The position numbers and the translations under genes were made by a program. Source: Bacteroidota bacterium (GTDB lineage: Bacteria > Bacteroidota > Bacteroidia > Chitinophagales > Saprospiraceae). Taken from it: a stretch of 64,000 nucleotides of DNA. The DNA lies in the NCBI GenBank assembly GCA_017857395.1, contig JAFMDF010000012.1, positions 1-64,000 on the forward strand, in the 5' to 3' direction. How positions within the stretch are numbered: the first letter of the stretch is position 1; the number at the start of each line of letters is the position of its first letter. The notes under the pieces are model-generated. The model made no database searches, had not been told where the DNA came from, and worked only from the letters and a program-made list of their open reading frames with translations. This document shows, in pieces, positions 1 through 64,000 of this stretch.

Positions 1-15
1 AAGCAATAGTTTTGC

Positions 16-591
16 CTATTTTTTTTGAACGTCTTTCCGTCCAAAGTCTAAAATATTTACAGGGTCAAGAATAGGCCAAACATTAAAACTTTTGGTTTCC
101 GGATAGTATTTCATTTGTCCACCATAAATCTGCAAATTCCCTTCATCTGTTGCTATCCTATCTTCTGCTCTAACTAAAAACCTAGGTGCTAGTTTTTTTT
201 CGTGTACCGCATTTCTCATCATTGGCAGATATTTTAGGCGTACTTCTATACTCGAATGTTGAAGAACATTACAGATTGTCAAATTACCTTCCTCTCCAAT
301 CATTTCTTTCGTCGGCCAGCCATATTTATTAAGTAGGTCTTTTACCTTTTTCTCATTAACAATATGGTTCTGCTCGTATATTGCTTGCTGTTTATTAAAC
401 CCTTCTGTATCTGGGCCATGAATTCTCATTAAAGAATCTCTCAATCTTAGCGGTTCTTGTTCTGCAGTCCATATAGTATCCAGCATAGCAATTAAGTCTA
501 TAGGAGTTTGTTCAGCTACTGTTTCATTGCGCTCCTGCTTCTTTGAACAAGCGATGGCTAAAAGTAAAGTGAATAGGAGTATTAATCTCAT
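16..591 (-). CDS. DUF6624-like lipoprotein
   Basis: A 191-residue protein of unknown function. The N-terminus is a lipoprotein signal: a hydrophobic run ending in LAIAC, with Cys15 as the probable lipidated residue, so it should sit in the envelope facing the periplasm or outside. The C-terminal half (from YGWPTKEMIGEEGN through IYGGQ) resembles the DUF6624 family, which has no assigned activity. I chose the ATG at 591; an in-frame TTG at 609 would only add six residues before the signal peptide. The gene ends 15 bases from the window edge, so its downstream neighbour is not visible. The family call comes from recalled motif similarity only. Confidence 0.7.
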   Translation of the reverse strand: MRLILLFTLLLAIACSKKQERNETVAEQTPIDLIAMLDTIWTAEQEPLRLRDSLMRIHGPDTEGFNKQQAIYEQNHIVNEKKVKDLLNKYGWPTKEMIGEEGNLTICNVLQHSSIEVRLKYLPMMRNAVHEKKLAPRFLVRAEDRIATDEGNLQIYGGQMKYYPETKSFNVWPILDPVNILDFGRKDVQKK

Positions 592-1219
592 TTTTAATAT
601 TAAATTCAAGTTGCGGACAATTGTTGTATTGCTATATAGTTTTATTGTTACTGCGCTGGATAATCCTTAAATCGAGATTTTTTTAGTTCCACTAAAAATA
701 TAACCATTTTGAAACATTTCAGCTTTCTCCGAAACTTGGGTTATTAAATTAATAGGTTTCTTTTAAATACTATACTAGATGCTTTTCTCGCAACCTATAT
801 CCAAGTTCTGTGTTCTAAGATTGCTTCTCTAGTAAATATACGTCAGAATAAGACAAATGAAGCACATTTTTTCAGATGAATACTAGAGCATTTAAATAAC
901 AATACGATTATTCAATATAATAAACATATATATTGTTTATGCTTTAAAGATGTAGTAATAATTTATGGAAAATAAGAGATGACGTAGTAAAGAAGTAGTA
1001 AAAATATAGATTTTTTTATATTTGTAGTATTAGAGATGTAATAATTTTTTATTATAAAGGAAAGCATAACCCTAATTTTGTTTCTTAATTTAAGGCATTG
1101 CAAAAGAAAATTTTATATTTGATTAAATTCAAAATTATTTCGTAAATCCTATTTTAAATATTTTCTTTTAACATGTAGTATTTCTAATTACTTCTAAAAA
1201 ATAATAAAACCACTCAGTT
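592..1219. other. AT-rich intergenic region, no gene seen
   Basis: This 628-base gap separates two divergently transcribed genes and should hold both promoters. I see no open frame of note. Two matches to the Bacteroidota -7 motif TAnnTTTG read towards the right-hand gene (TATATTTG at 1017-1024 and at 1114-1121), but neither has a TTG box at the expected 19-23 base spacing. The stretch 950-1045 is rich in the repeated word GTAGTA or GTAATA. Confidence 0.4.
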
Positions 1220-3409
1220 ATGAAAAGAAACTTACAATTACTTATTATGAAAAGAATTTCCTTTTCACTCTTACTATTATTTACAGTCACTACTGTTTTT
1301 GCTCAAGTAGCAGGAACATGGAAATTAGCGCCTACTGCAGGAGCTTTAGCAGTTGGCCCAACTCAAGGAGATTTTTCTTGGTGGTCCAATAGTGCTGGAG
1401 ATGTAAGCACAAGAGCCTGCTTATTTGATGATAAATTTGTTTTTGGGGAAGACGGTACTTTTACCAACGTACAAGATGGAGAAACTTGGTTGGAAGCATG
1501 GCAAGGGACAGATCCAGAAGGTTGTGGTACATCAGTTGCCCCACATGATGGTTCTAACGCTGCCACTTGGGCGTATGACGAAGCTGCAGGGACAATTACG
1601 TTGACTGGAGTTGGCGCACATTTAGGATTAGCAAAAGTAAATAATGCAGGAGAATTAACTTCTCCAGCAGCTGCACCAGGATCTATTACCTATCCTGTAG
1701 TTATTGAAGGTAATACAATGACAGTTGATATTGATTTCGGTGGAGGATTCTGGCATTTTGTTTTTGAGAAACAAGCTGAAACGGAACCAGAACCTGAAAC
1801 TTCTCCATTAGCAGGAGCATGGAAATTGGCGCCTACTGCAGGAGCTTTAGCTGTTGGTCCAACGCAAGGAGATTTTTCTTGGTGGTCAAATAGCGCTGGC
1901 GATGTAGCGACAAGAGCCTGTTTATTTGATGATAAATTTGTTTTTGGAGCGGATGGTACATTTAGTAATGTACAAGATGGAGAAACTTGGTTAGAAGCAT
2001 GGCAAGGAATGGACCCAGAAGGTTGTGGTGCATCAGTTGCGCCTCACGATGGATCAAATGCGGCCACTTGGGCGTATGATGAAGCGGCAGGGACAATTAC
2101 ATTGACTGGAGTTGGCGCACATTTAGGATTAGCCAAAGTAAATAATGCAGGAGAATTGACTTCTCCAGCAGCTGCACCAGCGTCTATTACCTACCCAGTA
2201 GTAATTGATGGTGATGCGATGACGGTTGATATTGATTTCGGTGGAGGATTCTGGCATTTTGCTTTTGTAAAAGATACTGGAGTAGTAGATCCAGAACCAG
2301 AACCTGAAACATCAGATGTAACTTTCGGTGTAGATATGAGTGGATATGGAGCAGCATTTACTCAAGTGTATGTTAGTGGTTCTTTAAATGGTTGGGCTGG
2401 AGATGCGAACCCTTTAGCAGATGAAGATGGTGATGGCGTTTGGACAGGAGTAATTGCACTTGCTGCGGGTGATTATGATTATAAATTTACTTTAGATAAT
2501 TGGGCGATACAAGAAGAATTTGTAGCAGGTGCACCATGTACAGCTACTTTTGGCGACAATAACGAATTTGTCAATAGAGTCATAACTGTAGGTGGTGACA
2601 TGGAAGTTTGTTTTAATTGGAACTCATGTGATGCATGTGGAACAACTGTAGAGCCAGAACCAGAACCTGAAACAGGCGTAGCAGGAACGTGGAAATTAGC
2701 TCCTATAGCACAAGCTTTAGCAGTTGGCCCAACGCAAGGAGATTTTTCTTGGTGGTCAAATAGCGCTGGCGATGTAGCGACAAGAGCTTGTTTATTTGAT
2801 GATAAATTTGTTTTCGGAGCGGATGGTACATTTAGTAATGTACAAGATGGAGAAACTTGGTTGGAAGCATGGCAAGGAGTAGCTGCAGAAAGTTGTGGTG
2901 CACCAGTTGCCCCGCATGATGGGTCTAATGCTGCTACTTGGGCTTTCGATGAAGCTGCAGGAACAGTTACATTGACTGGAGTTGGCGCACATTTAGGCTT
3001 AGCTAAAGTAAATAATGCAGGAGAATTGACTTCTCCAGCAGGAGCACCAGCGTCTATTACTTATCCAGTAGTGGTTGATGGTAATACGATGACGGTTGAT
3101 ATAGATTTTGGTGGAGGATTCTGGCATTTTGTCTTTGAGAGAGAAGTTACAAGCAGTACAAGTTTTGAAGTGGTACAGGAAGACTTATTTAGCTTTTCCC
3201 CGAATCCTGCAAGTGGTCAAATTCAAATCAAATCTGACGAAGTAATTGATGAATTAATGATTCACGATATTACTGGTAAAATCTTAGTGATGAAAAATAA
3301 GCCATCATCTAATGAAACAGTAGATGTTTCTGGTCTAACAAGTGGTTTGTATATCATACAAATCCGTGTTGGTCATAAAATATCCGTAGAAAAGTTGTCA
3401 ATTAAATAG
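1220..3409 (+). CDS. secreted T9SS protein with three copies of a beta-glucan-locus domain
   Basis: A 729-residue secreted protein. A signal peptide ends at FAQ (residue 29); an in-frame Met10 (1247) is an equally good start. Three near-identical domains of about 153 residues follow (each opening AGxWKLAP and ending GGGFWHFxF), separated by acidic-proline linkers (EPEPET type). Between copies two and three lies an E-set/CBM48-like module (VTFGVDMSGYGAAFTQVYVS to NSCDACG). The last 75 or so residues are a T9SS type A sorting domain (FSFSPNPASGQIQIK, then a GLYIIQI strand and a final VEKLSIK). It is therefore exported by the Por machinery and probably held on the surface or released. It sits directly upstream of a SusCD pair and a GH16 enzyme, and shares its domain with the lipoprotein at 8591. 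I infer glucan binding, but no catalytic motif is visible. Confidence 0.8.
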   Translation: MKRNLQLLIMKRISFSLLLLFTVTTVFAQVAGTWKLAPTAGALAVGPTQGDFSWWSNSAGDVSTRACLFDDKFVFGEDGTFTNVQDGETWLEAWQGTDPEGCGTSVAPHDGSNAATWAYDEAAGTITLTGVGAHLGLAKVNNAGELTSPAAAPGSITYPVVIEGNTMTVDIDFGGGFWHFVFEKQAETEPEPETSPLAGAWKLAPTAGALAVGPTQGDFSWWSNSAGDVATRACLFDDKFVFGADGTFSNVQDGETWLEAWQGMDPEGCGASVAPHDGSNAATWAYDEAAGTITLTGVGAHLGLAKVNNAGELTSPAAAPASITYPVVIDGDAMTVDIDFGGGFWHFAFVKDTGVVDPEPEPETSDVTFGVDMSGYGAAFTQVYVSGSLNGWAGDANPLADEDGDGVWTGVIALAAGDYDYKFTLDNWAIQEEFVAGAPCTATFGDNNEFVNRVITVGGDMEVCFNWNSCDACGTTVEPEPEPETGVAGTWKLAPIAQALAVGPTQGDFSWWSNSAGDVATRACLFDDKFVFGADGTFSNVQDGETWLEAWQGVAAESCGAPVAPHDGSNAATWAFDEAAGTVTLTGVGAHLGLAKVNNAGELTSPAGAPASITYPVVVDGNTMTVDIDFGGGFWHFVFEREVTSSTSFEVVQEDLFSFSPNPASGQIQIKSDEVIDELMIHDITGKILVMKNKPSSNETVDVSGLTSGLYIIQIRVGHKISVEKLSIK
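1310..3139 (+). repeat. three long intragenic direct repeats
   Basis: Units at about 1310-1768, 1811-2268 and 2681-3139 encode the triplicated domain. They are very similar at nucleotide level, including long identical blocks such as the stretch after GATTTTTCTTGGTGG. This suggests recent duplication or ongoing gene conversion and makes the copy number prone to slippage or assembly collapse. Confidence 0.9.
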
Positions 3410-3417
3410 ACAAAAAT

Positions 3418-3480
3418 GAAGTACCTATTATTAAATAATCGCCGTTTCTAATGAGCCTATTGTTTGATAGTAGGTACTTC
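3418..3480 (+). terminator. hairpin after the triplicated-domain gene
   Basis: GAAGTACCTA (3418-3427) pairs perfectly with TAGGTACTTC (3471-3480), and the stem extends inwards with a few G-T pairs. It begins nine bases after the stop codon. There is no clear T-tract, so it may be an RNA-stabilising or processing hairpin rather than a classical terminator. Confidence 0.45.
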
Positions 3481-3551
3481 CACCTAAAATATTTGAAAAC
3501 ATCATTTGAAAATTTGCATTTAACAAAAAAATTAGGCTTTCATAGATAGTT

Positions 3552-3590
3552 GGAGGGGGTATTTTATTGATACCCCCTTCCATTATCTTT
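3552..3590 (+). terminator. rho-independent terminator
   Basis: GGGGGTAT (3555-3562) pairs with ATACCCCC (3570-3577) around a 7-base loop, with extra pairs outside, followed by a T-rich run (ATTATCTTTTA). It lies 140 bases after the triplicated-domain gene and before susC, so the two are probably separate transcription units. Confidence 0.7.
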
Positions 3591-3787
3591 TATCTAAAAA
3601 ATATAATTCACTAGGTTTTTGAATTGGACATTTGGTTTGTTTTTTAATAGGAACATTATTCGATTCTCCAATCTTTTTTTTATTTAAAAAGGTAAGGTTT
3701 AAAAAGCTGATTGAATTTGGGGATTACTTGCTGGAATTATAAAAATTTAGACTTCATAAGTCTGCTATTAAATTTGACTCAAAGTGT

Positions 3788-6700
3788 ATGAAAAATAAAT
3801 TAATAATTTTTACCCTTTTCTGGCTACTAGGTAGCTTTAGCACATTTGCTCAAAACCAAATTAGCGGACTCATTACAGATAGTACAGGAGAACCCTTAAT
3901 TGGTGCGTCTATTCTGATTAAAGGCACAAATTCTGGAACAATTACTGATTATGATGGGAAATATGAATTGACGCTTGAATCAGATCAAAAAATCTTACAA
4001 GTATCCTATACGGGCTATGAAGAACAAGAAATTACGGTAGGAAATAGAACAGTTGTTAATATTACATTGGCTGAAAGTATTTCTCTAATTGATGAGGTAG
4101 TTGTAGTAGGCTATGGTACCCAAAAACGTAGTAAAATTAGTGGCGCAGTTTCGACGGTTACTTCAGACGAAATCACTGAAGCGCCTGTATTAAGAGCAGA
4201 ACAAGCTTTGCAAGGAAGAATTGCAGGGGTGCAAGTCTCTCAAAATTCAGGCTCACCAGGAAGTGCATTAACCGTAAGAGTTAGAGGTGTTGGTACTATT
4301 AATAATAGTGACCCTCTATATATTGTAGATGGTATTCCTGTTGAAGGTATTGATTTTTTAAATCCAAATGATATTGAATCTATCAATGTCCTAAAAGATG
4401 CAGCATCTTCTGCCATCTATGGAGCTAGAGGTGCAAATGGAGTTGTTTTAATCACCACCAAAGGAGGAAAAACAAACCAAGCAGGCAAGGTAAGTTATGA
4501 TGCTTATTATGGCGTACAAAGCCCTTGGAAAAAAATGAATTTATTAAACGCTAGAGAATATGCGATTCTTTCTAATGAAGCAAATATTAATTCTGGAAAT
4601 ATCCCTTTACAAGAATTCGCCAATCCTGACCAATTAGGAGAAGGAACTGATTGGCAATCCGCCATTTTTCAAGACGCACCTATATATAGTCATCAATTAA
4701 GTTTTTCAGGAGGAAGTGAGCGTTCTAGCTACACGGCCTCTGGAAACTATTTTGTTCAAGATGGAATTATTGGTGGTCGAAAAGCTGGCTTTGAACGATA
4801 TACCGTTCGCCTCAACTCAAGAAATCAATTAAAAGACTGGTTAACTATTGGTAATACCTTAGGTTTTACCTACTTGACTAGAAACGCTGTACCTGAAAAT
4901 AATGAATTTGCAACGCCTTTGGTTCGTGCTTTAAATATGGATCCAGTGACACCAGTTCGTAAACCTGATGGCACTTTTGCTTATTCTTATTATTCAGATA
5001 CAGATATTACTAACCCTATAAATGCCATTCAACAAATTAATGATAAGTGGACCACTCACAGAATTGTAGGTTCTGTTTATGGAGAAGCGGAGATAACCCA
5101 AAAAATCAAATTTAGGTCTGTTTACAGTGTAGATGCAACTTTTGCTACTAGAGATATATTCCGACCTAGTTTTGATTTAAGTATTAATCCGCTTTTAAGT
5201 GATGCACCAGCAGGAGAGAAAAACTTCATTAATGGAGTCTCTAAAGAAAATAACACTTGGCGAAATTGGCAATGGGAAAATGTAGTTACTTATAACGATG
5301 TTTATGCAGATAGACATAATGTCGGGCTTACTTTAGGAACGACTGTTTTAAACAATCGTTTTGACTATGCTGGAGGAAGCAATACTAATCTACCAAGCAA
5401 CGACCCTAAGGATGCCTACATTTCTAATACCATTGACCCCATTGCATCCCAAGGTGCTTATGCAGGTGCAACAGAGTCTGCTTTATTATCCTTCTTCGGT
5501 AAGGTGAATTATGACCTCGATGACAAATATCTATTTTCTGCTACTTTTAGAGCAGATGGATCTTCTCGATTTGGTCGAAATAATAGATACGGTTATTTTC
5601 CATCTTTCTCTTTAGGTTGGGTAATTAATCGAGAAGATTTTTGGTCAATGGATAACGTTAGTTTATTTAAATTAAGAGCAAGTTGGGGACAAAATGGAAA
5701 TGATAAAATCGGAGATTATAGTTTTTCTACTATTGTAAATGCTGGACAAAATTATACTTTCGGAGATGGAGAAATTATTACTAACGGAAATGTACCATTA
5801 GTGTCTGCCAATCCTGATTTAAAATGGGAAACCAGTACACAAACGGATATCGGATTAGATGTAGAAATGTATGATGGTAAAATCAATTTTGTAGCAGATT
5901 ACTACATCAAGACTACTTCGGATATGTTATACGCAGCCCCGATTCCTTTTGTGGCAGGTACACAAGCACCTGTAAGGAACATTGGAGAAGTAGAAAATAA
6001 GGGCTTAGAATTGTCTCTAAGTTACAGGAATAGAGATAATGCGTTTAAGTATAGTGTTAGTGCAAATGTTGCTTTTGTTTCTACAGATGTACTTAGTTTA
6101 GGAGAAGGCGGAGACCCTATTACAACAGGTAATGTATTTTCAGCAGGTGCAGCGGCAAGAACAGAAGTTGGCCACCCAATTGCTTCTTTTTATGGATATG
6201 TAACAGATGGCTTATTCCAAAACCGACAAGAAATAGAAAGACATGCTTTTCAGAATGAAAATACGGCTCCAGGAGATATTCGATTTAAAGATTTGAATGA
6301 AGATGGGATTATTAATAACTTCGATAGAGATTATATAGGCAATCCAACCCCAGATTTTACTTATGGAATTAACGCCGATTTTGAATACAAAGGTTTTGAT
6401 GTTAGCTTATTTCTTCAAGGAGTTCAAGGCAACGATATTTTTAATGGTATTGTTCGCTATGATTTTTCTTATACCAACCGACCACAATCTGTCTTAAATC
6501 GCTGGACAGGGGAGGGCACTTCTAACTTTGAACCAAGAGTGACTGTTAACGATCCCAATTTCAATGCTAGAGTTTCTGACCGATTTGTCGAAGATGGGTC
6601 GTATATAAGATTAAAGAATGTACAGATTGGTTATAGCTTGCCAAAATCGTTAATTAGTAAATTAAAAATTGATAAATTTCGATTATATCTAAGTGCTCAG

Positions 6701-6838
6701 AATTTATTAACTATTACCGATTATTCTGGTTTAGACCCTGAAATCGGTGCGACACAAGGGGCTTTAGATTTAGGAATTGACCGTGGTTTTTATCCTCAAT
6801 CTCGCACCTTTTTAGGTGGGGTGAATATTACGTTTTAA
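3788..6838 (+). CDS. SusC/RagA-family TonB-dependent outer-membrane transporter
   Basis: A 1016-residue transporter that should import oligosaccharides across the outer membrane using TonB energy. A signal peptide ends in TFAQ. A carboxypeptidase-D-like regulatory domain follows (about 24-103, ISGLITDSTGEPLIGASI). The TonB-box and plug region comes next (IDEVVVVGYGTQKRSKISG, then RAEQALQGRIAGVQV), and then a long 22-strand type barrel ending with the usual aromatic residue (GGVNITF). Length is typical of the SusC family. It is followed 127 bases later by its SusD partner. A GH16 enzyme in the same cluster makes beta-1,3-glucan or a mixed-linkage glucan the likely cargo; this is inferred from context. 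Confidence 0.95.
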   Translation: MKNKLIIFTLFWLLGSFSTFAQNQISGLITDSTGEPLIGASILIKGTNSGTITDYDGKYELTLESDQKILQVSYTGYEEQEITVGNRTVVNITLAESISLIDEVVVVGYGTQKRSKISGAVSTVTSDEITEAPVLRAEQALQGRIAGVQVSQNSGSPGSALTVRVRGVGTINNSDPLYIVDGIPVEGIDFLNPNDIESINVLKDAASSAIYGARGANGVVLITTKGGKTNQAGKVSYDAYYGVQSPWKKMNLLNAREYAILSNEANINSGNIPLQEFANPDQLGEGTDWQSAIFQDAPIYSHQLSFSGGSERSSYTASGNYFVQDGIIGGRKAGFERYTVRLNSRNQLKDWLTIGNTLGFTYLTRNAVPENNEFATPLVRALNMDPVTPVRKPDGTFAYSYYSDTDITNPINAIQQINDKWTTHRIVGSVYGEAEITQKIKFRSVYSVDATFATRDIFRPSFDLSINPLLSDAPAGEKNFINGVSKENNTWRNWQWENVVTYNDVYADRHNVGLTLGTTVLNNRFDYAGGSNTNLPSNDPKDAYISNTIDPIASQGAYAGATESALLSFFGKVNYDLDDKYLFSATFRADGSSRFGRNNRYGYFPSFSLGWVINREDFWSMDNVSLFKLRASWGQNGNDKIGDYSFSTIVNAGQNYTFGDGEIITNGNVPLVSANPDLKWETSTQTDIGLDVEMYDGKINFVADYYIKTTSDMLYAAPIPFVAGTQAPVRNIGEVENKGLELSLSYRNRDNAFKYSVSANVAFVSTDVLSLGEGGDPITTGNVFSAGAAARTEVGHPIASFYGYVTDGLFQNRQEIERHAFQNENTAPGDIRFKDLNEDGIINNFDRDYIGNPTPDFTYGINADFEYKGFDVSLFLQGVQGNDIFNGIVRYDFSYTNRPQSVLNRWTGEGTSNFEPRVTVNDPNFNARVSDRFVEDGSYIRLKNVQIGYSLPKSLISKLKIDKFRLYLSAQNLLTITDYSGLDPEIGATQGALDLGIDRGFYPQSRTFLGGVNITF

Positions 6839-6844
6839 GAAAAA

Positions 6845-6951
6845 GTAGCTTGGGCTTCTAGCCCGAGTAGGAGACATATTATTAAAAGTGGCTTAGACAT
6901 TTTGCCTGAGAAGTTATTACCTAAACTTCTCGGGCTAGAAGCCCAAGCTAC
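6845..6951. repeat. three REP-like hairpins between susC and susD
   Basis: Three copies of a 26-base element: 6845-6870 (plus), 6888-6913 (plus, degenerate) and 6926-6951 (minus). Each has GTAGCTTRG (GTGG in the second), a 9-base core and CYGAG-AG/TAG. The outer two have identical 23-base sequences facing each other and would fold into a large cruciform or RNA stem. The core GCT-TCT-AGC has a 3-base loop. In an RNA spanning susC and susD this stem could protect or attenuate the transcript. The same family recurs at 57382 and 60260-60324. Confidence 0.8.
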
Positions 6952-6965
6952 CTAAAAAATAAGAA

Positions 6966-8447
6966 ATGAAAAATTTAAAATATTTGAGTTTCGTACTAGT
7001 ATTCCTCTTTGCCTGTCAAAAGGATTTGTTAGAAAAGAGTCCGATTATTGGCGTAACTGAAGATAATTTCTATAAAACGGAAGCAGATGCTATCTCCGCC
7101 GTAAATGGAGCTTATGCTGCTTTACAGTTTGAGTTAACCCCAGCAGGGCATTTTCGTTGGTTTTGGGGAGACATCATGTCTGATGATACTGAAAAAGGAG
7201 GTTCTGGGGCAAATGATGCACCTAATCTAGCGGCATTAGAAAATTTTCAAGGACCAACAAATACTGATTTTTTAGAAGCAGAATGGGCAGCAAATTATGA
7301 AGGAATTTATCGAGCAAATGTAGTTTTAGAAAGAGTGCCACCGATTGAAATGGACGAAACAAAGAAAGCACAAATTTTAGGCGAAGCGAGAACGATTCGA
7401 GCTTGGTTTAATTTCTTACAGGTAACTTACTTTGGAGATGTTCCTTTAGTAGATCAAGTATTAGCGCCTAGTGAGTATACGATTGGTAAAAACCCAGCAG
7501 CAGAAGTTTGGGCATTCATTGAACAGGATTTAATCCAAGCAATTGGGGATTTACCAAAAAGAAGTGAGTATCCTATCGCAGATTTAGGTAGAATTACCAA
7601 AGGAGCAGCACAAGGCTTATTGGTGAAAACTTATTTATTTCAATCTAAATGGGCAGAAGCAAAAGCAATTGCAGAAGATTTAATCAATTCAGGGGAATAT
7701 AATTTGGTTGGAAACTATAATCAGATATTTACGGAAAGTGGAGAAAACAATGCAGAATCTGTTTTTGAAATCCAATACATGAACGCTTCTGGTGGAAACT
7801 GGGGCAGAAATAACGCCAATGAAGGTAGTTTCTCCAATGTTTTTCAAAGAGCAAGAGGGCAATTTGAGGGTTATGGTTTTAATTTACCTACTCAAAATTT
7901 TGTGGATGAATTTTTTAAAGAAGGCGTCGAAGACCCTAGACTAAAGGCAACCGTTTTTAGAGAAGGTGACCTAATGGGAGATAGAGGCTTTTTTACAAAA
8001 GAATCCACTGGATTTCCTCACGATTATTACCCCAAAAAATATTTTAATAACAAAAGTGAGGAAGCACCTTTTGGTGACCCTAATCCAAATGGCGGTACGA
8101 ATGACCGAGTTATTCGCTACGCCGACATTCTATTAATGCACGCCGAAGCTGCTTTTCATACGGGAGATGAAACAGGAGCAAAGACTTCTTTAAATCAAGT
8201 AAGAAGAAGAGTTAATATGCGAGAAATAACGGATAGTGGTAATGCTTTATTAGAAGCCATTTATCATGAAAGAAGAGTAGAATTAGGTCTAGAAGGACAT
8301 CGTTTTTTCGATTTAGTTAGAACAGGTAGAGCTGCTGCTGCCTTAGGATCATTGGGATATAGAGAGGAGGTACATAAAGTATTACCTATTCCTGATTCCC
8401 AAATACAAGCATCTAATGGTACTTTAACTCAGAACTCGGGGTATTAA
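6966..8447 (+). CDS. SusD/RagB-family glycan-binding lipoprotein
   Basis: A 493-residue lipoprotein that caps the SusC transporter on the cell surface and binds glycan. The signal peptide ends in LFACQ with Cys17 as the lipid anchor. The TPR-like SusD fold is recognisable from SPIIGVTEDNFYKTEADAISAVNGAY near the start, the RTIRAWFNFLQ helix, GAAQGLLVKTYL, the RYADILLMHAEAA helix and the terminal HERRVELGLEGHRFFDLVR block. Length and order are standard. It pairs with the SusC gene 127 bases upstream; the gap is filled by REP-like hairpins. Substrate is inferred from the neighbouring GH16 gene. Confidence 0.95.
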   Translation: MKNLKYLSFVLVFLFACQKDLLEKSPIIGVTEDNFYKTEADAISAVNGAYAALQFELTPAGHFRWFWGDIMSDDTEKGGSGANDAPNLAALENFQGPTNTDFLEAEWAANYEGIYRANVVLERVPPIEMDETKKAQILGEARTIRAWFNFLQVTYFGDVPLVDQVLAPSEYTIGKNPAAEVWAFIEQDLIQAIGDLPKRSEYPIADLGRITKGAAQGLLVKTYLFQSKWAEAKAIAEDLINSGEYNLVGNYNQIFTESGENNAESVFEIQYMNASGGNWGRNNANEGSFSNVFQRARGQFEGYGFNLPTQNFVDEFFKEGVEDPRLKATVFREGDLMGDRGFFTKESTGFPHDYYPKKYFNNKSEEAPFGDPNPNGGTNDRVIRYADILLMHAEAAFHTGDETGAKTSLNQVRRRVNMREITDSGNALLEAIYHERRVELGLEGHRFFDLVRTGRAAAALGSLGYREEVHKVLPIPDSQIQASNGTLTQNSGY

Positions 8448-8460
8448 TTATTTTATAGAG

Positions 8461-8560
8461 AGAATAGAGCAGAGCACTTTTTATATCATCAGATAGCATT
8501 GGGTATCTTAGAAAGGATTCCTATTTAGGGCTCTTTTCTCTAATCTCTGCTCTCTATTCT
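8461..8560. repeat. inverted repeat after susD
   Basis: AGAATAGAGCAGAGCAC (8461-8477) is mirrored by a near-complementary arm ending at 8560 (CTCTGCTCTCTATTCT), with a 2-base insertion in one arm. A smaller hairpin (AGATAGCA...GTATCT) lies in the loop. It fills the 143-base gap between susD and the next lipoprotein gene and may uncouple their expression levels. Confidence 0.55.
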
Positions 8561-8590
8561 GATTAGTAATCAATAATTTAATAATCAACG

Positions 8591-9427
8591 ATGAATTATA
8601 CCAAAAAAAAATATTTTCCATACTTCCTTTTTTTAGGATTACTAGCATTTTCTGCTTGTGACCCATCTATAGATGCCGATATCGCTATTCCTGCATTGCC
8701 AGAATCCCCTATGATGTCCCTTGAAGCGGATGTAGACAATCCCAATAGAATTATCGTAAAAGATTTGTCCAATAACAGCTTTTCTAGAGTTTGGGATTTG
8801 CCAGGAGGGACACCCAATAAATCTACCTTAGCTATTGATACCATTCTTTATACAAAAGCTGGTAATTATGCCATTACTTTACATGCTGCGGCAGAAGGAG
8901 GAGGAGGCACCTCATTTGCGGCCAAAAATATTTCGATTGAGGCAGATGCTATTGTAGATTGCTCAGAAGAAATAGTTTTTTTAACAGGAGGATGTGATAA
9001 TCCTTCAGGGAAATGTTGGACTTTTTCACAAGTCGCTGGCGCTGTTTCAGTTGGGCCTGAACCGGGTAGTACGGAATGGTTTACTTCTTTAGAAGGAGGT
9101 TTAGTTCCTGAGCAATATGATGATTCATTTTGTTTCACTTTTGATGGTTCAGGATTTCAATATCTAAATAATGGGCAAACGATTGATCCGTTTAATGGTT
9201 ACGCTCCTGTTGATATTGATCCACCAACTGATTTAACTTATTTTTTAGCATTGAATGCTGGCGAAAATGGAGAGACTAGAATTGTTTTACCAGAGGGCGC
9301 TTTTATAGGGGTTATGGATTCTGGCCCCTTATATGATATTATCCTTTTGACGGAGGATGAATTGGTTGTTCGGAGTCAAATTCTAAATGCAGATGGTTGG
9401 TTTGATTTATATTTTGTGGCTCGATAA
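8591..9427 (+). CDS. surface lipoprotein with PKD-like and glucan-locus domain (SGBP-like)
   Basis: A 278-residue lipoprotein (signal peptide ending FSACD, Cys23). Residues about 35-120 look like a PKD/Ig fold (NSFSRVWDLPGG, then GNYAITLHA). The C-terminal 145 residues match the module that is triplicated in the protein at 1220: compare KCWTFSQVAGAVSVGPEPG with TWKLAPTAGALAVGPTQG, followed in both by a W-containing segment, a DD-FxF strand and NxQD/QT. Position after susD is where surface glycan-binding proteins usually lie in such loci, so a role in binding glucan at the surface is inferred. No catalytic residues are recognised. Confidence 0.75.
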   Translation: MNYTKKKYFPYFLFLGLLAFSACDPSIDADIAIPALPESPMMSLEADVDNPNRIIVKDLSNNSFSRVWDLPGGTPNKSTLAIDTILYTKAGNYAITLHAAAEGGGGTSFAAKNISIEADAIVDCSEEIVFLTGGCDNPSGKCWTFSQVAGAVSVGPEPGSTEWFTSLEGGLVPEQYDDSFCFTFDGSGFQYLNNGQTIDPFNGYAPVDIDPPTDLTYFLALNAGENGETRIVLPEGAFIGVMDSGPLYDIILLTEDELVVRSQILNADGWFDLYFVAR

Positions 9428-9537
9428 TTAAGATACATTTTGATTGTATATAAGCTGTACATAATCATTCGATCACACAATTTTTTAAATTGTTAACATA
9501 GTGCTGTTAGGTCTACTTATTTGATTAAAAAATTAAC

Positions 9538-10740
9538 ATGAATTATATTAAATATTATACGGTATTTATTTTAGTTGCCTTTTTATCTCTGACTGCTTGT
9601 GAGATAGAAAATGAATTACCCGTTAATGAAATTAGGCAAGCGCCTAAAATTTCTATTTCAGCAGCAAGTGTATTAGAATCGGATGAAAACAATGTAATTG
9701 AATTTGAAGTAGCACTGTCTTGGGGCTATACCCAAGAAGTGAAAGTAGATTATACAACGATAGCAGAAACTGCTGAAGATGCGCTCGACTTTGAGCCTTC
9801 AAGTGGAACCATAACATTTGCAGTAGGGGAGGCGGCGAAAACTATTAGCATTCCTGTATTTGGCGAAAATATATTTGAGAACGATGAGACCTTTAAGGTA
9901 GAGTTAGCGAACCCCGTCAACGCTAGTATCCTTGTAGGGGGAGCCATAGGAACGATTAAAAACGATGATGATATCAATGAATTAGTAATTCCTGCAACGG
10001 GATATACAACACCCGAAGCCTATGCTGGCATGGAACTAGTTTGGGCGGATGAATTTACAGGAACCTCCTTAAATACCGATGATTGGGTCTATGAAATAGG
10101 CAGAGGTAATAATGGCTGGGGAAATAATGAATTACAGTTTTATCAAGAAGAGAATACGTCGATAGAAAGTGGTCATTTAGTCATTGAAGCGAGAAAGGAG
10201 TCCTTTGGAGGAGCAGAGTATACTTCCTCTAGATTGATTACCCAAGGCAAACAAAGTTTTCGTTTTGGTAGAATTGATATTCGGGCAGTTTTACCCGAAG
10301 GTAAGGGTTTATGGCCTGCTTTGTGGATGCTGGGAACTAAGATTGATGCAGTAGGTTGGCCTGCTTGCGGAGAGATAGATATTATGGAATTAGTGGGTAA
10401 TCAACCAAGTAAAGTGCTTGGAACGGTACATTATGGGGCTAATTTTGCTAATTGGAAATTTACAGGACGTTCTGCTATCTTACCAAACGGTGATAAATTT
10501 TCAGAAGAATTTCACGTTTTTTCATTAGTTTGGGCAGAAAATAAACTAGAGTGGTATGTAGACGATGAATTATTCTTTGAATTTGATCAAAGTGGAGTAG
10601 GGGCACAACCTTATCCTTTTAATGATAATTTCTTCTTTATATTTAATGTGGCTGTAGGTGGAAATTTACCAGGTTCTCCTGATGGAACGACTAATTTTCC
10701 TCAGCGGATGGTTGTGGATTATGTGCGGGTGTTTAAGTAA
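9538..10740 (+). CDS. GH16 endo-beta-glucanase with Calx-beta domain (laminarinase-like)
   Basis: A 400-residue lipoprotein (signal ending SLTAC, Cys21). Residues about 36-145 form a Calx-beta domain (FEVALSWGYTQEVKVDYTT, then ENDETFKVEL and GTIKNDDD). From about 165 to the end is a glycoside hydrolase family 16 domain: ELVWADEFTG at its start, GRIDIRAVLPEGKGLWPALW, the catalytic signature EIDIME (Glu279 nucleophile, Asp281, Glu284 acid/base), then WYVDDELFFE and a terminal VDYVRVFK strand. The signature with the extra Met is that of the laminarinase-type subgroup, which hydrolyses beta-1,3-glucan. It ends the locus; the lipid anchor suggests surface display next to SusCD. Confidence 0.92.
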   Translation: MNYIKYYTVFILVAFLSLTACEIENELPVNEIRQAPKISISAASVLESDENNVIEFEVALSWGYTQEVKVDYTTIAETAEDALDFEPSSGTITFAVGEAAKTISIPVFGENIFENDETFKVELANPVNASILVGGAIGTIKNDDDINELVIPATGYTTPEAYAGMELVWADEFTGTSLNTDDWVYEIGRGNNGWGNNELQFYQEENTSIESGHLVIEARKESFGGAEYTSSRLITQGKQSFRFGRIDIRAVLPEGKGLWPALWMLGTKIDAVGWPACGEIDIMELVGNQPSKVLGTVHYGANFANWKFTGRSAILPNGDKFSEEFHVFSLVWAENKLEWYVDDELFFEFDQSGVGAQPYPFNDNFFFIFNVAVGGNLPGSPDGTTNFPQRMVVDYVRVFK

Positions 10741-10750
10741 ATTCTAGGGG

Positions 10751-11005
10751 TCAACCTATTTCAGGACAATACATTTTTCCTTTTCCATAATTTGGTTCAG
10801 AATAATTAGGGGATTCAAAATACTTGTAGTACCATTTTCTCCATTTGTCTAACAAGATACGATTTATTTGGAATTTTTTCCAAATTTGCTCCTCATTATA
10901 CATGCCCAAAAGATAGTATTCAACCGTTCTTTTTTTGAAATCTAGGCTGTATTGTTTTCCAGTTTTTGGGTTGACCGTCCCATTACATTTCTTGTTGATT
11001 TTCAT
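10751..11005 (-). CDS. IS3-type OrfA-like transposase relic
   Basis: An 84-residue basic protein with the helix-turn-helix pattern of IS3-family OrfA or related transposase leaders: YSLDFKKRTVEYYLLGMYNE, then a recognition-helix-like QINRILLDKWRKWYYKYF. No OrfB with a DDE core follows, so it cannot be an active element by itself. Its 3' end is partly duplicated 270 bases away (see the direct repeats). It lies immediately after the GH16 stop. A real start at 11005 (ATG) is clear, but expression is doubtful. Confidence 0.6.
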   Translation of the reverse strand: MKINKKCNGTVNPKTGKQYSLDFKKRTVEYYLLGMYNEEQIWKKFQINRILLDKWRKWYYKYFESPNYSEPNYGKGKMYCPEIG

Positions 11006-11063
11006 AACTTTACGCTGGGTTGTGACAACCTATTTCAGGACAATGCATTTTTTCCCATAATTT
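10752..11063. repeat. direct repeats flanking the transposase relic
   Basis: CAACCTATTTCAGGACAAT with an A or G, then CATTTTT and a CATAATTT tail, occurs at 10752-10793 and again at 11026-11063. Both encode, on the minus strand, the same C-terminal peptide (MYCPEIG or MHCPEIG). The simplest reading is two tandem, decayed copies of the same insertion-sequence gene, the second retaining only its 3' end. Confidence 0.7.
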
Positions 11064-11135
11064 ATGTTATGTTAATTAGGACTGCTCTTTTAAATGTCTT
11101 ATCGTAAAAAAGGGTGACCACTAATAGTGTTTTTT

Positions 11136-11213
11136 ATGAAACAAGGACAAAAACGCCCTTATTACGGGAAGTGCACAAAACGACAAGTAATTGATGCGTA
11201 TTTTAAAAGATGA
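11136..11213 (+). pseudogene. 25-codon fragment, possible insertion-sequence debris
   Basis: A short reading frame (ATG at 11136, TGA at 11211-11213) encodes a basic peptide, KRPYYGKCTKRQVIDAYFKR near its end, reminiscent of a transposase DNA-binding start. It lies within the gap between the transposase relic and the LysR gene. It is too short to assign and may be chance. Confidence 0.25.
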
Positions 11214-11256
11214 ATTTAAATTAGTCTACTTTTCTGCAATAAGACACACTACCCTA

Positions 11257-12141
11257 CTATAAAAAATTCAATAATTTATCCAACACAGGATAATACCTAT
11301 CTTTTTTCCAAGCGATTGATAAAATAGCTCTTTGAGGAATATTCACCAATTCAATAATTTCAATATCAATCGCTAAACTAGCGCCTAAAGTTAGAGATAA
11401 AGGGACAATAGCCACGCCTAATCCACTTTCTACCAAACGAAAAATAGTGTTGGCATGAATAGATTTATGAGAAACTTTTGGCGTAAAGCCAGCATCCGTA
11501 AAAATGCTCATGATATTATTATAATAATTAGAACTATAATCACTAGAGAAAAGAATAAAGGATGCTTCTTCAAATTGCTGAAGGTTTTTAAAATTATCGG
11601 TTTGAATAGCATTTCCTTTTGGTACAACTAAAGCAAAATGTTCTTGCTGAATAGGTTGTAAAGCTATATCTACGGGTACACTATTCAACCTAACAAACCC
11701 TAAATCAATCTCATACCTTTGAATCGCAGCTATTTGTGCTTGATTGGACATTTCGTCTAAACTAAAATGAATGTCAGGATAGGCGGCATTACATTTCTTA
11801 ATCAATTTAGGAATAACTTCCTGCATCGCTGACCCTACAAAACCTAGCTTTATCTCCCCTTCCAGACCAGCATCTATATTTTTTAAATGATTGAATGTTT
11901 GGTTTAAAAAGCCTTCCAAAAAAAAGACTTGTTCCTTTAAATAAATGCCACTTTTGGTGAGTCTTACATTCCTTCGGTCTCGTTCCAATAAAACCACCCC
12001 TAATTGGTTTTCTAATTGCTGAATCTGTTTACTTAGCCCCGATTGAGACATAAATAGCTTTTCTGCTGCTTTACGAAAGTGCAATTCTTTAGCTAAAACT
12101 AAAAAGGACTGTAAGTGCCTTAATTCTATCTGATTACTCAT
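11257..12141 (-). CDS. LysR-family transcriptional regulator, probable hut regulator
   Basis: A 294-residue LysR-type regulator. The N-terminal winged helix-turn-helix is clear (RHLQSFLVLAKELHFRKAAE, LFMSQSGLSKQIQQLENQLG, LLERDRRNVRLT). The effector-binding domain spans about 90-290 (EIKLGFVGSAMQEVIPKLI at its start). I chose the ATG at 12141; the TTG at 12150 adds three residues. It is divergent from hutH with a 78-base gap, the classic arrangement for a LysR regulator controlling the adjacent operon, so it probably senses histidine or urocanate. That is inference: hut regulators in other phyla are HutC or HutP, and the ligand cannot be read from the sequence. Confidence 0.9.
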   Translation of the reverse strand: MSNQIELRHLQSFLVLAKELHFRKAAEKLFMSQSGLSKQIQQLENQLGVVLLERDRRNVRLTKSGIYLKEQVFFLEGFLNQTFNHLKNIDAGLEGEIKLGFVGSAMQEVIPKLIKKCNAAYPDIHFSLDEMSNQAQIAAIQRYEIDLGFVRLNSVPVDIALQPIQQEHFALVVPKGNAIQTDNFKNLQQFEEASFILFSSDYSSNYYNNIMSIFTDAGFTPKVSHKSIHANTIFRLVESGLGVAIVPLSLTLGASLAIDIEIIELVNIPQRAILSIAWKKDRYYPVLDKLLNFL

Positions 12142-12145
12142 AGCT

Positions 12146-12198
12146 ATCAATTGATGTAAAAATGGACTTTGAAGGAATCAAAAGTACTAATAAATTTG
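12146..12198 (+). promoter_or_regulatory. hutH promoter with Bacteroidota -33/-7 boxes and a small palindrome
   Basis: TTTG at 12168-12171, a 19-base spacer and TAAATTTG at 12191-12198 match the Bacteroidota sigma-A promoter (TTTG, about 19-21 bases, TAnnTTTG). Initiation would fall near 12205, giving a leader of about 15 bases before the hutH ATG. A perfect palindrome ATCAATTGAT (12146-12155) lies just upstream, next to the LysR start codon, and is a candidate regulator contact. Confidence 0.65.
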
Positions 12199-12219
12199 TA
12201 AAAAAATAATATTAGGACA

Positions 12220-13776
12220 ATGGGTACTTTTAAATACGGAACAGAACAATTGACAGCAGGAAAAGCCTTGCAAATTGCTAGAGGTGAATTGCGTGGTAAG
12301 CTAGGAAGGATTTGTCGACAAAAAGTGCGTAAAAGCCGCTCGATTGTAAAACGATTAGCTAATGGCACAGAAGCCGTCTATGGAATTAATACAGGTTTTG
12401 GCCCATTATGTGATACGATGATTTCTGCGGAAGATACCAGTAAGTTACAGTATAATATTCTAAAAAGTCATAGTGTAGGCGTAGGTAATCCAATTCCAAA
12501 AGAAATAGCCAAACTGATGCTAATTCTTAAAATGCAATCTTTGGCGCAAGGTTTCTCTGGTATTGCTTTGACTACACTTGAACGCATTCAATGGCATATT
12601 GAGAACGATATTATTCCGATTGTGCCAGAAAAAGGCTCGGTAGGTGCATCAGGTGATTTAGCACCTTTAGCCCATTTATTTCTGCCTTTAATTGGTCTAG
12701 GAAAAGTATGGTATAAAGGAAAAATTGTACCGACCAAAAAAGTTTTCAGAAAGGAGGGTTTACAAAGTATTACTTTAGGTGCTAAAGAAGGACTCGCTTT
12801 AATTAATGGAACTCAATTTATTACCGCCTTTGCCGTCAAAGTTGTAGATAAATTGCATAGTTGTCTAAGCCAAGCAGATATTATTGGTGCAATGATGCTA
12901 GAAGGTTTGTTGGGTTCTCCCAGCCCTTTTTTATCAGAATTACATCAATTAAGACCTTATCCTGGTAATCAGCACGTTGCTCAAAGAATTCAATATTTTT
13001 TAAAGGGTTCTGAAATTGTTAATTCTCATTTGGATTGCGATCGAGTACAAGACCCCTACTCTCTTCGGTGTATGCCACAGGTGCATGGAAGTTCTCGAAC
13101 TAGCTGGTTGCATTTAAAACAGTTATTAGAAATTGAATTAAACGCTGTTACTGATAATCCCGTTATTATCAACGAAAATTTGACCATCAGTGGCGGTAAT
13201 TTTCATGGACAACCATTGGCGATTCCTCTGGATTATGCCTGTATCGCCGCTTCTGAATTAGGTAATATTTCTGACAGGCGAGTTTATTTATCGCTAATGG
13301 GTGTTCCTAAAAGTGTTCCTAAATTATTGATGAAAAAGGCTGGTTTAAACTCCGCTTTTATGATGTTGCAATATACCACTGCTGCTTTGGCAAGTGAAAA
13401 TAAAGGGCTTTGTTTCCCCGCTAGTGCAGATAGTATTCCTACTTCTCTGGGGCAAGAAGACCATGTGAGTATGGGATCTATTAGCGGACGAAAGGCTTTG
13501 CAGGTCATTGAAAATATAGAAAAGATATTGGCGATAGAATTGATTTGTGCAGCTCAATCTTTTGATTATCATAAACCGCTAAAATCAAGCCCCTCCTTAG
13601 AGGCGGTACATACTTTTATCCGAACAAAAATTAGTCATGCGGAAGAAGATAGAGTTTTTGCCAAGGATATTGAAAGAGCAATAACTATTATAGAAAAGCG
13701 GTCTATTCTTAAAATTGCTTCCAAAAAACAGGCTACTTTTAAGACTGATTTTGAAAACCTTTTTGAAACTTATTAA
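12220..13776 (+). CDS. hutH: histidine ammonia-lyase
   Basis: A 518-residue enzyme that deaminates L-histidine to trans-urocanate and ammonia, the first step of histidine catabolism. The Ala143-Ser144-Gly145 triad (GSVGASGDLAPLAHL) forms the MIO electrophile. The catalytic Tyr lies in AVYGINTGFGPL (Tyr54 region), and the active-site block QDPYSLRCMPQVHG is intact. Length is normal for the family (about 500-520). It is followed after nine bases by hutG, so the two are co-transcribed. A good Bacteroidota promoter lies upstream, shared with a divergent LysR gene. Confidence 0.97.
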   Translation: MGTFKYGTEQLTAGKALQIARGELRGKLGRICRQKVRKSRSIVKRLANGTEAVYGINTGFGPLCDTMISAEDTSKLQYNILKSHSVGVGNPIPKEIAKLMLILKMQSLAQGFSGIALTTLERIQWHIENDIIPIVPEKGSVGASGDLAPLAHLFLPLIGLGKVWYKGKIVPTKKVFRKEGLQSITLGAKEGLALINGTQFITAFAVKVVDKLHSCLSQADIIGAMMLEGLLGSPSPFLSELHQLRPYPGNQHVAQRIQYFLKGSEIVNSHLDCDRVQDPYSLRCMPQVHGSSRTSWLHLKQLLEIELNAVTDNPVIINENLTISGGNFHGQPLAIPLDYACIAASELGNISDRRVYLSLMGVPKSVPKLLMKKAGLNSAFMMLQYTTAALASENKGLCFPASADSIPTSLGQEDHVSMGSISGRKALQVIENIEKILAIELICAAQSFDYHKPLKSSPSLEAVHTFIRTKISHAEEDRVFAKDIERAITIIEKRSILKIASKKQATFKTDFENLFETY

Positions 13777-13785
13777 CTCAAAAGA

Positions 13786-14592
13786 ATGGAATCTTTATTT
13801 AGAATTATTGCTGCCGAGAGCGCAAAAGTTCCTATCATCGTGAGTATTCCTCATTGTGGTAGGTCTTTTCCAAAAGAATTAGCAGGTCACTATAAACAGG
13901 AATTAGCGTCGAATCCAGACGACACCGATTTTTTTGTCAATGATTTATACGATTTCCTGCCTATAATAGGTATTACGACGATTTATGCGCATTACAGTAG
14001 ATGGGTGATAGATTTAAATCGTTCTCCTGAAAATACCGCTTTATATGATGATGGTAGAATTATTACGAATCTAACGCCAACAACTAATTTTTTGGGCAAT
14101 CCTATTTATGCTAATCCAGTATTTGAGCCAAAGCGCAAAGAAGTTGAGCGTAGAAAAAAATATTATTTCCAGCCTTATTATGACGAAATTACGAAGCTAT
14201 TAAATGCCACAAAAGAAAAATTTGGACAGGCTATTTTATGGGATGCGCATTCTATTCGACGATCTGTTCCCACTATTCAGCAAGCACCTTTTCCAGATTT
14301 AATTTTAGGAACGAATGATGGGCAAACTGCTGACAATCGACTTATTCAAATAGTAAAGGATAGTTTAGTTAATAGTCCCTACGAATTAAGTTATAATCAT
14401 CCATTTAAAGGCGGAAATATTACTCGACATTTTGGAAATCCAACGGAAAACATCCATGCTTTTCAATTAGAAATGACGAAGGATTTATATATGGATGATA
14501 CGGAAACACAGTATCATTCGGAACGAGCAGCTAAAGTTAAGGAGACCTTAATTTCCACTTTTGAAGCTTTAATAGCAGCTCTTAATTATTAG
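13786..14592 (+). CDS. hutG: N-formylglutamate amidohydrolase (deformylase)
   Basis: A 268-residue zinc-dependent hydrolase that splits N-formyl-L-glutamate to glutamate and formate, the last step of the five-step hut route. Family motifs are IPHCGRSFPKEL, DDTDFFVNDLYDF, YSRWVIDLNRSPENTALYDDGR, LWDAHSIRR, FKGGNITRHFGNP and HAFQLEMTKDLYMD, with the conserved His, Asp and Glu residues expected for metal binding. It belongs to the N-formylglutamate amidohydrolase family and not to the arginase-like formiminoglutamase family. This agrees with the presence of hutF downstream, which supplies formylglutamate. Confidence 0.95.
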   Translation: MESLFRIIAAESAKVPIIVSIPHCGRSFPKELAGHYKQELASNPDDTDFFVNDLYDFLPIIGITTIYAHYSRWVIDLNRSPENTALYDDGRIITNLTPTTNFLGNPIYANPVFEPKRKEVERRKKYYFQPYYDEITKLLNATKEKFGQAILWDAHSIRRSVPTIQQAPFPDLILGTNDGQTADNRLIQIVKDSLVNSPYELSYNHPFKGGNITRHFGNPTENIHAFQLEMTKDLYMDDTETQYHSERAAKVKETLISTFEALIAALNY

Positions 14593-14624
14593 ACTATAGA
14601 ATTGATTAGCACTATTAGAATTCG

Positions 14625-14814
14625 ATATTTGAAATTTGCAACCATAGAAGTCAGGCTAACAAATTAGTTTGATTGCTTTTTTAAGTAAATTAGGTTAAAA
14701 ACCTAAAAGATATTGATTTTAAGATGCAATCTTAAAATATCGACACCATCGTAAATCGTTGATTATCAGTAATTATTTTCTAGCCTGACGACTACGGTTG
14801 CAAACTTCAAATAT
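14625..14814. repeat. large imperfect inverted repeat between hutG and hutF
   Basis: A 34-base arm (14625-14658, starting ATATTTGAA and ending GTCAGGCTA) is mirrored at 14781-14814 with 30 of 34 positions complementary. Inside the loop is a perfect 9-bp hairpin with a 3-base loop (TTTTAAGAT, GCA, ATCTTAAAA at 14717-14737). This element occupies most of the 299-base gap. No gene is visible here. It could terminate, attenuate or stabilise hutHG mRNA, or be a mobile hairpin element. Confidence 0.7.
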
Positions 14815-14891
14815 TGGCGAAGAAAACTTACTTTCAATTTAAATTTTTTCAAATCAAAGGCTAACCTATTTTGAAAATTGAAAATTAAAAA

Positions 14892-16268
14892 ATGACCACC
14901 TATCGTTTCAAAGGTTTATTACAAAAAGAAGGCTGGATGCGTCCTGCTTATGTCCGTTTAGATGGATTAGGTAAAGTGATAGCGATTCAGCAAAAAGCAG
15001 AGATTGATATAAAATATACGAATATTAATGGATATGCCATTCCAGGCTTGCAAAACGCGCATTCTCATGCGTTTCAATATGCTATGGTTGGGTTGACGGA
15101 AAGGCATTTAAGTAGCCAGCAAGATGATTTTTGGGGCTGGCGCAAAGCGATGTATCAATTAGCCTTATCTGTTAATCCTGACGACGTAGAAGCCATTGCA
15201 GCAATGTTGTATATGGAAATGCTGCGACATGGCTATACCGAAGTGGCGGAATTTCATTATGTCCATCATAGTATTTCAGGCGAACCTTATAATAATCGAG
15301 CAGAATTAGGAGAACGATTAATAGCTGCGGCAAAAAAAGTAGGCATTAAAATCACCTTAATTCCTATTTTCTATCAAAAAGGAGGTTTTGGTAAAAAAGC
15401 AGAAGCGCATCAACAACGATTTATTTCTAAAGATATAGCGGATTATTTAAAGCTTTTATCGGCAAGTGGTCAAGCCGTTAAGACTTATGAAGATGCTAGA
15501 TTAGCTAATGGCGTACATTCTTTACGTGCGGTTGAACCTACTGAAATTAAGGCGTTATTGCCCTTGTTAGATTCCGAAATGCCTTTTCATTTACACATAG
15601 CAGAACAGTTAAAAGAGGTCGAAGAAAGTAAAGTGTATTTAGGAAAACGGCCTGTAGAATGGCTCACGGAAAATATTGAATTAAATGAAAATTTTCATTT
15701 AGTTCATGCGACGCACTTGACATCCGCAGAAGTGGAAGCTATTGCAAAAAGTAAAGCAAACGTAGTCCTCTGTCCTAGTACAGAAGGAAATTTAGGCGAT
15801 GGTATTTTTGCTTTAAAAGATTTCCAAAAAGTAGGTGGAAATTGGAGTATTGGAACAGATAGTCATATTGGACTAAATCCTTTTGAAGAATTGCGGATTT
15901 TGGATTATGGGCAGCGATTAATTAGCCATCAAAGAAATACTTTTACGGATGAAGAACAGGGAGATAGTGGCTTGTATGCGCTTGACAAATTTATTACCAA
16001 TGGTCGGCAAGCAATGGGGCATTCTCAAAAATCCTACTTTGAAAAAGGGCAAGCTTTTGATGCATTGATAATGGATGCAAAACATCCAATTTTAGCGGTT
16101 TGTAGTCCAGAAAATTTAGCGACAACAATGGTTTATGCTGCTGATGTAAGTATGCACTTAGGAACGATAGTGAATGGGCAATGGCGGATTCTAAAAGGTC
16201 GGCATAAAGAGGGGCAAGAAGTAAGAAGGCGCTTCAAAAAAGCATTGAAAGAATTGAATAATCGTTAA
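14892..16268 (+). CDS. hutF: formimidoylglutamate deiminase
   Basis: A 458-residue amidohydrolase-superfamily enzyme that converts N-formimidoyl-L-glutamate to N-formyl-L-glutamate and ammonia. The metal-binding HSH (His57, His59, in NAHSHAFQ), a further His in FHLHIAEQ, VHATHLT, and the catalytic Asp in IGTDSHIGLNPFEELR are all present. VALTERHLSS-type sequence (here VGLTERHLSS) and ALWRKAMY-like WGWRKAMYQL are typical of HutF. Together with hutG it defines the five-step route that releases formate rather than formamide. It is on the same strand as hutHG but separated by the large inverted repeat. Confidence 0.95.
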   Translation: MTTYRFKGLLQKEGWMRPAYVRLDGLGKVIAIQQKAEIDIKYTNINGYAIPGLQNAHSHAFQYAMVGLTERHLSSQQDDFWGWRKAMYQLALSVNPDDVEAIAAMLYMEMLRHGYTEVAEFHYVHHSISGEPYNNRAELGERLIAAAKKVGIKITLIPIFYQKGGFGKKAEAHQQRFISKDIADYLKLLSASGQAVKTYEDARLANGVHSLRAVEPTEIKALLPLLDSEMPFHLHIAEQLKEVEESKVYLGKRPVEWLTENIELNENFHLVHATHLTSAEVEAIAKSKANVVLCPSTEGNLGDGIFALKDFQKVGGNWSIGTDSHIGLNPFEELRILDYGQRLISHQRNTFTDEEQGDSGLYALDKFITNGRQAMGHSQKSYFEKGQAFDALIMDAKHPILAVCSPENLATTMVYAADVSMHLGTIVNGQWRILKGRHKEGQEVRRRFKKALKELNNR

Positions 16269-16816
16269 GTGAACGATGAATTTGAAGGACTAATCGTTAA
16301 AATTCATAGCCTTTTATAGTACTGCCAAGTAGCTTAAATTTAAAATCATACTGTAAAATAGTTTTAATTATTAATTTTATTAAATTTATTGTGTTATTAA
16401 AAATATTAAATATTATTTCATTTATAAAGCGAGTATCTTTAACAACTTTAAAATTTTTGTAAAATAATTTAAAGGCTAAAAAAATAGTTAATTGAATACA
16501 GTCCGTACTTTACCCCTACTAATTTTGCTTAAAACACTAAAAAAGTACAACAAATGAATAAAACAACTAATTATTTGTTTTAATATTTTATATTTAGTTT
16601 AAAATGTTTTCTTATTGATTGTTTTTATAATTTAAACCTTGCTGTTTTGCTTTAAAAATTATGGAATCTACTTAAGGATAAACTATAATTTTGCACTTAG
16701 TTAATCAGAAAACCTAGATAAATAAATACGAATAGGTCTCAAAAATAGCAATACTTAAAACAAAAATATTAATTGTTATTACTTAGCTCCTATTTTTCAC
16801 CTTTTATTATTATAAA
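16269..16816. other. AT-rich 548-base gap upstream of hutI
   Basis: No coding frame is visible. The region is extremely AT-rich. Candidate -7 motifs TAATTTTG occur at 16520-16527 and 16686-16693 on the plus strand, but neither has a well-spaced TTG box. Given its size it probably carries a separate promoter for hutI-hutU. I see no riboswitch-like conserved structure that I can name. Confidence 0.35.
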
Positions 16817-18055
16817 ATGTATCAAATCATTGGCCCTTTTACTCAATTATTGCCACTAACAGGACATGCTAATAAGGGCGCTATCAAAGATGAGGATTTA
16901 CTCGTATTAAACCACGCAGGAATATTAATAAAAGATAGCAAAATTATAGCAATTGGTGATTTTGATAAGCTTCTCAAATCAAGTAAAAATTTAATCGTAA
17001 AGGTAACCGAACTAACAGGCGAGCAAATAGGCATGCCTGCAATGGTGGATTGTCATACGCATATCTGTTTTGGTGGAAGTCGAGCAAAGGATTATGCCCT
17101 ACGGAATGGCGGAAAAACCTATTTAGAAATAGCAAAATCAGGAGGTGGTATTTGGGACACGGTACAACAAACTCGAAAACAATCTTTAGCTGATTTAACC
17201 AAAGGTATTTTAAAGAGAGTTAATCGGCATTTAGCGAATGGTATTACAACTATTGAAGTAAAAAGTGGCTATGGTTTATCTGTTGCCGAAGAATTAAAAA
17301 TGCTCCGAGCGATTCAAGCAGCGAATGAACAAAGTGTGGCGGATTTAATTCCAACTTGCTTAGCGGCGCATATATTTCCAAAGGATTATGGTCGTTCGAT
17401 TGAAGCCTATTTATTAGAAATGAGCAGCGATTTATTTCCGATTTTAAAGCAAGAAAATTTAGCCAATCGGATAGATGCCTTTATTGAAGAAGAAGCCTTT
17501 TCCAATCAAATAATTAGTCCCTATCTAGCCAAAGCGAAAGCAATGGGTTTTGATATTACGATACATGCGGACCAATTTCATCCAAGTGGCAGTGAAGTCG
17601 CTGTAAAATACAAAGCCGTAAGTGCCGACCATTTGGAAGCTAGTACTGCACACGAAATTGCTTTATTAGCAAAAAGTGACGTCATGCCAGTTGCCTTACC
17701 TGGAGCTTCTATTGGCATTGGTTGCCCTTTTACGCCCGCCAGAAAATTACTAGATGCAGGTACAGGATTAGCGATTGCGAGCGATTGGAATCCAGGTTCT
17801 GCACCCATGGGGCATTTATTAACCCAAGCAGCTATTTTAGGCACTTTTGAAAAATTAAGTACTGCGGAAGTTTTGGCAGGGATTACTTTTCGGGCTGCCG
17901 CTGCCCTGAATTTAAGTGATAGAGGACAATTAAAAGCTAACGCTGTCGCAGATATAATTGCTTTTCCTACGAATGACTATAGAGAAATCTTATATCAACA
18001 AGGGCAATTAGGTCCTAATATGGTTTGGAAAAATGGGCTGTCCATTATAAAATAA
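16817..18055 (+). CDS. hutI: imidazolonepropionase
   Basis: A 412-residue amidohydrolase that opens 4-imidazolone-5-propionate to N-formimidoyl-L-glutamate, step three of histidine breakdown. Metal ligands are in DCHTHICFGG (His80, His82), ITIHADQFH and SADHLE, with the catalytic Asp in ASDWNPGS. TTIEVKSGYGLS and KSGGGIWDTV are hallmark substrate-loop motifs. Length is normal (about 400-420). It precedes hutU by about 110 bases, with a perfect hairpin between them. Confidence 0.96.
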   Translation: MYQIIGPFTQLLPLTGHANKGAIKDEDLLVLNHAGILIKDSKIIAIGDFDKLLKSSKNLIVKVTELTGEQIGMPAMVDCHTHICFGGSRAKDYALRNGGKTYLEIAKSGGGIWDTVQQTRKQSLADLTKGILKRVNRHLANGITTIEVKSGYGLSVAEELKMLRAIQAANEQSVADLIPTCLAAHIFPKDYGRSIEAYLLEMSSDLFPILKQENLANRIDAFIEEEAFSNQIISPYLAKAKAMGFDITIHADQFHPSGSEVAVKYKAVSADHLEASTAHEIALLAKSDVMPVALPGASIGIGCPFTPARKLLDAGTGLAIASDWNPGSAPMGHLLTQAAILGTFEKLSTAEVLAGITFRAAAALNLSDRGQLKANAVADIIAFPTNDYREILYQQGQLGPNMVWKNGLSIIK

Positions 18056-18076
18056 GCCGAAATAATATTTTAATAG

Positions 18077-18150
18077 ACGCTTGGAGGTCTTGAAGATGCT
18101 CCAAGGTCTACGCACAAAAACCTTGGAGCATCTTCAAGACCTCCAAGCGT
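18077..18150. repeat. perfect 31-bp inverted repeat in the hutU leader
   Basis: The arm at 18077-18107 (ACGCTTGGAGG through CCAAGGT) is exactly complementary to 18120-18150, with a 12-base loop. It starts 22 bases after the hutI stop and ends 17 bases before the preferred hutU ATG. The plus-strand transcript would fold into a very stable stem just upstream of the ribosome-binding region, so it could attenuate or protect hutU mRNA. No T-tract follows. Confidence 0.85.
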
Positions 18151-18167
18151 TTTCTAAAATAAAGAAA

Positions 18168-20189
18168 ATGTCAACAACTTTAAAAACAAATTTCAAAGAA
18201 GCAATCCTTCAAGGTATTCCAAAAGCATTACCGAATCTAAAGCCCTACCCTGCTAATGCGAACCAAGCACCGAAAAGAAAAGATATTTTATCATTGGAGG
18301 AAAAGAAATTGGCCATCAGAAATGCCCTAAGGTATTTTCCCACAAAATGGCATGCACAATTAGCTAAAGAATTTTGGGAAGAATTGAAAACTTATGGGAG
18401 AATATATATGTATCGTTTTCAGCCAACTTATGAGATGTATGCTCGACCAATAGGCGAATATCCTGCTAAAACGGTACAAGCGGCTAGTATTATGCTAATG
18501 ATACAAAATAACCTAAATCCAGCCGTAGCACAGCATCCAAATGAATTGATTACTTATGGCGGAAATGGCAGTGTTTTTCAAAATTGGGCGCAGTATCTAT
18601 TGACGATGCAATATCTCGCAATGATGACGGAAGAACAAACCTTGCATATTTATTCAGGTCACCCAATGGGTTTATTTCCTTCTTCTAAGGATGCACCAAG
18701 AGTGGTGGTTACTAATGGGATGATGATTCCAAATTATTCCAAATCGGATGATTGGGAAAAATACAATGCTTTAGGCGTTACCCAATACGGGCAAATGACA
18801 GCTGGTTCTTATATGTATATTGGGCCTCAAGGAATTGTGCATGGAACGACAATTACCGTCTTAAATGCTTTCCGTAAACAATTAAGTCGTGGAGAATCAA
18901 TTGCAGGAAAAATATTTTTAACCGCAGGCTTAGGTGGCATGAGTGGCGCACAGCCCAAAGCTGGAAATATTGCAGGCTGTATCACCGTCTGTGCAGAGGT
19001 GAATCCTAATGCAGCTCGAAAAAGATGGGAACAAGGTTGGGTAGACCAATTAGTAGATAATCTCGATGAATTAGTTACGATTGTAAAAGAAGCAGTTTCC
19101 CAAAAAGCGATTATTTCTATTGCCTATATTGGAAACATTGTAGAAGTCTGGGAGCGATTTGATGAAGCAAATATATTTATTCACTTAGGCTCCGACCAGA
19201 CTTCTTTGCATAACCCTTGGTCTGGAGGCTACTACCCTGTTGGTTTAAGTTTTGAAGAATCGAACGAATTAATGAGCCAAAATCCAGCTGCTTTTAAAGA
19301 GAACGTTCAAGCCTCTTTGAGAAGACATGCTGCAGCAATTAATAAGCATACGGCAAAAGGGACTTATTTCTTTGACTATGGCAATGCTTTTTTATTAGAA
19401 GCATCGCGCGCTGGTGCGGATGTACTACAAGAGAATGGAGTTGATTTTAAATATCCTTCTTATGTGCAGGATATTATGGGCCCAATGTGCTTTGATTACG
19501 GATTTGGTCCTTTTAGATGGGTTTGTACTTCTGGTAATCCAGCAGATTTAGATAAAACGGATGCTATTGCTTTGGCGGTCATGTCAGAAATTAAAGCAAC
19601 AGCGCCCGAAGAAATTCAACAGCAATTAGCAGATAATATAAAATGGATTCGAGAAGCGAAGGAGAACAAGCTAGTCGTCGGTTCACAAGCAAGAATCTTG
19701 TATGCAGATACAGAAGGTCGAATGAAAATTGCGACTGCTTTTAATGACGCCATTAAAAATGGAGATATTACCGCTCCTATTGTTTTAGGCAGAGACCACC
19801 ACGATGTAAGCGGTACAGATTCTCCTTATCGAGAAACGAGTAATATCTATGATGGCAGCAAATTTACTGCTGATATGGCGATTCATAATGTTTTAGGTGA
19901 TAGTTTCCGAGGGGCAACTTGGGTGTCTATTCATAATGGTGGCGGTGTTGGTTGGGGCGAAGTTGTAAATGGTGGTTTTGGCTTAGTTTTAGACGGTTCA
20001 GAGGCGGCTGCCAAAAAATTAGCAAACATGCTTTTTTATGATGTAAATAATGGGATCGCTCGTAGAAGTTGGGCTAGAAATAAAGGAGCTATTGCTACCT
20101 TAAAAAGAGAAATGGATAGAAGTCCAAATTTAAGCGTGACGCTGCCTAATTTGGTAGATGATGAATTATTAAAAACCCTAGATAAATAA
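18168..20189 (+). CDS. hutU: urocanate hydratase
   Basis: A 673-residue NAD-dependent hydratase converting urocanate to 4-imidazolone-5-propionate, step two of the hut pathway. Family motifs are ITYGGNGSVFQNWAQY, SGHPMGLFPSS, the NAD-contacting GLGGMSGAQPKAGNIAGC, HLGSDQTSLHNP, DIMGPMCFDYGFGPFRWVC and GRDHHDVSGTDSPYRET, then GGGVGWGEVVNGGFG. I chose the ATG at 18168. An upstream ATG at 18081 is in frame, but the extra 29 residues are translated from the arms of the inverted repeat and do not resemble the family. The length fits the long (about 670) form of this enzyme. Confidence 0.95.
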   Translation: MSTTLKTNFKEAILQGIPKALPNLKPYPANANQAPKRKDILSLEEKKLAIRNALRYFPTKWHAQLAKEFWEELKTYGRIYMYRFQPTYEMYARPIGEYPAKTVQAASIMLMIQNNLNPAVAQHPNELITYGGNGSVFQNWAQYLLTMQYLAMMTEEQTLHIYSGHPMGLFPSSKDAPRVVVTNGMMIPNYSKSDDWEKYNALGVTQYGQMTAGSYMYIGPQGIVHGTTITVLNAFRKQLSRGESIAGKIFLTAGLGGMSGAQPKAGNIAGCITVCAEVNPNAARKRWEQGWVDQLVDNLDELVTIVKEAVSQKAIISIAYIGNIVEVWERFDEANIFIHLGSDQTSLHNPWSGGYYPVGLSFEESNELMSQNPAAFKENVQASLRRHAAAINKHTAKGTYFFDYGNAFLLEASRAGADVLQENGVDFKYPSYVQDIMGPMCFDYGFGPFRWVCTSGNPADLDKTDAIALAVMSEIKATAPEEIQQQLADNIKWIREAKENKLVVGSQARILYADTEGRMKIATAFNDAIKNGDITAPIVLGRDHHDVSGTDSPYRETSNIYDGSKFTADMAIHNVLGDSFRGATWVSIHNGGGVGWGEVVNGGFGLVLDGSEAAAKKLANMLFYDVNNGIARRSWARNKGAIATLKREMDRSPNLSVTLPNLVDDELLKTLDK

Positions 20190-20368
20190 AAAATTTAATT
20201 TTTATTTAATAAGAAAATTACAAATGAGTAAAAATAATTTCAGTTAAATTACATAAAATTATTCGGATTTAAAAAAATAGTGTTATTGGGTATATCTTAG
20301 GAAGGTAGGTAACATATCTGACGCTAAAAAGAAAGCACAAAGTATATATAAGTAGGATTCAAAAGGAC

Positions 20369-20403
20369 AAAAAAAAAGTGCTTGTCCACCTTTGTGGACA
20401 AGC
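20369..20403 (-). terminator. rho-independent terminator for the minus-strand gene
   Basis: GCTTGTCCAC (20380-20389) pairs with GTGGACAAGC (20394-20403) around a 4-base loop. Read on the minus strand, the stem is followed by AC and nine T residues. It lies 28 bases past the stop codon at 20431. Confidence 0.9.
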
Positions 20404-20430
20404 GACTGATTAAGTTTATTGTTGTTCAAT

Positions 20431-21270
20431 CTAAAACCTTCCTAGCATTTGTACGACTTGAAAGCCGCCAAATGGTAACATTTTATAGGCTGTTCCTCTG
20501 TAGATGACATATTTGTCACCTCTATACCAAATCATCTCTCCGCCTAAAGGTAATGCATCTATACAAATTCCTGTTGGTGCATCTACCGCATAATATCGAC
20601 CAAATCGTTTTTTGAACCAAATTCCATCGTATAACCAATATCTTTCTCCAAAAAATCTAAATTTTTGCGACTGTAACCCATTCCTTAATGGAAAGCGGTT
20701 ATAAGTCAAATCATAATAATTCGGTGTATAATGAATACTTGTCCAAAAATTACGATTCCAGTTATTTAAACCGCTGTAATAATTATTACAATAATCATTC
20801 CGTTCATTCGTGCGATAAGTATAATTAGAACGAGTATTTCGCGCTACTCTTTCCTTAGTATATCTATCATTATTTACTCGACTACCTCGGTTTTTTGTCG
20901 TTATCCTTCTATTAGCCGTGGTGGCTCGATTGTTAGCGGTTGCAGTTGAACGAGTTTTTCTTACATAATCCCGTTTTGCAGTAGCTCTGTTTGTACTTCG
21001 AGTAGGTGTAGTTGTTCTAGTTCTTTCTCGATAATCCCGTTTTGCGACACTTCTATTCGCTGTGCTTCTCGTTGCTGTTGCTTTTCTAGTACTATTAGTA
21101 TAAGTTCTCTTTGCTGTATTTCTATTATTTGCTTGCTGATAAACATCATCCCCTCCACGCTTTGTAATCTGACGGCTTTGTGCGAAAGAATCTGTTGGAA
21201 CTAATAAAAAGGCTAGTAAGCCACTAAAAGCCAAGGTCCAAAAATTCTTTTTAATTGCTTCTTTTGTCAT
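20431..21270 (-). CDS. exported basic Thr/Arg-rich protein, DUF6515-like C-terminus
   Basis: A 279-residue exported protein of unknown function. A signal peptide ends near TDSFAQ (about residue 31). Residues 35-165 are low-complexity and rich in Arg, Thr, Ser, Asn and Lys (repeated words such as RTRSTxTxxxRATxKRDY), giving a strongly basic, probably disordered segment. The C-terminal 100 residues are Tyr/Gly-rich and resemble DUF6515-type domains (FFGERYWLYDGIWFKKRFGRYY, then PTGICIDALP and a YKMLPFGGFQVV end). A cell-envelope role is likely. It is convergent with hutU and has its own terminator. The function cannot be read from the sequence. Confidence 0.7.
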   Translation of the reverse strand: MTKEAIKKNFWTLAFSGLLAFLLVPTDSFAQSRQITKRGGDDVYQQANNRNTAKRTYTNSTRKATATRSTANRSVAKRDYRERTRTTTPTRSTNRATAKRDYVRKTRSTATANNRATTANRRITTKNRGSRVNNDRYTKERVARNTRSNYTYRTNERNDYCNNYYSGLNNWNRNFWTSIHYTPNYYDLTYNRFPLRNGLQSQKFRFFGERYWLYDGIWFKKRFGRYYAVDAPTGICIDALPLGGEMIWYRGDKYVIYRGTAYKMLPFGGFQVVQMLGRF

Positions 21271-21589
21271 TGCTAAAAATTTTAAAGCTTAATAAATCAT
21301 TCTTTATGTAGCGAAAATTCGCTAAAAGAATTCGGTATTATGACGTAAAAGAGGCTTTATGTACACATAAAATGGCTATTATTTAACAGATGTTTAAGAA
21401 TTTCAACAAAAAATAAGATATAATTAAGAATTAGCGCAAGGTAATAAAATGATTTTAAAAATTATAGTATTTCTTTTACATTGAAAAAAAATCAATCCAC
21501 CCAACCATTTAATAATTAACTACCGTCTAATAAAAAAGAAAAAGAGGGATTGAAAAAGAAGTTTATTTTCATTTAAATTTTCCTAAAAC
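21271..21589. other. divergent intergenic region, no gene seen
   Basis: This 319-base AT-rich stretch separates two divergent envelope genes and must hold both promoters. I find no convincing TAnnTTTG box with a spaced TTG and no inverted repeat worth naming. Confidence 0.3.
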
Positions 21590-22369
21590 ATGAAGCTAAC
21601 TTTTATTAAAAATTGGCTAATAATAGGCATACTACTATTCAGTTGTCAATTATTGGGGCAAAATGAACCCGAATTTCGTAGAACAGATGTGGTCTATTTA
21701 AAAAGTGGTAGCATTTTTAGAGGTCAAATTGAAGCTTATGAAATAGGAGGAGATTTAAAACTGCGGATGGATGCCCATAAAGTAATGACGATTCCAGCTA
21801 TGGCTATAAAAAAAATAGTACAAGAACTGACCGAAACAGAAAAGTCAACCCAAGTCGAAACAACCGTTTATGCCTTTCGGGAAAATGGGCTTCACTTCGT
21901 CACAACTATTGGATATATTGGCGGAAATGACCAATTTGGGAATTATAAAGATGGGTTCAATGCTCATTTTCAAGGCATTTACCATTTCAATAGATTAATT
22001 GGAACTGGTATTGGTGTCGGCATTGACTTTTACAATGTAAACTTGGGAAGTATAGTACCCATATATGCTACAATGAGAGGATATTTAAAAGCCAAAAACG
22101 TAAGCCCTTATTATCAATTAGCCGCAGGATATGGAATACCAAGTATAAATGACGAAACTAGTGGTTTCACTAGTAGTAAAGGAGGCTACTATTTAGCACC
22201 AGAACTGGGGTTGAGATTTGGAGGTTCAGCAGATACTAATTTTACGATGGGCTTAGGCTTACAATGGCAAAAAGCAAGGTATACCTTAGATTTTGGGGAT
22301 ACGATTAGTAATAATATAGATAGTTATACTTTTAGACGGTTTAATTTCAAAATAGGTATTTTATTTTAG
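21590..22369 (+). CDS. outer-membrane beta-barrel-like protein
   Basis: A 259-residue exported protein (signal peptide ending LLGQN near residue 25). An N-terminal small beta domain (DVVYLKSGSIFRGQIEAYEIG) has the pattern of a Bacteroidota 'unfolding sensor' SH3-like segment. From about 95 on, alternating amphipathic strands (FVTTIGYIGG, GIYHFNRLIGTGIGVGIDFY, YYQLAAGYGIPS, YYLAPELGLRFGG) end in an FKIGILF strand, as in 8-10-stranded outer-membrane barrels. It lies about 30 bases upstream of an ECF sigma gene and is presumably co-transcribed with it, so it may be the surface component or the target of that system. No specific function is recognised. Confidence 0.65.
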   Translation: MKLTFIKNWLIIGILLFSCQLLGQNEPEFRRTDVVYLKSGSIFRGQIEAYEIGGDLKLRMDAHKVMTIPAMAIKKIVQELTETEKSTQVETTVYAFRENGLHFVTTIGYIGGNDQFGNYKDGFNAHFQGIYHFNRLIGTGIGVGIDFYNVNLGSIVPIYATMRGYLKAKNVSPYYQLAAGYGIPSINDETSGFTSSKGGYYLAPELGLRFGGSADTNFTMGLGLQWQKARYTLDFGDTISNNIDSYTFRRFNFKIGILF

Positions 22370-22398
22370 GCAAGCAAAAAACATATCAGGAAAAAGAT

Positions 22399-22923
22399 TT
22401 GGTAAATGGTTGCATTGAAAATGACCGTACTTACCAAGAAGCCTTATATCGGAGATTCTATCCCGTTATGATAGGGATGTGTATGCGTTATACACAAGAT
22501 AGAAATTTAGCAATGGAGATTGTAAATTCTGGATTCTTACGAGTTTTTAAAAAATTACACACTTTCCAATTTACTGGGTCTTTAGAGGGTTGGATTAGAA
22601 AAATCGTCTACCATTGTTTGGCAGATCACTTCAAGAAAAAATCAAGTAATATATATTTTTTAGAAATTGAACATGGAGAAAAACCAAAAGATAATTATGT
22701 CTTAGAAGGTTTATACGCAGAAGATATTTTAAAATTGATTGATAAATTACCAAATGCCACGCGTCGGGTATTTATCTTATATGCAATCGAAGGATACAAA
22801 CATCATGAAATTGCTGAAGCAGTAAATATCAGTATTGGCACTTCCAAATGGCATTTATCAGAAGCACGAAAAAAACTAAAAACCTTCCTTTACGAAGAAG
22901 GACTTATTGCAAAAAATGGATAA
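22399..22923 (+). CDS. ECF-type RNA polymerase sigma factor
   Basis: A 174-residue extracytoplasmic-function sigma factor. Region 2 spans about 10-80 (EALYRRFYPVMIGMCMRYTQDRNLAMEI, GSLEGWIRKIVYHCLADHFKK) and region 4 about 110-165 (LPNATRRVFILYAIEGYKHHEIAEA, NISIGTSKWHLSEARKKLK). There is no ATG before region 2; TTG at 22399 is the only usual start, preceded by AGGAAAAAGAT. The gene overlaps the next one by eight bases (ATGGATAA), implying translational coupling. It is probably controlled by that neighbour, whose N-terminus is cytoplasmic. Confidence 0.92.
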   Translation: MVNGCIENDRTYQEALYRRFYPVMIGMCMRYTQDRNLAMEIVNSGFLRVFKKLHTFQFTGSLEGWIRKIVYHCLADHFKKKSSNIYFLEIEHGEKPKDNYVLEGLYAEDILKLIDKLPNATRRVFILYAIEGYKHHEIAEAVNISIGTSKWHLSEARKKLKTFLYEEGLIAKNG

Positions 22924-24187
22924 AGATAATACACATATAGATTCCGAATTTATAGACCATAGTTGGCGTGAAATGTCCAATTTATTGGAGCAGGAAATGC
23001 CTGTCAAGAAACGTAAAAAACGAATACTTTGGATTTGTTTTTTTGGGTTGGGTCTATTAGGTTTAATAGGGTTGGCTTATTTCACTGAGCACCAACCTAC
23101 AAAATTAAAATCCCTTCCGATTCAGCAAGAAGCTAAAATAGTCACCACTAAGATAGCTCAAAATAGCAATAGTCATTCATCAATCACCCCAAAAAAAGTG
23201 CCCAAAAAGCAAACACCTACGAAATCATCCGACGATACTCGTATAATTAGTACCATCAAGAAAACCACTAAAATTCGCCCCACGGTAGAAACACCATCTA
23301 CTGTGGGTGCTGGTGTTTCTGAACAAGACATTTCTAAAGAGCCATCCATCATTCAAAAGACAGAGATAAAGAATCAATTATTAAATAAAAGCAAGGTCAA
23401 TATATCCAAAAGTTTAATCACAGAACCAGCTCCTATTTCAGGGCTTACCCTACCTTTATTAATATGCGAAAACAACCAAAAACAAACATTTATTATTCCT
23501 ATTCCTAAAAAGAATCAACAAAAATGGCGGTTTGGGCTATATGCTGGTGCATTAACGCCTAAACTTGGCAGTTTTAGAACTGGATTTCATGCCAATTTCG
23601 CCTTGAATAAAAAATGGGCTATCCATTTTGGATTAGGCTATGCCAAGCGCATTTCAACTTCAGCCCTAAATGATGGCAACGATGGATTAAACAATTCTGT
23701 CGCAGAAGCCGATATGAGTACCACTGCAGGCGCTCCCGCTCCTAGTGGGACTGGAACGGGTTTTTCTAATGAAATGGAAGCAATGACTAATTCCAGCATC
23801 ACTTATGGCGATTTTCATTATTTTGAAGCGCCCATTTTACTTCAATATACCATTCGGCCAAAGTTCGCTATTGAAATTGGTGGCAATTTTAGTTATTTAT
23901 ACGGTTATAGCTACCAGCAAAATAATATTTCTTTCTTTACAAAAGACGCTAGTATTAAGCCTTCTCCAGACAATAGAACAGCTAATTTATCACTTGCCAA
24001 TGCTGCTACTATCCGAAATATTAATTTAAGTTTTATTGGTGGAGCGAATTATCAAATAACTAGCCGACTTAATACTTATGTCAATTATCATTTTAGTAAT
24101 TATTATTTGACGGGTACAACTATTTCTACTTTCCCTGAAAAAAGATGGCAACAAATTGAGGTTGGGATTCGGTATTACTTTAAATAA
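22916..24187 (+). CDS. membrane-anchored protein with C-terminal beta-barrel, putative anti-sigma partner
   Basis: A 423-residue protein with an unusual layout. A short cytoplasmic N-terminus (about 36 residues, with SWREMSNLLEQEMPVKKRKKR) precedes one transmembrane helix (ILWICFFGLGLLGLIGLAYF). A 130-residue Lys/Thr/Ser/Pro-rich linker follows, and then a domain of about 220 residues with outer-membrane barrel-like strands (WRFGLYAGALTPKLGS, WAIHFGLGYAKRIS, FAIEIGGNFSYLYGY, YVNYHFSNYY, QQIEVGIRYYFK). I chose the ATG at 22916; it overlaps the sigma stop codon. Context suggests it anchors or inhibits the sigma factor and carries a periplasm- or outer-membrane-facing sensor. Lack of a classic zinc-finger anti-sigma motif leaves this uncertain. 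Confidence 0.7.
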   Translation: MDKDNTHIDSEFIDHSWREMSNLLEQEMPVKKRKKRILWICFFGLGLLGLIGLAYFTEHQPTKLKSLPIQQEAKIVTTKIAQNSNSHSSITPKKVPKKQTPTKSSDDTRIISTIKKTTKIRPTVETPSTVGAGVSEQDISKEPSIIQKTEIKNQLLNKSKVNISKSLITEPAPISGLTLPLLICENNQKQTFIIPIPKKNQQKWRFGLYAGALTPKLGSFRTGFHANFALNKKWAIHFGLGYAKRISTSALNDGNDGLNNSVAEADMSTTAGAPAPSGTGTGFSNEMEAMTNSSITYGDFHYFEAPILLQYTIRPKFAIEIGGNFSYLYGYSYQQNNISFFTKDASIKPSPDNRTANLSLANAATIRNINLSFIGGANYQITSRLNTYVNYHFSNYYLTGTTISTFPEKRWQQIEVGIRYYFK

Positions 24188-24215
24188 AGCCTATTTTGCT
24201 GTTATAATTAACAAT

Positions 24216-25229
24216 ATGCAGCTAAAAATACATCCATTAAAACTTTACTTAAAAAAACCATTTACCATTGCATACGGTACTTTTTATTATAGAGAAGCAA
24301 TTATCGTAGAATTAAAAGATGGTTTCTATTCTGGTTTTGGAGAAGCTACGGTCATTACTTATTATGGCAAAAGTTTAGCTCAATTTATGGATGTCTTAAA
24401 GAAACATCAAGCTTTTATCGAAGCCCTTCCTTTAGATAATCCTACCACCTTTTGGCAACAGCTCTACCCTATTTTCAAAAATCATCCTTTTATTTTATGT
24501 GCCTTAGACGTAGCTGCCCATGATCTTTGGGCTAAAAAACAGCAGCTATCTCTTCACCAAGCCTGGCAATTAAATCTGTGTAATTTACCTATAACGAATT
24601 ATACGATTTCTATTGGTTCTATTGAAAATATGATTGCTCAAATGAAGGCTTATCCGACGCCAATTTATAAAATTAAGTTGGGCACCAAAGAAGATATTGC
24701 CATCATAAAGGCACTTAGAGCAACCTCCGATGCTATTTTTCGAGTAGATGCTAATTGTGCGTGGACAGTTGAAGAAACGCTTAAAAATGCAATAGCCTTA
24801 AAAGAATTAGGCGTTGAATTTATCGAGCAGCCATTGGCTAGAGAAAATTGGGAAGGTATGAAAATCCTTTTCGAAGAAAGTGTTTTACCCATTATTGCGG
24901 ATGAAAGTTGTCAGACCGCAACAGATGTCCAAAAATGTCATCAACATTTTCATGGGATTAATATTAAATTGATGAAATGCGGTGGTTTTACGCCTGCATT
25001 AAAAATGATTCAAGAAGCGAAGTCTTTGGATATGAAAGTAATGTGTGGTTGTATGACAGAAACAAGTATTGGTATTTCTGCCATTGCTCAATTATTACCC
25101 TTGCTAGATTATGTAGATATGGATGGCGCTTTATTGATAAAAGATGATCCAGCGAAAGGCGTAAAGATAGTGGATGGGCAGGTTATATTTGGGGTGGAAT
25201 ATGGAATTGGGGCTTATCTTAAGGAATAG
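24216..25229 (+). CDS. dipeptide epimerase (L-Ala-D/L-Glu epimerase-like)
   Basis: A 337-residue enolase-superfamily enzyme of the muconate lactonising/dipeptide epimerase group, which interconverts L-Ala-D-Glu from peptidoglycan with L-Ala-L-Glu or acts on related dipeptides. The N-terminal capping domain is LKIHPLKLYLKKPFTIAYGT. The catalytic KxK is KIKLGTKED, the metal ligands are in FRVDANCAWT, EFIEQPLARENWE and IIADESC, and the second catalytic Lys is in INIKLMKCGG. I chose the ATG at 24216; the longer frame from 24156 adds 20 residues overlapping the previous gene and does not fit the family. It probably belongs to muropeptide recycling. Exact dipeptide specificity cannot be read. Confidence 0.88.
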   Translation: MQLKIHPLKLYLKKPFTIAYGTFYYREAIIVELKDGFYSGFGEATVITYYGKSLAQFMDVLKKHQAFIEALPLDNPTTFWQQLYPIFKNHPFILCALDVAAHDLWAKKQQLSLHQAWQLNLCNLPITNYTISIGSIENMIAQMKAYPTPIYKIKLGTKEDIAIIKALRATSDAIFRVDANCAWTVEETLKNAIALKELGVEFIEQPLARENWEGMKILFEESVLPIIADESCQTATDVQKCHQHFHGINIKLMKCGGFTPALKMIQEAKSLDMKVMCGCMTETSIGISAIAQLLPLLDYVDMDGALLIKDDPAKGVKIVDGQVIFGVEYGIGAYLKE

Positions 25230-25272
25230 ATTAAGAGGTTACAACTATTTTTGGGCATATCCAAATCACAGT

Positions 25273-25375
25273 TCATAAATCTTAAATCATAAACCCGCCA
25301 GACTGGAACGGGCTGGTCTGTCATGTAAAAACTAGATAGATTTGTGATTTGTGATGTATGATTTAAGATTTATGA
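25273..25375. repeat. inverted repeat between convergent genes
   Basis: TCATAAATCTTAAATCATA (25273-25291) is exactly mirrored at 25357-25375. A second GC-rich hairpin sits in the loop (CCAGAC ... GGTCTG around 25300-25320). The pair lies between the epimerase and the minus-strand methyltransferase, so it may act as a bidirectional transcription stop. Confidence 0.7.
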
Positions 25376-25423
25376 TTTCCAAACAGCCTAGCTTAGACTC
25401 CAAGGTCAATCTTCCCCCATACA

Positions 25424-26062
25424 TTAAGAAATCTTCTTGGTAATAGGACGTTTATCTCGAATCAACTGCCGTTCTTTGAATGATTCATATAAAGCGGTTT
25501 GTTCCATCTCTGTCATTGGAAGCTTATCGGTATACATTCCCGCAGCTTCTCTTTGACGAAGCGCTTCATAAATACTTACGGCACAAGCTACAGAGATGTT
25601 GAGACTTTGTACCATTCCCATTTGCGGAATAATAAAATTACCATCAGAATAAGCTAAACTCATTTCACTCAATCCATCCTTTTCATTACCAAACATTAAG
25701 GCAACAGATTGAGTTAAATCTAATTCATATAAAGAAGTGGGTTGTTCTTCTAAATGAGTAGAATATATTTTATCGTAATTTTTTCTTACATGCGCAAAAC
25801 AGGCTTCCACATCTGCATATAAGTGAACATCCACCCATCGTCTAGCCCCAGAAGAAGTGCGCTTATTTAATTTAATCTGATTCCTATTGGAGAGCGAAGG
25901 ATCGGTGTATAATACAAAAATCTCTTTAATCCCAACAGAATCACAGCTCCTTAAAACCGCCCCTAAATTATGTGGATCGTGTACATTTTCAAGGATAACC
26001 GTTAGATTAGCTTGTCTCCTTTGTGCAGCTATTTTAAATTTATGTAGTCTTTCTTCTGTCAC
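25424..26062 (-). CDS. TrmH/SpoU-family RNA 2'-O-methyltransferase
   Basis: A 212-residue SPOUT methyltransferase. The three family motifs are present: ENVHDPHNLGAVLRSCDSVG (motif 1, with the catalytic Arg), ALMFGNEKDGLS (motif 2), and FIIPQMGMVQSLNISVACAV (motif 3, SAM-binding knot). Length and lack of an N-terminal L30e-like domain point to the TrmH type, which methylates G18 of tRNA, or a close relative. The exact substrate cannot be fixed. ATG at 26062 is used. It is convergent with the epimerase gene. Confidence 0.88.
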   Translation of the reverse strand: MTEERLHKFKIAAQRRQANLTVILENVHDPHNLGAVLRSCDSVGIKEIFVLYTDPSLSNRNQIKLNKRTSSGARRWVDVHLYADVEACFAHVRKNYDKIYSTHLEEQPTSLYELDLTQSVALMFGNEKDGLSEMSLAYSDGNFIIPQMGMVQSLNISVACAVSIYEALRQREAAGMYTDKLPMTEMEQTALYESFKERQLIRDKRPITKKIS

Positions 26063-26399
26063 TTCGTATTATTTTTTCGCAAAGATAGGTGTTTTTAAAG
26101 TTTCCTTGTAGCTGAGTAACGGAGAGAGAAAAAAAGAAGTCATATCATTTGCGTCAAAACTAAACTATAATCAATAAAAACTCGTTCTAAATTTACCCCT
26201 TGTATAAAATAAAGTATTAATCTTTAAAAAAAGTTGGTTAAACTAATATAAATTTGTATTTTTAAAATAAATTGTTTTATGAATTTATAAAAATAAAATA
26301 TTAATGCTTTGTTTTGTTTTTCTAGTATTACCACTAACAAGAAAACAAAACCGAATTTCAGTATAATAACGAACTAAGATTTAGCCAAAATTGAGAAAT
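26063..26399. other. divergent intergenic region upstream of the HtrA protease
   Basis: 337 AT-rich bases with no open frame. A TAAATTTG -7 motif (26249-26256) points towards the protease gene, but its nearest TTG is only 12 bases upstream, so the match is weak. No hairpin stands out. Confidence 0.3.
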
Positions 26400-27815
26400 A
26401 TGAAGACTTTTTGGATTGCACTAATTGCTTCAATGTTGAGCGCTATTTTTGCTGTTGGCCTCTACAGAATGATAGATACACCAAAAGAAGTAATTATTAA
26501 AGAAACCATTCCTGCAAGGTATACAAATTATACGGATGAGCTTTTATCTGGTAAAAGTCCCCGAAGATATATTTCTTCTTCGCCTACTAATTTTATTGCC
26601 GCTGCTAGCAATGCAACACCCGCTGTCGTTAATATAAAATCATCCAAAGGGGGCGATTATTTCTGGGAAAGTTTAAGTGCTTCCACAGGTTCAGGGGTCA
26701 TTATCTCTCCTAATGGTTATATCGTCACCAATAATCATGTCATAGAAGAAGGTAAAGTTTTTCGAGTAACGCTGCATGACAAACGAGAATTTAATGCCAA
26801 ATTAGTAGGCACCGACCCGTCCACAGATTTAGCCTTATTAAAAATAAATAGTGCCGAGCTTCCATTTTTACCTTTTGGCAATTCTGATTCTCTACAAACA
26901 GGGGAATGGGTCTTAGCAGTTGGTAATCCATTTAATTTAGAATCAACCGTAACCGCAGGCATTGTTAGTGCAAAAGGACGAAATATCTCCATTCTAGAAG
27001 ATGCTTATTCTATAGAATCTTTTATCCAAACAGATGCAGCCGTCAATCCAGGTAATAGTGGAGGCGCATTAGTAAATACCAACGGAGAATTGATTGGTAT
27101 TAATACTGCCATTATTACTCGGTCTGGGAAGTATGAAGGATATTCTTTTGCCATTCCAGCAGATTTAGTTAAAAAAGTTATTCGAGATATACGCGATTTC
27201 GGAGTCGTTCAAAGAGGTATTTTAGGGGTGAGTATTGCTGCTGTTACAGATAATACTGCCAAAAAATTAAACCTCAAAAATGTAGAAGGCGTATTAATTA
27301 CAAAGGTTACGGAAAGCGGTGGGGCAGCTGATGCAGGCATGAAAGAGGATGATGTCGTCATTTCTATCAATAATGTATCAACGAGTACAATGCCTGAATT
27401 ACAGGAACAAGTAGCTCGTTATCGACCTGGCAATAAAATAAAAGTAGGATTCATAAGAAGTGGCGTCAAAAAAACAACAACCATTGTTTTAAAAAATAGA
27501 GGAAACACCACAGAATTAGTCAATGCTAGAAAAGGAAAGGTATTAGAAGATTTAGGTTTTGAATTAAGAAATCTAACTAAAGCAGAACAAAAACGACTAC
27601 AAACTACAGGTGTTTATGTAAAAAGCATCTACAAAAATAGCCTTATTGAAGAAACCAACATGGAATTAGGTTTTATTATCACCTCTATTAACGAACGTCA
27701 AGTCGAAAGTATCGATGAAGTATTAGCAGCTATCGGTAATAAAAATGGCTTAGTAATGCTTGGCGGGGTTTATGAAGAATATGATGGGGAATATTATTAT
27801 GAGTTTAGGAGATAG
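26400..27815 (+). CDS. HtrA/DegP-type periplasmic serine protease
   Basis: A 471-residue envelope quality-control protease. An N-terminal hydrophobic segment (WIALIASMLSAIFAVGLYRM) acts as signal or anchor. The trypsin-like domain carries the triad: His in VTNNHVIEEG, Asp in DPSTDLALLKI, and Ser in NPGNSGGALVN (His116, Asp146, Ser223 counted from the upstream TTG). Two PDZ domains follow (about 285-370 with GVLITKVTESGGAADAGMK, and about 385-470). I prefer the ATG at 26400 over the TTG at 26391. It stands alone, with a dispersed hairpin repeat after it, and is probably stress-responsive as in the family. Confidence 0.94.
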   Translation: MKTFWIALIASMLSAIFAVGLYRMIDTPKEVIIKETIPARYTNYTDELLSGKSPRRYISSSPTNFIAAASNATPAVVNIKSSKGGDYFWESLSASTGSGVIISPNGYIVTNNHVIEEGKVFRVTLHDKREFNAKLVGTDPSTDLALLKINSAELPFLPFGNSDSLQTGEWVLAVGNPFNLESTVTAGIVSAKGRNISILEDAYSIESFIQTDAAVNPGNSGGALVNTNGELIGINTAIITRSGKYEGYSFAIPADLVKKVIRDIRDFGVVQRGILGVSIAAVTDNTAKKLNLKNVEGVLITKVTESGGAADAGMKEDDVVISINNVSTSTMPELQEQVARYRPGNKIKVGFIRSGVKKTTTIVLKNRGNTTELVNARKGKVLEDLGFELRNLTKAEQKRLQTTGVYVKSIYKNSLIEETNMELGFIITSINERQVESIDEVLAAIGNKNGLVMLGGVYEEYDGEYYYEFRR

Positions 27816-27857
27816 GGAGTCGATTTGCTAAATTTCCAAAATTTAGTAAATCTCAAT

Positions 27858-27941
27858 TAGACTTTATTCTAAAAACCTAAGAGCTTCCAGAACTTGGAGT
27901 TCTGGAAGCTCTTCCCATACGATTTATTTTAGCATAAACAC
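27858..27941. repeat. dispersed structured repeat, copy 1
   Basis: An 84-base unit. Its centre is a perfect 16-bp stem with a 3-base loop (27879-27894, TGG, 27898-27913; stem opens AAGAGCTTCCAGAACT). The flanks TTTATTCTAAAA and TTTTAGCATAAA also pair with one mismatch, giving an outer stem. Copy 2 lies at 43090-43171 in a different context. Here it lies between the protease and a convergent DinB-like gene, where it may also end transcription. Confidence 0.85.
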
Positions 27942-27965
27942 GATTAATCTTCAATTCTCTCCTTC

Positions 27966-28517
27966 TCAAACCTGCTTAACTGCATCAATTTTCTTTAGGG
28001 TTCGCCTAATTTGTCGAGTATGCCGATCTACGTGTTTATTAAAAAAGGACAACATGCTCGATAAAGTCATTTTGCCAGATAAAGGATGTTTGTATAAATC
28101 TTTTGTGAAATAAGCTGCTGGTAAACTTTCTAAGTACATTTCTAATTCATTCCGCTGTATTTTCCATTGCTTCGCCACTTCCCAAAAGGTAAGATTTGTC
28201 AATAATGCTTCGTCGCTTATTTGAGTAGGTGCTTTGATTTTGATAGGACTGGTCAATGCTATATTTAAGAACAAAGATCTAAAACTAGACATTACATTGG
28301 CGTCAACTAACGCTGGTTCGTAACTCAATTTCTTTTTTACGTAACTAACTGCACCAGATTCTGCTTTCATTAAATGTTGCATAATTTGTAAAACAGACCA
28401 TTCTGAAGGGTTTGGTTGTTCATTTAATTTAGCATCACTATAAGTCTTTAAATCCCTTAATAACAAAGTAAGTTTCTGATCTAAATTCTTTAAATGAGTT
28501 TTTGATTTCTTATCCAT
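27966..28517 (-). CDS. DinB-like four-helix protein
   Basis: A 183-residue protein with the pattern of the DinB/YfiT-like metalloenzyme superfamily. It has four helices with SEWSVLQIMQHLMKAESGAV in the first half and SMLSFFNKHVDRHTRQIRR near the end. The His residues in QHLMKAE and in NKHVDRHTRQI would form the usual three-His metal site. Members act as thiol-dependent S-transferases or hydrolases, or have unknown roles, so the reaction cannot be named. ATG at 28517. It is convergent with the HtrA gene. Confidence 0.8.
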   Translation of the reverse strand: MDKKSKTHLKNLDQKLTLLLRDLKTYSDAKLNEQPNPSEWSVLQIMQHLMKAESGAVSYVKKKLSYEPALVDANVMSSFRSLFLNIALTSPIKIKAPTQISDEALLTNLTFWEVAKQWKIQRNELEMYLESLPAAYFTKDLYKHPLSGKMTLSSMLSFFNKHVDRHTRQIRRTLKKIDAVKQV

Positions 28518-28637
28518 TGAATCTCGGTTCTTTAATAAGAGCTTGTAGTTGGTTAAAGTTCTACATCAAGCATAGCTGTAAATAAAATATATTTTTAACT
28601 GAAAGCCAAATATTTATTACTCAAAAATAATTATATA

Positions 28638-30734
28638 TTAATAAACAGGAGTAGTATTAGTGTTATAAAACAAAAAAGCCCATTGATCCGCTTGCTCTTC
28701 AATAATTTTTGAAGTCGGTTTCCCTGCACCATGTCCAGCATCTGTAGCTATCCGAATTAAAACTGGATTTTCCCCAACATGACAACGTTGTAACATCGCA
28801 GCAAACTTAAAGGAATGGGCTGGTACTACCCTATCATCGTGATCACCAGTCGTTATCATAGTAGATGGGTAGGTAACTCCTTCTTTCAAATTATGCAGTG
28901 GAGAATAACTTAAAAGATTAGCGAAATGCTCGGCTTCCTCACTAGAGCCATATTCCACCGCCCAAGCATAACCAATTGTAAATTTATGATAACGCAGCAT
29001 ATCTAAAACGCCAACTGCTGGAAAAGCTACTCTAAATAACTCAGGTCGCTGCGTCATACAAGCACCTACCAACAAACCACCATTTGAACCTCCTGCAATA
29101 GCTAGTTTTTCAGAATTCGTATAATTTTCCTCAATTAGATATTCCGCTGCGGCTATAAAATCATCAAAGACATTTTGTTTTTGATGAAGCATGCCCGCTT
29201 TATGCCATGCTTCCCCATATTCTCCTCCGCCACGTAAGTTAGGCATTGCATAAACCCCTCCATTTTCTAATAAGATAAATCTTGAGGCACTAAAACTGGG
29301 GGTTAAGTTGACATTAAATCCTCCATATCCATATAAAAAAGTAGGATGCTGTCCATTTAAAACCAAGTCTTTTTTATGCACCAAAAACATGGATACTTTG
29401 GTCCCATCTTTACTGGTATAAAAAACTTGCTTTTCTTCGTATTCAGTAGGGTCAAACTTCAAATCCATTTCAAAAAACGGTGTAGAAATACCTTTATCCA
29501 CATCATAAATAAAAATAGTACCAGGATAGACAAATGAAGTAAAGGCGTAAAATAGTTCTTTCACACCTTCTTTATCAGAAAAACCGACAACAGAACCTAA
29601 ACCGGGTAATTGAATCGCCTGTTCAAAATTTCCACGATAATCTAGTTGATGGATTCTACTCGTAGCGTTTTGCAGATATTCCGCAAATAATTTCCCTCCT
29701 CCCTTGCTCACCGTTTGTAGCAAGTCTTCTTTTTCTGGAATAATTTCTTTCCAATTTTCGGGTGCAGGATTGTTTAAATCAATTTCAACCAAGCGATACT
29801 TCGGGGCATTAACATCTGTATGTACTAAAAATTTACCTTTCTCATGCCTAACTACATTATTTTTATGCTGATACCCTTCAAATAATTTAATAAATGTTGC
29901 CGTAGGATTTTCCAAATCTTTATATAATAATTCAAATCCATCCGTTCCCAAAGCAGCATACATCACTAAGTATTTATCATCTTCTGTAACTGTACAATAA
30001 TGATTAGGTTCTGGTTTTTCTTCATCTTTAAAAACAAGTGTGTCTGCTTCTTGACTCGTTCCTAATTCATGGTAATAGACAGAATGATATACATTTTTTT
30101 CACTTAATTCTCCACCATCTTTAGCAGGTGGAAAACGACTGTAAAAAAAACCATTTTTATACCAAGCAGCACCAGAAAATTTTACCCATTGAATGACATC
30201 CTGAAGCTTTTTACCAGTAGCAACTTCCATCACATGAATCTCTTGCCAATCCGAACCAGCTTGGGATTGTGCATAAGCTAAATAAGCATTATCTTTAGAA
30301 CATCCTAAAACTGTAATAGAAACCGTTCCATTCTCAGATAATTGATTTGGGTCAAGAAAGACTACGGGTGTACCCTTTATACCTTTTTGTCTGTAAATAA
30401 CGGCTTGGTTTTGTAAGCCTTCATTTTTATAATAAAAAAAGTAATCGCCTGCCTGAATGGGGCTATACATTTTTGGAAAATCAAATAATGCTTTATATCT
30501 AGTAGCAATTGAATCTCGATAAGGAATCTTATTTAAATAATCAAAAGTCACGTTATTCTGTGCTTTCGCCCAATCTTCCACTTCTGTTGCCCGATCGTCT
30601 TCCAACCACCTATAAGGATCTTCAACTAAAGTTCCATGATAATTATCAACCTGATTAGACTGTAGGGAGAGGGGGTAATCAATTACCTTATTTTTATTTT
30701 TTATCACTATTGAGTTAATTAAATTAATAAACAT
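28638..30734 (-). CDS. prolyl oligopeptidase (S9A)
   Basis: A 698-residue serine peptidase that cleaves short peptides after proline. The N-terminal entry segment DNYHGTLVEDPYRWLEDDRA is the family hallmark, followed by a seven-bladed propeller (about 80-430). The alpha/beta hydrolase domain contains the nucleophile in AIAGGSNGGLLVGACMT (about Ser550), the acid in TGDHDDRVVPAHSFKF and the His in DAGHGAGKPT. No signal peptide is evident, so it is probably cytoplasmic, although many relatives are periplasmic. The first 20 residues (MFINLINSIVIKNKNKVIDY) look unlike the family, but there is no later ATG that would keep the entry motif. Confidence 0.93.
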   Translation of the reverse strand: MFINLINSIVIKNKNKVIDYPLSLQSNQVDNYHGTLVEDPYRWLEDDRATEVEDWAKAQNNVTFDYLNKIPYRDSIATRYKALFDFPKMYSPIQAGDYFFYYKNEGLQNQAVIYRQKGIKGTPVVFLDPNQLSENGTVSITVLGCSKDNAYLAYAQSQAGSDWQEIHVMEVATGKKLQDVIQWVKFSGAAWYKNGFFYSRFPPAKDGGELSEKNVYHSVYYHELGTSQEADTLVFKDEEKPEPNHYCTVTEDDKYLVMYAALGTDGFELLYKDLENPTATFIKLFEGYQHKNNVVRHEKGKFLVHTDVNAPKYRLVEIDLNNPAPENWKEIIPEKEDLLQTVSKGGGKLFAEYLQNATSRIHQLDYRGNFEQAIQLPGLGSVVGFSDKEGVKELFYAFTSFVYPGTIFIYDVDKGISTPFFEMDLKFDPTEYEEKQVFYTSKDGTKVSMFLVHKKDLVLNGQHPTFLYGYGGFNVNLTPSFSASRFILLENGGVYAMPNLRGGGEYGEAWHKAGMLHQKQNVFDDFIAAAEYLIEENYTNSEKLAIAGGSNGGLLVGACMTQRPELFRVAFPAVGVLDMLRYHKFTIGYAWAVEYGSSEEAEHFANLLSYSPLHNLKEGVTYPSTMITTGDHDDRVVPAHSFKFAAMLQRCHVGENPVLIRIATDAGHGAGKPTSKIIEEQADQWAFLFYNTNTTPVY

Positions 30735-31070
30735 TCTATACTTAAAAGAAAAATATGCAAATATATCAATAATTTGCTTAAATAAAGTTTGTAATCAAAG
30801 AAGATAGTACTAACTTTACATCTTATCCAAAAACACACCCACTTCTTTACAACCTATTCACCATTTACTGAGGGGCTCTACAAAAAGTTTATTTTCTTAT
30901 TCAATTTGAAAATAGCCACCTTATTTAATATTGCAGTACAACCCGTTAAAGATAATCATGTGTTTAGGTTAAAAGTGAAGAAGGAGCGACTATGCAGCAC
31001 CCTCCTTGCATAGTCGCATTTATTTTTACCTGACTATCTATTAAGCCTTTTGAGATTGAAGTTGAAGTTC
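30735..31070. other. 336-base gap with one GC-rich hairpin
   Basis: No gene is seen. A perfect 11-bp stem, GCGACTATGCA (30986-30996) with TGCATAGTCGC (31007-31017), has a 10-base loop and is followed on the plus strand by ATTTATTTTT. It lies between two minus-strand genes, so its T-tract is on the wrong side for terminating the upstream one; it may belong to the hairpin families described elsewhere. Confidence 0.5.
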
Positions 31071-31703
31071 TCATTGATCAGGCAGAGACATCAAACGGTC
31101 CATAGTTACAAAAATAGCACCAGCCTTTTCCATTTCTCTCCGAGCTTTCTTTATCCCTTTTTCTTCCCAACCTCCAGTAGCATCTTGAATAACTACCACT
31201 TTATAATCTAGGGCTAAGGCGTCTAATACGGTATGTTTTACGCCTTCTTCAAAACCTAATCCTGCCACAAAAATTTGTTTAATTCCTAAGGGTATTAAAT
31301 AAGCTTCCAGTCCTGTATTTCTTCGTTTATCTGCATCGTAAAAGGCACTATAATTATCTATATTTGTTACTGTCCCTAACTCAATCGTGTGCGTAATTTT
31401 TTCCTTTTGTAAAGCAGGATATAGATGTGCGCCAAAAGAATCCTTCACACAATGAAAAGGCGTTAATTTTTGGTCCAATCCATCAATACTCATCGTCTGT
31501 CCAATTTTTCGCCAAAGATGATTCCCTGCAAAACTTATATGATTTGCAGGATGCCAGTCAATCACTGAAATTACAGCATCAAATTTATCCATTAATTCAT
31601 TGACTTTAGCAATGATTAAATCTCCATCTGGGACTTCTACCGCACCACCCGGACAATAGTCTATTTGTAAATTTTGTAGAATTAAAGCGCTATTTTTTAA
31701 CAT
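31071..31703 (-). CDS. nicotinamidase-like protein lacking the catalytic Cys and Lys
   Basis: A 210-residue member of the isochorismatase/nicotinamidase (PncA) fold. The first catalytic residue is kept (Asp15 in LQIDYCPGGAVEV), as are the metal ligands in DWHPANHISFAG (Asp49, His51) and His84 in TPFHCVKD. However, the Lys expected before the NIDNYSAFYD motif is Leu109 (IELG instead of IRKG), and the nucleophilic Cys of the usual ATDYCVKFTALDA block is Gly154 (LGFEEGVKHTVLDA). It therefore should not hydrolyse nicotinamide by the standard mechanism and may be a binding or regulatory paralogue. The frame is otherwise intact. It stands alone, preceded by a hairpin array. Confidence 0.85.
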   Translation of the reverse strand: MLKNSALILQNLQIDYCPGGAVEVPDGDLIIAKVNELMDKFDAVISVIDWHPANHISFAGNHLWRKIGQTMSIDGLDQKLTPFHCVKDSFGAHLYPALQKEKITHTIELGTVTNIDNYSAFYDADKRRNTGLEAYLIPLGIKQIFVAGLGFEEGVKHTVLDALALDYKVVVIQDATGGWEEKGIKKARREMEKAGAIFVTMDRLMSLPDQ

Positions 31704-31763
31704 ATTTTTTAGGTATGGGTAAATTCATTCGATGGGTACAAATAAATAAAAAGCTTAAAAATG

Positions 31764-31937
31764 ACCTCAGAGAGGTCAAAAATCTTTAGAAGATGTTAGA
31801 AAAGGCAACTCTTACGACCTCAGAGAGGTCGCATGTAATAAATTTCTTCGCTCATTTTTTAACATTCGACCTCTCTGAGGTCGTGAATACTCATTTTTGT
31901 AGCTGATTTTCTAAAAACCTGCGACCTCTCTGAGGTC
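31764..31937. repeat. array of four identical 15-base hairpins
   Basis: GACCTC, a 3-base loop and GAGGTC occurs four times: 31764-31778 and 31816-31830 (loop AGA), and 31868-31882 and 31923-31937 (loop TCT, i.e. the reverse orientation). Spacing is 37, 37 and 40 bases. The arrangement is two forward then two reversed copies, so the whole array is also a large inverted repeat. It fills the 329-base gap between two minus-strand genes. Confidence 0.9.
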
Positions 31938-32032
31938 AGAAATAGCACAAAATTGAAATGTTCATTCATATTCATTCATATACTACTAATTTTATCTATT
32001 CAGGTCGAATTCATTCACAGGTACAGAAGAAA

Positions 32033-33190
32033 CTAAAACCACCCCTTCAATTGCACCCTAGCCAACCCTTCCGAAAAATCTCGAACATCTAAATAATCGG
32101 GCGCAATAACTAAATTTCCTTTAGTATCAATAAATCCAATCCCTTCTCTAAAAGCAGCCCTAGACATGCCTTCTCTAAAATTCCAAATGAGTCCAAAATG
32201 AGCTGGGGTTAATTCTTCGCCATCTGCTTTTAAAAAGCCATATAAATACCCCACTCGATAGCCTGCAATTCCTTCTGAAAACGTATCTATTTGGTCATAA
32301 GTTCGCTTAGTTATTTGTTTTCCTTTACTATCAATTAAACTAAATTTTCCTGCTTCCTCCGCAATCCACAAATCGTTATTGGCAGCAAATAATTGATTAA
32401 ACCTTGGTTCGACAACAAAAATCCCTTTTCGATTAATTAAACCATATTTGCCCTTAATTTTTGTTGCGGCAAATCCATTCACAAAATCAGTACAATTTTC
32501 ATAATTACCTTTAAGGATAGTTGTCCCTTGTTCATCTAAATAAACATATCGGTCTTTTAGTTTAGCCCGTATCAATCCTTCTGTTAAATCACCAATTCTC
32601 CTAAATTGAATAGGAATAATAATTTTCCCTTCCTTATTAATTAATCCATATCTATTGTCCTTCTTTACTTTAGCTAAACCATTTTTAAATCCATAAGCTT
32701 TTTGGTAAGTAGCTTTTATTTTTTCCTTTCCTAATTCATCAATAAAACCGTAGTTAATACCAGCTCGATAAACCGTCAATCCTTCCGAAAACTCCTCTAA
32801 TTCATCAAATTTAGGTGTTATTACCCATTTTCCTTTGGTATCAATAAAGCCCATTTTATTGTCAAAAGTCTGCACTCTTGCCCTGTCTGCCTGAAATGCC
32901 CATGCCGATTTGAAAGTTAAGGGGATGTCCACTTCGCCAAGTTGATTAATATACCCCCATTGCTTTCCTTTCCTCACCGCCGCCAATCCTTCATGAAAAT
33001 TTCGATTATCATCAAACTGAGGTTTAATGACCGTTTCTCCTGCTTGATTAATATAGCCCCATTTTATTTCCGTTGGAAAATAATCATTCGCAACCTCTAT
33101 TTTAGGAGTACGCTGTTCTACCCCATTTTCCTTGCAAGAAATGAATAAATGAATAATCAATAAAAAAAATAGCGCAATTCGGCAATTCAT
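32033..33190 (-). CDS. WG-repeat lipoprotein
   Basis: A 385-residue lipoprotein (signal ending HLFISCKEN, Cys19) made almost entirely of WG repeats of about 35 residues: KWGYINQAGETVIKPQFDD, KQWGYINQLGEVDIPLTF, then seven or eight further units with the pattern xYGLINKEGKIIIPxxF and EGLAxVxxxG. WG repeats form a beta-rich, probably propeller-like scaffold and are thought to mediate binding; no enzymatic activity is known. Probably exposed on the periplasmic or outer face of a membrane. It is followed, on the minus strand, by the four-hairpin array. Confidence 0.9.
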   Translation of the reverse strand: MNCRIALFFLLIIHLFISCKENGVEQRTPKIEVANDYFPTEIKWGYINQAGETVIKPQFDDNRNFHEGLAAVRKGKQWGYINQLGEVDIPLTFKSAWAFQADRARVQTFDNKMGFIDTKGKWVITPKFDELEEFSEGLTVYRAGINYGFIDELGKEKIKATYQKAYGFKNGLAKVKKDNRYGLINKEGKIIIPIQFRRIGDLTEGLIRAKLKDRYVYLDEQGTTILKGNYENCTDFVNGFAATKIKGKYGLINRKGIFVVEPRFNQLFAANNDLWIAEEAGKFSLIDSKGKQITKRTYDQIDTFSEGIAGYRVGYLYGFLKADGEELTPAHFGLIWNFREGMSRAAFREGIGFIDTKGNLVIAPDYLDVRDFSEGLARVQLKGWF

Positions 33191-33453
33191 AGCGGCTAAA
33201 TTAAGTTTAAATTTCGATTTTTACCACCAAAGATATTATATTTGGTCTTTTTTAAAATTACACAGATAATTATATCCTTTTTCTTCATTCGTAGTAATTT
33301 ATACATGTGCAAAAAAATGACCATATTATCAAATGTTTATCCGATTTAAATCTGACTTCTGACAGTTTATATAATAAACGGTCTGACTTCTGACCTCTCT
33401 TATTCAAATTTTCAACCGTTTAAAAAATCATTTTATAAAAAATCAAGCAAAAT

Positions 33454-35277
33454 ATGTTAAATCTTTCTTGTATTTTAGAAAATAGTGCCCGTCAATATCC
33501 AACCAAAGCGGCTTTTACGTTTATGGATAAGACGTTGAATTTTGCGCAAGTCAACGGTGCCGCCAACCAAGTAGCCAATGGATTAAGAGCGAAGGGGATT
33601 CAACCTGGAGACAAAGTGGCTTTAAGTTGTTTTAACTTACCTTATTTTCCAATTGTCTATTTTGGTATTCTAAAGGCAGGGGCAACCGTTGTTCCACTAA
33701 GTGTCTTATTGAAAAAAGATGAAGTGGCTTATCATTTATCGGATAGTGATGCCAAAGCTTATTTCTGTTTTGTAGGAAATGCCGATTTGCCAATGGGTAC
33801 AATGGGGCATGCAGGGTTTCAAGAAGCCACCGATTGTGAGCATTTCTTTATGATTATGCCTACGCCAGAAATGCCTTCTTCTATTGCAGGAACGGAAACC
33901 TTAGGTTCTTTAATGGCAGGTCAATCTCCTGTAGCAGAATCTGCACAGACTGATCCTAATGATACGGCAGTTATTATTTATACTTCTGGTACTACTGGCA
34001 GACCAAAGGGAGCAGAATTATCGCACTCTAATTTAATGTTGAATACTATTTTATCAGCAGATTTAGGGAAGGTAACCAAAGAAGATAATGTCTTAATTGT
34101 ATTGCCCCTCTTCCATATTTTTGCGATGACTTGCTGTATGAATGCAGGGATTTATAAAGCGGCACATTCTGTATTATTACCTAGATTTGATGCAGAAGCC
34201 GTATTTGGATTAATGCAAAAACACAGCATTAATATCTTTGCCGGTGTACCTACTATGTACTGGGGCTTAGTTAATTACAAAGAAGCTAAATTTGATTATG
34301 ATTTAATTTCTAAGAATCTAAGGGTCTGTATGGCAGGCGGTGCTTCTTTACCAGTCCAAGTATTACACGACTTTGAGCATAGATTCAAAGTAGACATTTT
34401 GGAAGGTTATGGGATGTCTGAAGGTTCTCCAATTGTGACCTTCAATCATTTAGGAGACGAAAAAGTACCAGGAAGTATCGGACGACCAGTTTGGGGTGTA
34501 GAAGTTAAATTGGTAAATGATGATGGCGAGGAAGTGCCAACAGGCGAAAAAGGAGAATTATGGTATAGAGGACATAATGTAATGAAAGGCTATTATAAGC
34601 GTCCAGAAGCAAATGCTAAGACCATTACAGATGGCTGGTTACACTCTGGAGATGTAGCGGTCAAGGATGACAAAGGTCGATATTATATTGTGGACAGAAC
34701 GAAGGATATGATTATCCGAGGTGGTTTAAATGTTTACCCTAGAGAAGTAGAAGAGGTAATGATTAAGCATGAAGCGGTTTCCTTAGTGGCGGTCACTGGG
34801 ATTCCTGACCCAAAAATGGGCGAAGATATCAAAGCTTATGTAGTGTTAGCAGAGGGCGCATCAGCTACTCCAGCAGAATTAATTGCCTATACAAAGGCTA
34901 ATTTAGCGGCCTATAAATATCCTCGTCATGTGGAAATTATTGACGCGCTTCCAATGAGTGCAACTGGTAAGATTTTAAAGAAAGAGTTGCGAAAGATGGA
35001 AGCAGCAAAATCAAAAGAACCAGAAGATTTAACAAAAATTGAAGGTATTGGGCCCAAAATTGCCGAAGTGTTAAATGCGGCTGGTATTAAAAACTATGGT
35101 CAATTGGCAGGGACAGATAAAGCTAGAGTGAAAGAAATTTTATCCGATGCGGGGGCTAAATTTGCTTCACATGACCCAACTACTTGGGGCGACCAAGCAC
35201 AATTGGCTGCAGAAGGAAAATGGGAGCAATTGCAGAAGTGGCAGGATATTTTGGATGGTGGGAAGCCTGTTGCTTAA
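33454..35277 (+). CDS. long-chain acyl-CoA ligase with C-terminal helix-hairpin-helix tail
   Basis: A 607-residue ANL-superfamily enzyme activating a fatty acid to acyl-AMP and then acyl-CoA. The P-loop VIIYTSGTTGRPKGAELSHS, the A5 motif EGYGMSEGSP, the hinge region WLHSGDVAVKDDKGRYYIVD and DRTKDMIIRGG, and the C-terminal catalytic Lys in MSATGKILKKEL are all intact. Residues about 517-607 are an extra module: EDLTKIEGIGPKIAEVLNAAG (here split by the 20-residue limit as DLTKIEGIGPKIAEVLN), a helix-hairpin-helix with a following HDPTTWGDQAQLAAEGKW block. This tail usually occurs in unrelated Bacteroidota proteins such as extended L21-type proteins. A strong terminator follows. Confidence 0.9.
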   Translation: MLNLSCILENSARQYPTKAAFTFMDKTLNFAQVNGAANQVANGLRAKGIQPGDKVALSCFNLPYFPIVYFGILKAGATVVPLSVLLKKDEVAYHLSDSDAKAYFCFVGNADLPMGTMGHAGFQEATDCEHFFMIMPTPEMPSSIAGTETLGSLMAGQSPVAESAQTDPNDTAVIIYTSGTTGRPKGAELSHSNLMLNTILSADLGKVTKEDNVLIVLPLFHIFAMTCCMNAGIYKAAHSVLLPRFDAEAVFGLMQKHSINIFAGVPTMYWGLVNYKEAKFDYDLISKNLRVCMAGGASLPVQVLHDFEHRFKVDILEGYGMSEGSPIVTFNHLGDEKVPGSIGRPVWGVEVKLVNDDGEEVPTGEKGELWYRGHNVMKGYYKRPEANAKTITDGWLHSGDVAVKDDKGRYYIVDRTKDMIIRGGLNVYPREVEEVMIKHEAVSLVAVTGIPDPKMGEDIKAYVVLAEGASATPAELIAYTKANLAAYKYPRHVEIIDALPMSATGKILKKELRKMEAAKSKEPEDLTKIEGIGPKIAEVLNAAGIKNYGQLAGTDKARVKEILSDAGAKFASHDPTTWGDQAQLAAEGKWEQLQKWQDILDGGKPVA

Positions 35278-35306
35278 TTGCACTTTATAAAATAATATTT
35301 TAAATT

Positions 35307-35352
35307 GAACAGCCACTTGTGTTTTTATATGCAAGTGGCTGTTCTGTTTTCT
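35307..35352 (+). terminator. rho-independent terminator after the acyl-CoA ligase
   Basis: A perfect 13-bp stem, GAACAGCCACTTG (35307-35319) with CAAGTGGCTGTTC (35332-35344), is followed by TGTTTTCT. It lies 30 bases after the stop codon. Confidence 0.85.
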
Positions 35353-35413
35353 CAAGGTTGGGTTTATTCACTTTTCGCATGCTATTTCATGTTTGGTGGA
35401 TGTATACCAATTG

Positions 35414-35803
35414 CTAATAAGGCAAATCGTAAATTAAGCCTTCTCTATTCAGTTTTAAAACATCAATAGTTATCGAACCAGTTGGTGTTAAGAGGACTAT
35501 TTTCAAGAAATCATCTGTCCATTTAAAATGGTCTGACCAAGTTTGCTGACGAGGATTAAATAACGGGACAAAAGTTTCTGTTTCTTGAATAATCGCTCCT
35601 GTTTTATTGCCTTTATACCAGTTACAGCCATTACAGGCAAATGCCATATTTTCTAAATCATCTACTCCTCCCTTGCTTGATGGTTGAATGTGTTCACTAG
35701 GAAAAGGCGAAGGTGAATAATTAGCAGGCGTCTGACAATATTCGCAACGTCCAGCCGCTCTTTGATTAATTTTTATTTTTTGTTTTTTAGAAAATTTAGC
35801 CAT
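35414..35803 (-). CDS. HNH endonuclease
   Basis: A 129-residue HNH-family protein. Two CxxC pairs bind structural zinc (Cys20/Cys23 in GRCEYCQTPA and Cys57/Cys60 in FACNGCNWYKG). His38 in FPSEHIQP is the general base, and DDLENMAFAC carries the central Asn. Such small stand-alone HNH proteins occur in accessory regions and may be restriction-like or mobile-element-related. The gene overlaps the preceding coiled-coil gene by eight bases (35796-35803), so the two are translated together. Confidence 0.9.
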   Translation of the reverse strand: MAKFSKKQKIKINQRAAGRCEYCQTPANYSPSPFPSEHIQPSSKGGVDDLENMAFACNGCNWYKGNKTGAIIQETETFVPLFNPRQQTWSDHFKWTDDFLKIVLLTPTGSITIDVLKLNREGLIYDLPY

Positions 35804-36125
35804 TAGTTATTGATTGAAATCCAAATTCTTTCGATATTTTTTCTACCGATGTTCCACGAAGTTGTGCTAACATACCAATAGCTACAATTCGCTGCGTGTG
35901 TAATTGCTCAATTTTATGAACAAAAGCAGCCATTTCTTGATTTTCCGTTTCATCTAAAGTCGAATTATACTGTTTTTGCTCTAGTTTTTTTAGACGTTCT
36001 AATTCATTTTTAGATAATTGTTTCTGAATCTGCTGGATTAATTGAATTTCTTTTTTGGATTTTTCAGCATTAGCCTTAACCTCTTGAATTTTTTGAATAA
36101 ATCGTTCAAAATCTGTAGGTGGCAA
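35796..36125 (-). CDS. small coiled-coil protein upstream of the HNH gene
   Basis: A protein of about 109 residues, mostly charged helix (KIQEVKANAEKSKKEIQLIQ, QLSKNELERLKKLEQKQYNS), likely a coiled coil, ending in RGTSVEKISKEFGFQSITNG. The only usual start is TTG at 36125. The frame stays open upstream to a stop at 36183-36185, and those codons (SNITFEELINGVLQLPPTD) look like the genuine family N-terminus, yet contain no ATG, GTG or TTG before the one used. Either an unusual start is used or the original start was lost. It overlaps the HNH gene, which suggests a functional pair. Function unknown. Confidence 0.6.
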   Translation of the reverse strand: MPPTDFERFIQKIQEVKANAEKSKKEIQLIQQIQKQLSKNELERLKKLEQKQYNSTLDETENQEMAAFVHKIEQLHTQRIVAIGMLAQLRGTSVEKISKEFGFQSITNG

Positions 36126-36290
36126 TTGTAAAACACCATTAATTAATTCTTCAAAAGTTATGTTAGAAGTTACTTGAACAGTCTAAGCACAAGTCTGTTT
36201 TTATTAGAATAGAACCCAGTTCTAAACAGTAATTTTATTTCCTTTTTTGTCAAATTTTATAAACCACCTGCGTAAGGTCAGTTATTAAAT

Positions 36291-36560
36291 TTGAAGATAG
36301 TAGAACGGAGTTATATAGGAACTTATGTTGATTATATTTTAGGAGAAATGAGTGATGATGATTCTTTTTTTCTACAAAAAGCAAAATTAGAAGTATCTGG
36401 TATCGGAAAGGAAACACCAACTAATACCGTCAATCAAAGAATTAGAGTAAAATTAAATCAAGTACAAAAATCAGCGGATAAGGAACTTCCTTCGTATATT
36501 ATTGTTGTTGAATTTGGAAGTCCTAAAGCAAAAATAGTAAAAGATGAAACCACCATATAA
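36291..36560 (+). CDS. small conserved-looking protein of unknown function
   Basis: An 89-residue protein (IVERSYIGTYVDYILGEMSD, then strands RIRVKLNQVQ and YIIVVEFGSPKAKIV). The start is TTG at 36291; no ATG occurs in frame before codon 20. Its last 17 bases overlap the start of the next gene, so the two are co-translated. The pair faces away from the HNH module. I do not recognise the family; a short alpha/beta protein is all that can be said. Confidence 0.55.
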   Translation: MKIVERSYIGTYVDYILGEMSDDDSFFLQKAKLEVSGIGKETPTNTVNQRIRVKLNQVQKSADKELPSYIIVVEFGSPKAKIVKDETTI

Positions 36561-37092
36561 AGTATTACATGATAAGGCAATGGAATTCGTTGATGAATCT
36601 AAATTAGCGAAAATGGAAGGGAATGCCTCTGCAGCAAAATCTTTCTTGGAAAAAGCTTTTTTTCTAGAAAAAGAGGCTGCTCTTACAACCCCAACGAACG
36701 AAAATAACGCTTTTGCTAAATATCTGTATTTAAGAAGTGCTGCATATCTAGCCTACGAGTCAGGATATTTATTAGATGCTTTACAATTCACTTTATTAGG
36801 TTTGTCAGGAAAACCTCCTAATTACGTTAAAAAACAATTAGAATCATTACAACAAAAATTGCATTCAAAAAATGCATCTTTCCAGTTAATTGGTCTTTTT
36901 ACACAAGCTAATGCTAAAAATAATATCATCACAGTAGAAGATGAGGCCTCACAGCAAATTTATCTAATTCAGGTACCTACTGAACAAATTCAAGAGATTG
37001 TTAAAAATTTTTGGTCTGCTAAAGTTGCTATTGATGCCAAAGTATCTAACGCAGGAGTTGTTTTATTAGAGAATATACGAGCAGCGGCATAG
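36544..37092 (+). CDS. helical (TPR-like) protein of unknown function
   Basis: A 182-residue protein, ATG at 36544, overlapping the previous gene. The N-terminal 105 residues are helical with the look of a TPR/MIT-like bundle (LHDKAMEFVDESKLAKMEGN, AAKSFLEKAFFLEKEAA, YLRSAAYLAYESGYLLDAL, FTLLGLSGKPP). A short beta segment ends it (IITVEDEASQQIYLIQVPTE, VSNAGVVLLENIRAA). I cannot assign a family. The tight coupling with the 89-residue protein suggests that they form a complex. Confidence 0.6.
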   Translation: MKPPYKVLHDKAMEFVDESKLAKMEGNASAAKSFLEKAFFLEKEAALTTPTNENNAFAKYLYLRSAAYLAYESGYLLDALQFTLLGLSGKPPNYVKKQLESLQQKLHSKNASFQLIGLFTQANAKNNIITVEDEASQQIYLIQVPTEQIQEIVKNFWSAKVAIDAKVSNAGVVLLENIRAAA

Positions 37093-37252
37093 TTTGGATT
37101 TTGTATGGGGTCATTATTAAATGCGTGAATTAGGATGTTGGTATCGACATCACTTTCATAGTTTCCAGTTTCTGTCCCAAGACTCGATGAAAAATTCGGT
37201 GCGTATAAATTAAGAATTATTTCAAATTTTGTTGGTAAGTTCCTTATTCTTT
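37093..37252. other. 160-base gap with a possible PIN-domain fossil on the minus strand
   Basis: Minus-strand translation of about 37093-37160 gives a peptide containing DVDTNILIHAFNNDP, which resembles the start of PIN-domain (VapC-type) toxins, where a DTNILI strand carries the first catalytic Asp. There is no usual start, and the frame then runs antisense into the neighbouring gene. It may be gene debris or coincidence. Confidence 0.25.
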
Positions 37253-38698
37253 TTAAACCTCCCTAAACAAATCTTCCAAAGTCAATGACCTAGAAACGAT
37301 ACCGCTACTATATTGATTTTCCGTCAAGCCAAAAGTGGTAATAAAGACCAGAAATATTTGCTTTCTAGTTTTGGTGGTCATTTTAAAAATAGTCACTTTA
37401 TCACTTAGGTTTTCAAAGTAGGCTTTCGAGATGCTAAAAAGTTGATGGCTAAATTTAATTTCAAACAGATTAATTACTTGGTCGTTTCTATCTAATAACA
37501 GGTCAATTTGAGTTCCTTTCTCTGTCTTAGTTCCTTTTTTCAGAAAAGAGGAAGACACACTTTGGATGCCAGCTATTCCCAATGCTTTTTTTATTTGAGG
37601 CAGATGCTTGAGGCAAAGACTTTCATAAGCATAACCACTCCAAGCTTTGATAGCAGGTGTTTGCCCTAGTAGATTCCAAGTATCTGCGCCTTCAAATTCA
37701 TTGGCTTCTATAAATTTTAGATAGAATAAAGAATATTCATCAATCAACCGATATAGTTTCTCCTTCTTTTTCTTTTTGTAAGGCCGATAGACGGCAATGA
37801 AACCTGATTGTTCTAATTCCTGTAAGACTCGTTGGATACTTCCTCCTTCGGGTACTTTTCCTATTTCAATAATTTGCTGTCTAGTCAACCCTTGTTTTTT
37901 ATTAGCTAATGCTCGGATAACCGCAATGTGGTTATCGGCATTGGCAAAAAGAGAGGGATAAAGGTTCAAAAATTCATCTCTTAATAAACCACCTTTTGAA
38001 AAACAGATTTGATTGATATTTTCGGTTGCTCCTTTTCCTTTAGCAATTTCTTTCAGATAATGAGGAATGCCACCCATTGCCATATATAGCTGCACTATAT
38101 GGTATTTTTCAAAATGCAGATTGCGGCTTTTAAGGTATTGTTCCGTTTCCGATAAATTAAATGGTTCAAGGAAAATACGCTGAGTGATTCTATTATAAAG
38201 CCCCCCTCGATGATGCACCACTTTTTGAATCATCCAAGAAGCAGCAGAACCACATATAACGATGACTATATTTTGTCGAACGGCCCAATTATTCCAAAAG
38301 AAACTAAAGCTTCTCAAAAAGCCAGACCTAGGCGTCGCTAACCAAGGCAATTCATCAAAAAAGACGACTGGCTTCTTTTTTGATTTGGCTGTTTTTTCTT
38401 TGAGGTAAGTAATTAATATTTGAAATGCCTCTTGCCAAGAAGTTGGTCTTTTGTAGGGTGTTTTAGCGGTAGCATACTCGTTTAATAAATAGGAAAAATT
38501 GCCTAATTGTTCTTTTAGCCGCGTGTTTTGTGTACCAGAAATGGAAAAAACGATATGCTTTTCATAGATTTGATTAATAAGGAAAGTTTTGCCAACTCTA
38601 CGCCGACCAATGACGGAAATCATTTCTGCATTCGTGCTTTTTAAGGCTCTTTTTAAAACGGTTATTTCTTCTTTTCGCCCAATTAATTGTTCCATCAT
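37253..38698 (-). CDS. ATPase of the AAA/STAND-like 'ATPase_2 + DUF234' group
   Basis: A 481-residue protein. The Walker A motif is in SVIGRRRVGKTFLINQIY, Walker B in PVVFFDELPWLAT, and sensor-type VIVICGSAASWM follows. A winged-helix segment (NKKQGLTRQQIIEIG, PEGGSIQRVLQELEQSGFI) and a C-terminal nuclease-like DUF234 domain follow (GTQIDLLLDRNDQVINLFEIKFS: an E/D-x-K motif typical of PD-(D/E)xK folds). Such genes are common, multi-copy and functionally unassigned in Bacteroidota and archaea. It is divergent from another ATPase-nuclease gene, with a perfect palindrome between them. The first codon is ATG at 38698 (a second Met follows). Confidence 0.85.
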   Translation of the reverse strand: MMEQLIGRKEEITVLKRALKSTNAEMISVIGRRRVGKTFLINQIYEKHIVFSISGTQNTRLKEQLGNFSYLLNEYATAKTPYKRPTSWQEAFQILITYLKEKTAKSKKKPVVFFDELPWLATPRSGFLRSFSFFWNNWAVRQNIVIVICGSAASWMIQKVVHHRGGLYNRITQRIFLEPFNLSETEQYLKSRNLHFEKYHIVQLYMAMGGIPHYLKEIAKGKGATENINQICFSKGGLLRDEFLNLYPSLFANADNHIAVIRALANKKQGLTRQQIIEIGKVPEGGSIQRVLQELEQSGFIAVYRPYKKKKKEKLYRLIDEYSLFYLKFIEANEFEGADTWNLLGQTPAIKAWSGYAYESLCLKHLPQIKKALGIAGIQSVSSSFLKKGTKTEKGTQIDLLLDRNDQVINLFEIKFSHQLFSISKAYFENLSDKVTIFKMTTKTRKQIFLVFITTFGLTENQYSSGIVSRSLTLEDLFREV

Positions 38699-38701
38699 CT
38701 A

Positions 38702-38793
38702 TTTTATATTTGGAGAAATCTATGTAATAATAAATAGATTTCTCCAAATATAAAAGCGTGTAAATGGAATTTTCCACAAAAATGGTATATTTG
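38702..38793. promoter_or_regulatory. perfect palindromic divergent promoter/operator
   Basis: A 22-base arm, TTTTATATTTGGAGAAATC and TAT (38702-38723), is exactly complementary to 38734-38755 around a 10-base loop. Each arm contains the -7 motif TATATTTG: plus strand 38705-38712, minus strand 38745-38752. The palindrome thus places facing -7 boxes for the two divergent ATPase genes in one symmetrical site. A third TATATTTG (38786-38793) lies nearer the plus-strand gene. Confidence 0.75.
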
Positions 38794-38813
38794 TAGCAAA
38801 CAAAATACAATCA

Positions 38814-40391
38814 ATGAAAGAACTACCAATCAGCATACAGACTTTTGAAAATATCATTGAGAGAAAAATGATATATGTGGATAAGACTAGCTTTATCCAT
38901 AAACTAGTCCAGGAGGGTAAGTATTATTTTTTGGCTCGCCCACGTCGCTTTGGAAAATCCTTATTATTGACAACCTTGAAGTCTTTCTTTTTAGGCAAAA
39001 AAGAATTATTTAAAGATTTATATATTTACGAAAAAGAGAAAGATTGGTCATTTTATCCTGTCATTCATATTGATTATTCTAAAGTAAATTATAGAGACAC
39101 TAAAGAAATATTTAGGTCCAGTATGGTCTTTCATTTGCAAGCTATAGCTAATGAATATCAGGTAACTTTGGTCTCCCAAGATACTTCAACTGCATTTAAT
39201 GAGTTGGTACTAAAACTTTATGAAAAATATCAACAAAAGGTAGTCGTATTGGTAGATGAATATGACAAACCTTTGGTGGATAGTTTGACCAAACCTGCTG
39301 AATTTGAAAGAAATAGATTGATATTGAGTAGTCTTTATGGTTCGATGAAAGGGCATGATAGCTATTTGCGCTTTGTGATGCTAACAGGCGTCAGTCGCTT
39401 CTCTAAAGTGAGCGTTTTTTCAGGCATGAATAACTTAATCGACATCTCTCAAAATGAAGCCTTTAGCACCCTAGTAGGATTTACGCAAGCGGAACTTGAT
39501 GGCTATTTTTCAGACCGATTAGCGCTATTAGCTACCAAATTTTCAGTCAGTACTGAATTGATTCAATCAAAAGTCAAAGAATGGTATAACGGTTTTTCCT
39601 TTGACGGTCACCACCGCTTATACAATCCATTTTCTATATTAAGTCTTTTTACCGAATGGACTTTTAGAAATTATTGGTTTTCTACTGGCACCCCTACTTT
39701 TTTAATGGAATTAATCAAAGCTCAAAAGCAACTACCCGAAACTTTTGAGCATCGGAAAGTCAATGATTTGGTAGGTAGTTCTATGCAGGTTAAAAATCTA
39801 CCATTAATCCCATTACTTTACCAAACGGGTTATTTAACGATTGAAAAAACGGAGCTAGACGATTTTAGACCTATTTATTATTTAAATTATCCCAATGAAG
39901 AAGTTCGGCATTCTTTTTTAACGTATATCACCGCCGCCTTTCTAAATAAAGATGAATTTGACATACAACCAGAAGGTTTAGCCCTACGAGATGCCTTAAT
40001 AGCAAAAGATATCCCTTTATTCGTGCAAAAATTACAAAGTTTTTTGTCTGATATACCGAGTCGTTTACATATTCCATTGGAAGCTTATTATCACTCTTTA
40101 GTTTATTTAATGCTTAGATTAGTCGGTTGTAAATTATTACTAGAAAAAGAAACCGATAAAGGTAGAATTGATGCAGTGTTAGAACTAGTGGATAAAATTT
40201 ATATCATCGAATTTAAGTTTGCTAAAAACACAAAAGTGAAACAAGCTACTACCCTATCTCGACGTGCTTTAAAGCAGATTAAGGATAAAAAGTATTATGA
40301 GCCTTATTTGGGGATGGGCAAGCCTGTTTTTTTATTGGGTATAGGCTTTTTGGAAAAGGTGTTGCATGGGCGTGTGGAGGAGATTACTTAG
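38814..40391 (+). CDS. AAA-ATPase-like / PD-(D/E)xK nuclease-like protein
   Basis: A 525-residue protein of the Bacteroidota 'AAA-ATPase-like plus PDDEXK_9' family. The N-terminus ISIQTFENIIERKMIYVDKT leads to a Walker A-like loop in FLARPRRFGKSLLLTTLKSF. Walker B is KVVVLVDEYDKPLVDSL. MLTGVSRFSKVSVFSGMNNL and WYNGFSFDG are family signatures. The C-terminal domain carries the nuclease-like DAVLELVDKIYIIEFKF (D...ExK). These genes are highly multi-copy and their role is unknown; defence or mobile-element functions have been suggested but are unproven. It is divergent from the previous ATPase gene. Confidence 0.88.
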   Translation: MKELPISIQTFENIIERKMIYVDKTSFIHKLVQEGKYYFLARPRRFGKSLLLTTLKSFFLGKKELFKDLYIYEKEKDWSFYPVIHIDYSKVNYRDTKEIFRSSMVFHLQAIANEYQVTLVSQDTSTAFNELVLKLYEKYQQKVVVLVDEYDKPLVDSLTKPAEFERNRLILSSLYGSMKGHDSYLRFVMLTGVSRFSKVSVFSGMNNLIDISQNEAFSTLVGFTQAELDGYFSDRLALLATKFSVSTELIQSKVKEWYNGFSFDGHHRLYNPFSILSLFTEWTFRNYWFSTGTPTFLMELIKAQKQLPETFEHRKVNDLVGSSMQVKNLPLIPLLYQTGYLTIEKTELDDFRPIYYLNYPNEEVRHSFLTYITAAFLNKDEFDIQPEGLALRDALIAKDIPLFVQKLQSFLSDIPSRLHIPLEAYYHSLVYLMLRLVGCKLLLEKETDKGRIDAVLELVDKIYIIEFKFAKNTKVKQATTLSRRALKQIKDKKYYEPYLGMGKPVFLLGIGFLEKVLHGRVEEIT

Positions 40392-40415
40392 CATATAAGC
40401 CAATTTTCTACAACT

Positions 40416-40904
40416 TCAATCCTCTTTCCATTCCATTAAAAAACGGATACCAACGACTTCTTTTGTTTTAAATCCCAATCGCTCATATAATTTCAAAGCA
40501 GGATTCGTTTTTTCCACATGGAGGCTAACGGTTTTATTAGCGACTTTGCCTTCCTCCAATAAATTCTTTACTAAAAAAGTACCAATGCTTCGATTTTGAT
40601 ATTCGGGCAGTAAAGCTATATCCATCAATCGGATGTCTTCTTTTTGTCGATGCACATAGAAGCGACCAATTGCTTGTCTTTTTAATAAAATAATATCAAA
40701 ATTCGCCGCCTTATAATGGGTCTGATAGTGACTATGTTGAGCAAAGAATTGCTGATGGAGAAAAGCCTCTTTTTGTACTTTTGTCAAATTCCTATTATTG
40801 TGAACATCGGTTCTAGTACTGGCATAGACGGTTTGTAAAAAAGGAAGGTCTGCCAGTTGGATAGGGCGAAAATGAAGATTCTTTTTTAAATATTTTCTTG
40901 TCAT
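40416..40904 (-). CDS. GNAT-family N-acetyltransferase
   Basis: A 162-residue GNAT enzyme transferring an acetyl group from acetyl-CoA to an unknown amine. The domain starts at LHFRPIQLADLPFLQTVYAS. The acetyl-CoA-binding motif A lies in IALLPEYQNRSIGTFLVKNL (Q/R-x-x-G/S-I-G), followed by VSLHVEKTNPALKLYERLGF (motif B with the conserved Tyr). Length is typical. It is convergent with the ATPase gene (24-base gap). No substrate can be inferred. Confidence 0.9.
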   Translation of the reverse strand: MTRKYLKKNLHFRPIQLADLPFLQTVYASTRTDVHNNRNLTKVQKEAFLHQQFFAQHSHYQTHYKAANFDIILLKRQAIGRFYVHRQKEDIRLMDIALLPEYQNRSIGTFLVKNLLEEGKVANKTVSLHVEKTNPALKLYERLGFKTKEVVGIRFLMEWKED

Positions 40905-41114
40905 AATTCTTTAGTGCGACCAATAAATTGCTTCATCGAATAGTTTTAGTTCTTAAAAGCTAAATGTATAATTTAAAAGTGTATTTCGCAAAAAAAAGCT
41001 AAATAATATTAGTTTATTGAATAATCCGAAATTGACTGTTCTTTTAAAACGCTTAGTGGCAATTTTACTTTTTTTAGTAATCAAAGGTGTGGAAGAAATG
41101 GTTTAAAATAGTAT

Positions 41115-42878
41115 TCATTCCACCTGTTTCTCGAACATTTCTAAGTAAAGTCCATTCTTTGCCACTAAGGCTTTATGTGAACCTTCCTCTACTACCCTAC
41201 CCTGTTTTAAAACGACAATTTTATCCGCCATTTTCAAATTATACAAACGATGAGTCACTAAAATCAAGATTTTATCCTTGGCAAGTACCCGAAAATGTTC
41301 AAAAATAGCCGCTTCCGCCAATGGATCAATCGCACTACTAGGTTCATCTAAAATGATAATTTCTGCCTCCTTATAAAAAGCTCTAGCGAGTGCCATTTTT
41401 TGCCATTGTCCACCACTTAATTCTGTCCCATCTCTAAAGCGACGGCCTAATTTTTGGTCATATTTTTTGGGTAAAGCTTCAATAAATTCACCTGCATCAG
41501 ATTGCATGGCGGCTAATTCAATTTGCTCCTTATTTAGCGGCCGTTCCCAGTCCGCTATTTGAATATTTTCCTTAATCGTCAAAAAATACTTCGCAAAATC
41601 TTGATAAATGACCGTTATTTTTTTGCGTAAATCGGCTAGTTTAAAATTTTGGATAGGCGCTTCGTCCCAATAAATATCCCCTTTGCTGGGGTCATATAAT
41701 CGGCAAAGCAATTTCACTAAAGTTGTTTTTCCTGAACCATTTTCGCCAACTAAAGCAACGACTTCTCCTTTCTTAAAAGTTAAATTGATATCTTCTAATA
41801 CCTTTCTTTTCGTATCAGGATAGGTGAAACTTACTGCTTTAAGTTTTATGCCTTCCGATAATTCTTTGGCAATGGGTTTAGGATGCTCCGTCGATTTGAG
41901 TAAGGAGGTAACATTCAGCAATTCAAACAAATGGGATAAGAATAGTCTATTATTATATAAACTAACTAAAGCGGTTAAGGACTGTTGGATGGCTGCTTGT
42001 CCTCTTTGAAACGCTTGAAAATACATCACTAAATCACCAATCGTAATAGTGCCACTAAAAGTCCGCCAGGCAATAAATCCATAAGTACCCGTCATGGCTA
42101 TAATTTCCGCACTACGGGCTAATAGTCCTGCTCTTGCCTTTTGGCTTCCAATTTTTAGTTTTTCGCCAAAAAGGGTGGCTCTAACTTTAATAAATTGCGC
42201 TTTTAAAGGCGGGCCAAGATTAAAAAGACGTACTTCTTTGGCGTATTCTTCGGTTGTTAAAATCTGATTTAAATAATGTGCTTCTCTTTCTAAACTTGTT
42301 CGTCTGCGTTCCCATTCAAATACTTTTTTAGAATAGTACCATTTTACGCCCGCTATCGGTAAGGCAAACACGCATAGAATAAGTGCTATTCCCCAATGCA
42401 AATAGAATAATAAGCCCGCTAAGGATAATAAGAGTAAACCACTTCGCAATAAATCGGTTAAACTCCGCAAGATTTGCACAGGGCGAAACATTGCTTGGCG
42501 TTGTGCTTGATGGAAAGTATCATTGTATTTAGGATTTTCATAATAACTTAAATCAATGCTCGTCGTCTTATCAATAATCATCGCAGACATATAATCTGTC
42601 ACTAGCTGCTGTTGCGTCTCGCTAATTAATTGTTGATAATTTTGGATAAAAGCTAATAGGAGTTGAATACCACCAAAAACAAGGACATAATAAAAAATGG
42701 GTTCAAAGTCATTCGTTGTCCCAATTTCAGTTAGCGCATCGACTATTAACTTGGTCAAGTATAATAACGCCAATGGTAAAATTGCTTGTAAAACTTGAGC
42801 TATGACTAATAGGATTGTCCATTTCTTGCTACTTTTCCAGACGAATTGGAGGGATTGAAGGATGTAATGTTGACTCAT
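41115..42878 (-). CDS. ABC transporter, fused permease and ATPase
   Basis: A 587-residue exporter half-transporter. Five to six transmembrane helices lie in residues 20-300 (WTILLVIAQVLQAILPLALL, FYYVLVFGGIQLLLAFIQ, LLLLSLAGLLFYLHWGIALIL). The nucleotide-binding domain spans about 340-580: Walker A VGENGSGKTTLVKLL, Q-loop VIYQDFAKYF, signature TELSGGQWQKMALARAF, Walker B EIIILDEPSSA and switch His in LVTHRLYN. It should dimerise and export a lipid, peptide or drug. A stand-alone gene with ATG at 42878. The unusual QDF after the Q-loop is found in peptide-exporting types, but specificity is not readable. Confidence 0.92.
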   Translation of the reverse strand: MSQHYILQSLQFVWKSSKKWTILLVIAQVLQAILPLALLYLTKLIVDALTEIGTTNDFEPIFYYVLVFGGIQLLLAFIQNYQQLISETQQQLVTDYMSAMIIDKTTSIDLSYYENPKYNDTFHQAQRQAMFRPVQILRSLTDLLRSGLLLLSLAGLLFYLHWGIALILCVFALPIAGVKWYYSKKVFEWERRRTSLEREAHYLNQILTTEEYAKEVRLFNLGPPLKAQFIKVRATLFGEKLKIGSQKARAGLLARSAEIIAMTGTYGFIAWRTFSGTITIGDLVMYFQAFQRGQAAIQQSLTALVSLYNNRLFLSHLFELLNVTSLLKSTEHPKPIAKELSEGIKLKAVSFTYPDTKRKVLEDINLTFKKGEVVALVGENGSGKTTLVKLLCRLYDPSKGDIYWDEAPIQNFKLADLRKKITVIYQDFAKYFLTIKENIQIADWERPLNKEQIELAAMQSDAGEFIEALPKKYDQKLGRRFRDGTELSGGQWQKMALARAFYKEAEIIILDEPSSAIDPLAEAAIFEHFRVLAKDKILILVTHRLYNLKMADKIVVLKQGRVVEEGSHKALVAKNGLYLEMFEKQVE

Positions 42879-43089
42879 TTATATGTTTATCAAAAAAGTT
42901 GGGAGCAGATAATTTTTAAATCAAATAGACATCCCATATATTCGATAATTCAGCTTATTTGTTTCATTTTGAAAACTCGCAACTATCCTTGTTCTTTCAT
43001 TCATCTGTGGTAGTGATTTTATACCTCGGATTAATGAAGGAACACGGATAATAAACGTTATAAAATTATTAAATCCTGTTAAATCCTAA

Positions 43090-43171
43090 TAGACTTTATT
43101 CCAAAGAGCTTAGTGCTTCCAGAACTTCAAGTTCTGGAAGCACTTCTCCTACGATTTATTTTAGAATAAAC
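43090..43171. repeat. dispersed structured repeat, copy 2
   Basis: Copy 2 of the 84-base unit at 27858. The central stem is AGTGCTTCCAGAACT (43112-43126), TCA, AGTTCTGGAAGCACT (43130-43144). Compared with copy 1, the stem A-T pair has become T-A on both sides (GAGC/GCTC versus GTGC/GCAC), a compensatory change that preserves pairing. The flanks AGACTTTATTC and CGATTTATTTTAG are shared. It lies just beyond the amidohydrolase stop codon, in terminator position. Confidence 0.85.
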
Positions 43172-43172
43172 A

Positions 43173-44579
43173 CTAATCAGCCTGATAATTCACAGCAATT
43201 GCCGCTAATCTTTGGTCAATAGTCTTTTTAGACAACCACTCCTTCCCTACCATGACACCAGCAATTTTACTAGCATTCCCTAAATTCTCTAATGGATTCG
43301 CATCTAATAAAACTAAATCTGAAACAGCGCCATTTTCAATCGTTCCATAAGTACCTTTTGCATCAAAGAAAATAGCAGGATTGACCGTACCAGCTTGCAA
43401 TATTTTGAAATTAGCAATACCAGCATCCGCCATTGCTTTTAGTTCATGATGCAAAGAAAAACCAGGCACATTAAAGACTTGTGGCGCATCAGAACCTAAA
43501 AGGAAAGTAACACCAGCAGCATCCATTTTTTGTAGTATTTTGGTACGAATAGCAATATAACGTTCCCATTTTTCGACGTCATAAGTAGCTCCATTAATTA
43601 GTTGGGTTTTACTTTGTCGCCAAGTAAAAAGAGTTTTAGGAGACATATATTGCATTTCTGGGGCTTGCAATAATTCTTCGGGTGGAGTTGGGGAAAACCA
43701 GCGAGTAAATAACGTTTGAGTCGTTACAACACCGACTTTATTATCCAGTGTTTTAGTGACCAAAGCATCAATCAAAGATTCATCAACTAAATCCGTAAAA
43801 TCATAGCCAAAAAATCCATTTTTACTAGGGTCAACATTAGCAGCCGCTGGCACTAAGCCTTCTAAATAGCCATCTAAATGGTCAACGGTCTTATATTTGG
43901 CTGCTAATGCTCGGTTAATACCTACTTCAACAGGAACATGTCCCGCATAAGGAATACCTACTTCATTGGCCGTTTTTTCTACTTCGTCCCAAACTTCCAA
44001 TTTGATGCCTGGATGAATTTTTAGAAAATCATAGCCGTCTTTTTGATATTGGGTAATTTTAGTTCTAGCTTCTTCGGGAGTCGGAATAGTATTGCCATTT
44101 AAAGAGGGGCTAGAAGTATAAATTCTTGGGCCTAAAATATCGCCTTTTGCTACGGCTTTTTTTAAGTCTAAATGATATGGATTGCCCAACATTCCTCGAA
44201 TATTCGTGATGCCTTGAGACAAGTAAAGAAATAGCGTTTCAGTTACCAAAGAATCATTGCCTTCCGTAGCAACAGGAATATGTGCATGCATTTCGGTTAA
44301 TCCAGGCATCAGATATTTGCCAGTTCCGTCTATCACTTGCTTTGCATTATAAGTACTGCTGGTATTAATGCTTTTAATTTTCCCATTTTCAATTAACACC
44401 GTTTGATTTGGTAATAATTGTTCACTGTTCATTGGCAAAACAGAGACATTAGTTATGGCATAATCTGCCTCAATAGCAATTGTTTTCGTTTCTTGATTTG
44501 CTGTTTTGCAGCCAATCAAGATAGCAATTGAACAGATTAAATAAACCGCATATTGGGTAACAATACTTTTATTTGTCAT
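43173..44579 (-). CDS. exported amidohydrolase lipoprotein (imidazolonepropionase/prolidase-like)
   Basis: A 468-residue metal-dependent amidohydrolase with a lipoprotein signal (AILIGCKTAN, Cys24). The first metal motif is LMPGLTEMHAHIPVATEGND (HxH). The carbamylated-Lys region is DFLKIHPGIKLE, then His ligands in PYAGHVPVE and TVDHLDGY, and the final Asp in LLGSDAPQVFNVPGF. The C-terminus NPAIFFDAKGTYGTIENGAVSD is typical of the imidazolonepropionase-like or Xaa-Pro dipeptidase branch. The substrate is probably a dipeptide or cyclic imide, outside the cytoplasm. It is not part of the hut cluster. Confidence 0.85.
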   Translation of the reverse strand: MTNKSIVTQYAVYLICSIAILIGCKTANQETKTIAIEADYAITNVSVLPMNSEQLLPNQTVLIENGKIKSINTSSTYNAKQVIDGTGKYLMPGLTEMHAHIPVATEGNDSLVTETLFLYLSQGITNIRGMLGNPYHLDLKKAVAKGDILGPRIYTSSPSLNGNTIPTPEEARTKITQYQKDGYDFLKIHPGIKLEVWDEVEKTANEVGIPYAGHVPVEVGINRALAAKYKTVDHLDGYLEGLVPAAANVDPSKNGFFGYDFTDLVDESLIDALVTKTLDNKVGVVTTQTLFTRWFSPTPPEELLQAPEMQYMSPKTLFTWRQSKTQLINGATYDVEKWERYIAIRTKILQKMDAAGVTFLLGSDAPQVFNVPGFSLHHELKAMADAGIANFKILQAGTVNPAIFFDAKGTYGTIENGAVSDLVLLDANPLENLGNASKIAGVMVGKEWLSKKTIDQRLAAIAVNYQAD

Positions 44580-44799
44580 TTTTATTAATTTAAATTATTC
44601 TTTATCAGTCACTTTTAAAACACAATAAATAATATTTGAATTATTGTGTTTTAATGGCATTAATTTTGACTTTCTTTTACTATCCTTCACAACCAAAATT
44701 CGCAGCCATGAAAGAGTCTCAAGAAAATATTTTAAAACTATTGATTCTTTGTTTAATCTATTTGTTTACTGCTTTATGATTTTTATGAATTAAAATAGG

Positions 44800-46560
44800 T
44801 TAACCTCGACGGCTTATAAATTTCTTCACTAAAACTTCTTGGTCTAGCCTAATTCTGACAAAATAGATCCCCCCCTCTATTTTCTTTAAATTAATCGGTA
44901 TTATCGAACCATTCGTGTAATTCCTTCGATTTTCTTTATAAATTTTCCGCCCTACTCCATCAAAAATTTCAATTTGTACAAATTGAGTAGCATCCGCATT
45001 AATCGTCATATTAAATATTCCACTATTTGGGTTTGGGTATAGTTTGATTTCATAAACTGGATCATAAAAAACCGTAGGAATATTGGTTACCATCTCCTCA
45101 TCCAAAGGAACATCAAATCTAAAATTAGCAGCTTTATCAAAACACAAGTCTGAAATATTATTCGGGTCAATGTTCTGGTTTGAATTAGAAGCAAGTGTTC
45201 CGCCGTTTCCTAAAATAGTCAAGTCTGCAGCGGTCAAATTTTTATACAAAACAAAATGAACATGGGCCGCACTAGAACTTCCTTCATTCCCTACTCTAGC
45301 TAAAAAATCTCCCGCCTTTATCTCCTTCCCAACTTCAATGTCTGCATTTAGTTCGCTAAAATGACAAGCCCGATAAGCAAAAGTAGGGTCTTCCGTAGAT
45401 TGCACCACCACGTAATTTCCACAGCCACTCGTACAAGTTGGATTATTACAATTAAAATTTAAACAGGTCTGTTTTTTAAAGAGCACTTTTCCTGCCATCG
45501 GAGAGAAAAAATACATCCGACAGTCAGAATTTCCACCATTGATAAAATTCCAATCCTGCGCAAAACAATTATCTCCAGAATGGTGCCATCTACCACTATT
45601 TTGCCAGTAATGGTCATTAAAAAAAAACCAAGTATTGACCACATCATCTTTCGTAATTAAAATACCATCTTCTTGATTTTGCCACTGGCTAGGTACATGA
45701 AAATCACTTACAGGAAATAGCGCTGGATTATAAAAAGGCCAGTATAAATGGGTTAATTCTTGGCTCAATTGAAAAGTAGGATTCGGGTTGGTTGAAATCG
45801 AAAAGGGCTGCTCGTTTACCGCTTCAAAAGCTTCTCCAGATTGAAAAACGATGGCTTTTATTAGGCATTTTTCGGCATTAATGGAAGGGACTACCCAATC
45901 ATACCTAAAAATTGGATTAGGGCTAGACGATTGCCAAATAAGCGCCCAATTCATTCCATTATCAGTTGATAAATATAATTCCTTCCCTGCAATAACACCT
46001 GTGACCTCCGCTGTTATCGGTACGATACTACCTGCTTCAAAAATTTCTCCTCCTTTTGGATTAGTTAATTGAATTTCAGGTGGGTTCTCAGGTTCAAAGC
46101 CAGACACACATATATCTAAGGTCCAAGTACTTGGCTTAATTCCAGCTCCTGTAAAGTCATATACTCTAATAAAATAAGTCGTGCCAATTTCCAAGTTGGA
46201 TAATGCTAAATTTTCTACTGCCCCATCTCCGCCTCCTTCATCAATACAAGCAACAAATTGACCATTACAACTATTTCCCTTACGTACTTCCACCACTGCA
46301 TCAATTCCACTTGATGGACTAACGGAGACTTGGTGAAAAGTAGAGTCTGCAATAAAAGAAAACCAAATATCCTGAACCAAAGCACTATTACAGTTGGCTG
46401 CTGCTAAAGATTGGGTTGCATTCACCATACTCGCATTAAAAAAGCAGCCGCCATTGACCGTATTTAGCCCAATGGCCCTATCACATTCATCATTATCAGG
46501 TTGAGCCATTAGGTTTAATGGCCCAATCAAACAAAAAATGAACATAAAGAATAAACGCAT
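44800..46560 (-). CDS. secreted M23-type peptidase with T9SS sorting domain
   Basis: A 586-residue secreted protein. A signal peptide ends LNLMAQ. Residues 20-155 form a jelly-roll-like domain common in T9SS cargo (NDECDRAIGL, DIWFSFIAD, TYFIRVYDF). An Ig-like segment follows (EIQLTNPKGGEIFEAGS to about 255). The central M23/LytM-like domain has RWHHSGDNCFAQDWNFING (His and Asp metal ligands), YVVVQSTEDPTFAYRACHF, EVGKEIKAGDFLARVGNEG and the HxH motif AAHVHFVLY. The C-terminus is a type A sorting domain (YEIKLYPNPNSGIFNM to VKKFISRRG). It should cleave peptidoglycan or peptides outside the cell, and is divergent from the adhesin at 47183. Confidence 0.85.
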   Translation of the reverse strand: MRLFFMFIFCLIGPLNLMAQPDNDECDRAIGLNTVNGGCFFNASMVNATQSLAAANCNSALVQDIWFSFIADSTFHQVSVSPSSGIDAVVEVRKGNSCNGQFVACIDEGGGDGAVENLALSNLEIGTTYFIRVYDFTGAGIKPSTWTLDICVSGFEPENPPEIQLTNPKGGEIFEAGSIVPITAEVTGVIAGKELYLSTDNGMNWALIWQSSSPNPIFRYDWVVPSINAEKCLIKAIVFQSGEAFEAVNEQPFSISTNPNPTFQLSQELTHLYWPFYNPALFPVSDFHVPSQWQNQEDGILITKDDVVNTWFFFNDHYWQNSGRWHHSGDNCFAQDWNFINGGNSDCRMYFFSPMAGKVLFKKQTCLNFNCNNPTCTSGCGNYVVVQSTEDPTFAYRACHFSELNADIEVGKEIKAGDFLARVGNEGSSSAAHVHFVLYKNLTAADLTILGNGGTLASNSNQNIDPNNISDLCFDKAANFRFDVPLDEEMVTNIPTVFYDPVYEIKLYPNPNSGIFNMTINADATQFVQIEIFDGVGRKIYKENRRNYTNGSIIPINLKKIEGGIYFVRIRLDQEVLVKKFISRRG

Positions 46561-47182
46561 AGAATTAAGTATTTAATGACTAAATGTAAAAGGGAATAAG
46601 TAATTTAATAAAATAGATTTCACACCAACAATTAGGTTTTAATAGTGGGTGTGAATACAATACATACACAATCTCACAATTTTTTGGAGCTATTTAAAGG
46701 AGTAAATGTAGGGAAACTTGACCATATACTGTCAGTTTTTAGGGCTTCCCTTTATATTCATTAATTTCTGATTTTACAAGGAATCAACAGTTACTTTGCT
46801 TATTCACACCCAAAACTAGATAAAAGCACAAATAATTTATATATTTTTAATCAATTAGTCGAAAGTTAGTAGTTTTTAATACCGTTTGTCAGCTAACTTA
46901 TAATTTTTGGAGCAATAATTGATTTTTTAAAGTCATTAAAACATTACATTTGTTTTCACGAACAAATATCAAACAAATATTCAACACTATGAAATTTAAA
47001 CAAACAGTCAATTTTTGTCCAACTTACCTTTTTTCTAATTTTTACGTTATTTAAATCGTCGGCAATTAGTGTCCTAAAAACTAAAAAATGTCTAGCACTA
47101 GACTACTATTATTAATTACTAATGGTTAGCTGATATGCGAACCCCGAATTATAGACATAATTGAAGAACTGGAAATTGACTA
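46561..47182. other. 622-base divergent intergenic region with a small hairpin
   Basis: No gene is visible. TTCACACC (46619-46626) pairs with GGTGTGAA (46648-46655), and ATTCACACC recurs near 46803. A candidate promoter for the adhesin has TTG at 46919-46921, 23 bases, and TACATTTG at 46945-46952. A 22-codon ATG frame at 46989 looks like chance. The size suggests separate regulation of the two secreted proteins. Confidence 0.4.
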
Positions 47183-50100
47183 ATGCATAGATTTACTATC
47201 TTTTTATTGCTTATATGGAGTTTAACCGCTAGAGGTCAGGAGTATCGGATGGATGCCAATCTATTCACGGTAAATGACTGCGGAGGCTTCTTCACAGACA
47301 GTGGAGGAAGCACTGGTGATTATCAGAATAATGAGCGACTTTCTACGATTATATGCAAAGACCCGCAGGAAGGGACGCATATTAAATTAACGTTCGCTGA
47401 AATAGACCTAGCCCCTGGAGATAAGTTATGTTTTTACGACGGTATAAGTACAACTGCCGACTCCTTAATTTGTATTGAGGACTTTTTCAATGGTATTCCT
47501 ATTATTGTGCAGGCAACTGCGGCGAATCCAACAGGTTGCCTTTTGGTTACCTTCAACAGTAGTAATAATGGAGCAGTTCAGAGTGGTTGGCAAGCAGGTA
47601 TTAACTGTATCCCATCTTGCCAATCTATTCAAGCAGTCATAGAGAGTACGAGTCCAAAAGCAGTGCCATTAGAGCGAGGGTTTATAGATATATGTAAAGG
47701 GGAACGGATATTTCTCAATGGAAATGCTCGTTATCCTCAGAATAATTTAGTTTACGAACACGATAATACGACTAGTAGTTTTGAGTGGGATTTTGGAGAT
47801 GGAAGCTTTGGAGTAGGTAGTAACGTCAGTCATGTATACGAACAAGCAGGCGGCTATCAAGTAAGTTTAAAAATTACGGATCAATTCGGTTGTACCAATG
47901 GAAATTTTGCTTTTCAAAGCGTTCGAGTCGCTACAAAACCTGAATTTAAAATTGGAGAAATACCATCGGAGGTTTGTATTGGTGATTCTATCTTTTTGAG
48001 TGGAGGAATTGGCGAGACCAATAATCCAGCTACGGTTGCGGTTTGTAATCAGGAAGGTAATTTTTTATTCAATGGCGCTCGTTCCGACTCCTTAGCTCTA
48101 CCTGATGGCAATGGCGCTTCTTATAAAACGAGTATTCGATTTACTGATTTTGCAGCAGGTCAGGTATTAACAGATATAAAAGACTTACAGGCTATATGTG
48201 TCAATATGGAACATTCTTGGTTGCATGATATGGAAATCAGTATTACTTGTCCAAGTGGTAATACCGTTCTTTTGCAAAGTCAAGAAGTTATTAATAAAGA
48301 AGTTTATTTAGGTATTCCTGTAGATAATGATGGAATTACCCCTCAATCAGGGCGTGGTTTAGATTATTGTTGGACCTCAACTTCTAAAAATGGTACTTTG
48401 ACCGAGTTTGCCAATAGCAATGACGACTCTAGTCCAAATGAAACGTATAATTTACCCGCAGGAGATTTTAATTCATTCGAAGATTTAGAAGCCCTTTTAG
48501 GTTGCCCACTCAACGGAGATTGGGTGATTACAGTTACGGATTTATGGGAACAAGATAATGGTTGGATTTTTTCTTGGAGCATTGATATTAATCCAGCGTT
48601 ATATCCAGAGTTAGAAACCTTTGAACCACAAATCACCAATTTTCAATGGCAAAATAGCCCAGATTTCACGAGTGTTACATCAGCATTAGTTATTGCTCAA
48701 CCTACGAGTGCGGGCGATGTGAAATATATTTTTGAAGCTATGGACGATTTTGGTTGTAGTCACGATACTTCGGTACAAATTACCGTTTTACCAAATAATC
48801 ATCCTAATTGCCTTAATTGTGAAGACCACTTATTGCAACAAAAAGAGGCGACCATTTGCCCTGGAACAACACTTAACTTAGAAGCATTTATTGACGCTAA
48901 GGCTTTAGGAGTCGTTGATTTTAAATCTTTTCCTGAGTATGAATTTTCAAAATCAACCCATCCTCCACAAAATCCTTATGAAACACCAATCCAAGTAAGC
49001 AATGTACCTAGCTTAGAAATAAAACCAGATGGTAGTAATCTAATTGCTGTGTGTATTGATTTAACTTCGGAATTTAATTCTGATTTAACCATTACATTAA
49101 TCTCTCCCAATGGGGTTCATCTAAATCTATCCTCGGAAAATGGAGGCAGAAATGATGGCTATTTGAATACTTGCTTTACTGCTACTGCAACTAGGGCTAT
49201 TACCGATGCTACTGATGTTCCTTTTATGGGAAACTATTTACCAGAAGAACCTTTCAGTAATTTGGCAGGCACGGATGTTAACGGCATTTGGAAACTTCAG
49301 TTATCTGATGATGCAGGTGCGGCAATAACTGATGTCAATGTTTTAAAAAGTTGGTCTTTAACCTTTTTATCTCCCTCGGGTGCTACTTTCACTTGGACTC
49401 CTAGTGAGACATTAAGCTGTTCCGATTGTACCAATCCTACTGCTTCCCCAACTACCTCAACGACTTATATCTTAGAGAAAAATTTTGAGGGCTGTCAAGT
49501 TTTCGATTCATTGAAAGTAACCGTCTTAGGAGAAGATAAACCTTCAGATATTAAAGAAGTAAGTTTGGCCGATGGTAATTTATTGGTTAATTGGACAAGT
49601 GTACCAGGTGTTGCTGCTTATGAAATAAGTACAAATAGTCAGGATTGGATATTAGCAAACAATGGATTGACTAGTCATATTTTTGAAGGACTTCAGCAAA
49701 ATGAAACGTTTAATGTCTATCTTCGAGGGGTGTATACTGATTTCCCTTGTCCAACTAAACTTATCAGTCGGGCGGTACGATATCGTTTTTGTGATTTAGA
49801 AGCTAATTTAGGTAGTAGGAATTTAGTCGTCAATTGTACGAATTCAGCGGATGCTTTTGTGGTTATTACAGCCAGCGGCGGGTCAGGTGGCTACACTTTT
49901 ACCCTTAATAACTCCCTAACTCAATTTAATAATAGATTTGAACAATTAACCAGAGGAGATCATAAAGTATTGATAGAAGATACTCAATCTTGTGCAGATA
50001 CGCTTAATTTCACAGTAACCGCCCCACCTCCATTAAATTTAAGTTTTGACAAAGAAGATTTAGGCTGTTTTGGAGATGATAATGGTGTCGTAACCGTTTT

Positions 50101-53100
50101 TCCTTCTGGTGGCGTGGGAGATTATGAAGTGATTCAATGGTCACATACAGGTAGTAAAAATTTAGCCCTTGGTAACCTTTCGAAAGGACAATATTGGGTA
50201 GAAATTGCTGATGCTAATAATTGCACCATTCGAGATACCTTTGACATCAACGAACCAACTGAATTACAAGCATTGGCTACTGCTAGTCCAATTAGTTGCT
50301 TTGGCGCAGCTGATGGTGGTGCAAGTGTAAAAGTAACAGATGGCACTCCTCCTTATAATTTTGATTGGAATAATGGACAAACAGGTGTTTCCGCTTTGGG
50401 ATTAGCTGTTGGAGATTATACGGTTACGATAGAAGATGCCAATAATTGTAAAACTGAAAGAACCATAAGAGTATCAGAACCAGCAGCAATAATCATCAAT
50501 TTTGAAGCAATAACTATTTCTTGCCTCAATGAAGCTGATGGTGCTTTATTAGGTAGGGTTGAAGGCGGAATTCCACCTTATGATTATAGATGGAATACAG
50601 GTCAAACCAATCAGTTTAATTTTGGTTTAGCCGCTGACCAATATTTATTAACCGTAACAGATAGTAAGGGTTGTGAAAAAGTAGCTACAACTCGTTTAGA
50701 CGCACCAAACGCTTTAACCTTAGCGACCTCTTTTGTTGCACCAAGTTGTGAAAATAATACCGATGGTTCCGCAACAGTTAGTGTCATTGGGGGTACTGGA
50801 GCGTATACTTTTTTATGGAATGATGCCTTGGCTCAAACTACCCAAACAGCGATTAATTTAGCGCCAGACACTTATGAAGTTACCGTTATAGATAATAATG
50901 GGTGTATGGCTAGTCAGGCAATCACAGTTAATCCTGCTACTGCTATTAACACTACTTTCTCAACCGCTCCTGCAAGTTGTTTCAATAGAGCAGATGGAAG
51001 TGCTGCTGTGATAGTGGAAAATGGAAGTGGGAATTATAGTTTTCTTTGGGAAAATGGTAATACAACCGACACTAATACTGAATTATTACCAGGAAAATAC
51101 ACCGTTACTATTCAAGATGGAAATGCTTGTGCTATTATAGACACGGTAGAAATAACCAGCCCTGATGCTTTAGTACTTGATAGCATTCGTCAAATAATGC
51201 CAAATTGTAATGGAGAAGCATCTGGGTCCTTAAATGCCTTTGTCTCTGGAGGAACTAGCCCTTATAATTATAATTGGGATAATAATCAAGCTACAGCTAA
51301 CCCCTATATAGGTGTATCTGCAGGAGAACACACTGTAAGCATAGTCGATGCAAATGGGTGTATTATCCTCCCACAAACTATTACTTTACCTGAGCCGTCA
51401 CCAATCAATTTAAATATCAGTCAAAGAAATGTGCTTTGTTTTGATGGAAACGATGGGGAAGCGACCGTAAGCGCAGTTGGAGGAATTGCGCCTTATACTT
51501 TTTTATGGAATGATAATAATACACAAACTGGAACTACAGCTATTGATTTAAGTGCTGCCAATTATAATGTATTGGTAATGGACGGAAATGGTTGTAATAA
51601 TCGAATAGGTGTAACTATTACAGAACCAGCAACACCAATTACTATTCAATCCTTGCAAACGGATACAACCTGTTTTAAACAAAATCAAAATAGTGCGACC
51701 GTTATTCCATCGGGAGGAACAGGAACAAATTATCGTTTTGAATGGAATACAGGAATTAGTACTTCAACTGCTTCCAATTTAGCAGCAGGTGCTTATGAAG
51801 TAAGTATTTACGATGAAAATGATTGTCAACACATAGAAACTATTGATATTGTAGAATTAGATTCTATTACTTTTTCCATTATTGAAGTAAAACCAAGTTG
51901 CTCGAATTCAGCAGATGGTCGTTTAGCTATTTCTCCAATAACTGGTGGAGGTGGCAATGGGCAACTAGGTAATTATCGGATTAATTGGAATACAGCACCT
52001 TCAGTCAATCAAGAAGTGCTTGTCAATTTACAAGGAAATAAAGATTACCAAGTAACCGTTACCGACCAACGTGGTTGCACGCAATCTATCAACCGTTTCT
52101 TAGAGGCGCCTGAACCAATTGAAATTACTTTAGACAAAAAAGATATTAGCTGTTTTGCCGCCAATGATGGACAATTGAGTCTCCTTTCCATATCTGGAAG
52201 TGCTGACATTGATAGCTATGATTGGGGTAATAATATTCCCAACGGTACAACAGAAGTTGCTACCAATCTTGCAGCAGGTGAATATACTTTATCCATTATA
52301 GACAAGGACGGTTGCAAGGCAAATACTACCGCAATTATCACAGAACCTCCACCAATTCGTATAGAGGAGGTACAAATCGCTCCAAATATTTGTAGTGATG
52401 CTAGTCTAGGCAAAATTTCATTAACTGCCTCTGGAGGAATCGGTGAATTCACCTATGAATGGTCAAATGGAAGCAAAGAACAAAATTTAGTTAATGTGTC
52501 TTCTGGTCAATATAAAGTAAGCATAAAAGATAGTAATAATTGTACTTTAATTGACTCTTTTGACCTTACTGACCCTGACGCTTTAAATGGCAATATTGAA
52601 ATAAGTCCTGTATCTTGTTTTGAAGACACGGATGGTCGCATAAATATTGAACCCACTGGCGGAGTTCCTCCTTATACTTATAGTTTAAACGGAAATGACT
52701 TTAATGGCATTAATAATGTAATAGGTTTAGCAGCAGGAAATTACACCATTGCTATTAAAGACAATAATGATTGTATTTGGAAAAGCAATCCGATTAATTT
52801 GGCAAATCCTTTACCGTTTGAAGTAGAAATAAACAGTGAAAAAACCATTATTGAATTTGGCGATTCACTCGACTTAACCGCTAATTTCTTTAATAATACT
52901 GGCAATATACAATATAGTTGGACTGCCAATACCCCCAATACCTTTGATTGTCCAATTCAATTATGCAATCCTATTTCAGCAGAACCCATTGCAAATACAA
53001 CTTATGAAATTTATGCTATTGATGCCAATGGCTGCGAAGCAACTGATGTAATTAATATTTTAGTAGCTAAAAATAAGAAAATATTTGTCCCAACTGGTTT

Positions 53101-53365
53101 TACACCAAATGGAGATGGAAATAATGATTTTTTAATCGTCCATGGATCACCAGACATTTCCATTCAGTCTTTTAAGTTATTTGATAGATGGGGAGAAACC
53201 ATTTTTGAGTCCAATGAGTTAACTACAAATAATTCCAAAAACACCTGGGATGGTACTTTTAAAGGACAGCCCCTAAATACGGGTGTTTATGTTTGGGTTT
53301 TGGAAGTCGGTTTTCCAGATGGCACAATAGAGGTTTTCAAAGGAAGTACTAGTTTAATTCGGTAA
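47183..53365 (+). CDS. giant SprB-repeat adhesin with CUB, PKD and P domains, T9SS type B
   Basis: A 2060-residue secreted protein. Signal peptide (ends LTARGQ). A CUB-like domain spans about 25-148 (YQNNERLSTIICKDPQEGTH, KLCFYDGISTTADS). A PKD domain follows (about 155-255, FEWDFGDGSFGVGSNVSHVY). Two proprotein-convertase P-like domains lie at about 300-470 and 610-732 (each ending in a NGDWxIxxxD or NGIWKLQLSD strand), then a fibronectin-III-like unit at about 786-870. Twelve clear SprB repeats (about 75 residues each, C-x4-DG-x-GG-x-PY-x-W...L-x-AGxYxVxIxDxNxC) run from about 961 to 1885, with a degenerate one before. The end is a gliding-motility type B sorting domain (IFVPTGFTPNGDGNNDFL, FDRWGETIFES). 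SprB adhesins move along gliding cells. A PorP/SprF gene follows. Confidence 0.93.
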   Translation: MHRFTIFLLLIWSLTARGQEYRMDANLFTVNDCGGFFTDSGGSTGDYQNNERLSTIICKDPQEGTHIKLTFAEIDLAPGDKLCFYDGISTTADSLICIEDFFNGIPIIVQATAANPTGCLLVTFNSSNNGAVQSGWQAGINCIPSCQSIQAVIESTSPKAVPLERGFIDICKGERIFLNGNARYPQNNLVYEHDNTTSSFEWDFGDGSFGVGSNVSHVYEQAGGYQVSLKITDQFGCTNGNFAFQSVRVATKPEFKIGEIPSEVCIGDSIFLSGGIGETNNPATVAVCNQEGNFLFNGARSDSLALPDGNGASYKTSIRFTDFAAGQVLTDIKDLQAICVNMEHSWLHDMEISITCPSGNTVLLQSQEVINKEVYLGIPVDNDGITPQSGRGLDYCWTSTSKNGTLTEFANSNDDSSPNETYNLPAGDFNSFEDLEALLGCPLNGDWVITVTDLWEQDNGWIFSWSIDINPALYPELETFEPQITNFQWQNSPDFTSVTSALVIAQPTSAGDVKYIFEAMDDFGCSHDTSVQITVLPNNHPNCLNCEDHLLQQKEATICPGTTLNLEAFIDAKALGVVDFKSFPEYEFSKSTHPPQNPYETPIQVSNVPSLEIKPDGSNLIAVCIDLTSEFNSDLTITLISPNGVHLNLSSENGGRNDGYLNTCFTATATRAITDATDVPFMGNYLPEEPFSNLAGTDVNGIWKLQLSDDAGAAITDVNVLKSWSLTFLSPSGATFTWTPSETLSCSDCTNPTASPTTSTTYILEKNFEGCQVFDSLKVTVLGEDKPSDIKEVSLADGNLLVNWTSVPGVAAYEISTNSQDWILANNGLTSHIFEGLQQNETFNVYLRGVYTDFPCPTKLISRAVRYRFCDLEANLGSRNLVVNCTNSADAFVVITASGGSGGYTFTLNNSLTQFNNRFEQLTRGDHKVLIEDTQSCADTLNFTVTAPPPLNLSFDKEDLGCFGDDNGVVTVFPSGGVGDYEVIQWSHTGSKNLALGNLSKGQYWVEIADANNCTIRDTFDINEPTELQALATASPISCFGAADGGASVKVTDGTPPYNFDWNNGQTGVSALGLAVGDYTVTIEDANNCKTERTIRVSEPAAIIINFEAITISCLNEADGALLGRVEGGIPPYDYRWNTGQTNQFNFGLAADQYLLTVTDSKGCEKVATTRLDAPNALTLATSFVAPSCENNTDGSATVSVIGGTGAYTFLWNDALAQTTQTAINLAPDTYEVTVIDNNGCMASQAITVNPATAINTTFSTAPASCFNRADGSAAVIVENGSGNYSFLWENGNTTDTNTELLPGKYTVTIQDGNACAIIDTVEITSPDALVLDSIRQIMPNCNGEASGSLNAFVSGGTSPYNYNWDNNQATANPYIGVSAGEHTVSIVDANGCIILPQTITLPEPSPINLNISQRNVLCFDGNDGEATVSAVGGIAPYTFLWNDNNTQTGTTAIDLSAANYNVLVMDGNGCNNRIGVTITEPATPITIQSLQTDTTCFKQNQNSATVIPSGGTGTNYRFEWNTGISTSTASNLAAGAYEVSIYDENDCQHIETIDIVELDSITFSIIEVKPSCSNSADGRLAISPITGGGGNGQLGNYRINWNTAPSVNQEVLVNLQGNKDYQVTVTDQRGCTQSINRFLEAPEPIEITLDKKDISCFAANDGQLSLLSISGSADIDSYDWGNNIPNGTTEVATNLAAGEYTLSIIDKDGCKANTTAIITEPPPIRIEEVQIAPNICSDASLGKISLTASGGIGEFTYEWSNGSKEQNLVNVSSGQYKVSIKDSNNCTLIDSFDLTDPDALNGNIEISPVSCFEDTDGRINIEPTGGVPPYTYSLNGNDFNGINNVIGLAAGNYTIAIKDNNDCIWKSNPINLANPLPFEVEINSEKTIIEFGDSLDLTANFFNNTGNIQYSWTANTPNTFDCPIQLCNPISAEPIANTTYEIYAIDANGCEATDVINILVAKNKKIFVPTGFTPNGDGNNDFLIVHGSPDISIQSFKLFDRWGETIFESNELTTNNSKNTWDGTFKGQPLNTGVYVWVLEVGFPDGTIEVFKGSTSLIR

Positions 53366-53575
53366 GTAAATGGAACTAAAACGATTGCTTAATTCCATTA
53401 ATATTTCCATATATTGTCATTTATGATAATGTTGTCTATATTTACTTTTACAAATTGCCCCATAATAACCATTTAGCAATTTAACCATTAAACAATACAC
53501 TTCATCGTTTTCTTATCTCCCAAAACTAATCTAAAATTAAGCGCTATTCTTAACTATTTATGTTAATACGGATTT

Positions 53576-54637
53576 ATGACGAATCAATTAGGTCTACTAA
53601 AATTGGTAATTATAGTAACTATTTTTCTGAGCTTTTCGACAACAGTTGAAGCACAAGACCCTCGTTTCGCCCAATTCTATGCCGCTCCTGACCAACTAAA
53701 TCCTGCCTTAAATGTAGTCTATGATGGACAAATGCGCTTTATTATCAATTATAGAGACCAATGGTCTTCTGTCTTAAATGAAGTCCCCTTTCGAACCCTT
53801 GCCGTTCATTATGATTATAGGATGAACATCGGGCAAAATGATTATTTATCTGTCGGTTTTAGTGGTTTACAAGATGAGGCAGGTATTTCGCGTTTGAAAC
53901 GCACTAAGGGGCAAGCCAATTTAGCCTTTATGAAATATTTAGGCGGGAATAGGCAAAGAGATTTTTATTTAGTCGCAGGTGCACAAGCAGGCGTCGGCCA
54001 ACATTCTTTGGATTGGAGCGATTTATGGTTTTCAGGGCAATTTGATGCGGGGAATGTGGCTATTGATTTTGATTTACCTTCTGGAGAAGTAGAAAGTCGT
54101 ACAGGAAGGATATATCCAGATTTTAGTGCAGGCCTATTATGGTATATGGTAAGTGGCGATTTTTCTTTTTACTTTGGTGGTGCTTTATATCATTTAAACA
54201 CCCCTAACATTTCTATTTTTGAAGCTGGGGCAGACCGATTGAATCGTAGATATGTAGGTCATTTAGGAGGAGAAGTAGCCCTATCAGAATTCCTAAGTAT
54301 ATTACCCGCTGCTTCTGTTAATTTTCAAGGTCCTGCAACAGATATTAATATTGGAACTAACTTTAGGTATACTTCAGGGGAAAAAAATGATTTGGCACTG
54401 CGCATTGGCGGTTGGGCACATATTGCAGGCACCGAACAAAATGGTGTTGCTTTTGAAGCATTTACAGTTACGAGTATGTTGGAAATGAATACTTGGATGC
54501 TCGGTATCAGCTACGATATTAATACGTCTCAACTAACTCCAGCTTCGAATGCACGTGGGGCTTTTGAAGCTTCCTTTATTTATATTATTCCAGAAAGTGG
54601 CAAACGACGAACTAAAGTTATTTGTCCTAAGTTTTGA
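53576..54637 (+). CDS. PorP/SprF-family type IX secretion outer-membrane protein
   Basis: A 353-residue outer-membrane barrel of the PorP/SprF family. The signal peptide ends TVEAQD. Its start, DPRFAQFYAAPDQLNPALNV, is the family signature, and NYRDQWSSV, FRTLAVHYDYRM, YLSVGFSGLQDEAG and GGALYHLNTPNISIF are typical. The C-terminus (FEASFIYII ... RRTKVICPKF) is the usual end. SprF-type proteins are paired with type B cargo and needed to secrete or anchor SprB. It is 210 bases downstream of the adhesin gene, so it very probably serves that protein. Confidence 0.95.
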   Translation: MTNQLGLLKLVIIVTIFLSFSTTVEAQDPRFAQFYAAPDQLNPALNVVYDGQMRFIINYRDQWSSVLNEVPFRTLAVHYDYRMNIGQNDYLSVGFSGLQDEAGISRLKRTKGQANLAFMKYLGGNRQRDFYLVAGAQAGVGQHSLDWSDLWFSGQFDAGNVAIDFDLPSGEVESRTGRIYPDFSAGLLWYMVSGDFSFYFGGALYHLNTPNISIFEAGADRLNRRYVGHLGGEVALSEFLSILPAASVNFQGPATDINIGTNFRYTSGEKNDLALRIGGWAHIAGTEQNGVAFEAFTVTSMLEMNTWMLGISYDINTSQLTPASNARGAFEASFIYIIPESGKRRTKVICPKF

Positions 54638-55006
54638 TTTTAAATAGTCAGCCAAATTTAAGTTAATCACTAAACAATGATTAATTGCTGGTTAGGGCTT
54701 TTGGTCCTAAACCACTATTCTTCTTGCTTCTGGCAAGTGTTTTTAGTTGAAATATCAAAAAAAAGATGCACTAAACTCGCCAGAGGCGAGTGAATAAAGG
54801 TATCGGACTAAAAGTCCTAACCAGTAGTTTTTTCAATAAAAAAGATGTTCGTTTTACTTTTGTTAGCGTTCTTTTAGACTTAATTAGGTACTTAACAAAG
54901 CTTTAATATAATCGGTTAAAACGCTAAAACAAAACAAGCATTACCTTTGTTATTTATTCATAATTTATGTCCTATACTATAAGAAAATTACTATAAACAA
55001 TTAATA
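54638..55006. repeat. 369-base gap with a compound of four hairpins
   Basis: CTGGTTAGGGC with TTTTGGTCCTAAACC (54688-54713) is mirrored by GGACTAAAAGTCC and TAACCAG (54805-54824). Between them are CTTGC-TTCTG-GCAAG (54723-54737) and ACTCGCC-AGA-GGCGAGT (54775-54791), the latter with a 3-base loop. The outer pair share the sequence CTGGTTAGG(G/A)CTTTT and face each other. A TACCTTTG -7 motif for the next gene lies at 54942-54949 without a clear TTG box. Confidence 0.75.
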
Positions 55007-57316
55007 ATGAGTCACACTCCACCATTATTCAAAGATTATTCTCCTGCTTTAACTGCCATTCTTCCAATGCTTTATGCCGCTTGGTCGGATATGGTTTTAA
55101 CACCTACAGAAGTTAGTTTTTTATCCAAAAAAATAGATACCTTACAGTTTTTAAAAGAAGAAGAACAATATTTGGTAAAATCATGGATGAATCCAAGAAC
55201 GCCACCTACTCGGCAGTTATATCTTCATTGGGAAAATATCCTTAGAAGAGGTGCGACAAAACTACCCAAATCTTCTAGAAAATCTTTAGTCGATTTAGGC
55301 TTAGCCATGGCTAAAAAAAGTGCTCGAATCAATCAGGTAGTAGATTGGAATGATAAAGAAGCGAGAAAAGAATTAGAAATCTTAGAAGAAAAGTTAAATC
55401 TAGTTACTTGGGATACTTATCAACGAATTTTTCCAACAGCAGGGCCAGAATCTTTGGAAAGTCACGCTTTTGACATTCCTAAAATGACGGCTTTTTTGGA
55501 TGGAAATACGCATGAATTACGAAATAAAGTTAAACGATTTTTTTTAGACCCAGTTTTTCATTATCGACCATTAAGAACAAAAGAAAGATATAGAAAACAA
55601 GTCACCGAATGGTGTCAGATGATGGCGGACCAAGGATATGGAAGTATTGCTTTCCCTAAAGAATATGGTGGTAAAGATAGCATGAAGGCTTACATTGCTA
55701 TTTTTGAAACTGCTTCCTATTTTGATTTAAGTTTGGTCATTAAATTTGGGGTACATTTTGGACTTTTTGGTGGAAGTGTCTATTGGTTAGGTACTAAAAA
55801 ACACCACGATAAATACATCAAGGATATTGGAACGATGGCATTACCAGGTTGTTTTGCGATGACAGAAACAGGACATGGTTCGAATGTACGAGGACTAGAA
55901 GTAACCGCCACTTATGACCCTACTTCCGATGAAATCATTGTTCATTCTCCTAATGTACAATCGGGTAAAGAATATATTGGCAATGCTTTGGATAGTAAAA
56001 TGGCTTCTGTATTTGCGCAATTAATTGTGGATGGAGAAAATCATGGCGTCCATGCTGTTTTAGTTCGACTAAGAGATGACAATCACAAATTATTGCCAGG
56101 TATTAAAGTTAAAGACAATGGCTATAAAGTAGGCTTAAATGGAGTTGATAATGGGCGAATTTGGTTTGACCAAGTTCGAGTGCCAAGAGAGAATTTATTG
56201 GACAGATATGGCGCTATTAATGATAACGGGGAATATGAAAGTCCTATCGCCAATCCATCTAGGCGATTCTTTACCATGCTTGGTACATTAGTTGGAGGTC
56301 GGGTCTCTGTTCCTAAAGCAGGTTTAAGTGCCGCTAAATCAGGCTTAACTATTGCGATTAAACATGCCTTAAAAAGGAGGCAATTTGGTCAAAACACTAC
56401 TACGCCAGAAACTTTATTATTAGATTATCCAAGTCATCAACGCCGCCTAATGCCTTTATTAGCCAAAAGTTATGCTTTGACTTTTGCCTTAGAATATGTG
56501 GCGGAGCGGTATATAAATCGAACAGAAGACGATATTCGAGAAATAGAAACATTGGCTGCTGGCATGAAATCTTATGCTACTTGGTTTACGACGGAAACTT
56601 TACAGGAATGTAGAGAAGCTTGTGGAGGAAAGGGTTATTTGGCAGAAAATCGTTTTGCAGATTTAAAAGCAGATTCTGATATTTTTACCACTTTTGAAGG
56701 TGATAATACCGTTTTGATGCAATTGGTTGCAAAAGGTGTTTTAACAACTTTTAAAGAATCTTTTCATAATGAAGGAATGATTGGCGTACTACGTTTTGCA
56801 GGACAACGATTTGGTACGTCTATCTCTGAAAAAAACCCATTAGCTATTCGGAATACGGATAAAGGTCATCTACTAGACACTGAATTTCAATTAGCTGCTT
56901 TTCGATATAGAGAAAGTCATTTAACTTATTCTGTAGGACAGCGATTACGTGGATTAATTAAAGGAGGCATGCCTTCCTATGATGCTTTCTTAAGGTGTCA
57001 ATCTCATTTACTGGCTCTAGCAAATGCTTTTGTGGAAGTAAAGGTTTTAGAAAAATTCACGGAAGCTATTGACCAGCAGGAAGATAAAAAATTAAAAAAG
57101 GCACTTCAAAAATTATGCAATTTATATGCTCTACATACGATTGAATCTCATAAGGGTTGGTTCTTGGAAGTGGATTATATGACGGGGGCTAAAACGAAAG
57201 CTATTCGCCGATTAGTGGATGATTTATGTGGAGAAGTTAGGATTGATGCGCATTGTTTAGTGACCGCTTTCGGGATTCCTGAGGATTTATTGGCTGCGCC
57301 TATTGCGGTTAAATAA
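55007..57316 (+). CDS. acyl-CoA oxidase/dehydrogenase-family flavoenzyme
   Basis: A 769-residue flavoprotein acting on acyl-CoA at the alpha-beta bond (first step of beta-oxidation). An N-terminal helical extension covers about 1-145. The acyl-CoA dehydrogenase core starts near QVTEWCQMMADQGYGSIAFP. FAD and substrate motifs are LPGCFAMTETGHGSNVRGLE, GVDNGRIWFDQVRVPRENLL and RRQFGQN. EACGGKGYL and TTFEGDNTVLMQL (the oxidase-type active-site block) follow. The last 170 residues (with IESHKGWFLEVDYMTG) match the C-terminal domain of acyl-CoA oxidases. Whether it passes electrons to oxygen or to ETF cannot be read. It stands alone. Confidence 0.9.
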   Translation: MSHTPPLFKDYSPALTAILPMLYAAWSDMVLTPTEVSFLSKKIDTLQFLKEEEQYLVKSWMNPRTPPTRQLYLHWENILRRGATKLPKSSRKSLVDLGLAMAKKSARINQVVDWNDKEARKELEILEEKLNLVTWDTYQRIFPTAGPESLESHAFDIPKMTAFLDGNTHELRNKVKRFFLDPVFHYRPLRTKERYRKQVTEWCQMMADQGYGSIAFPKEYGGKDSMKAYIAIFETASYFDLSLVIKFGVHFGLFGGSVYWLGTKKHHDKYIKDIGTMALPGCFAMTETGHGSNVRGLEVTATYDPTSDEIIVHSPNVQSGKEYIGNALDSKMASVFAQLIVDGENHGVHAVLVRLRDDNHKLLPGIKVKDNGYKVGLNGVDNGRIWFDQVRVPRENLLDRYGAINDNGEYESPIANPSRRFFTMLGTLVGGRVSVPKAGLSAAKSGLTIAIKHALKRRQFGQNTTTPETLLLDYPSHQRRLMPLLAKSYALTFALEYVAERYINRTEDDIREIETLAAGMKSYATWFTTETLQECREACGGKGYLAENRFADLKADSDIFTTFEGDNTVLMQLVAKGVLTTFKESFHNEGMIGVLRFAGQRFGTSISEKNPLAIRNTDKGHLLDTEFQLAAFRYRESHLTYSVGQRLRGLIKGGMPSYDAFLRCQSHLLALANAFVEVKVLEKFTEAIDQQEDKKLKKALQKLCNLYALHTIESHKGWFLEVDYMTGAKTKAIRRLVDDLCGEVRIDAHCLVTAFGIPEDLLAAPIAVK

Positions 57317-57322
57317 ATTCGA

Positions 57323-57349
57323 GTAGTACCAAGCTCCGCTTGGTATTTT
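57323..57349 (+). terminator. GTAG-headed triloop hairpin after the acyl-CoA enzyme
   Basis: TACCAAGC (57327-57334), TCC, GCTTGGTA (57338-57345) is a perfect 8-bp stem with a 3-base loop, preceded directly by GTAG and followed by TTTTA. It works as a terminator by position, yet has the head-plus-hairpin layout of the REP-like elements. Confidence 0.75.
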
Positions 57350-57370
57350 AACACAAATGAAAAATAACAC

Positions 57371-57414
57371 GGAGGTTTTTCGTAGCTTAGGCATGCTTAC
57401 CTGAGTATTCCTCC
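57371..57414 (+). repeat. REP-like element nested in an outer stem
   Basis: GTAGCTTAG, core GCATGCTTAC, CTGAGTAT (57382-57408) is another copy of the REP-like family, here flanked by GGAGG (57371) and CCTCC (57410-57414), which pair outside it. It sits between convergent genes. Confidence 0.75.
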
Positions 57415-57496
57415 AAGAATGTTCTTATCTCGGATAATAGATAATAGATTCTACGGATGCAAAACAACTGGGATTTTTTAACTAGAATAGGCAATT

Positions 57497-58270
57497 TTAT
57501 AGATTCTCAATCTCTAATTCAAGTCCATCATACGCTAACTGCACATTTTTAGGAAGAATCGCATTCACTTTTTCAGTTAACCCCATGCGATGGCTAATAT
57601 GGATTAAATAGGCTTGTTCTGGTTGAAGTAATTCTATTAAGGCTAGGGCTTCTTCCAGATTAAAATGAGCATGGTGTTTGGAATGATGTAAAGCGTCTAA
57701 AACTAAAATTTTAGTTCCTTCTATTTTTGCCAATTCCTCTTCCTCAATTTTATTCACATCCGTTAAATAAGTAAAATCACCAAATCTAAAACCGAAGACT
57801 GGCAACTTACCGTGCCAAGCCCTAATTGGTTGAATGGATAAATTATCAATAACGATGTTTTCACCATCTTTAATTTCTTCTAAAGTCAACCGAGGTGCAC
57901 CAGGATATGGATTTTCTGCAAAAATATAAGCAAAACGTTCTTTTAATTCTTTTTGCACTCGTTTTTCTGCATAAACAGGCATAGATTTTCGATGTTTAAA
58001 ATTTAGCGGGCGCACATCATCCATGCCAATGATATGGTCATTATGCTCGTGCGTCATTAAAATCGCTGCTACATCGAAGACCTTAGCTCGTAATAATTGT
58101 TGTCGAAAGTCGGGTCCTACATCAATGACAATAGTCTTTCCCTTCCACTCAATCATAGCAGAAGTTCGCAGACGTTGGTCTCTAGTATCGGAAGATTGGC
58201 ACACTTCGCATTCACAGCCTATTACTGGAACGCCTTGGGAAGTTCCTGTACCAAGGAGGGTTATTTTCAT
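57497..58270 (-). CDS. MBL-fold phosphodiesterase, PhnP/RNase Z-like
   Basis: A 257-residue metallo-beta-lactamase-fold hydrolase. The N-terminus LLGTGTSQGVPVIGCECEVC with a further DTRDQRLRTSAMIEW block is characteristic of the PhnP-like group (phosphoribosyl 1,2-cyclic phosphate or similar cyclic phosphodiesters). Metal motifs are LMTHEHNDHIIGMDD (HxHxDH), RAWHGKLPVFGF, DALHHSKHHAHFN and LIHISHRMG. The gene start is ATG at 58270, nine bases after the preceding small gene, so they are co-transcribed. No phn genes are nearby, so the true substrate is open. Confidence 0.88.
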   Translation of the reverse strand: MKITLLGTGTSQGVPVIGCECEVCQSSDTRDQRLRTSAMIEWKGKTIVIDVGPDFRQQLLRAKVFDVAAILMTHEHNDHIIGMDDVRPLNFKHRKSMPVYAEKRVQKELKERFAYIFAENPYPGAPRLTLEEIKDGENIVIDNLSIQPIRAWHGKLPVFGFRFGDFTYLTDVNKIEEEELAKIEGTKILVLDALHHSKHHAHFNLEEALALIELLQPEQAYLIHISHRMGLTEKVNAILPKNVQLAYDGLELEIENL

Positions 58271-58278
58271 AAATTTAT

Positions 58279-58587
58279 TTATTCCTTATTTTTTTCTTCA
58301 ACGACTTCTTCTTCCTCTTTCCCATGTTTAGCCACTTGTTTATACGTTTTTACGCCTTTTTCGCTCAACCCTTCTTGGTCAACTTCGATATTAGATAAAA
58401 TTTCCAATAGGACTCCTACTCTACCTTCTGTATCAAAAAATTTATTAATTACCGCTACATTTTGATTTTCGACCATGCAATAACCAGAGTTAAAACTCCC
58501 TTTTGCGTAACGGATAGTATAGCCTATCTCTTCAAAAAGTTCTTCTATTTTTTTTAATAAATGCTTGGTAAACTTCAGTTTTGCCAT
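58279..58587 (-). CDS. small conserved protein upstream of the MBL gene
   Basis: A 102-residue protein of unknown function. It begins with a helix (KLKFTKHLLKKIEELFEEI) and then a strand-rich centre (YTIRYAKGSFNSGYCMVENQ, VAVINKFFDTEGRVGVLLEI). It ends with a charged Glu/Lys tail (KHGKEEEEVVEEKNKE). I take it to be a conserved Bacteroidota hypothetical, tightly coupled to the MBL phosphodiesterase, and perhaps related to its function. No motif identifies an activity. Confidence 0.75.
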   Translation of the reverse strand: MAKLKFTKHLLKKIEELFEEIGYTIRYAKGSFNSGYCMVENQNVAVINKFFDTEGRVGVLLEILSNIEVDQEGLSEKGVKTYKQVAKHGKEEEEVVEEKNKE

Positions 58588-58731
58588 TATTTTGTTTTAA
58601 TTTTTTTCTTTCAATTGTAGACTAACAAGAAACCATTTAGATTTACACCTCAAATTTGTCTGAGTTAATTCAAATTTAGCTAGATTTTTGCTACTCATTA
58701 GTAAAACCACCACAAAGATAAGTCGCTCAAT

Positions 58732-60153
58732 ATGAAAAGACAATTATTAGAAACGGAACAAAAGGCTTTAGAGATTAATTTGAACGATAAAATTTATGGT
58801 TCTTTTGCAGAGATTGGTGCTGGACAAGAGGTAGCAAGGCATTTTTTCCAAGTAGGTGCAGCCGCAGGAACAATTGCCAAAACTATTTCTGCTTATGACA
58901 AAGTGATGTCTGACAAAATATATGGGATAGAGAATACTGGTCGATATGTTTGTGAAGCAAGGGTTTATAAAATGCTAGACCACGAATATGATTTGATGGA
59001 ATCTAGATTAGATAATGAGCGACCAGAAACTTGCTTTTTTTCTTTCGCAGATTCTGTCGCCGCTATTAATTTTAGTCGCACAATTAAAGGTAATGGATGG
59101 TTGGGCATTCGCTTTCAATTACGACCTGACGCTCCACCGAATGATTTGGTGATTCATGTAAAAATGTTGGATAAGAATAATCAATTACAGCAGCAAGCTA
59201 TTGGTGTTTTAGGCGTCAATATGCTCTATGCCTGTTATAATTTTCATGATAAACCAGAAGTTTTACTAGAATCCTTAATAGATAGTTTAAGAGGAAGAAT
59301 TAAGATTGATATGGTTCGTTTGACAGGTCCAGATTTTGAAGAGGTCGATAATCGGCATTTAAGTTTAATGCTAGTCAAACATAAATTAACAGAAGTGGCA
59401 ATGTTCGATGAAAAAGGGCAAAATGTGCATCCTTCTGAATTTTTATACCGAAAAAATTTAATGGTGGTTCGAGGTAGTTTCCGTCCTGCTACTTTGGTGA
59501 ACATGGATATGATTAAAACGGCTTATAAACAGTTTAGAGAAGATGCTGGAACTGAATCGAATAAATGTTTTCTACTAACAGAAATTACGATGGATAATTT
59601 ATTATCTGATGGGAATTTAGATGCAAAAGACTTCTTAGACCGAGCCGATTTATTATGTGAACTAGGACAAACCGTCGTTATTTCAGATTGCTCTAAACAG
59701 CAAAAATTAATTGATTATTTTAAGGATTATAAATGCCCAAAATTAGGCTTGGTAACAGGAGTTCGGGAATTATTAGAAATGATTAATAATACTTTTTACC
59801 AAAATCAAGATGGGGCTTTATTGTCTGCATTTGGCGAATTATTTACAAGAAATGTAAAATTTTATGTATATCCTGCTTTACAAGAAGGTAGTGGAGAAGT
59901 AATTAATTGTCAGAACTTACCTGTGCCAGAAGGAATTAAATTTGTTTATCAACACCTTTTAGGCAGTAGTCAAATCCATGATATACAAGGATATAAGGAA
60001 GAAGTCCTACATATTTTCTCTAAGCAAGTTTTACAGATGATTAAAGATGATGAGAAAGGTTGGGAACAATTGGTGCCTTCTAAAGTGGCTAATTTGATTA
60101 AGGAGAAGTGTTTATTTGGTTTTCCTTATGAACAGATGGAGTTTGAGTATTAG
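58732..60153 (+). CDS. conserved Bacteroidota protein of unknown function, 473 aa
   Basis: A 473-residue soluble protein with no signal peptide. The start NLNDKIYGSFAEIGAGQEVA then RHFFQVGAAAGTIAKTISAY is distinctive and, as far as I recall, strongly conserved in Bacteroidota, where database names for it vary and are not trustworthy. GQEVARHFFQ and SAYDKVMSDKIYG suggest a nucleotide- or phosphate-binding fold, but I see no established catalytic motif. Later blocks include SFRPATLVNMDMIKTAYKQF and GQTVVISDCSKQQKLIDYF. A strong inverted-repeat terminator follows immediately. It is divergent from the small gene at 58587. A cytoplasmic metabolic enzyme is plausible. Confidence 0.75.
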   Translation: MKRQLLETEQKALEINLNDKIYGSFAEIGAGQEVARHFFQVGAAAGTIAKTISAYDKVMSDKIYGIENTGRYVCEARVYKMLDHEYDLMESRLDNERPETCFFSFADSVAAINFSRTIKGNGWLGIRFQLRPDAPPNDLVIHVKMLDKNNQLQQQAIGVLGVNMLYACYNFHDKPEVLLESLIDSLRGRIKIDMVRLTGPDFEEVDNRHLSLMLVKHKLTEVAMFDEKGQNVHPSEFLYRKNLMVVRGSFRPATLVNMDMIKTAYKQFREDAGTESNKCFLLTEITMDNLLSDGNLDAKDFLDRADLLCELGQTVVISDCSKQQKLIDYFKDYKCPKLGLVTGVRELLEMINNTFYQNQDGALLSAFGELFTRNVKFYVYPALQEGSGEVINCQNLPVPEGIKFVYQHLLGSSQIHDIQGYKEEVLHIFSKQVLQMIKDDEKGWEQLVPSKVANLIKEKCLFGFPYEQMEFEY

Positions 60154-60156
60154 CAT

Positions 60157-60221
60157 CAAATGTCAAATTTAAAGTTCAAACCATCTTCAGCAGACATTTT
60201 GAACTTTAAATTTGACATTTG
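60157..60221 (+). terminator. 24-bp perfect inverted repeat after the 473-aa gene
   Basis: The arm at 60157-60180 (CAAATGTCAAATTTAAAG and TTCAAA) is exactly complementary to 60198-60221 with a 17-base loop. It begins three bases after the stop codon. It is AT-rich and has no distinct T-tract; it probably acts on the 3' end of the transcript. Confidence 0.75.
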
Positions 60222-60259
60222 TACTTAAAATATCGAATCTTTGACAATTTTTGCAGAAT

Positions 60260-60324
60260 GTGGCTTAGACCTCTGGTTTGAGTAGCATTAATGCAGACCT
60301 ACTCAGACCAGAGGTCTAAGCTAC
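60260..60324. repeat. facing pair of REP-like elements
   Basis: 60260-60285 (plus) and 60299-60324 (minus) are two copies of the GTAGCTTRG family with core ACC-TCT-GGT. They differ by two bases (GTGG for GTAG in the first; TTGAG for CTGAG). They face each other across 13 bases, the same arrangement as at 6845-6951. The rest of the 396-base gap up to 60549 contains nothing I can name. Confidence 0.85.
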
Positions 60325-60549
60325 GTTTGTTTTAAAACTACCGTATGAACCTATTTATACTGCATCAGGGTGAAAAATAGACTTTCTGTTGAAGATTGTT
60401 TTATTGTTGAATTGTTACATTGCTTAATAATTGCAGCTTAAAATAGGGATAAAACCCTACTCAACAATATAACCATTTGGGTTATAACTTGAGCTGCTCA
60501 ACCTTTTGAAAATGTTCAAATCTTAACCTGTTAAAGTATAAACGTCAGT

Positions 60550-61440
60550 CTAAACATCACAAGTCATTACTCCATGCTTTAAAGCCGCCATTTTATCATC
60601 CCATGTAGGAATAAATTCTTGTCCTAAAAATCCTTTATAACCAGTATCTACGATGGCTTTAATGATTGCAGGATAATATAATTCTTGGGTTTCATCAATT
60701 TCATTTCGTCCAGGTACTCCCCCAGTGTGGTAATGACAAATATAATCTTGGTATTTTTTAATAGTCGCAATTACGTCTCCTTCCATAATTTGCATGTGGT
60801 AAATATCATATAATAATTTAAAGTTAGGAGAGCTTATTTTTTCTACCAATTTTACACCCCAAGGTGTTTTATCGCACTGATAATCCTTATGATTGACTTT
60901 ACTATTGAGTAATTCCATTGCAATCATCACATTATGCTTCTCCGCATGTTTGACGATTTTATCCAACCCAACTGCGCAGTTTTCAAGCCCAACTTCATCA
61001 TCCAAACCATTTCGGTTACCAGAAAAACAGATGATATTTTTGATGCCCATGTCAGACGCCTTTTCAATCAATTTAAAATAAGGTTGTAAAACCTTTTCAT
61101 GGTTTTTAGGATTATTTATCCCATCCGTCAAGCTAATAAAATCAGCCGTTCCCATACCAACAGTTAAACCCTTTTTTATAATCACATCCCACTCATCAGG
61201 TTTAGTGATTTCAATCGATTTTATCCCCATATCCTTAGAAGCATCAATTAATTCCTCTAAGGGCATTTTGGAATAGCACCAGCGGCAAACAGAATGATTA
61301 ACATTACCTTTTAAAGTTGAAGTTTCGATAAGTTTACTTTTTTCAGCAGTATCAGAAGGGGAAGCGCAGGACTGATTCATTAAGGTAGTCATCGCTCCTG
61401 CTCCCACTGCTAAGTTACGAATTGCGGTTCTTCGTTTCAT
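60550..61440 (-). CDS. Tat-exported TIM-barrel sugar isomerase/epimerase
   Basis: A 296-residue protein of the xylose-isomerase-like TIM-barrel family (hydroxypyruvate isomerase type). A twin-arginine signal is at the start (MKRRTAIRNLAVGAGAM). The barrel then gives GIKSIEITKPDEWDVIIK, IICFSGNRNGLDDEVG, MIAMELLNSKVNHKDYQCDK, FKLLYDIYHMQIMEGDVI, YHTGGVPGRNEIDE and FLGQEFIPTWD, which supply the usual Glu, Asp, His and Glu metal site. It is exported, as many such proteins in Bacteroidota are. It follows the gluconate-dehydrogenase subunit 3-like gene by 73 bases and shares its N-terminal signal, so they probably act on one substrate. Exact activity is not readable. Confidence 0.88.
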   Translation of the reverse strand: MKRRTAIRNLAVGAGAMTTLMNQSCASPSDTAEKSKLIETSTLKGNVNHSVCRWCYSKMPLEELIDASKDMGIKSIEITKPDEWDVIIKKGLTVGMGTADFISLTDGINNPKNHEKVLQPYFKLIEKASDMGIKNIICFSGNRNGLDDEVGLENCAVGLDKIVKHAEKHNVMIAMELLNSKVNHKDYQCDKTPWGVKLVEKISSPNFKLLYDIYHMQIMEGDVIATIKKYQDYICHYHTGGVPGRNEIDETQELYYPAIIKAIVDTGYKGFLGQEFIPTWDDKMAALKHGVMTCDV

Positions 61441-61513
61441 TTTTTGTTGATTATTTAGTTGATTAAATTATTGGTTAACTAATTTAATCAACCAACAATT
61501 AATTGGCTAATAA

Positions 61514-62074
61514 TTAAGTTGCCCAAGAGCCATTCACTTCTGAAAACGGAATACATCCATCATAGTTCCCTGGCACAGATTCATATTTTAAGACTTCTGT
61601 CGCTCCCACTTCAGAGGTAAAATAGCCTCGATAAATTAGTTCTTTTAATCCACCAAACAAGGTAGGGTCTTCCGATTTCAATGCTGTCTTTTCTTGTGCT
61701 TGTAAAAAAGCCAATTGTTCCGCATCAGAACATTTTAAAAATCCTTTGCCATTGGCAGCCTGACAAGCTTCTTCAAAGGCTTTAAAACCAGCCTGCACAG
61801 CAGTTTGGTCTTCGGCTGTCAATCGTAATTTTACTACTCTATCGACAAACTGAGGGATTAAAGTCTCTACTGCTCCCGCAGTATCTGTTGAAGGAATTAA
61901 TATATCGGCAATCTTAGTGACCAATTTTCCTTGGTCAACGCTAAAAAAATCTGGCGTCCAGACTTCACCTGCTGCTGGCGCTACGCAACTATCAAAAATA
62001 GTCGCTATAGCAGAAGCAGATAAAATGCCTCCCATAAAAAAGGCAGTATTTTTTATTGCTGTTCTCCTTTTCAT
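61514..62074 (-). CDS. gluconate 2-dehydrogenase subunit 3-family protein
   Basis: A 186-residue exported protein with a twin-arginine signal (MKRRTAIKNTAFFMGGILSA). The mature part has the subunit 3 pattern (LVTKIADILIPSTDTAGAVE, VPQFVDRVV-like IPQFVDRVVKLRL, GFKAFEEACQAANGKGFLKC, LKELIYRGYFTSEVGATEVL and a final GCIPFSEV). In gluconate and related dehydrogenases this small subunit accompanies a GMC flavoprotein, helps its export and docks it to the membrane. Here it is directly downstream of a GMC gene, which fits. Cytochrome subunit is not seen in the window. Confidence 0.9.
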   Translation of the reverse strand: MKRRTAIKNTAFFMGGILSASAIATIFDSCVAPAAGEVWTPDFFSVDQGKLVTKIADILIPSTDTAGAVETLIPQFVDRVVKLRLTAEDQTAVQAGFKAFEEACQAANGKGFLKCSDAEQLAFLQAQEKTALKSEDPTLFGGLKELIYRGYFTSEVGATEVLKYESVPGNYDGCIPFSEVNGSWAT

Positions 62075-62096
62075 TTATTTTTATTTTATAACGTAT

Positions 62097-62182
62097 CGGC
62101 GAATTCGTTCGCCGTCGTAATTTAGTTCCTGATTTAATGCTTTAATACCATTTTGTATAAAGCCGAACAAATTCACGGCTAC
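62097..62182. repeat. facing hairpins between the GMC and subunit 3 genes
   Basis: CGGCGAA-TTCG-TTCGCCG (62097-62114) is a 7-bp stem with a TTCG loop. GCCGAACAAATTCACGGC and TAC (62162-62182) is a related hairpin on the minus strand with a GTAG head. The TAG of that head is the GMC stop codon (62179-62181). They sit between two genes expected to form one operon. Confidence 0.65.
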
Positions 62183-63888
62183 AAATTCCGCTTATTCAAT
62201 TCTTCTACCGCATGATTAGCTGCTCTAGCGGTTAATGCCATATAAGTCAACGAAGGATTCTGACAACCAGCAGAAGTCATTGCTGCTCCATCTGTCACAA
62301 ACACATTTTCGGCATCCCACACCTGATTCCATTTATTGAGCACGGAAGTTTTAGGATCACGGCCCATTCTAGCAGTTCCCATTTCGTGAATACCTAGACC
62401 AGGGTAACTTCCTGCATTATACGTTTTCACATCCTTGAAACCTGACGCTTCTAATATTTCCGCAGCAGAGGTCATCATATCTTCCCGCATTTTATGCTCA
62501 TTCTCTTTCCATTCTGCATCGAAAGTAATAGTAGGCATGCCATCAATATCTAGAACGTCTCTATTAAGCGTCATTTTATTTTCGTGATAAGGCAAACACT
62601 CGCCGAATGCTGTCATGCCCATTGTCCACGGGCCAGGTTCTTGTACTAATTCTTTAATTGGTTTCCCTACCGTCATTTCTTTAATAAATCGAGTCCAATC
62701 CGTTCTACTCGCTCCACCTTGGTAACCATATCCTCGGATAAAGTCTTTTTTGGTATCGGGTTGTCCAGGTAAGTTTCTAAATCTAGGAATGTAGATACCA
62801 TTTGCTCTTCGCCCCTTGTAATACATATCATTGAACCCATCATATCGTCCTCTAGCACCTAACTTAAAATGATGATCCATAATATTATGCCCTAGTTCTC
62901 CACTCGCACTACCTAAACCACCTTCCCAAATATCATTGGCGGATTGCATCAAAATTTGAGTCGTAGGGATACAAGAAGCATTTAAGAAAACTATTTTGGA
63001 GAAGAACTCCATCGTTTCCTTCGTCTGGCTATCCTTAATTCTAACCCCTTTTGCCTTCTTAGTATCTTTATCATAAATAATTTCTGATACAATAGAAAAA
63101 GGTCGAATCGTTAAATTACCAGTTGCCTGTGCAGCGGGTAAAGTAGAGGCGTTGCTACTAAAATAACCGCCGTAAGGACAACCTCTCATACATAAATTAC
63201 GGAATTGGCATTTCCCTCTTCCTTTATGCGGAGCTGTTAAATTAGCATTTCTTCCGATAGTTAAAATTCTATCATTGAATTTTTCTGCCACTCTTTTTCT
63301 GACATGCTTTTCTACACAATTTAATTCCATCGGCGGTAGAAATTTACCATCTGGTAATTGTTCTAAACCCTCCTTTTGACCACTGATACCTGCAAACTCT
63401 TCCACATAATCATACCAAGGCGCCATATCTTTGTATCGAATCGGCCAATCAACGGCAACTCCTTCTTTTTTATTCGCTGCAAAATCCATTTCACTTAACC
63501 GATAACTCTGTCGACCCCATAATAACGAACGTCCACCAACATGATAGCCTCTTATCCAATCAAATCGCTTCGTTTCTCCATAAGGGTGTTCCGTATCTTT
63601 TACCCACCAATGTTTAGTAGATTCTCGAATCGTGTAGCCCGTTCGCATTTGCTTTTCGTAATCTTTAGCTTCACTAACGGGCACTCTATCTCCATGAGGA
63701 AAGTCCCAAGGGTTCATATTCATGGTTGGATAATCCTTTACATGTTCGATATTACGTCCACGTTCTAGCACCAAAGTTTTTAAACCTTTTTCGGTTAATT
63801 CTTTAGCAGCCCAACCTCCACTTATACCTGACCCGACAACAATCGCATCATAAGTATTTTGCTCGTTAGCTCTTATATTTAAATTCAT
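62179..63888 (-). CDS. GMC-family oxidoreductase
   Basis: A 569-residue flavoprotein of the glucose-methanol-choline family, subgroup of gluconate or sugar dehydrogenases. The FAD-binding Rossmann motif is YDAIVVGSGISGGWAAKEL, followed by the dinucleotide acidic residue in LVLERGRN. HVGGRSLLWGRQSYR, RNLCMRGCPYGGYF and the C-terminal GIHEMGTARMGRDPKTSVLN and VTDGAAMTSAGCQNPSLTYM blocks are family hallmarks. There is no signal peptide of its own; relatives are carried out by the Tat signal of subunit 3. It is the first gene of a three-gene group with subunit 3 and the TIM-barrel isomerase. The stop codon overlaps a REP-like head. Confidence 0.93.
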   Translation of the reverse strand: MNLNIRANEQNTYDAIVVGSGISGGWAAKELTEKGLKTLVLERGRNIEHVKDYPTMNMNPWDFPHGDRVPVSEAKDYEKQMRTGYTIRESTKHWWVKDTEHPYGETKRFDWIRGYHVGGRSLLWGRQSYRLSEMDFAANKKEGVAVDWPIRYKDMAPWYDYVEEFAGISGQKEGLEQLPDGKFLPPMELNCVEKHVRKRVAEKFNDRILTIGRNANLTAPHKGRGKCQFRNLCMRGCPYGGYFSSNASTLPAAQATGNLTIRPFSIVSEIIYDKDTKKAKGVRIKDSQTKETMEFFSKIVFLNASCIPTTQILMQSANDIWEGGLGSASGELGHNIMDHHFKLGARGRYDGFNDMYYKGRRANGIYIPRFRNLPGQPDTKKDFIRGYGYQGGASRTDWTRFIKEMTVGKPIKELVQEPGPWTMGMTAFGECLPYHENKMTLNRDVLDIDGMPTITFDAEWKENEHKMREDMMTSAAEILEASGFKDVKTYNAGSYPGLGIHEMGTARMGRDPKTSVLNKWNQVWDAENVFVTDGAAMTSAGCQNPSLTYMALTARAANHAVEELNKRNL

Positions 63889-64000
63889 TTAAATGTATTT
63901 TACTAGGTAATTCCTATATTAATTATCAAAAATTTGTTGAGGTAATATACCTCTTTTAATTACTTTCTTAAAACTAAAATGCTAAAAAAAATGTGTCTGC

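Follow-up and report, generated by a model that had tools for sequence, protein, structure and literature searches.

The window analysed here, a stretch of 64,000 nucleotides, comes from a Saprospiraceae genome (G000) assembled as 10.15 Mb in 631 contigs. It holds six copies of a short hairpin repeat, at the positions and on the strands given by the original prediction. We read the repeat, with good confidence, as a GTAG-tagged REP family whose unit is a REPIN, that is, two facing REP copies. The features are as follows.

3788–6838, +: gene for a SusC-like TonB-dependent receptor (Pfam), 5′ of the three-copy cluster
6845–6870, +: REP copy with GTAG tag, 8–9 bp stem and 3-nt loop; starts 6 nt 3′ of the susC-like gene
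6888–6913, +: decayed REP copy that forms the left arm of a facing pair; GTGG tag, weak fold
6926–6951, −: REP copy that forms the right arm of this pair, with a stem of 8 bp; 14 nt 5′ of the susD-like gene
6966–8447, +: susD-like gene (Pfam), 3′ of the three-copy cluster
57323–57345, +: GTAGTRCCAAGCTCYGCTTGGYA, a copy that belongs to a second REP family with a GTAG tag
57382–57408, +: lone, decayed REP copy with a 10-nt core and a TAT end
60260–60324, both strands: REPIN of two facing REP copies, the matched 23-mers separated by 19 nt, forming a single long hairpin
60260–60285, +: left arm of this REPIN; GTGG tag, stem with one G·T pair more than usual
60299–60324, −: right arm of this REPIN, of the commonest subtype, GTAGCTTAGACCTCTGGTCTGAGTAG

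The motif put forward originally, with GTGG in place of GTAG in two copies, describes most of the set: five copies match GTRGCTTRG-N9-YYGAG exactly, but the sixth, 57382–57408, has the longer core and lacks the (T/A)AG end. Shuffled windows searched with up to one mismatch give a mean of 0.10 matches and a maximum of 2, against the five exact matches here. The changing cores are indeed self-complementary; they are not separate 3-bp stems, as had been thought, but the upper part of one covarying stem of 7–8 bp. In the copies at 6845, 6926(−) and 60299(−), flanks and core together form a single stem of 8–9 bp with a 3-nt loop, and their DNA folds reach −6.3, −6.0 and −4.1 kcal/mol (z −3.2, −3.1 and −1.7). 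The copies at 6888, 57382 and 60260 look decayed, since their folds are no stronger than those of shuffles (z −0.3, 0.1 and 0.4). Taken as a whole, the pair at 60260–60324 is a single 65-nt hairpin (−23.2, z −8.2), and the facing pair 6888–6951 folds with z −3.8. A scan of the window against Rfam found no family at the gathering score, and thus no known structured RNA.

Across the whole assembly, the GTAGCTTRG-type pattern has 127 exact matches (62 forward, 65 reverse), and the reversed pattern has none, so that the search proposed originally did return many copies. The copies were studied in 60 stretches around most of the first 100 listed matches together with the window and locus L030, in all 522,631 bases. 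This set includes 100 exact copies, out of 127 in all, and 10 that differ by one mismatch; the reversed pattern gives none of either sort. L242:2679, which is among the ten, was dropped as chance-like, leaving 109 copies; the exact but poorly pairing match C317:4255 is outside this count.

The unit is 26 nt long with the consensus GTAGCTTRGRCNTCYRGYCYGAGTAG. It consists of the GTAG tag, each base of which is 98–100% conserved, and a stem of 7–8 bp closed by a loop of 3–5 nt. The set thus shows two traits of the GTAG REP super-family: GTAG stands unpaired below a short-looped stem within the range of 6–13 bp, and the copies are numerous, dispersed and mostly intergenic. Stem pairs 5–23 and 6–22 are nearly invariant, and 7–21 is a T·G pair in 107 copies. 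Pair 8–20 is A-T in 74 copies, G-C in 33 and G-T in 2, pair 10–18 is mostly A-T (69) or G-C (35), and pair 12–16, the outermost of the five variable pairs, is formed in 88. Scored at these five pairs, the 38 distinct sequences give 190 cells, of which 175 are paired; 2000 shuffles give a mean of 147.6 and a maximum of 160, and sliding the partner by one base gives 81–83. The stem is followed by TAG (T 87%, A 98%, G 86%), which with the last stem base makes a second GTAG. As many as 34 of the 109 copies share one identical 23-mer. A conserved CT adjoining the repeats, the candidate cleavage site, was not seen in the composition table of the G000 copies.

The copies fall into 68 units. Of these, 37 are plain facing pairs, 2 consist of a facing pair plus one further copy, and 29 are singles. 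The inverted pairing noted before, described then as BIME-like, therefore extends to 39 of 68 units and is REPIN-like; tail-to-tail pairs within 250 nt were not found among these units. The spacers between matched 23-mers measure 14–49 nt in 37 of the 39 pairs, most commonly 17–19. In 25 of the 39, the two arms are identical over positions 8–20 (5000 shuffles: mean 7.9, maximum 16). There are also pairs with like spacers and unlike arms, in which both arms have changed alike (L216/L229; L236/L245; L198 and L201/L205); therefore, the arms evolve together.

The spacers themselves recur. Among the 73 dimers of G000 and G942, 26 pairs of spacers reach 88% identity or more, where the null gives 0.5 on average and never more than 2; 14 of these 26 are between species. 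One identical 19-nt spacer occurs at two G000 loci and one G942 locus, and the flanks of like-spacer pairs within G000 reach no more than 0.53–0.67 identity. The excess stands out only at 84–94% identity; at 75%, 23 of 38 and 22 of 35 dimers find a partner against a null of about 20, which is no excess. Since spacers are shared across loci and species while the sites turn over, the pair together with its spacer is the unit that has been copied to new places. Singles show no clear excess of divergence over paired copies (mean identity 0.821 and 0.841; 302 of 2000 shuffles reach this difference), and 4 of the 29 have a recognisable decayed partner.

With simple ORF calling (at least 80 aa, and a unit counted as outside unless more than half of it lies within an ORF), 62 of the 68 units lie outside ORFs in DNA that is 84.6% coding. 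The expected intergenic bias is thus borne out; for the six units within ORFs, some ORF starts are possibly mis-set. Of the 62, 32 lie between codirectional genes, 23 between convergent and 4 between divergent ones, and 3 lie at locus ends. All neighbouring gene pairs in the same DNA number 216, 58 and 55, respectively, and convergent gaps provide 10,016 and divergent gaps 16,887 of 66,055 intergenic bases. Near the outer edges of the units, 68 stop codons were found; 41 of them start 3–12 nt before the GTAG, a count that has no random-position control, and two are the TAG of the tag itself. Placement behind genes has been described likewise for GTAG REPs elsewhere (PMC3733652).

The sites are seldom shared between species. 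A sample of 40 stretches from G942 contains 45 units, 37 of them facing pairs, and by blastn of masked flanks just one of the 45 shares a site with any of the 68 G000 units; distant homology could escape such a search, and the G000 side consists of the stretches studied. This points to a spread later than the species split, or else to much loss. The repeat at 60260 is absent behind the orthologous gene in all seven sister genomes seen, although the downstream neighbour differs in these relatives and one contig has only about 170 nt left. The repeats at 57323–57408 are absent in G840, which has kept both neighbouring genes. No precise empty site was found at either place: in G840 the 57323–57408 gap is syntenic but itself unalignable, and at 60260 the relatives' downstream neighbour is not the same.

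All nine sampled genomes of the genus contain the pattern, with 127, 78, 29, 18, 15, 15, 14, 11 and 2 matches. In the order and phylum samples a match occurs in 44 of 298 and 47 of 395 genomes, respectively, and outside the genus no genome in them exceeds 3 matches except G173 (7). The genome with two exact copies, G907, has a count no higher than chance elsewhere; two of its places resemble the whole 60260 REPIN at 80–89% identity. The pattern is absent from four other genomes of the family that have L165-like RAYTs (see below). A scan of named genomes for one subtype gave 45 stretches. The 14 genomes that contain them are four of Saprospiraceae, seven of Opitutales, Opitutia or other Verrucomicrobia, and single ones of Hydrogenedentota, Victivallaceae and a Trichodesmium bin. 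Some of the 14 are genomes of the genus that appear twice under different handles, with identical contigs and positions (G683 = G942; G678 = G951; G679 and G880).

The cyanobacterial Trichodesmium bin (G685; L092) has four pattern matches, some of subtypes shared with the window's genome, through either transfer or contamination of the bin. The Hydrogenedentota genome, G674 (L069 and others), has 47 copies, many of them GTAGCTTAGCCTTCCAGGCTGAG, in pairs of both orientations about 160–190 bp apart. This genome also has 19 RAYT-model matches, none of which we assign as a cognate enzyme.

REP elements of this kind call for a RAYT, a Y1-HUH transposase, flanked by the same element. Twelve Y1 loci were collected in the window's genome, 7 by Pfam and 5 by the RAYT model NF047646 (E up to 1; one is a 56-aa fragment). 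None has the GTAG repeat in the flanks examined, which extend up to 1.5 kb a side, several being cut by contig ends; the cognate enzyme is thus not found among them. By eye, seven of the twelve are accompanied by palindromes of their own with other sequences (L031, L032, L033, L054, L056, L062 and L064), and no palindrome was recognised at the other five. The second richest genome, G942, with 78 copies, has two matches to the RAYT model, both with other palindromes.

The linkage that had been predicted was therefore not found in the flanks examined in the window's genome but is present in one sister species. On contig C271 of G951, the RAYT gene L133/L165 ends in the TAG of the GTAG of a facing REPIN, a pair of GTAGCTTAGACATTCCTGTCTGAG. 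This is the only linked locus found in the genus, its other side is cut by a contig end, and by a rough estimate chance would produce one RAYT–REPIN neighbourhood in nine genomes about one time in five. The L165 sequence contains the HUH motif NHVH and the segment YVLNNAV, a Y1 fold motif within which we place the presumed catalytic tyrosine. It scores 25.8 bits against Pfam Y1_Tnp PF01797 (cut-off 23) and 56.5 bits (2.8e-15) against NF047646, under the cut-off of 80; in a profile comparison, the solved structure closest to it is TnpA-REP 4er8 (E 7e-8). L165 is a predicted RAYT of the Y1-HUH type, an assignment made from motifs and profiles.

At a threshold of 1e-15, 101 of 398 sampled genomes of the family have a homologue of L133/L165; G000, G722, G787, G928 and G942 have none. 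The nearest on the tree, L166 and L167, belong to other genera and are 63% identical to L165; the groupings have supports of 99/94 and 97/84. Both are flanked by hairpins, CTCAGACATTCCTGTCTGAG and CCAGACATTCYTGTCTGG, that share the core AGACATTCYTGTCT but carry different tags, CGTCCC and GTAA. The next homologue, L168 (61%), has a different core. The shared core beside L165, L166 and L167 is the best evidence that core and enzyme may travel together. The predicted hairpin substrate of an L165-type RAYT would be single-stranded GTAGCTTAG.

Other candidates and Y1 loci were considered as well. Between the two repeat copies at L097, about 760 bp apart, there is no Y1 frame; the frame found there is, as we judge by eye, alpha/beta hydrolase-like. 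A search of the 45 scan loci for Y1 genes, using HMMs built here, gave one match, L091, about 6 kb from the repeat. Further Y1 genes are flanked by their own, differing palindromes (L047, L045 and L042 in G242; L149 and L155 in G679). Upstream of the RAYT at L144 (G679) lies GTAGCTTAGACCTAAGCTAC, which looks like a facing pair minus its middle, a double-foot form.

We propose that each arm, when in single-stranded DNA, would form a GTAG-tagged hairpin that is read by a Y1-HUH RAYT, and that the REPIN with its spacer would be copied to new sites; it is met chiefly at places where an insertion costs little, immediately after stop codons. The REPIN would be a miniature non-autonomous element, and its likely cognate enzyme the L133/L165-type RAYT of the sister species. 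Recognition, cleavage and movement are what we infer; what was observed is the copy number, the covarying structure, the pairing, the placement, the occurrence throughout the genus, the turnover of sites, the shared spacers and the one RAYT linkage. The failure to find the enzyme in the window's genome means that the copies there would be leftovers, be moved in trans, or have a gene that is unassembled. The original REP-element reading, built on a GTAG tag before a hairpin, is supported in that copies are many, lie mostly outside genes and include one set beside a RAYT in a related genome.

A quite different reading is that the hairpins are host signals at the 3′ ends of genes, terminators or mRNA stabilisers, under selection and not mobile. 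It would account for units directly after stop codons, for their scarcity between divergent genes, for the strong folding of facing pairs and for the cluster between the susC-like and susD-like genes. However, positions 24–37 of the composition table are TAG followed by mixed bases with no T-run, and a terminator scan of 57300–61000 flags none of the REPs there, so that we reject intrinsic terminators. Host signals would also be expected neither to leave just one of 45 G942 units at a G000 site, nor to be missing at 60260 behind the orthologue in all seven sisters (one with its short contig remnant), nor to have spacers in common at unrelated loci. We regard this explanation as improbable.

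If the elements are mobile, the question is which enzyme would move them, and whether any still does. The REPINs might be moved by another Y1 enzyme of G000, such as the L143/L054 RAYT or a subclass 1.2-like enzyme, the link to L133 being a chance insertion. The L143 RAYT of G000 has kept an open frame of 220 aa, and the two richest genomes are among those without an L133 match at 1e-15. Against this stand the different palindromes at seven of the twelve G000 loci and the recurrence of the L133 core beside homologues in two other genera, and we consider such an enzyme unlikely. It is somewhat easier to imagine, if still doubtful, that the copies are inert relics of an ancestral spread now subject to decay alone: no linked RAYT was found in the window's genome, half of the window copies fold poorly, and some singles retain a decayed partner. 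But in G942 the 23-mer shared by 34 of the G000 copies serves as left arm in 26 of 35 dimers, and the rarity of sites shared by the two species points to later spread or much loss. A REPIN population with an L133/L165-type RAYT as its likely enzyme is probably the better description.

The tags of the relatives deserve attention, since natural variation among them makes tag reading and the choice of cut site by RAYTs testable by comparison. GTAG, GTAA, GTAC and GTAT all occur beside L165 relatives. In a survey of 37 RAYTs (30 among the L133/L165 matches listed and 7 others), GTAN stands on one or both sides of 144 among 194 hairpins, and 32 of 37 loci have at least one such hairpin; one of the other five is hairpin-free. 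As background, GTAN stands at 64 of 693 hairpin sides in the G000 stretches, the family's own 41 sides excluded. A count of tags by hairpin within G000 was set aside, as the stretches had been picked for the element and are not independent evidence. Single tag assignments are uncertain because GTAN was accepted within six bases of the stem.

The majority base at position four is a purine in 23 RAYTs and a pyrimidine in 7, leaving out 7 loci without a majority; majorities are sometimes thin (L171, 4 to 3). On the transposase tree, whose deep forks are weak, this character changes 3 times against a shuffled mean of 6.4, with 0–1 of 500 shuffles as low. With the four bases kept apart, the clustering is weaker (16 changes against 20.2 shuffled; 3 of 200 as low). 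In the available text of a 2021 study, one TnpA-REP enzyme shifted its cleavage to GA and GT when GTAG was replaced by GTAC, two other enzymes were intolerant of such changes, and the tag was proposed, for GTAG, to be a guide that picks the cleavage dinucleotide (PMC8266576). It is tempting to propose that the REP tag is a natural code in its fourth base in the Bacteroidota RAYT family related to L165, a proposal to which we give even chances. If the tag is a guide, these enzymes should, by extrapolation, cut at different dinucleotides (CT, TT, GT and AT), and comparison of the enzymes would show the residues that read base 4.

Three other repeats in the window may be recorded here. The second GTAG family, GTAGTRCCAAGC, has 8 copies in the G000 DNA studied (1 in reversed DNA), including two facing pairs: besides the window copy at 57323–57345, it is found at L212 7100/7152, L250 5326/5382, L234, L242 and L245, and it flanks RAYT L175 of the sister species G840. 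At 31763–31937, four GACCTCWSWGAGGTC palindromes lie 52–55 nt apart without a gene; in L032 (1164–2034) they stand on either side of a Y1 gene (YVMNQKEHH) that resembles subclass 1.2, and they recur at L252 6344–6413. The window array looks like a gene-less, MITE-like version of the L032 element. Subclass 1.2 is given no REPs in the table of a 2018 survey (PMC6006769). Beside the 60260 REPIN, the segment 60353–60541 (also L263) is a repeat with one part 96% identical in G951 (L278), another part that equals the end of the DNA adjoining a Y1 gene of subclass 2.1-like type (L037), and parts that match several G951 contig ends.

REPIN/RAYT systems are long-lived associations of a transposase-like enzyme with a population of sequences. 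To our knowledge, these pairs have been studied mainly in Proteobacteria. The present case adds a Bacteroidota population that extends through a genus at strongly unequal copy numbers, from 2 to 127 per genome, with arms that change together and with genomes both with and without a linked enzyme found. The repeat signature should also help annotators, as such hairpins can be mistaken for terminators. A literature search for REPs in Saprospira gave no report, many subscription papers being outside its scope, and among the matches listed for RAYT in Bacteroidota none treats REPs, as judged by title and opening of the abstract or, for the one that names RayT genes in Chryseobacterium, by the available text.

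In the accessible part of the work on Pseudomonas fluorescens SBW25 (PMC3116915), REPINs are likewise inverted REP pairs with short spacers that fold jointly, are extragenic and are copied as whole pairs. The sequence and phylum are different, and here singles are not clearly more diverged and the two richest genomes show no linked RAYT. The super-family GTAG-1 to GTAG-24, as far as its description is available (PMC3733652), shares the GTAG tag, stems mostly of 6–9 bp, very short loops, head-to-head dimers, the TAG of the tag as a stop codon and siting behind uni- and convergently transcribed genes. That survey places GTAG repeats in Proteobacteria, Cyanobacteria, Chloroflexi and the PVC group and assigns CGTC repeats to Bacteroidetes; our comparison with its families (e.g., that of Opitutus terrae) is by description and not by consensus sequence. 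For RAYT subclass 2.4, described as abundant in Cyanobacteria and Bacteroidetes, the available text of the 2018 survey states that most of the genes have canonical GT[AG]G REPs in their vicinity (PMC6006769). L165 and its relatives resemble this subclass and PDB 4er8 in the HUH and Y motifs, the flanking GTAG hairpins and the range in Bacteroidetes, a placement made via the motif table and not a tree, but the relatives are tagged GTAG, GTAA, GTAC and GTAT. A Bacteroidota REP family, as originally suggested, is therefore present genus-wide, although GTAG REPs in this phylum are not themselves new (PMC6006769, in the part available): within the literature searched, the repeat is new as a family, of the known REPIN/RAYT kind.
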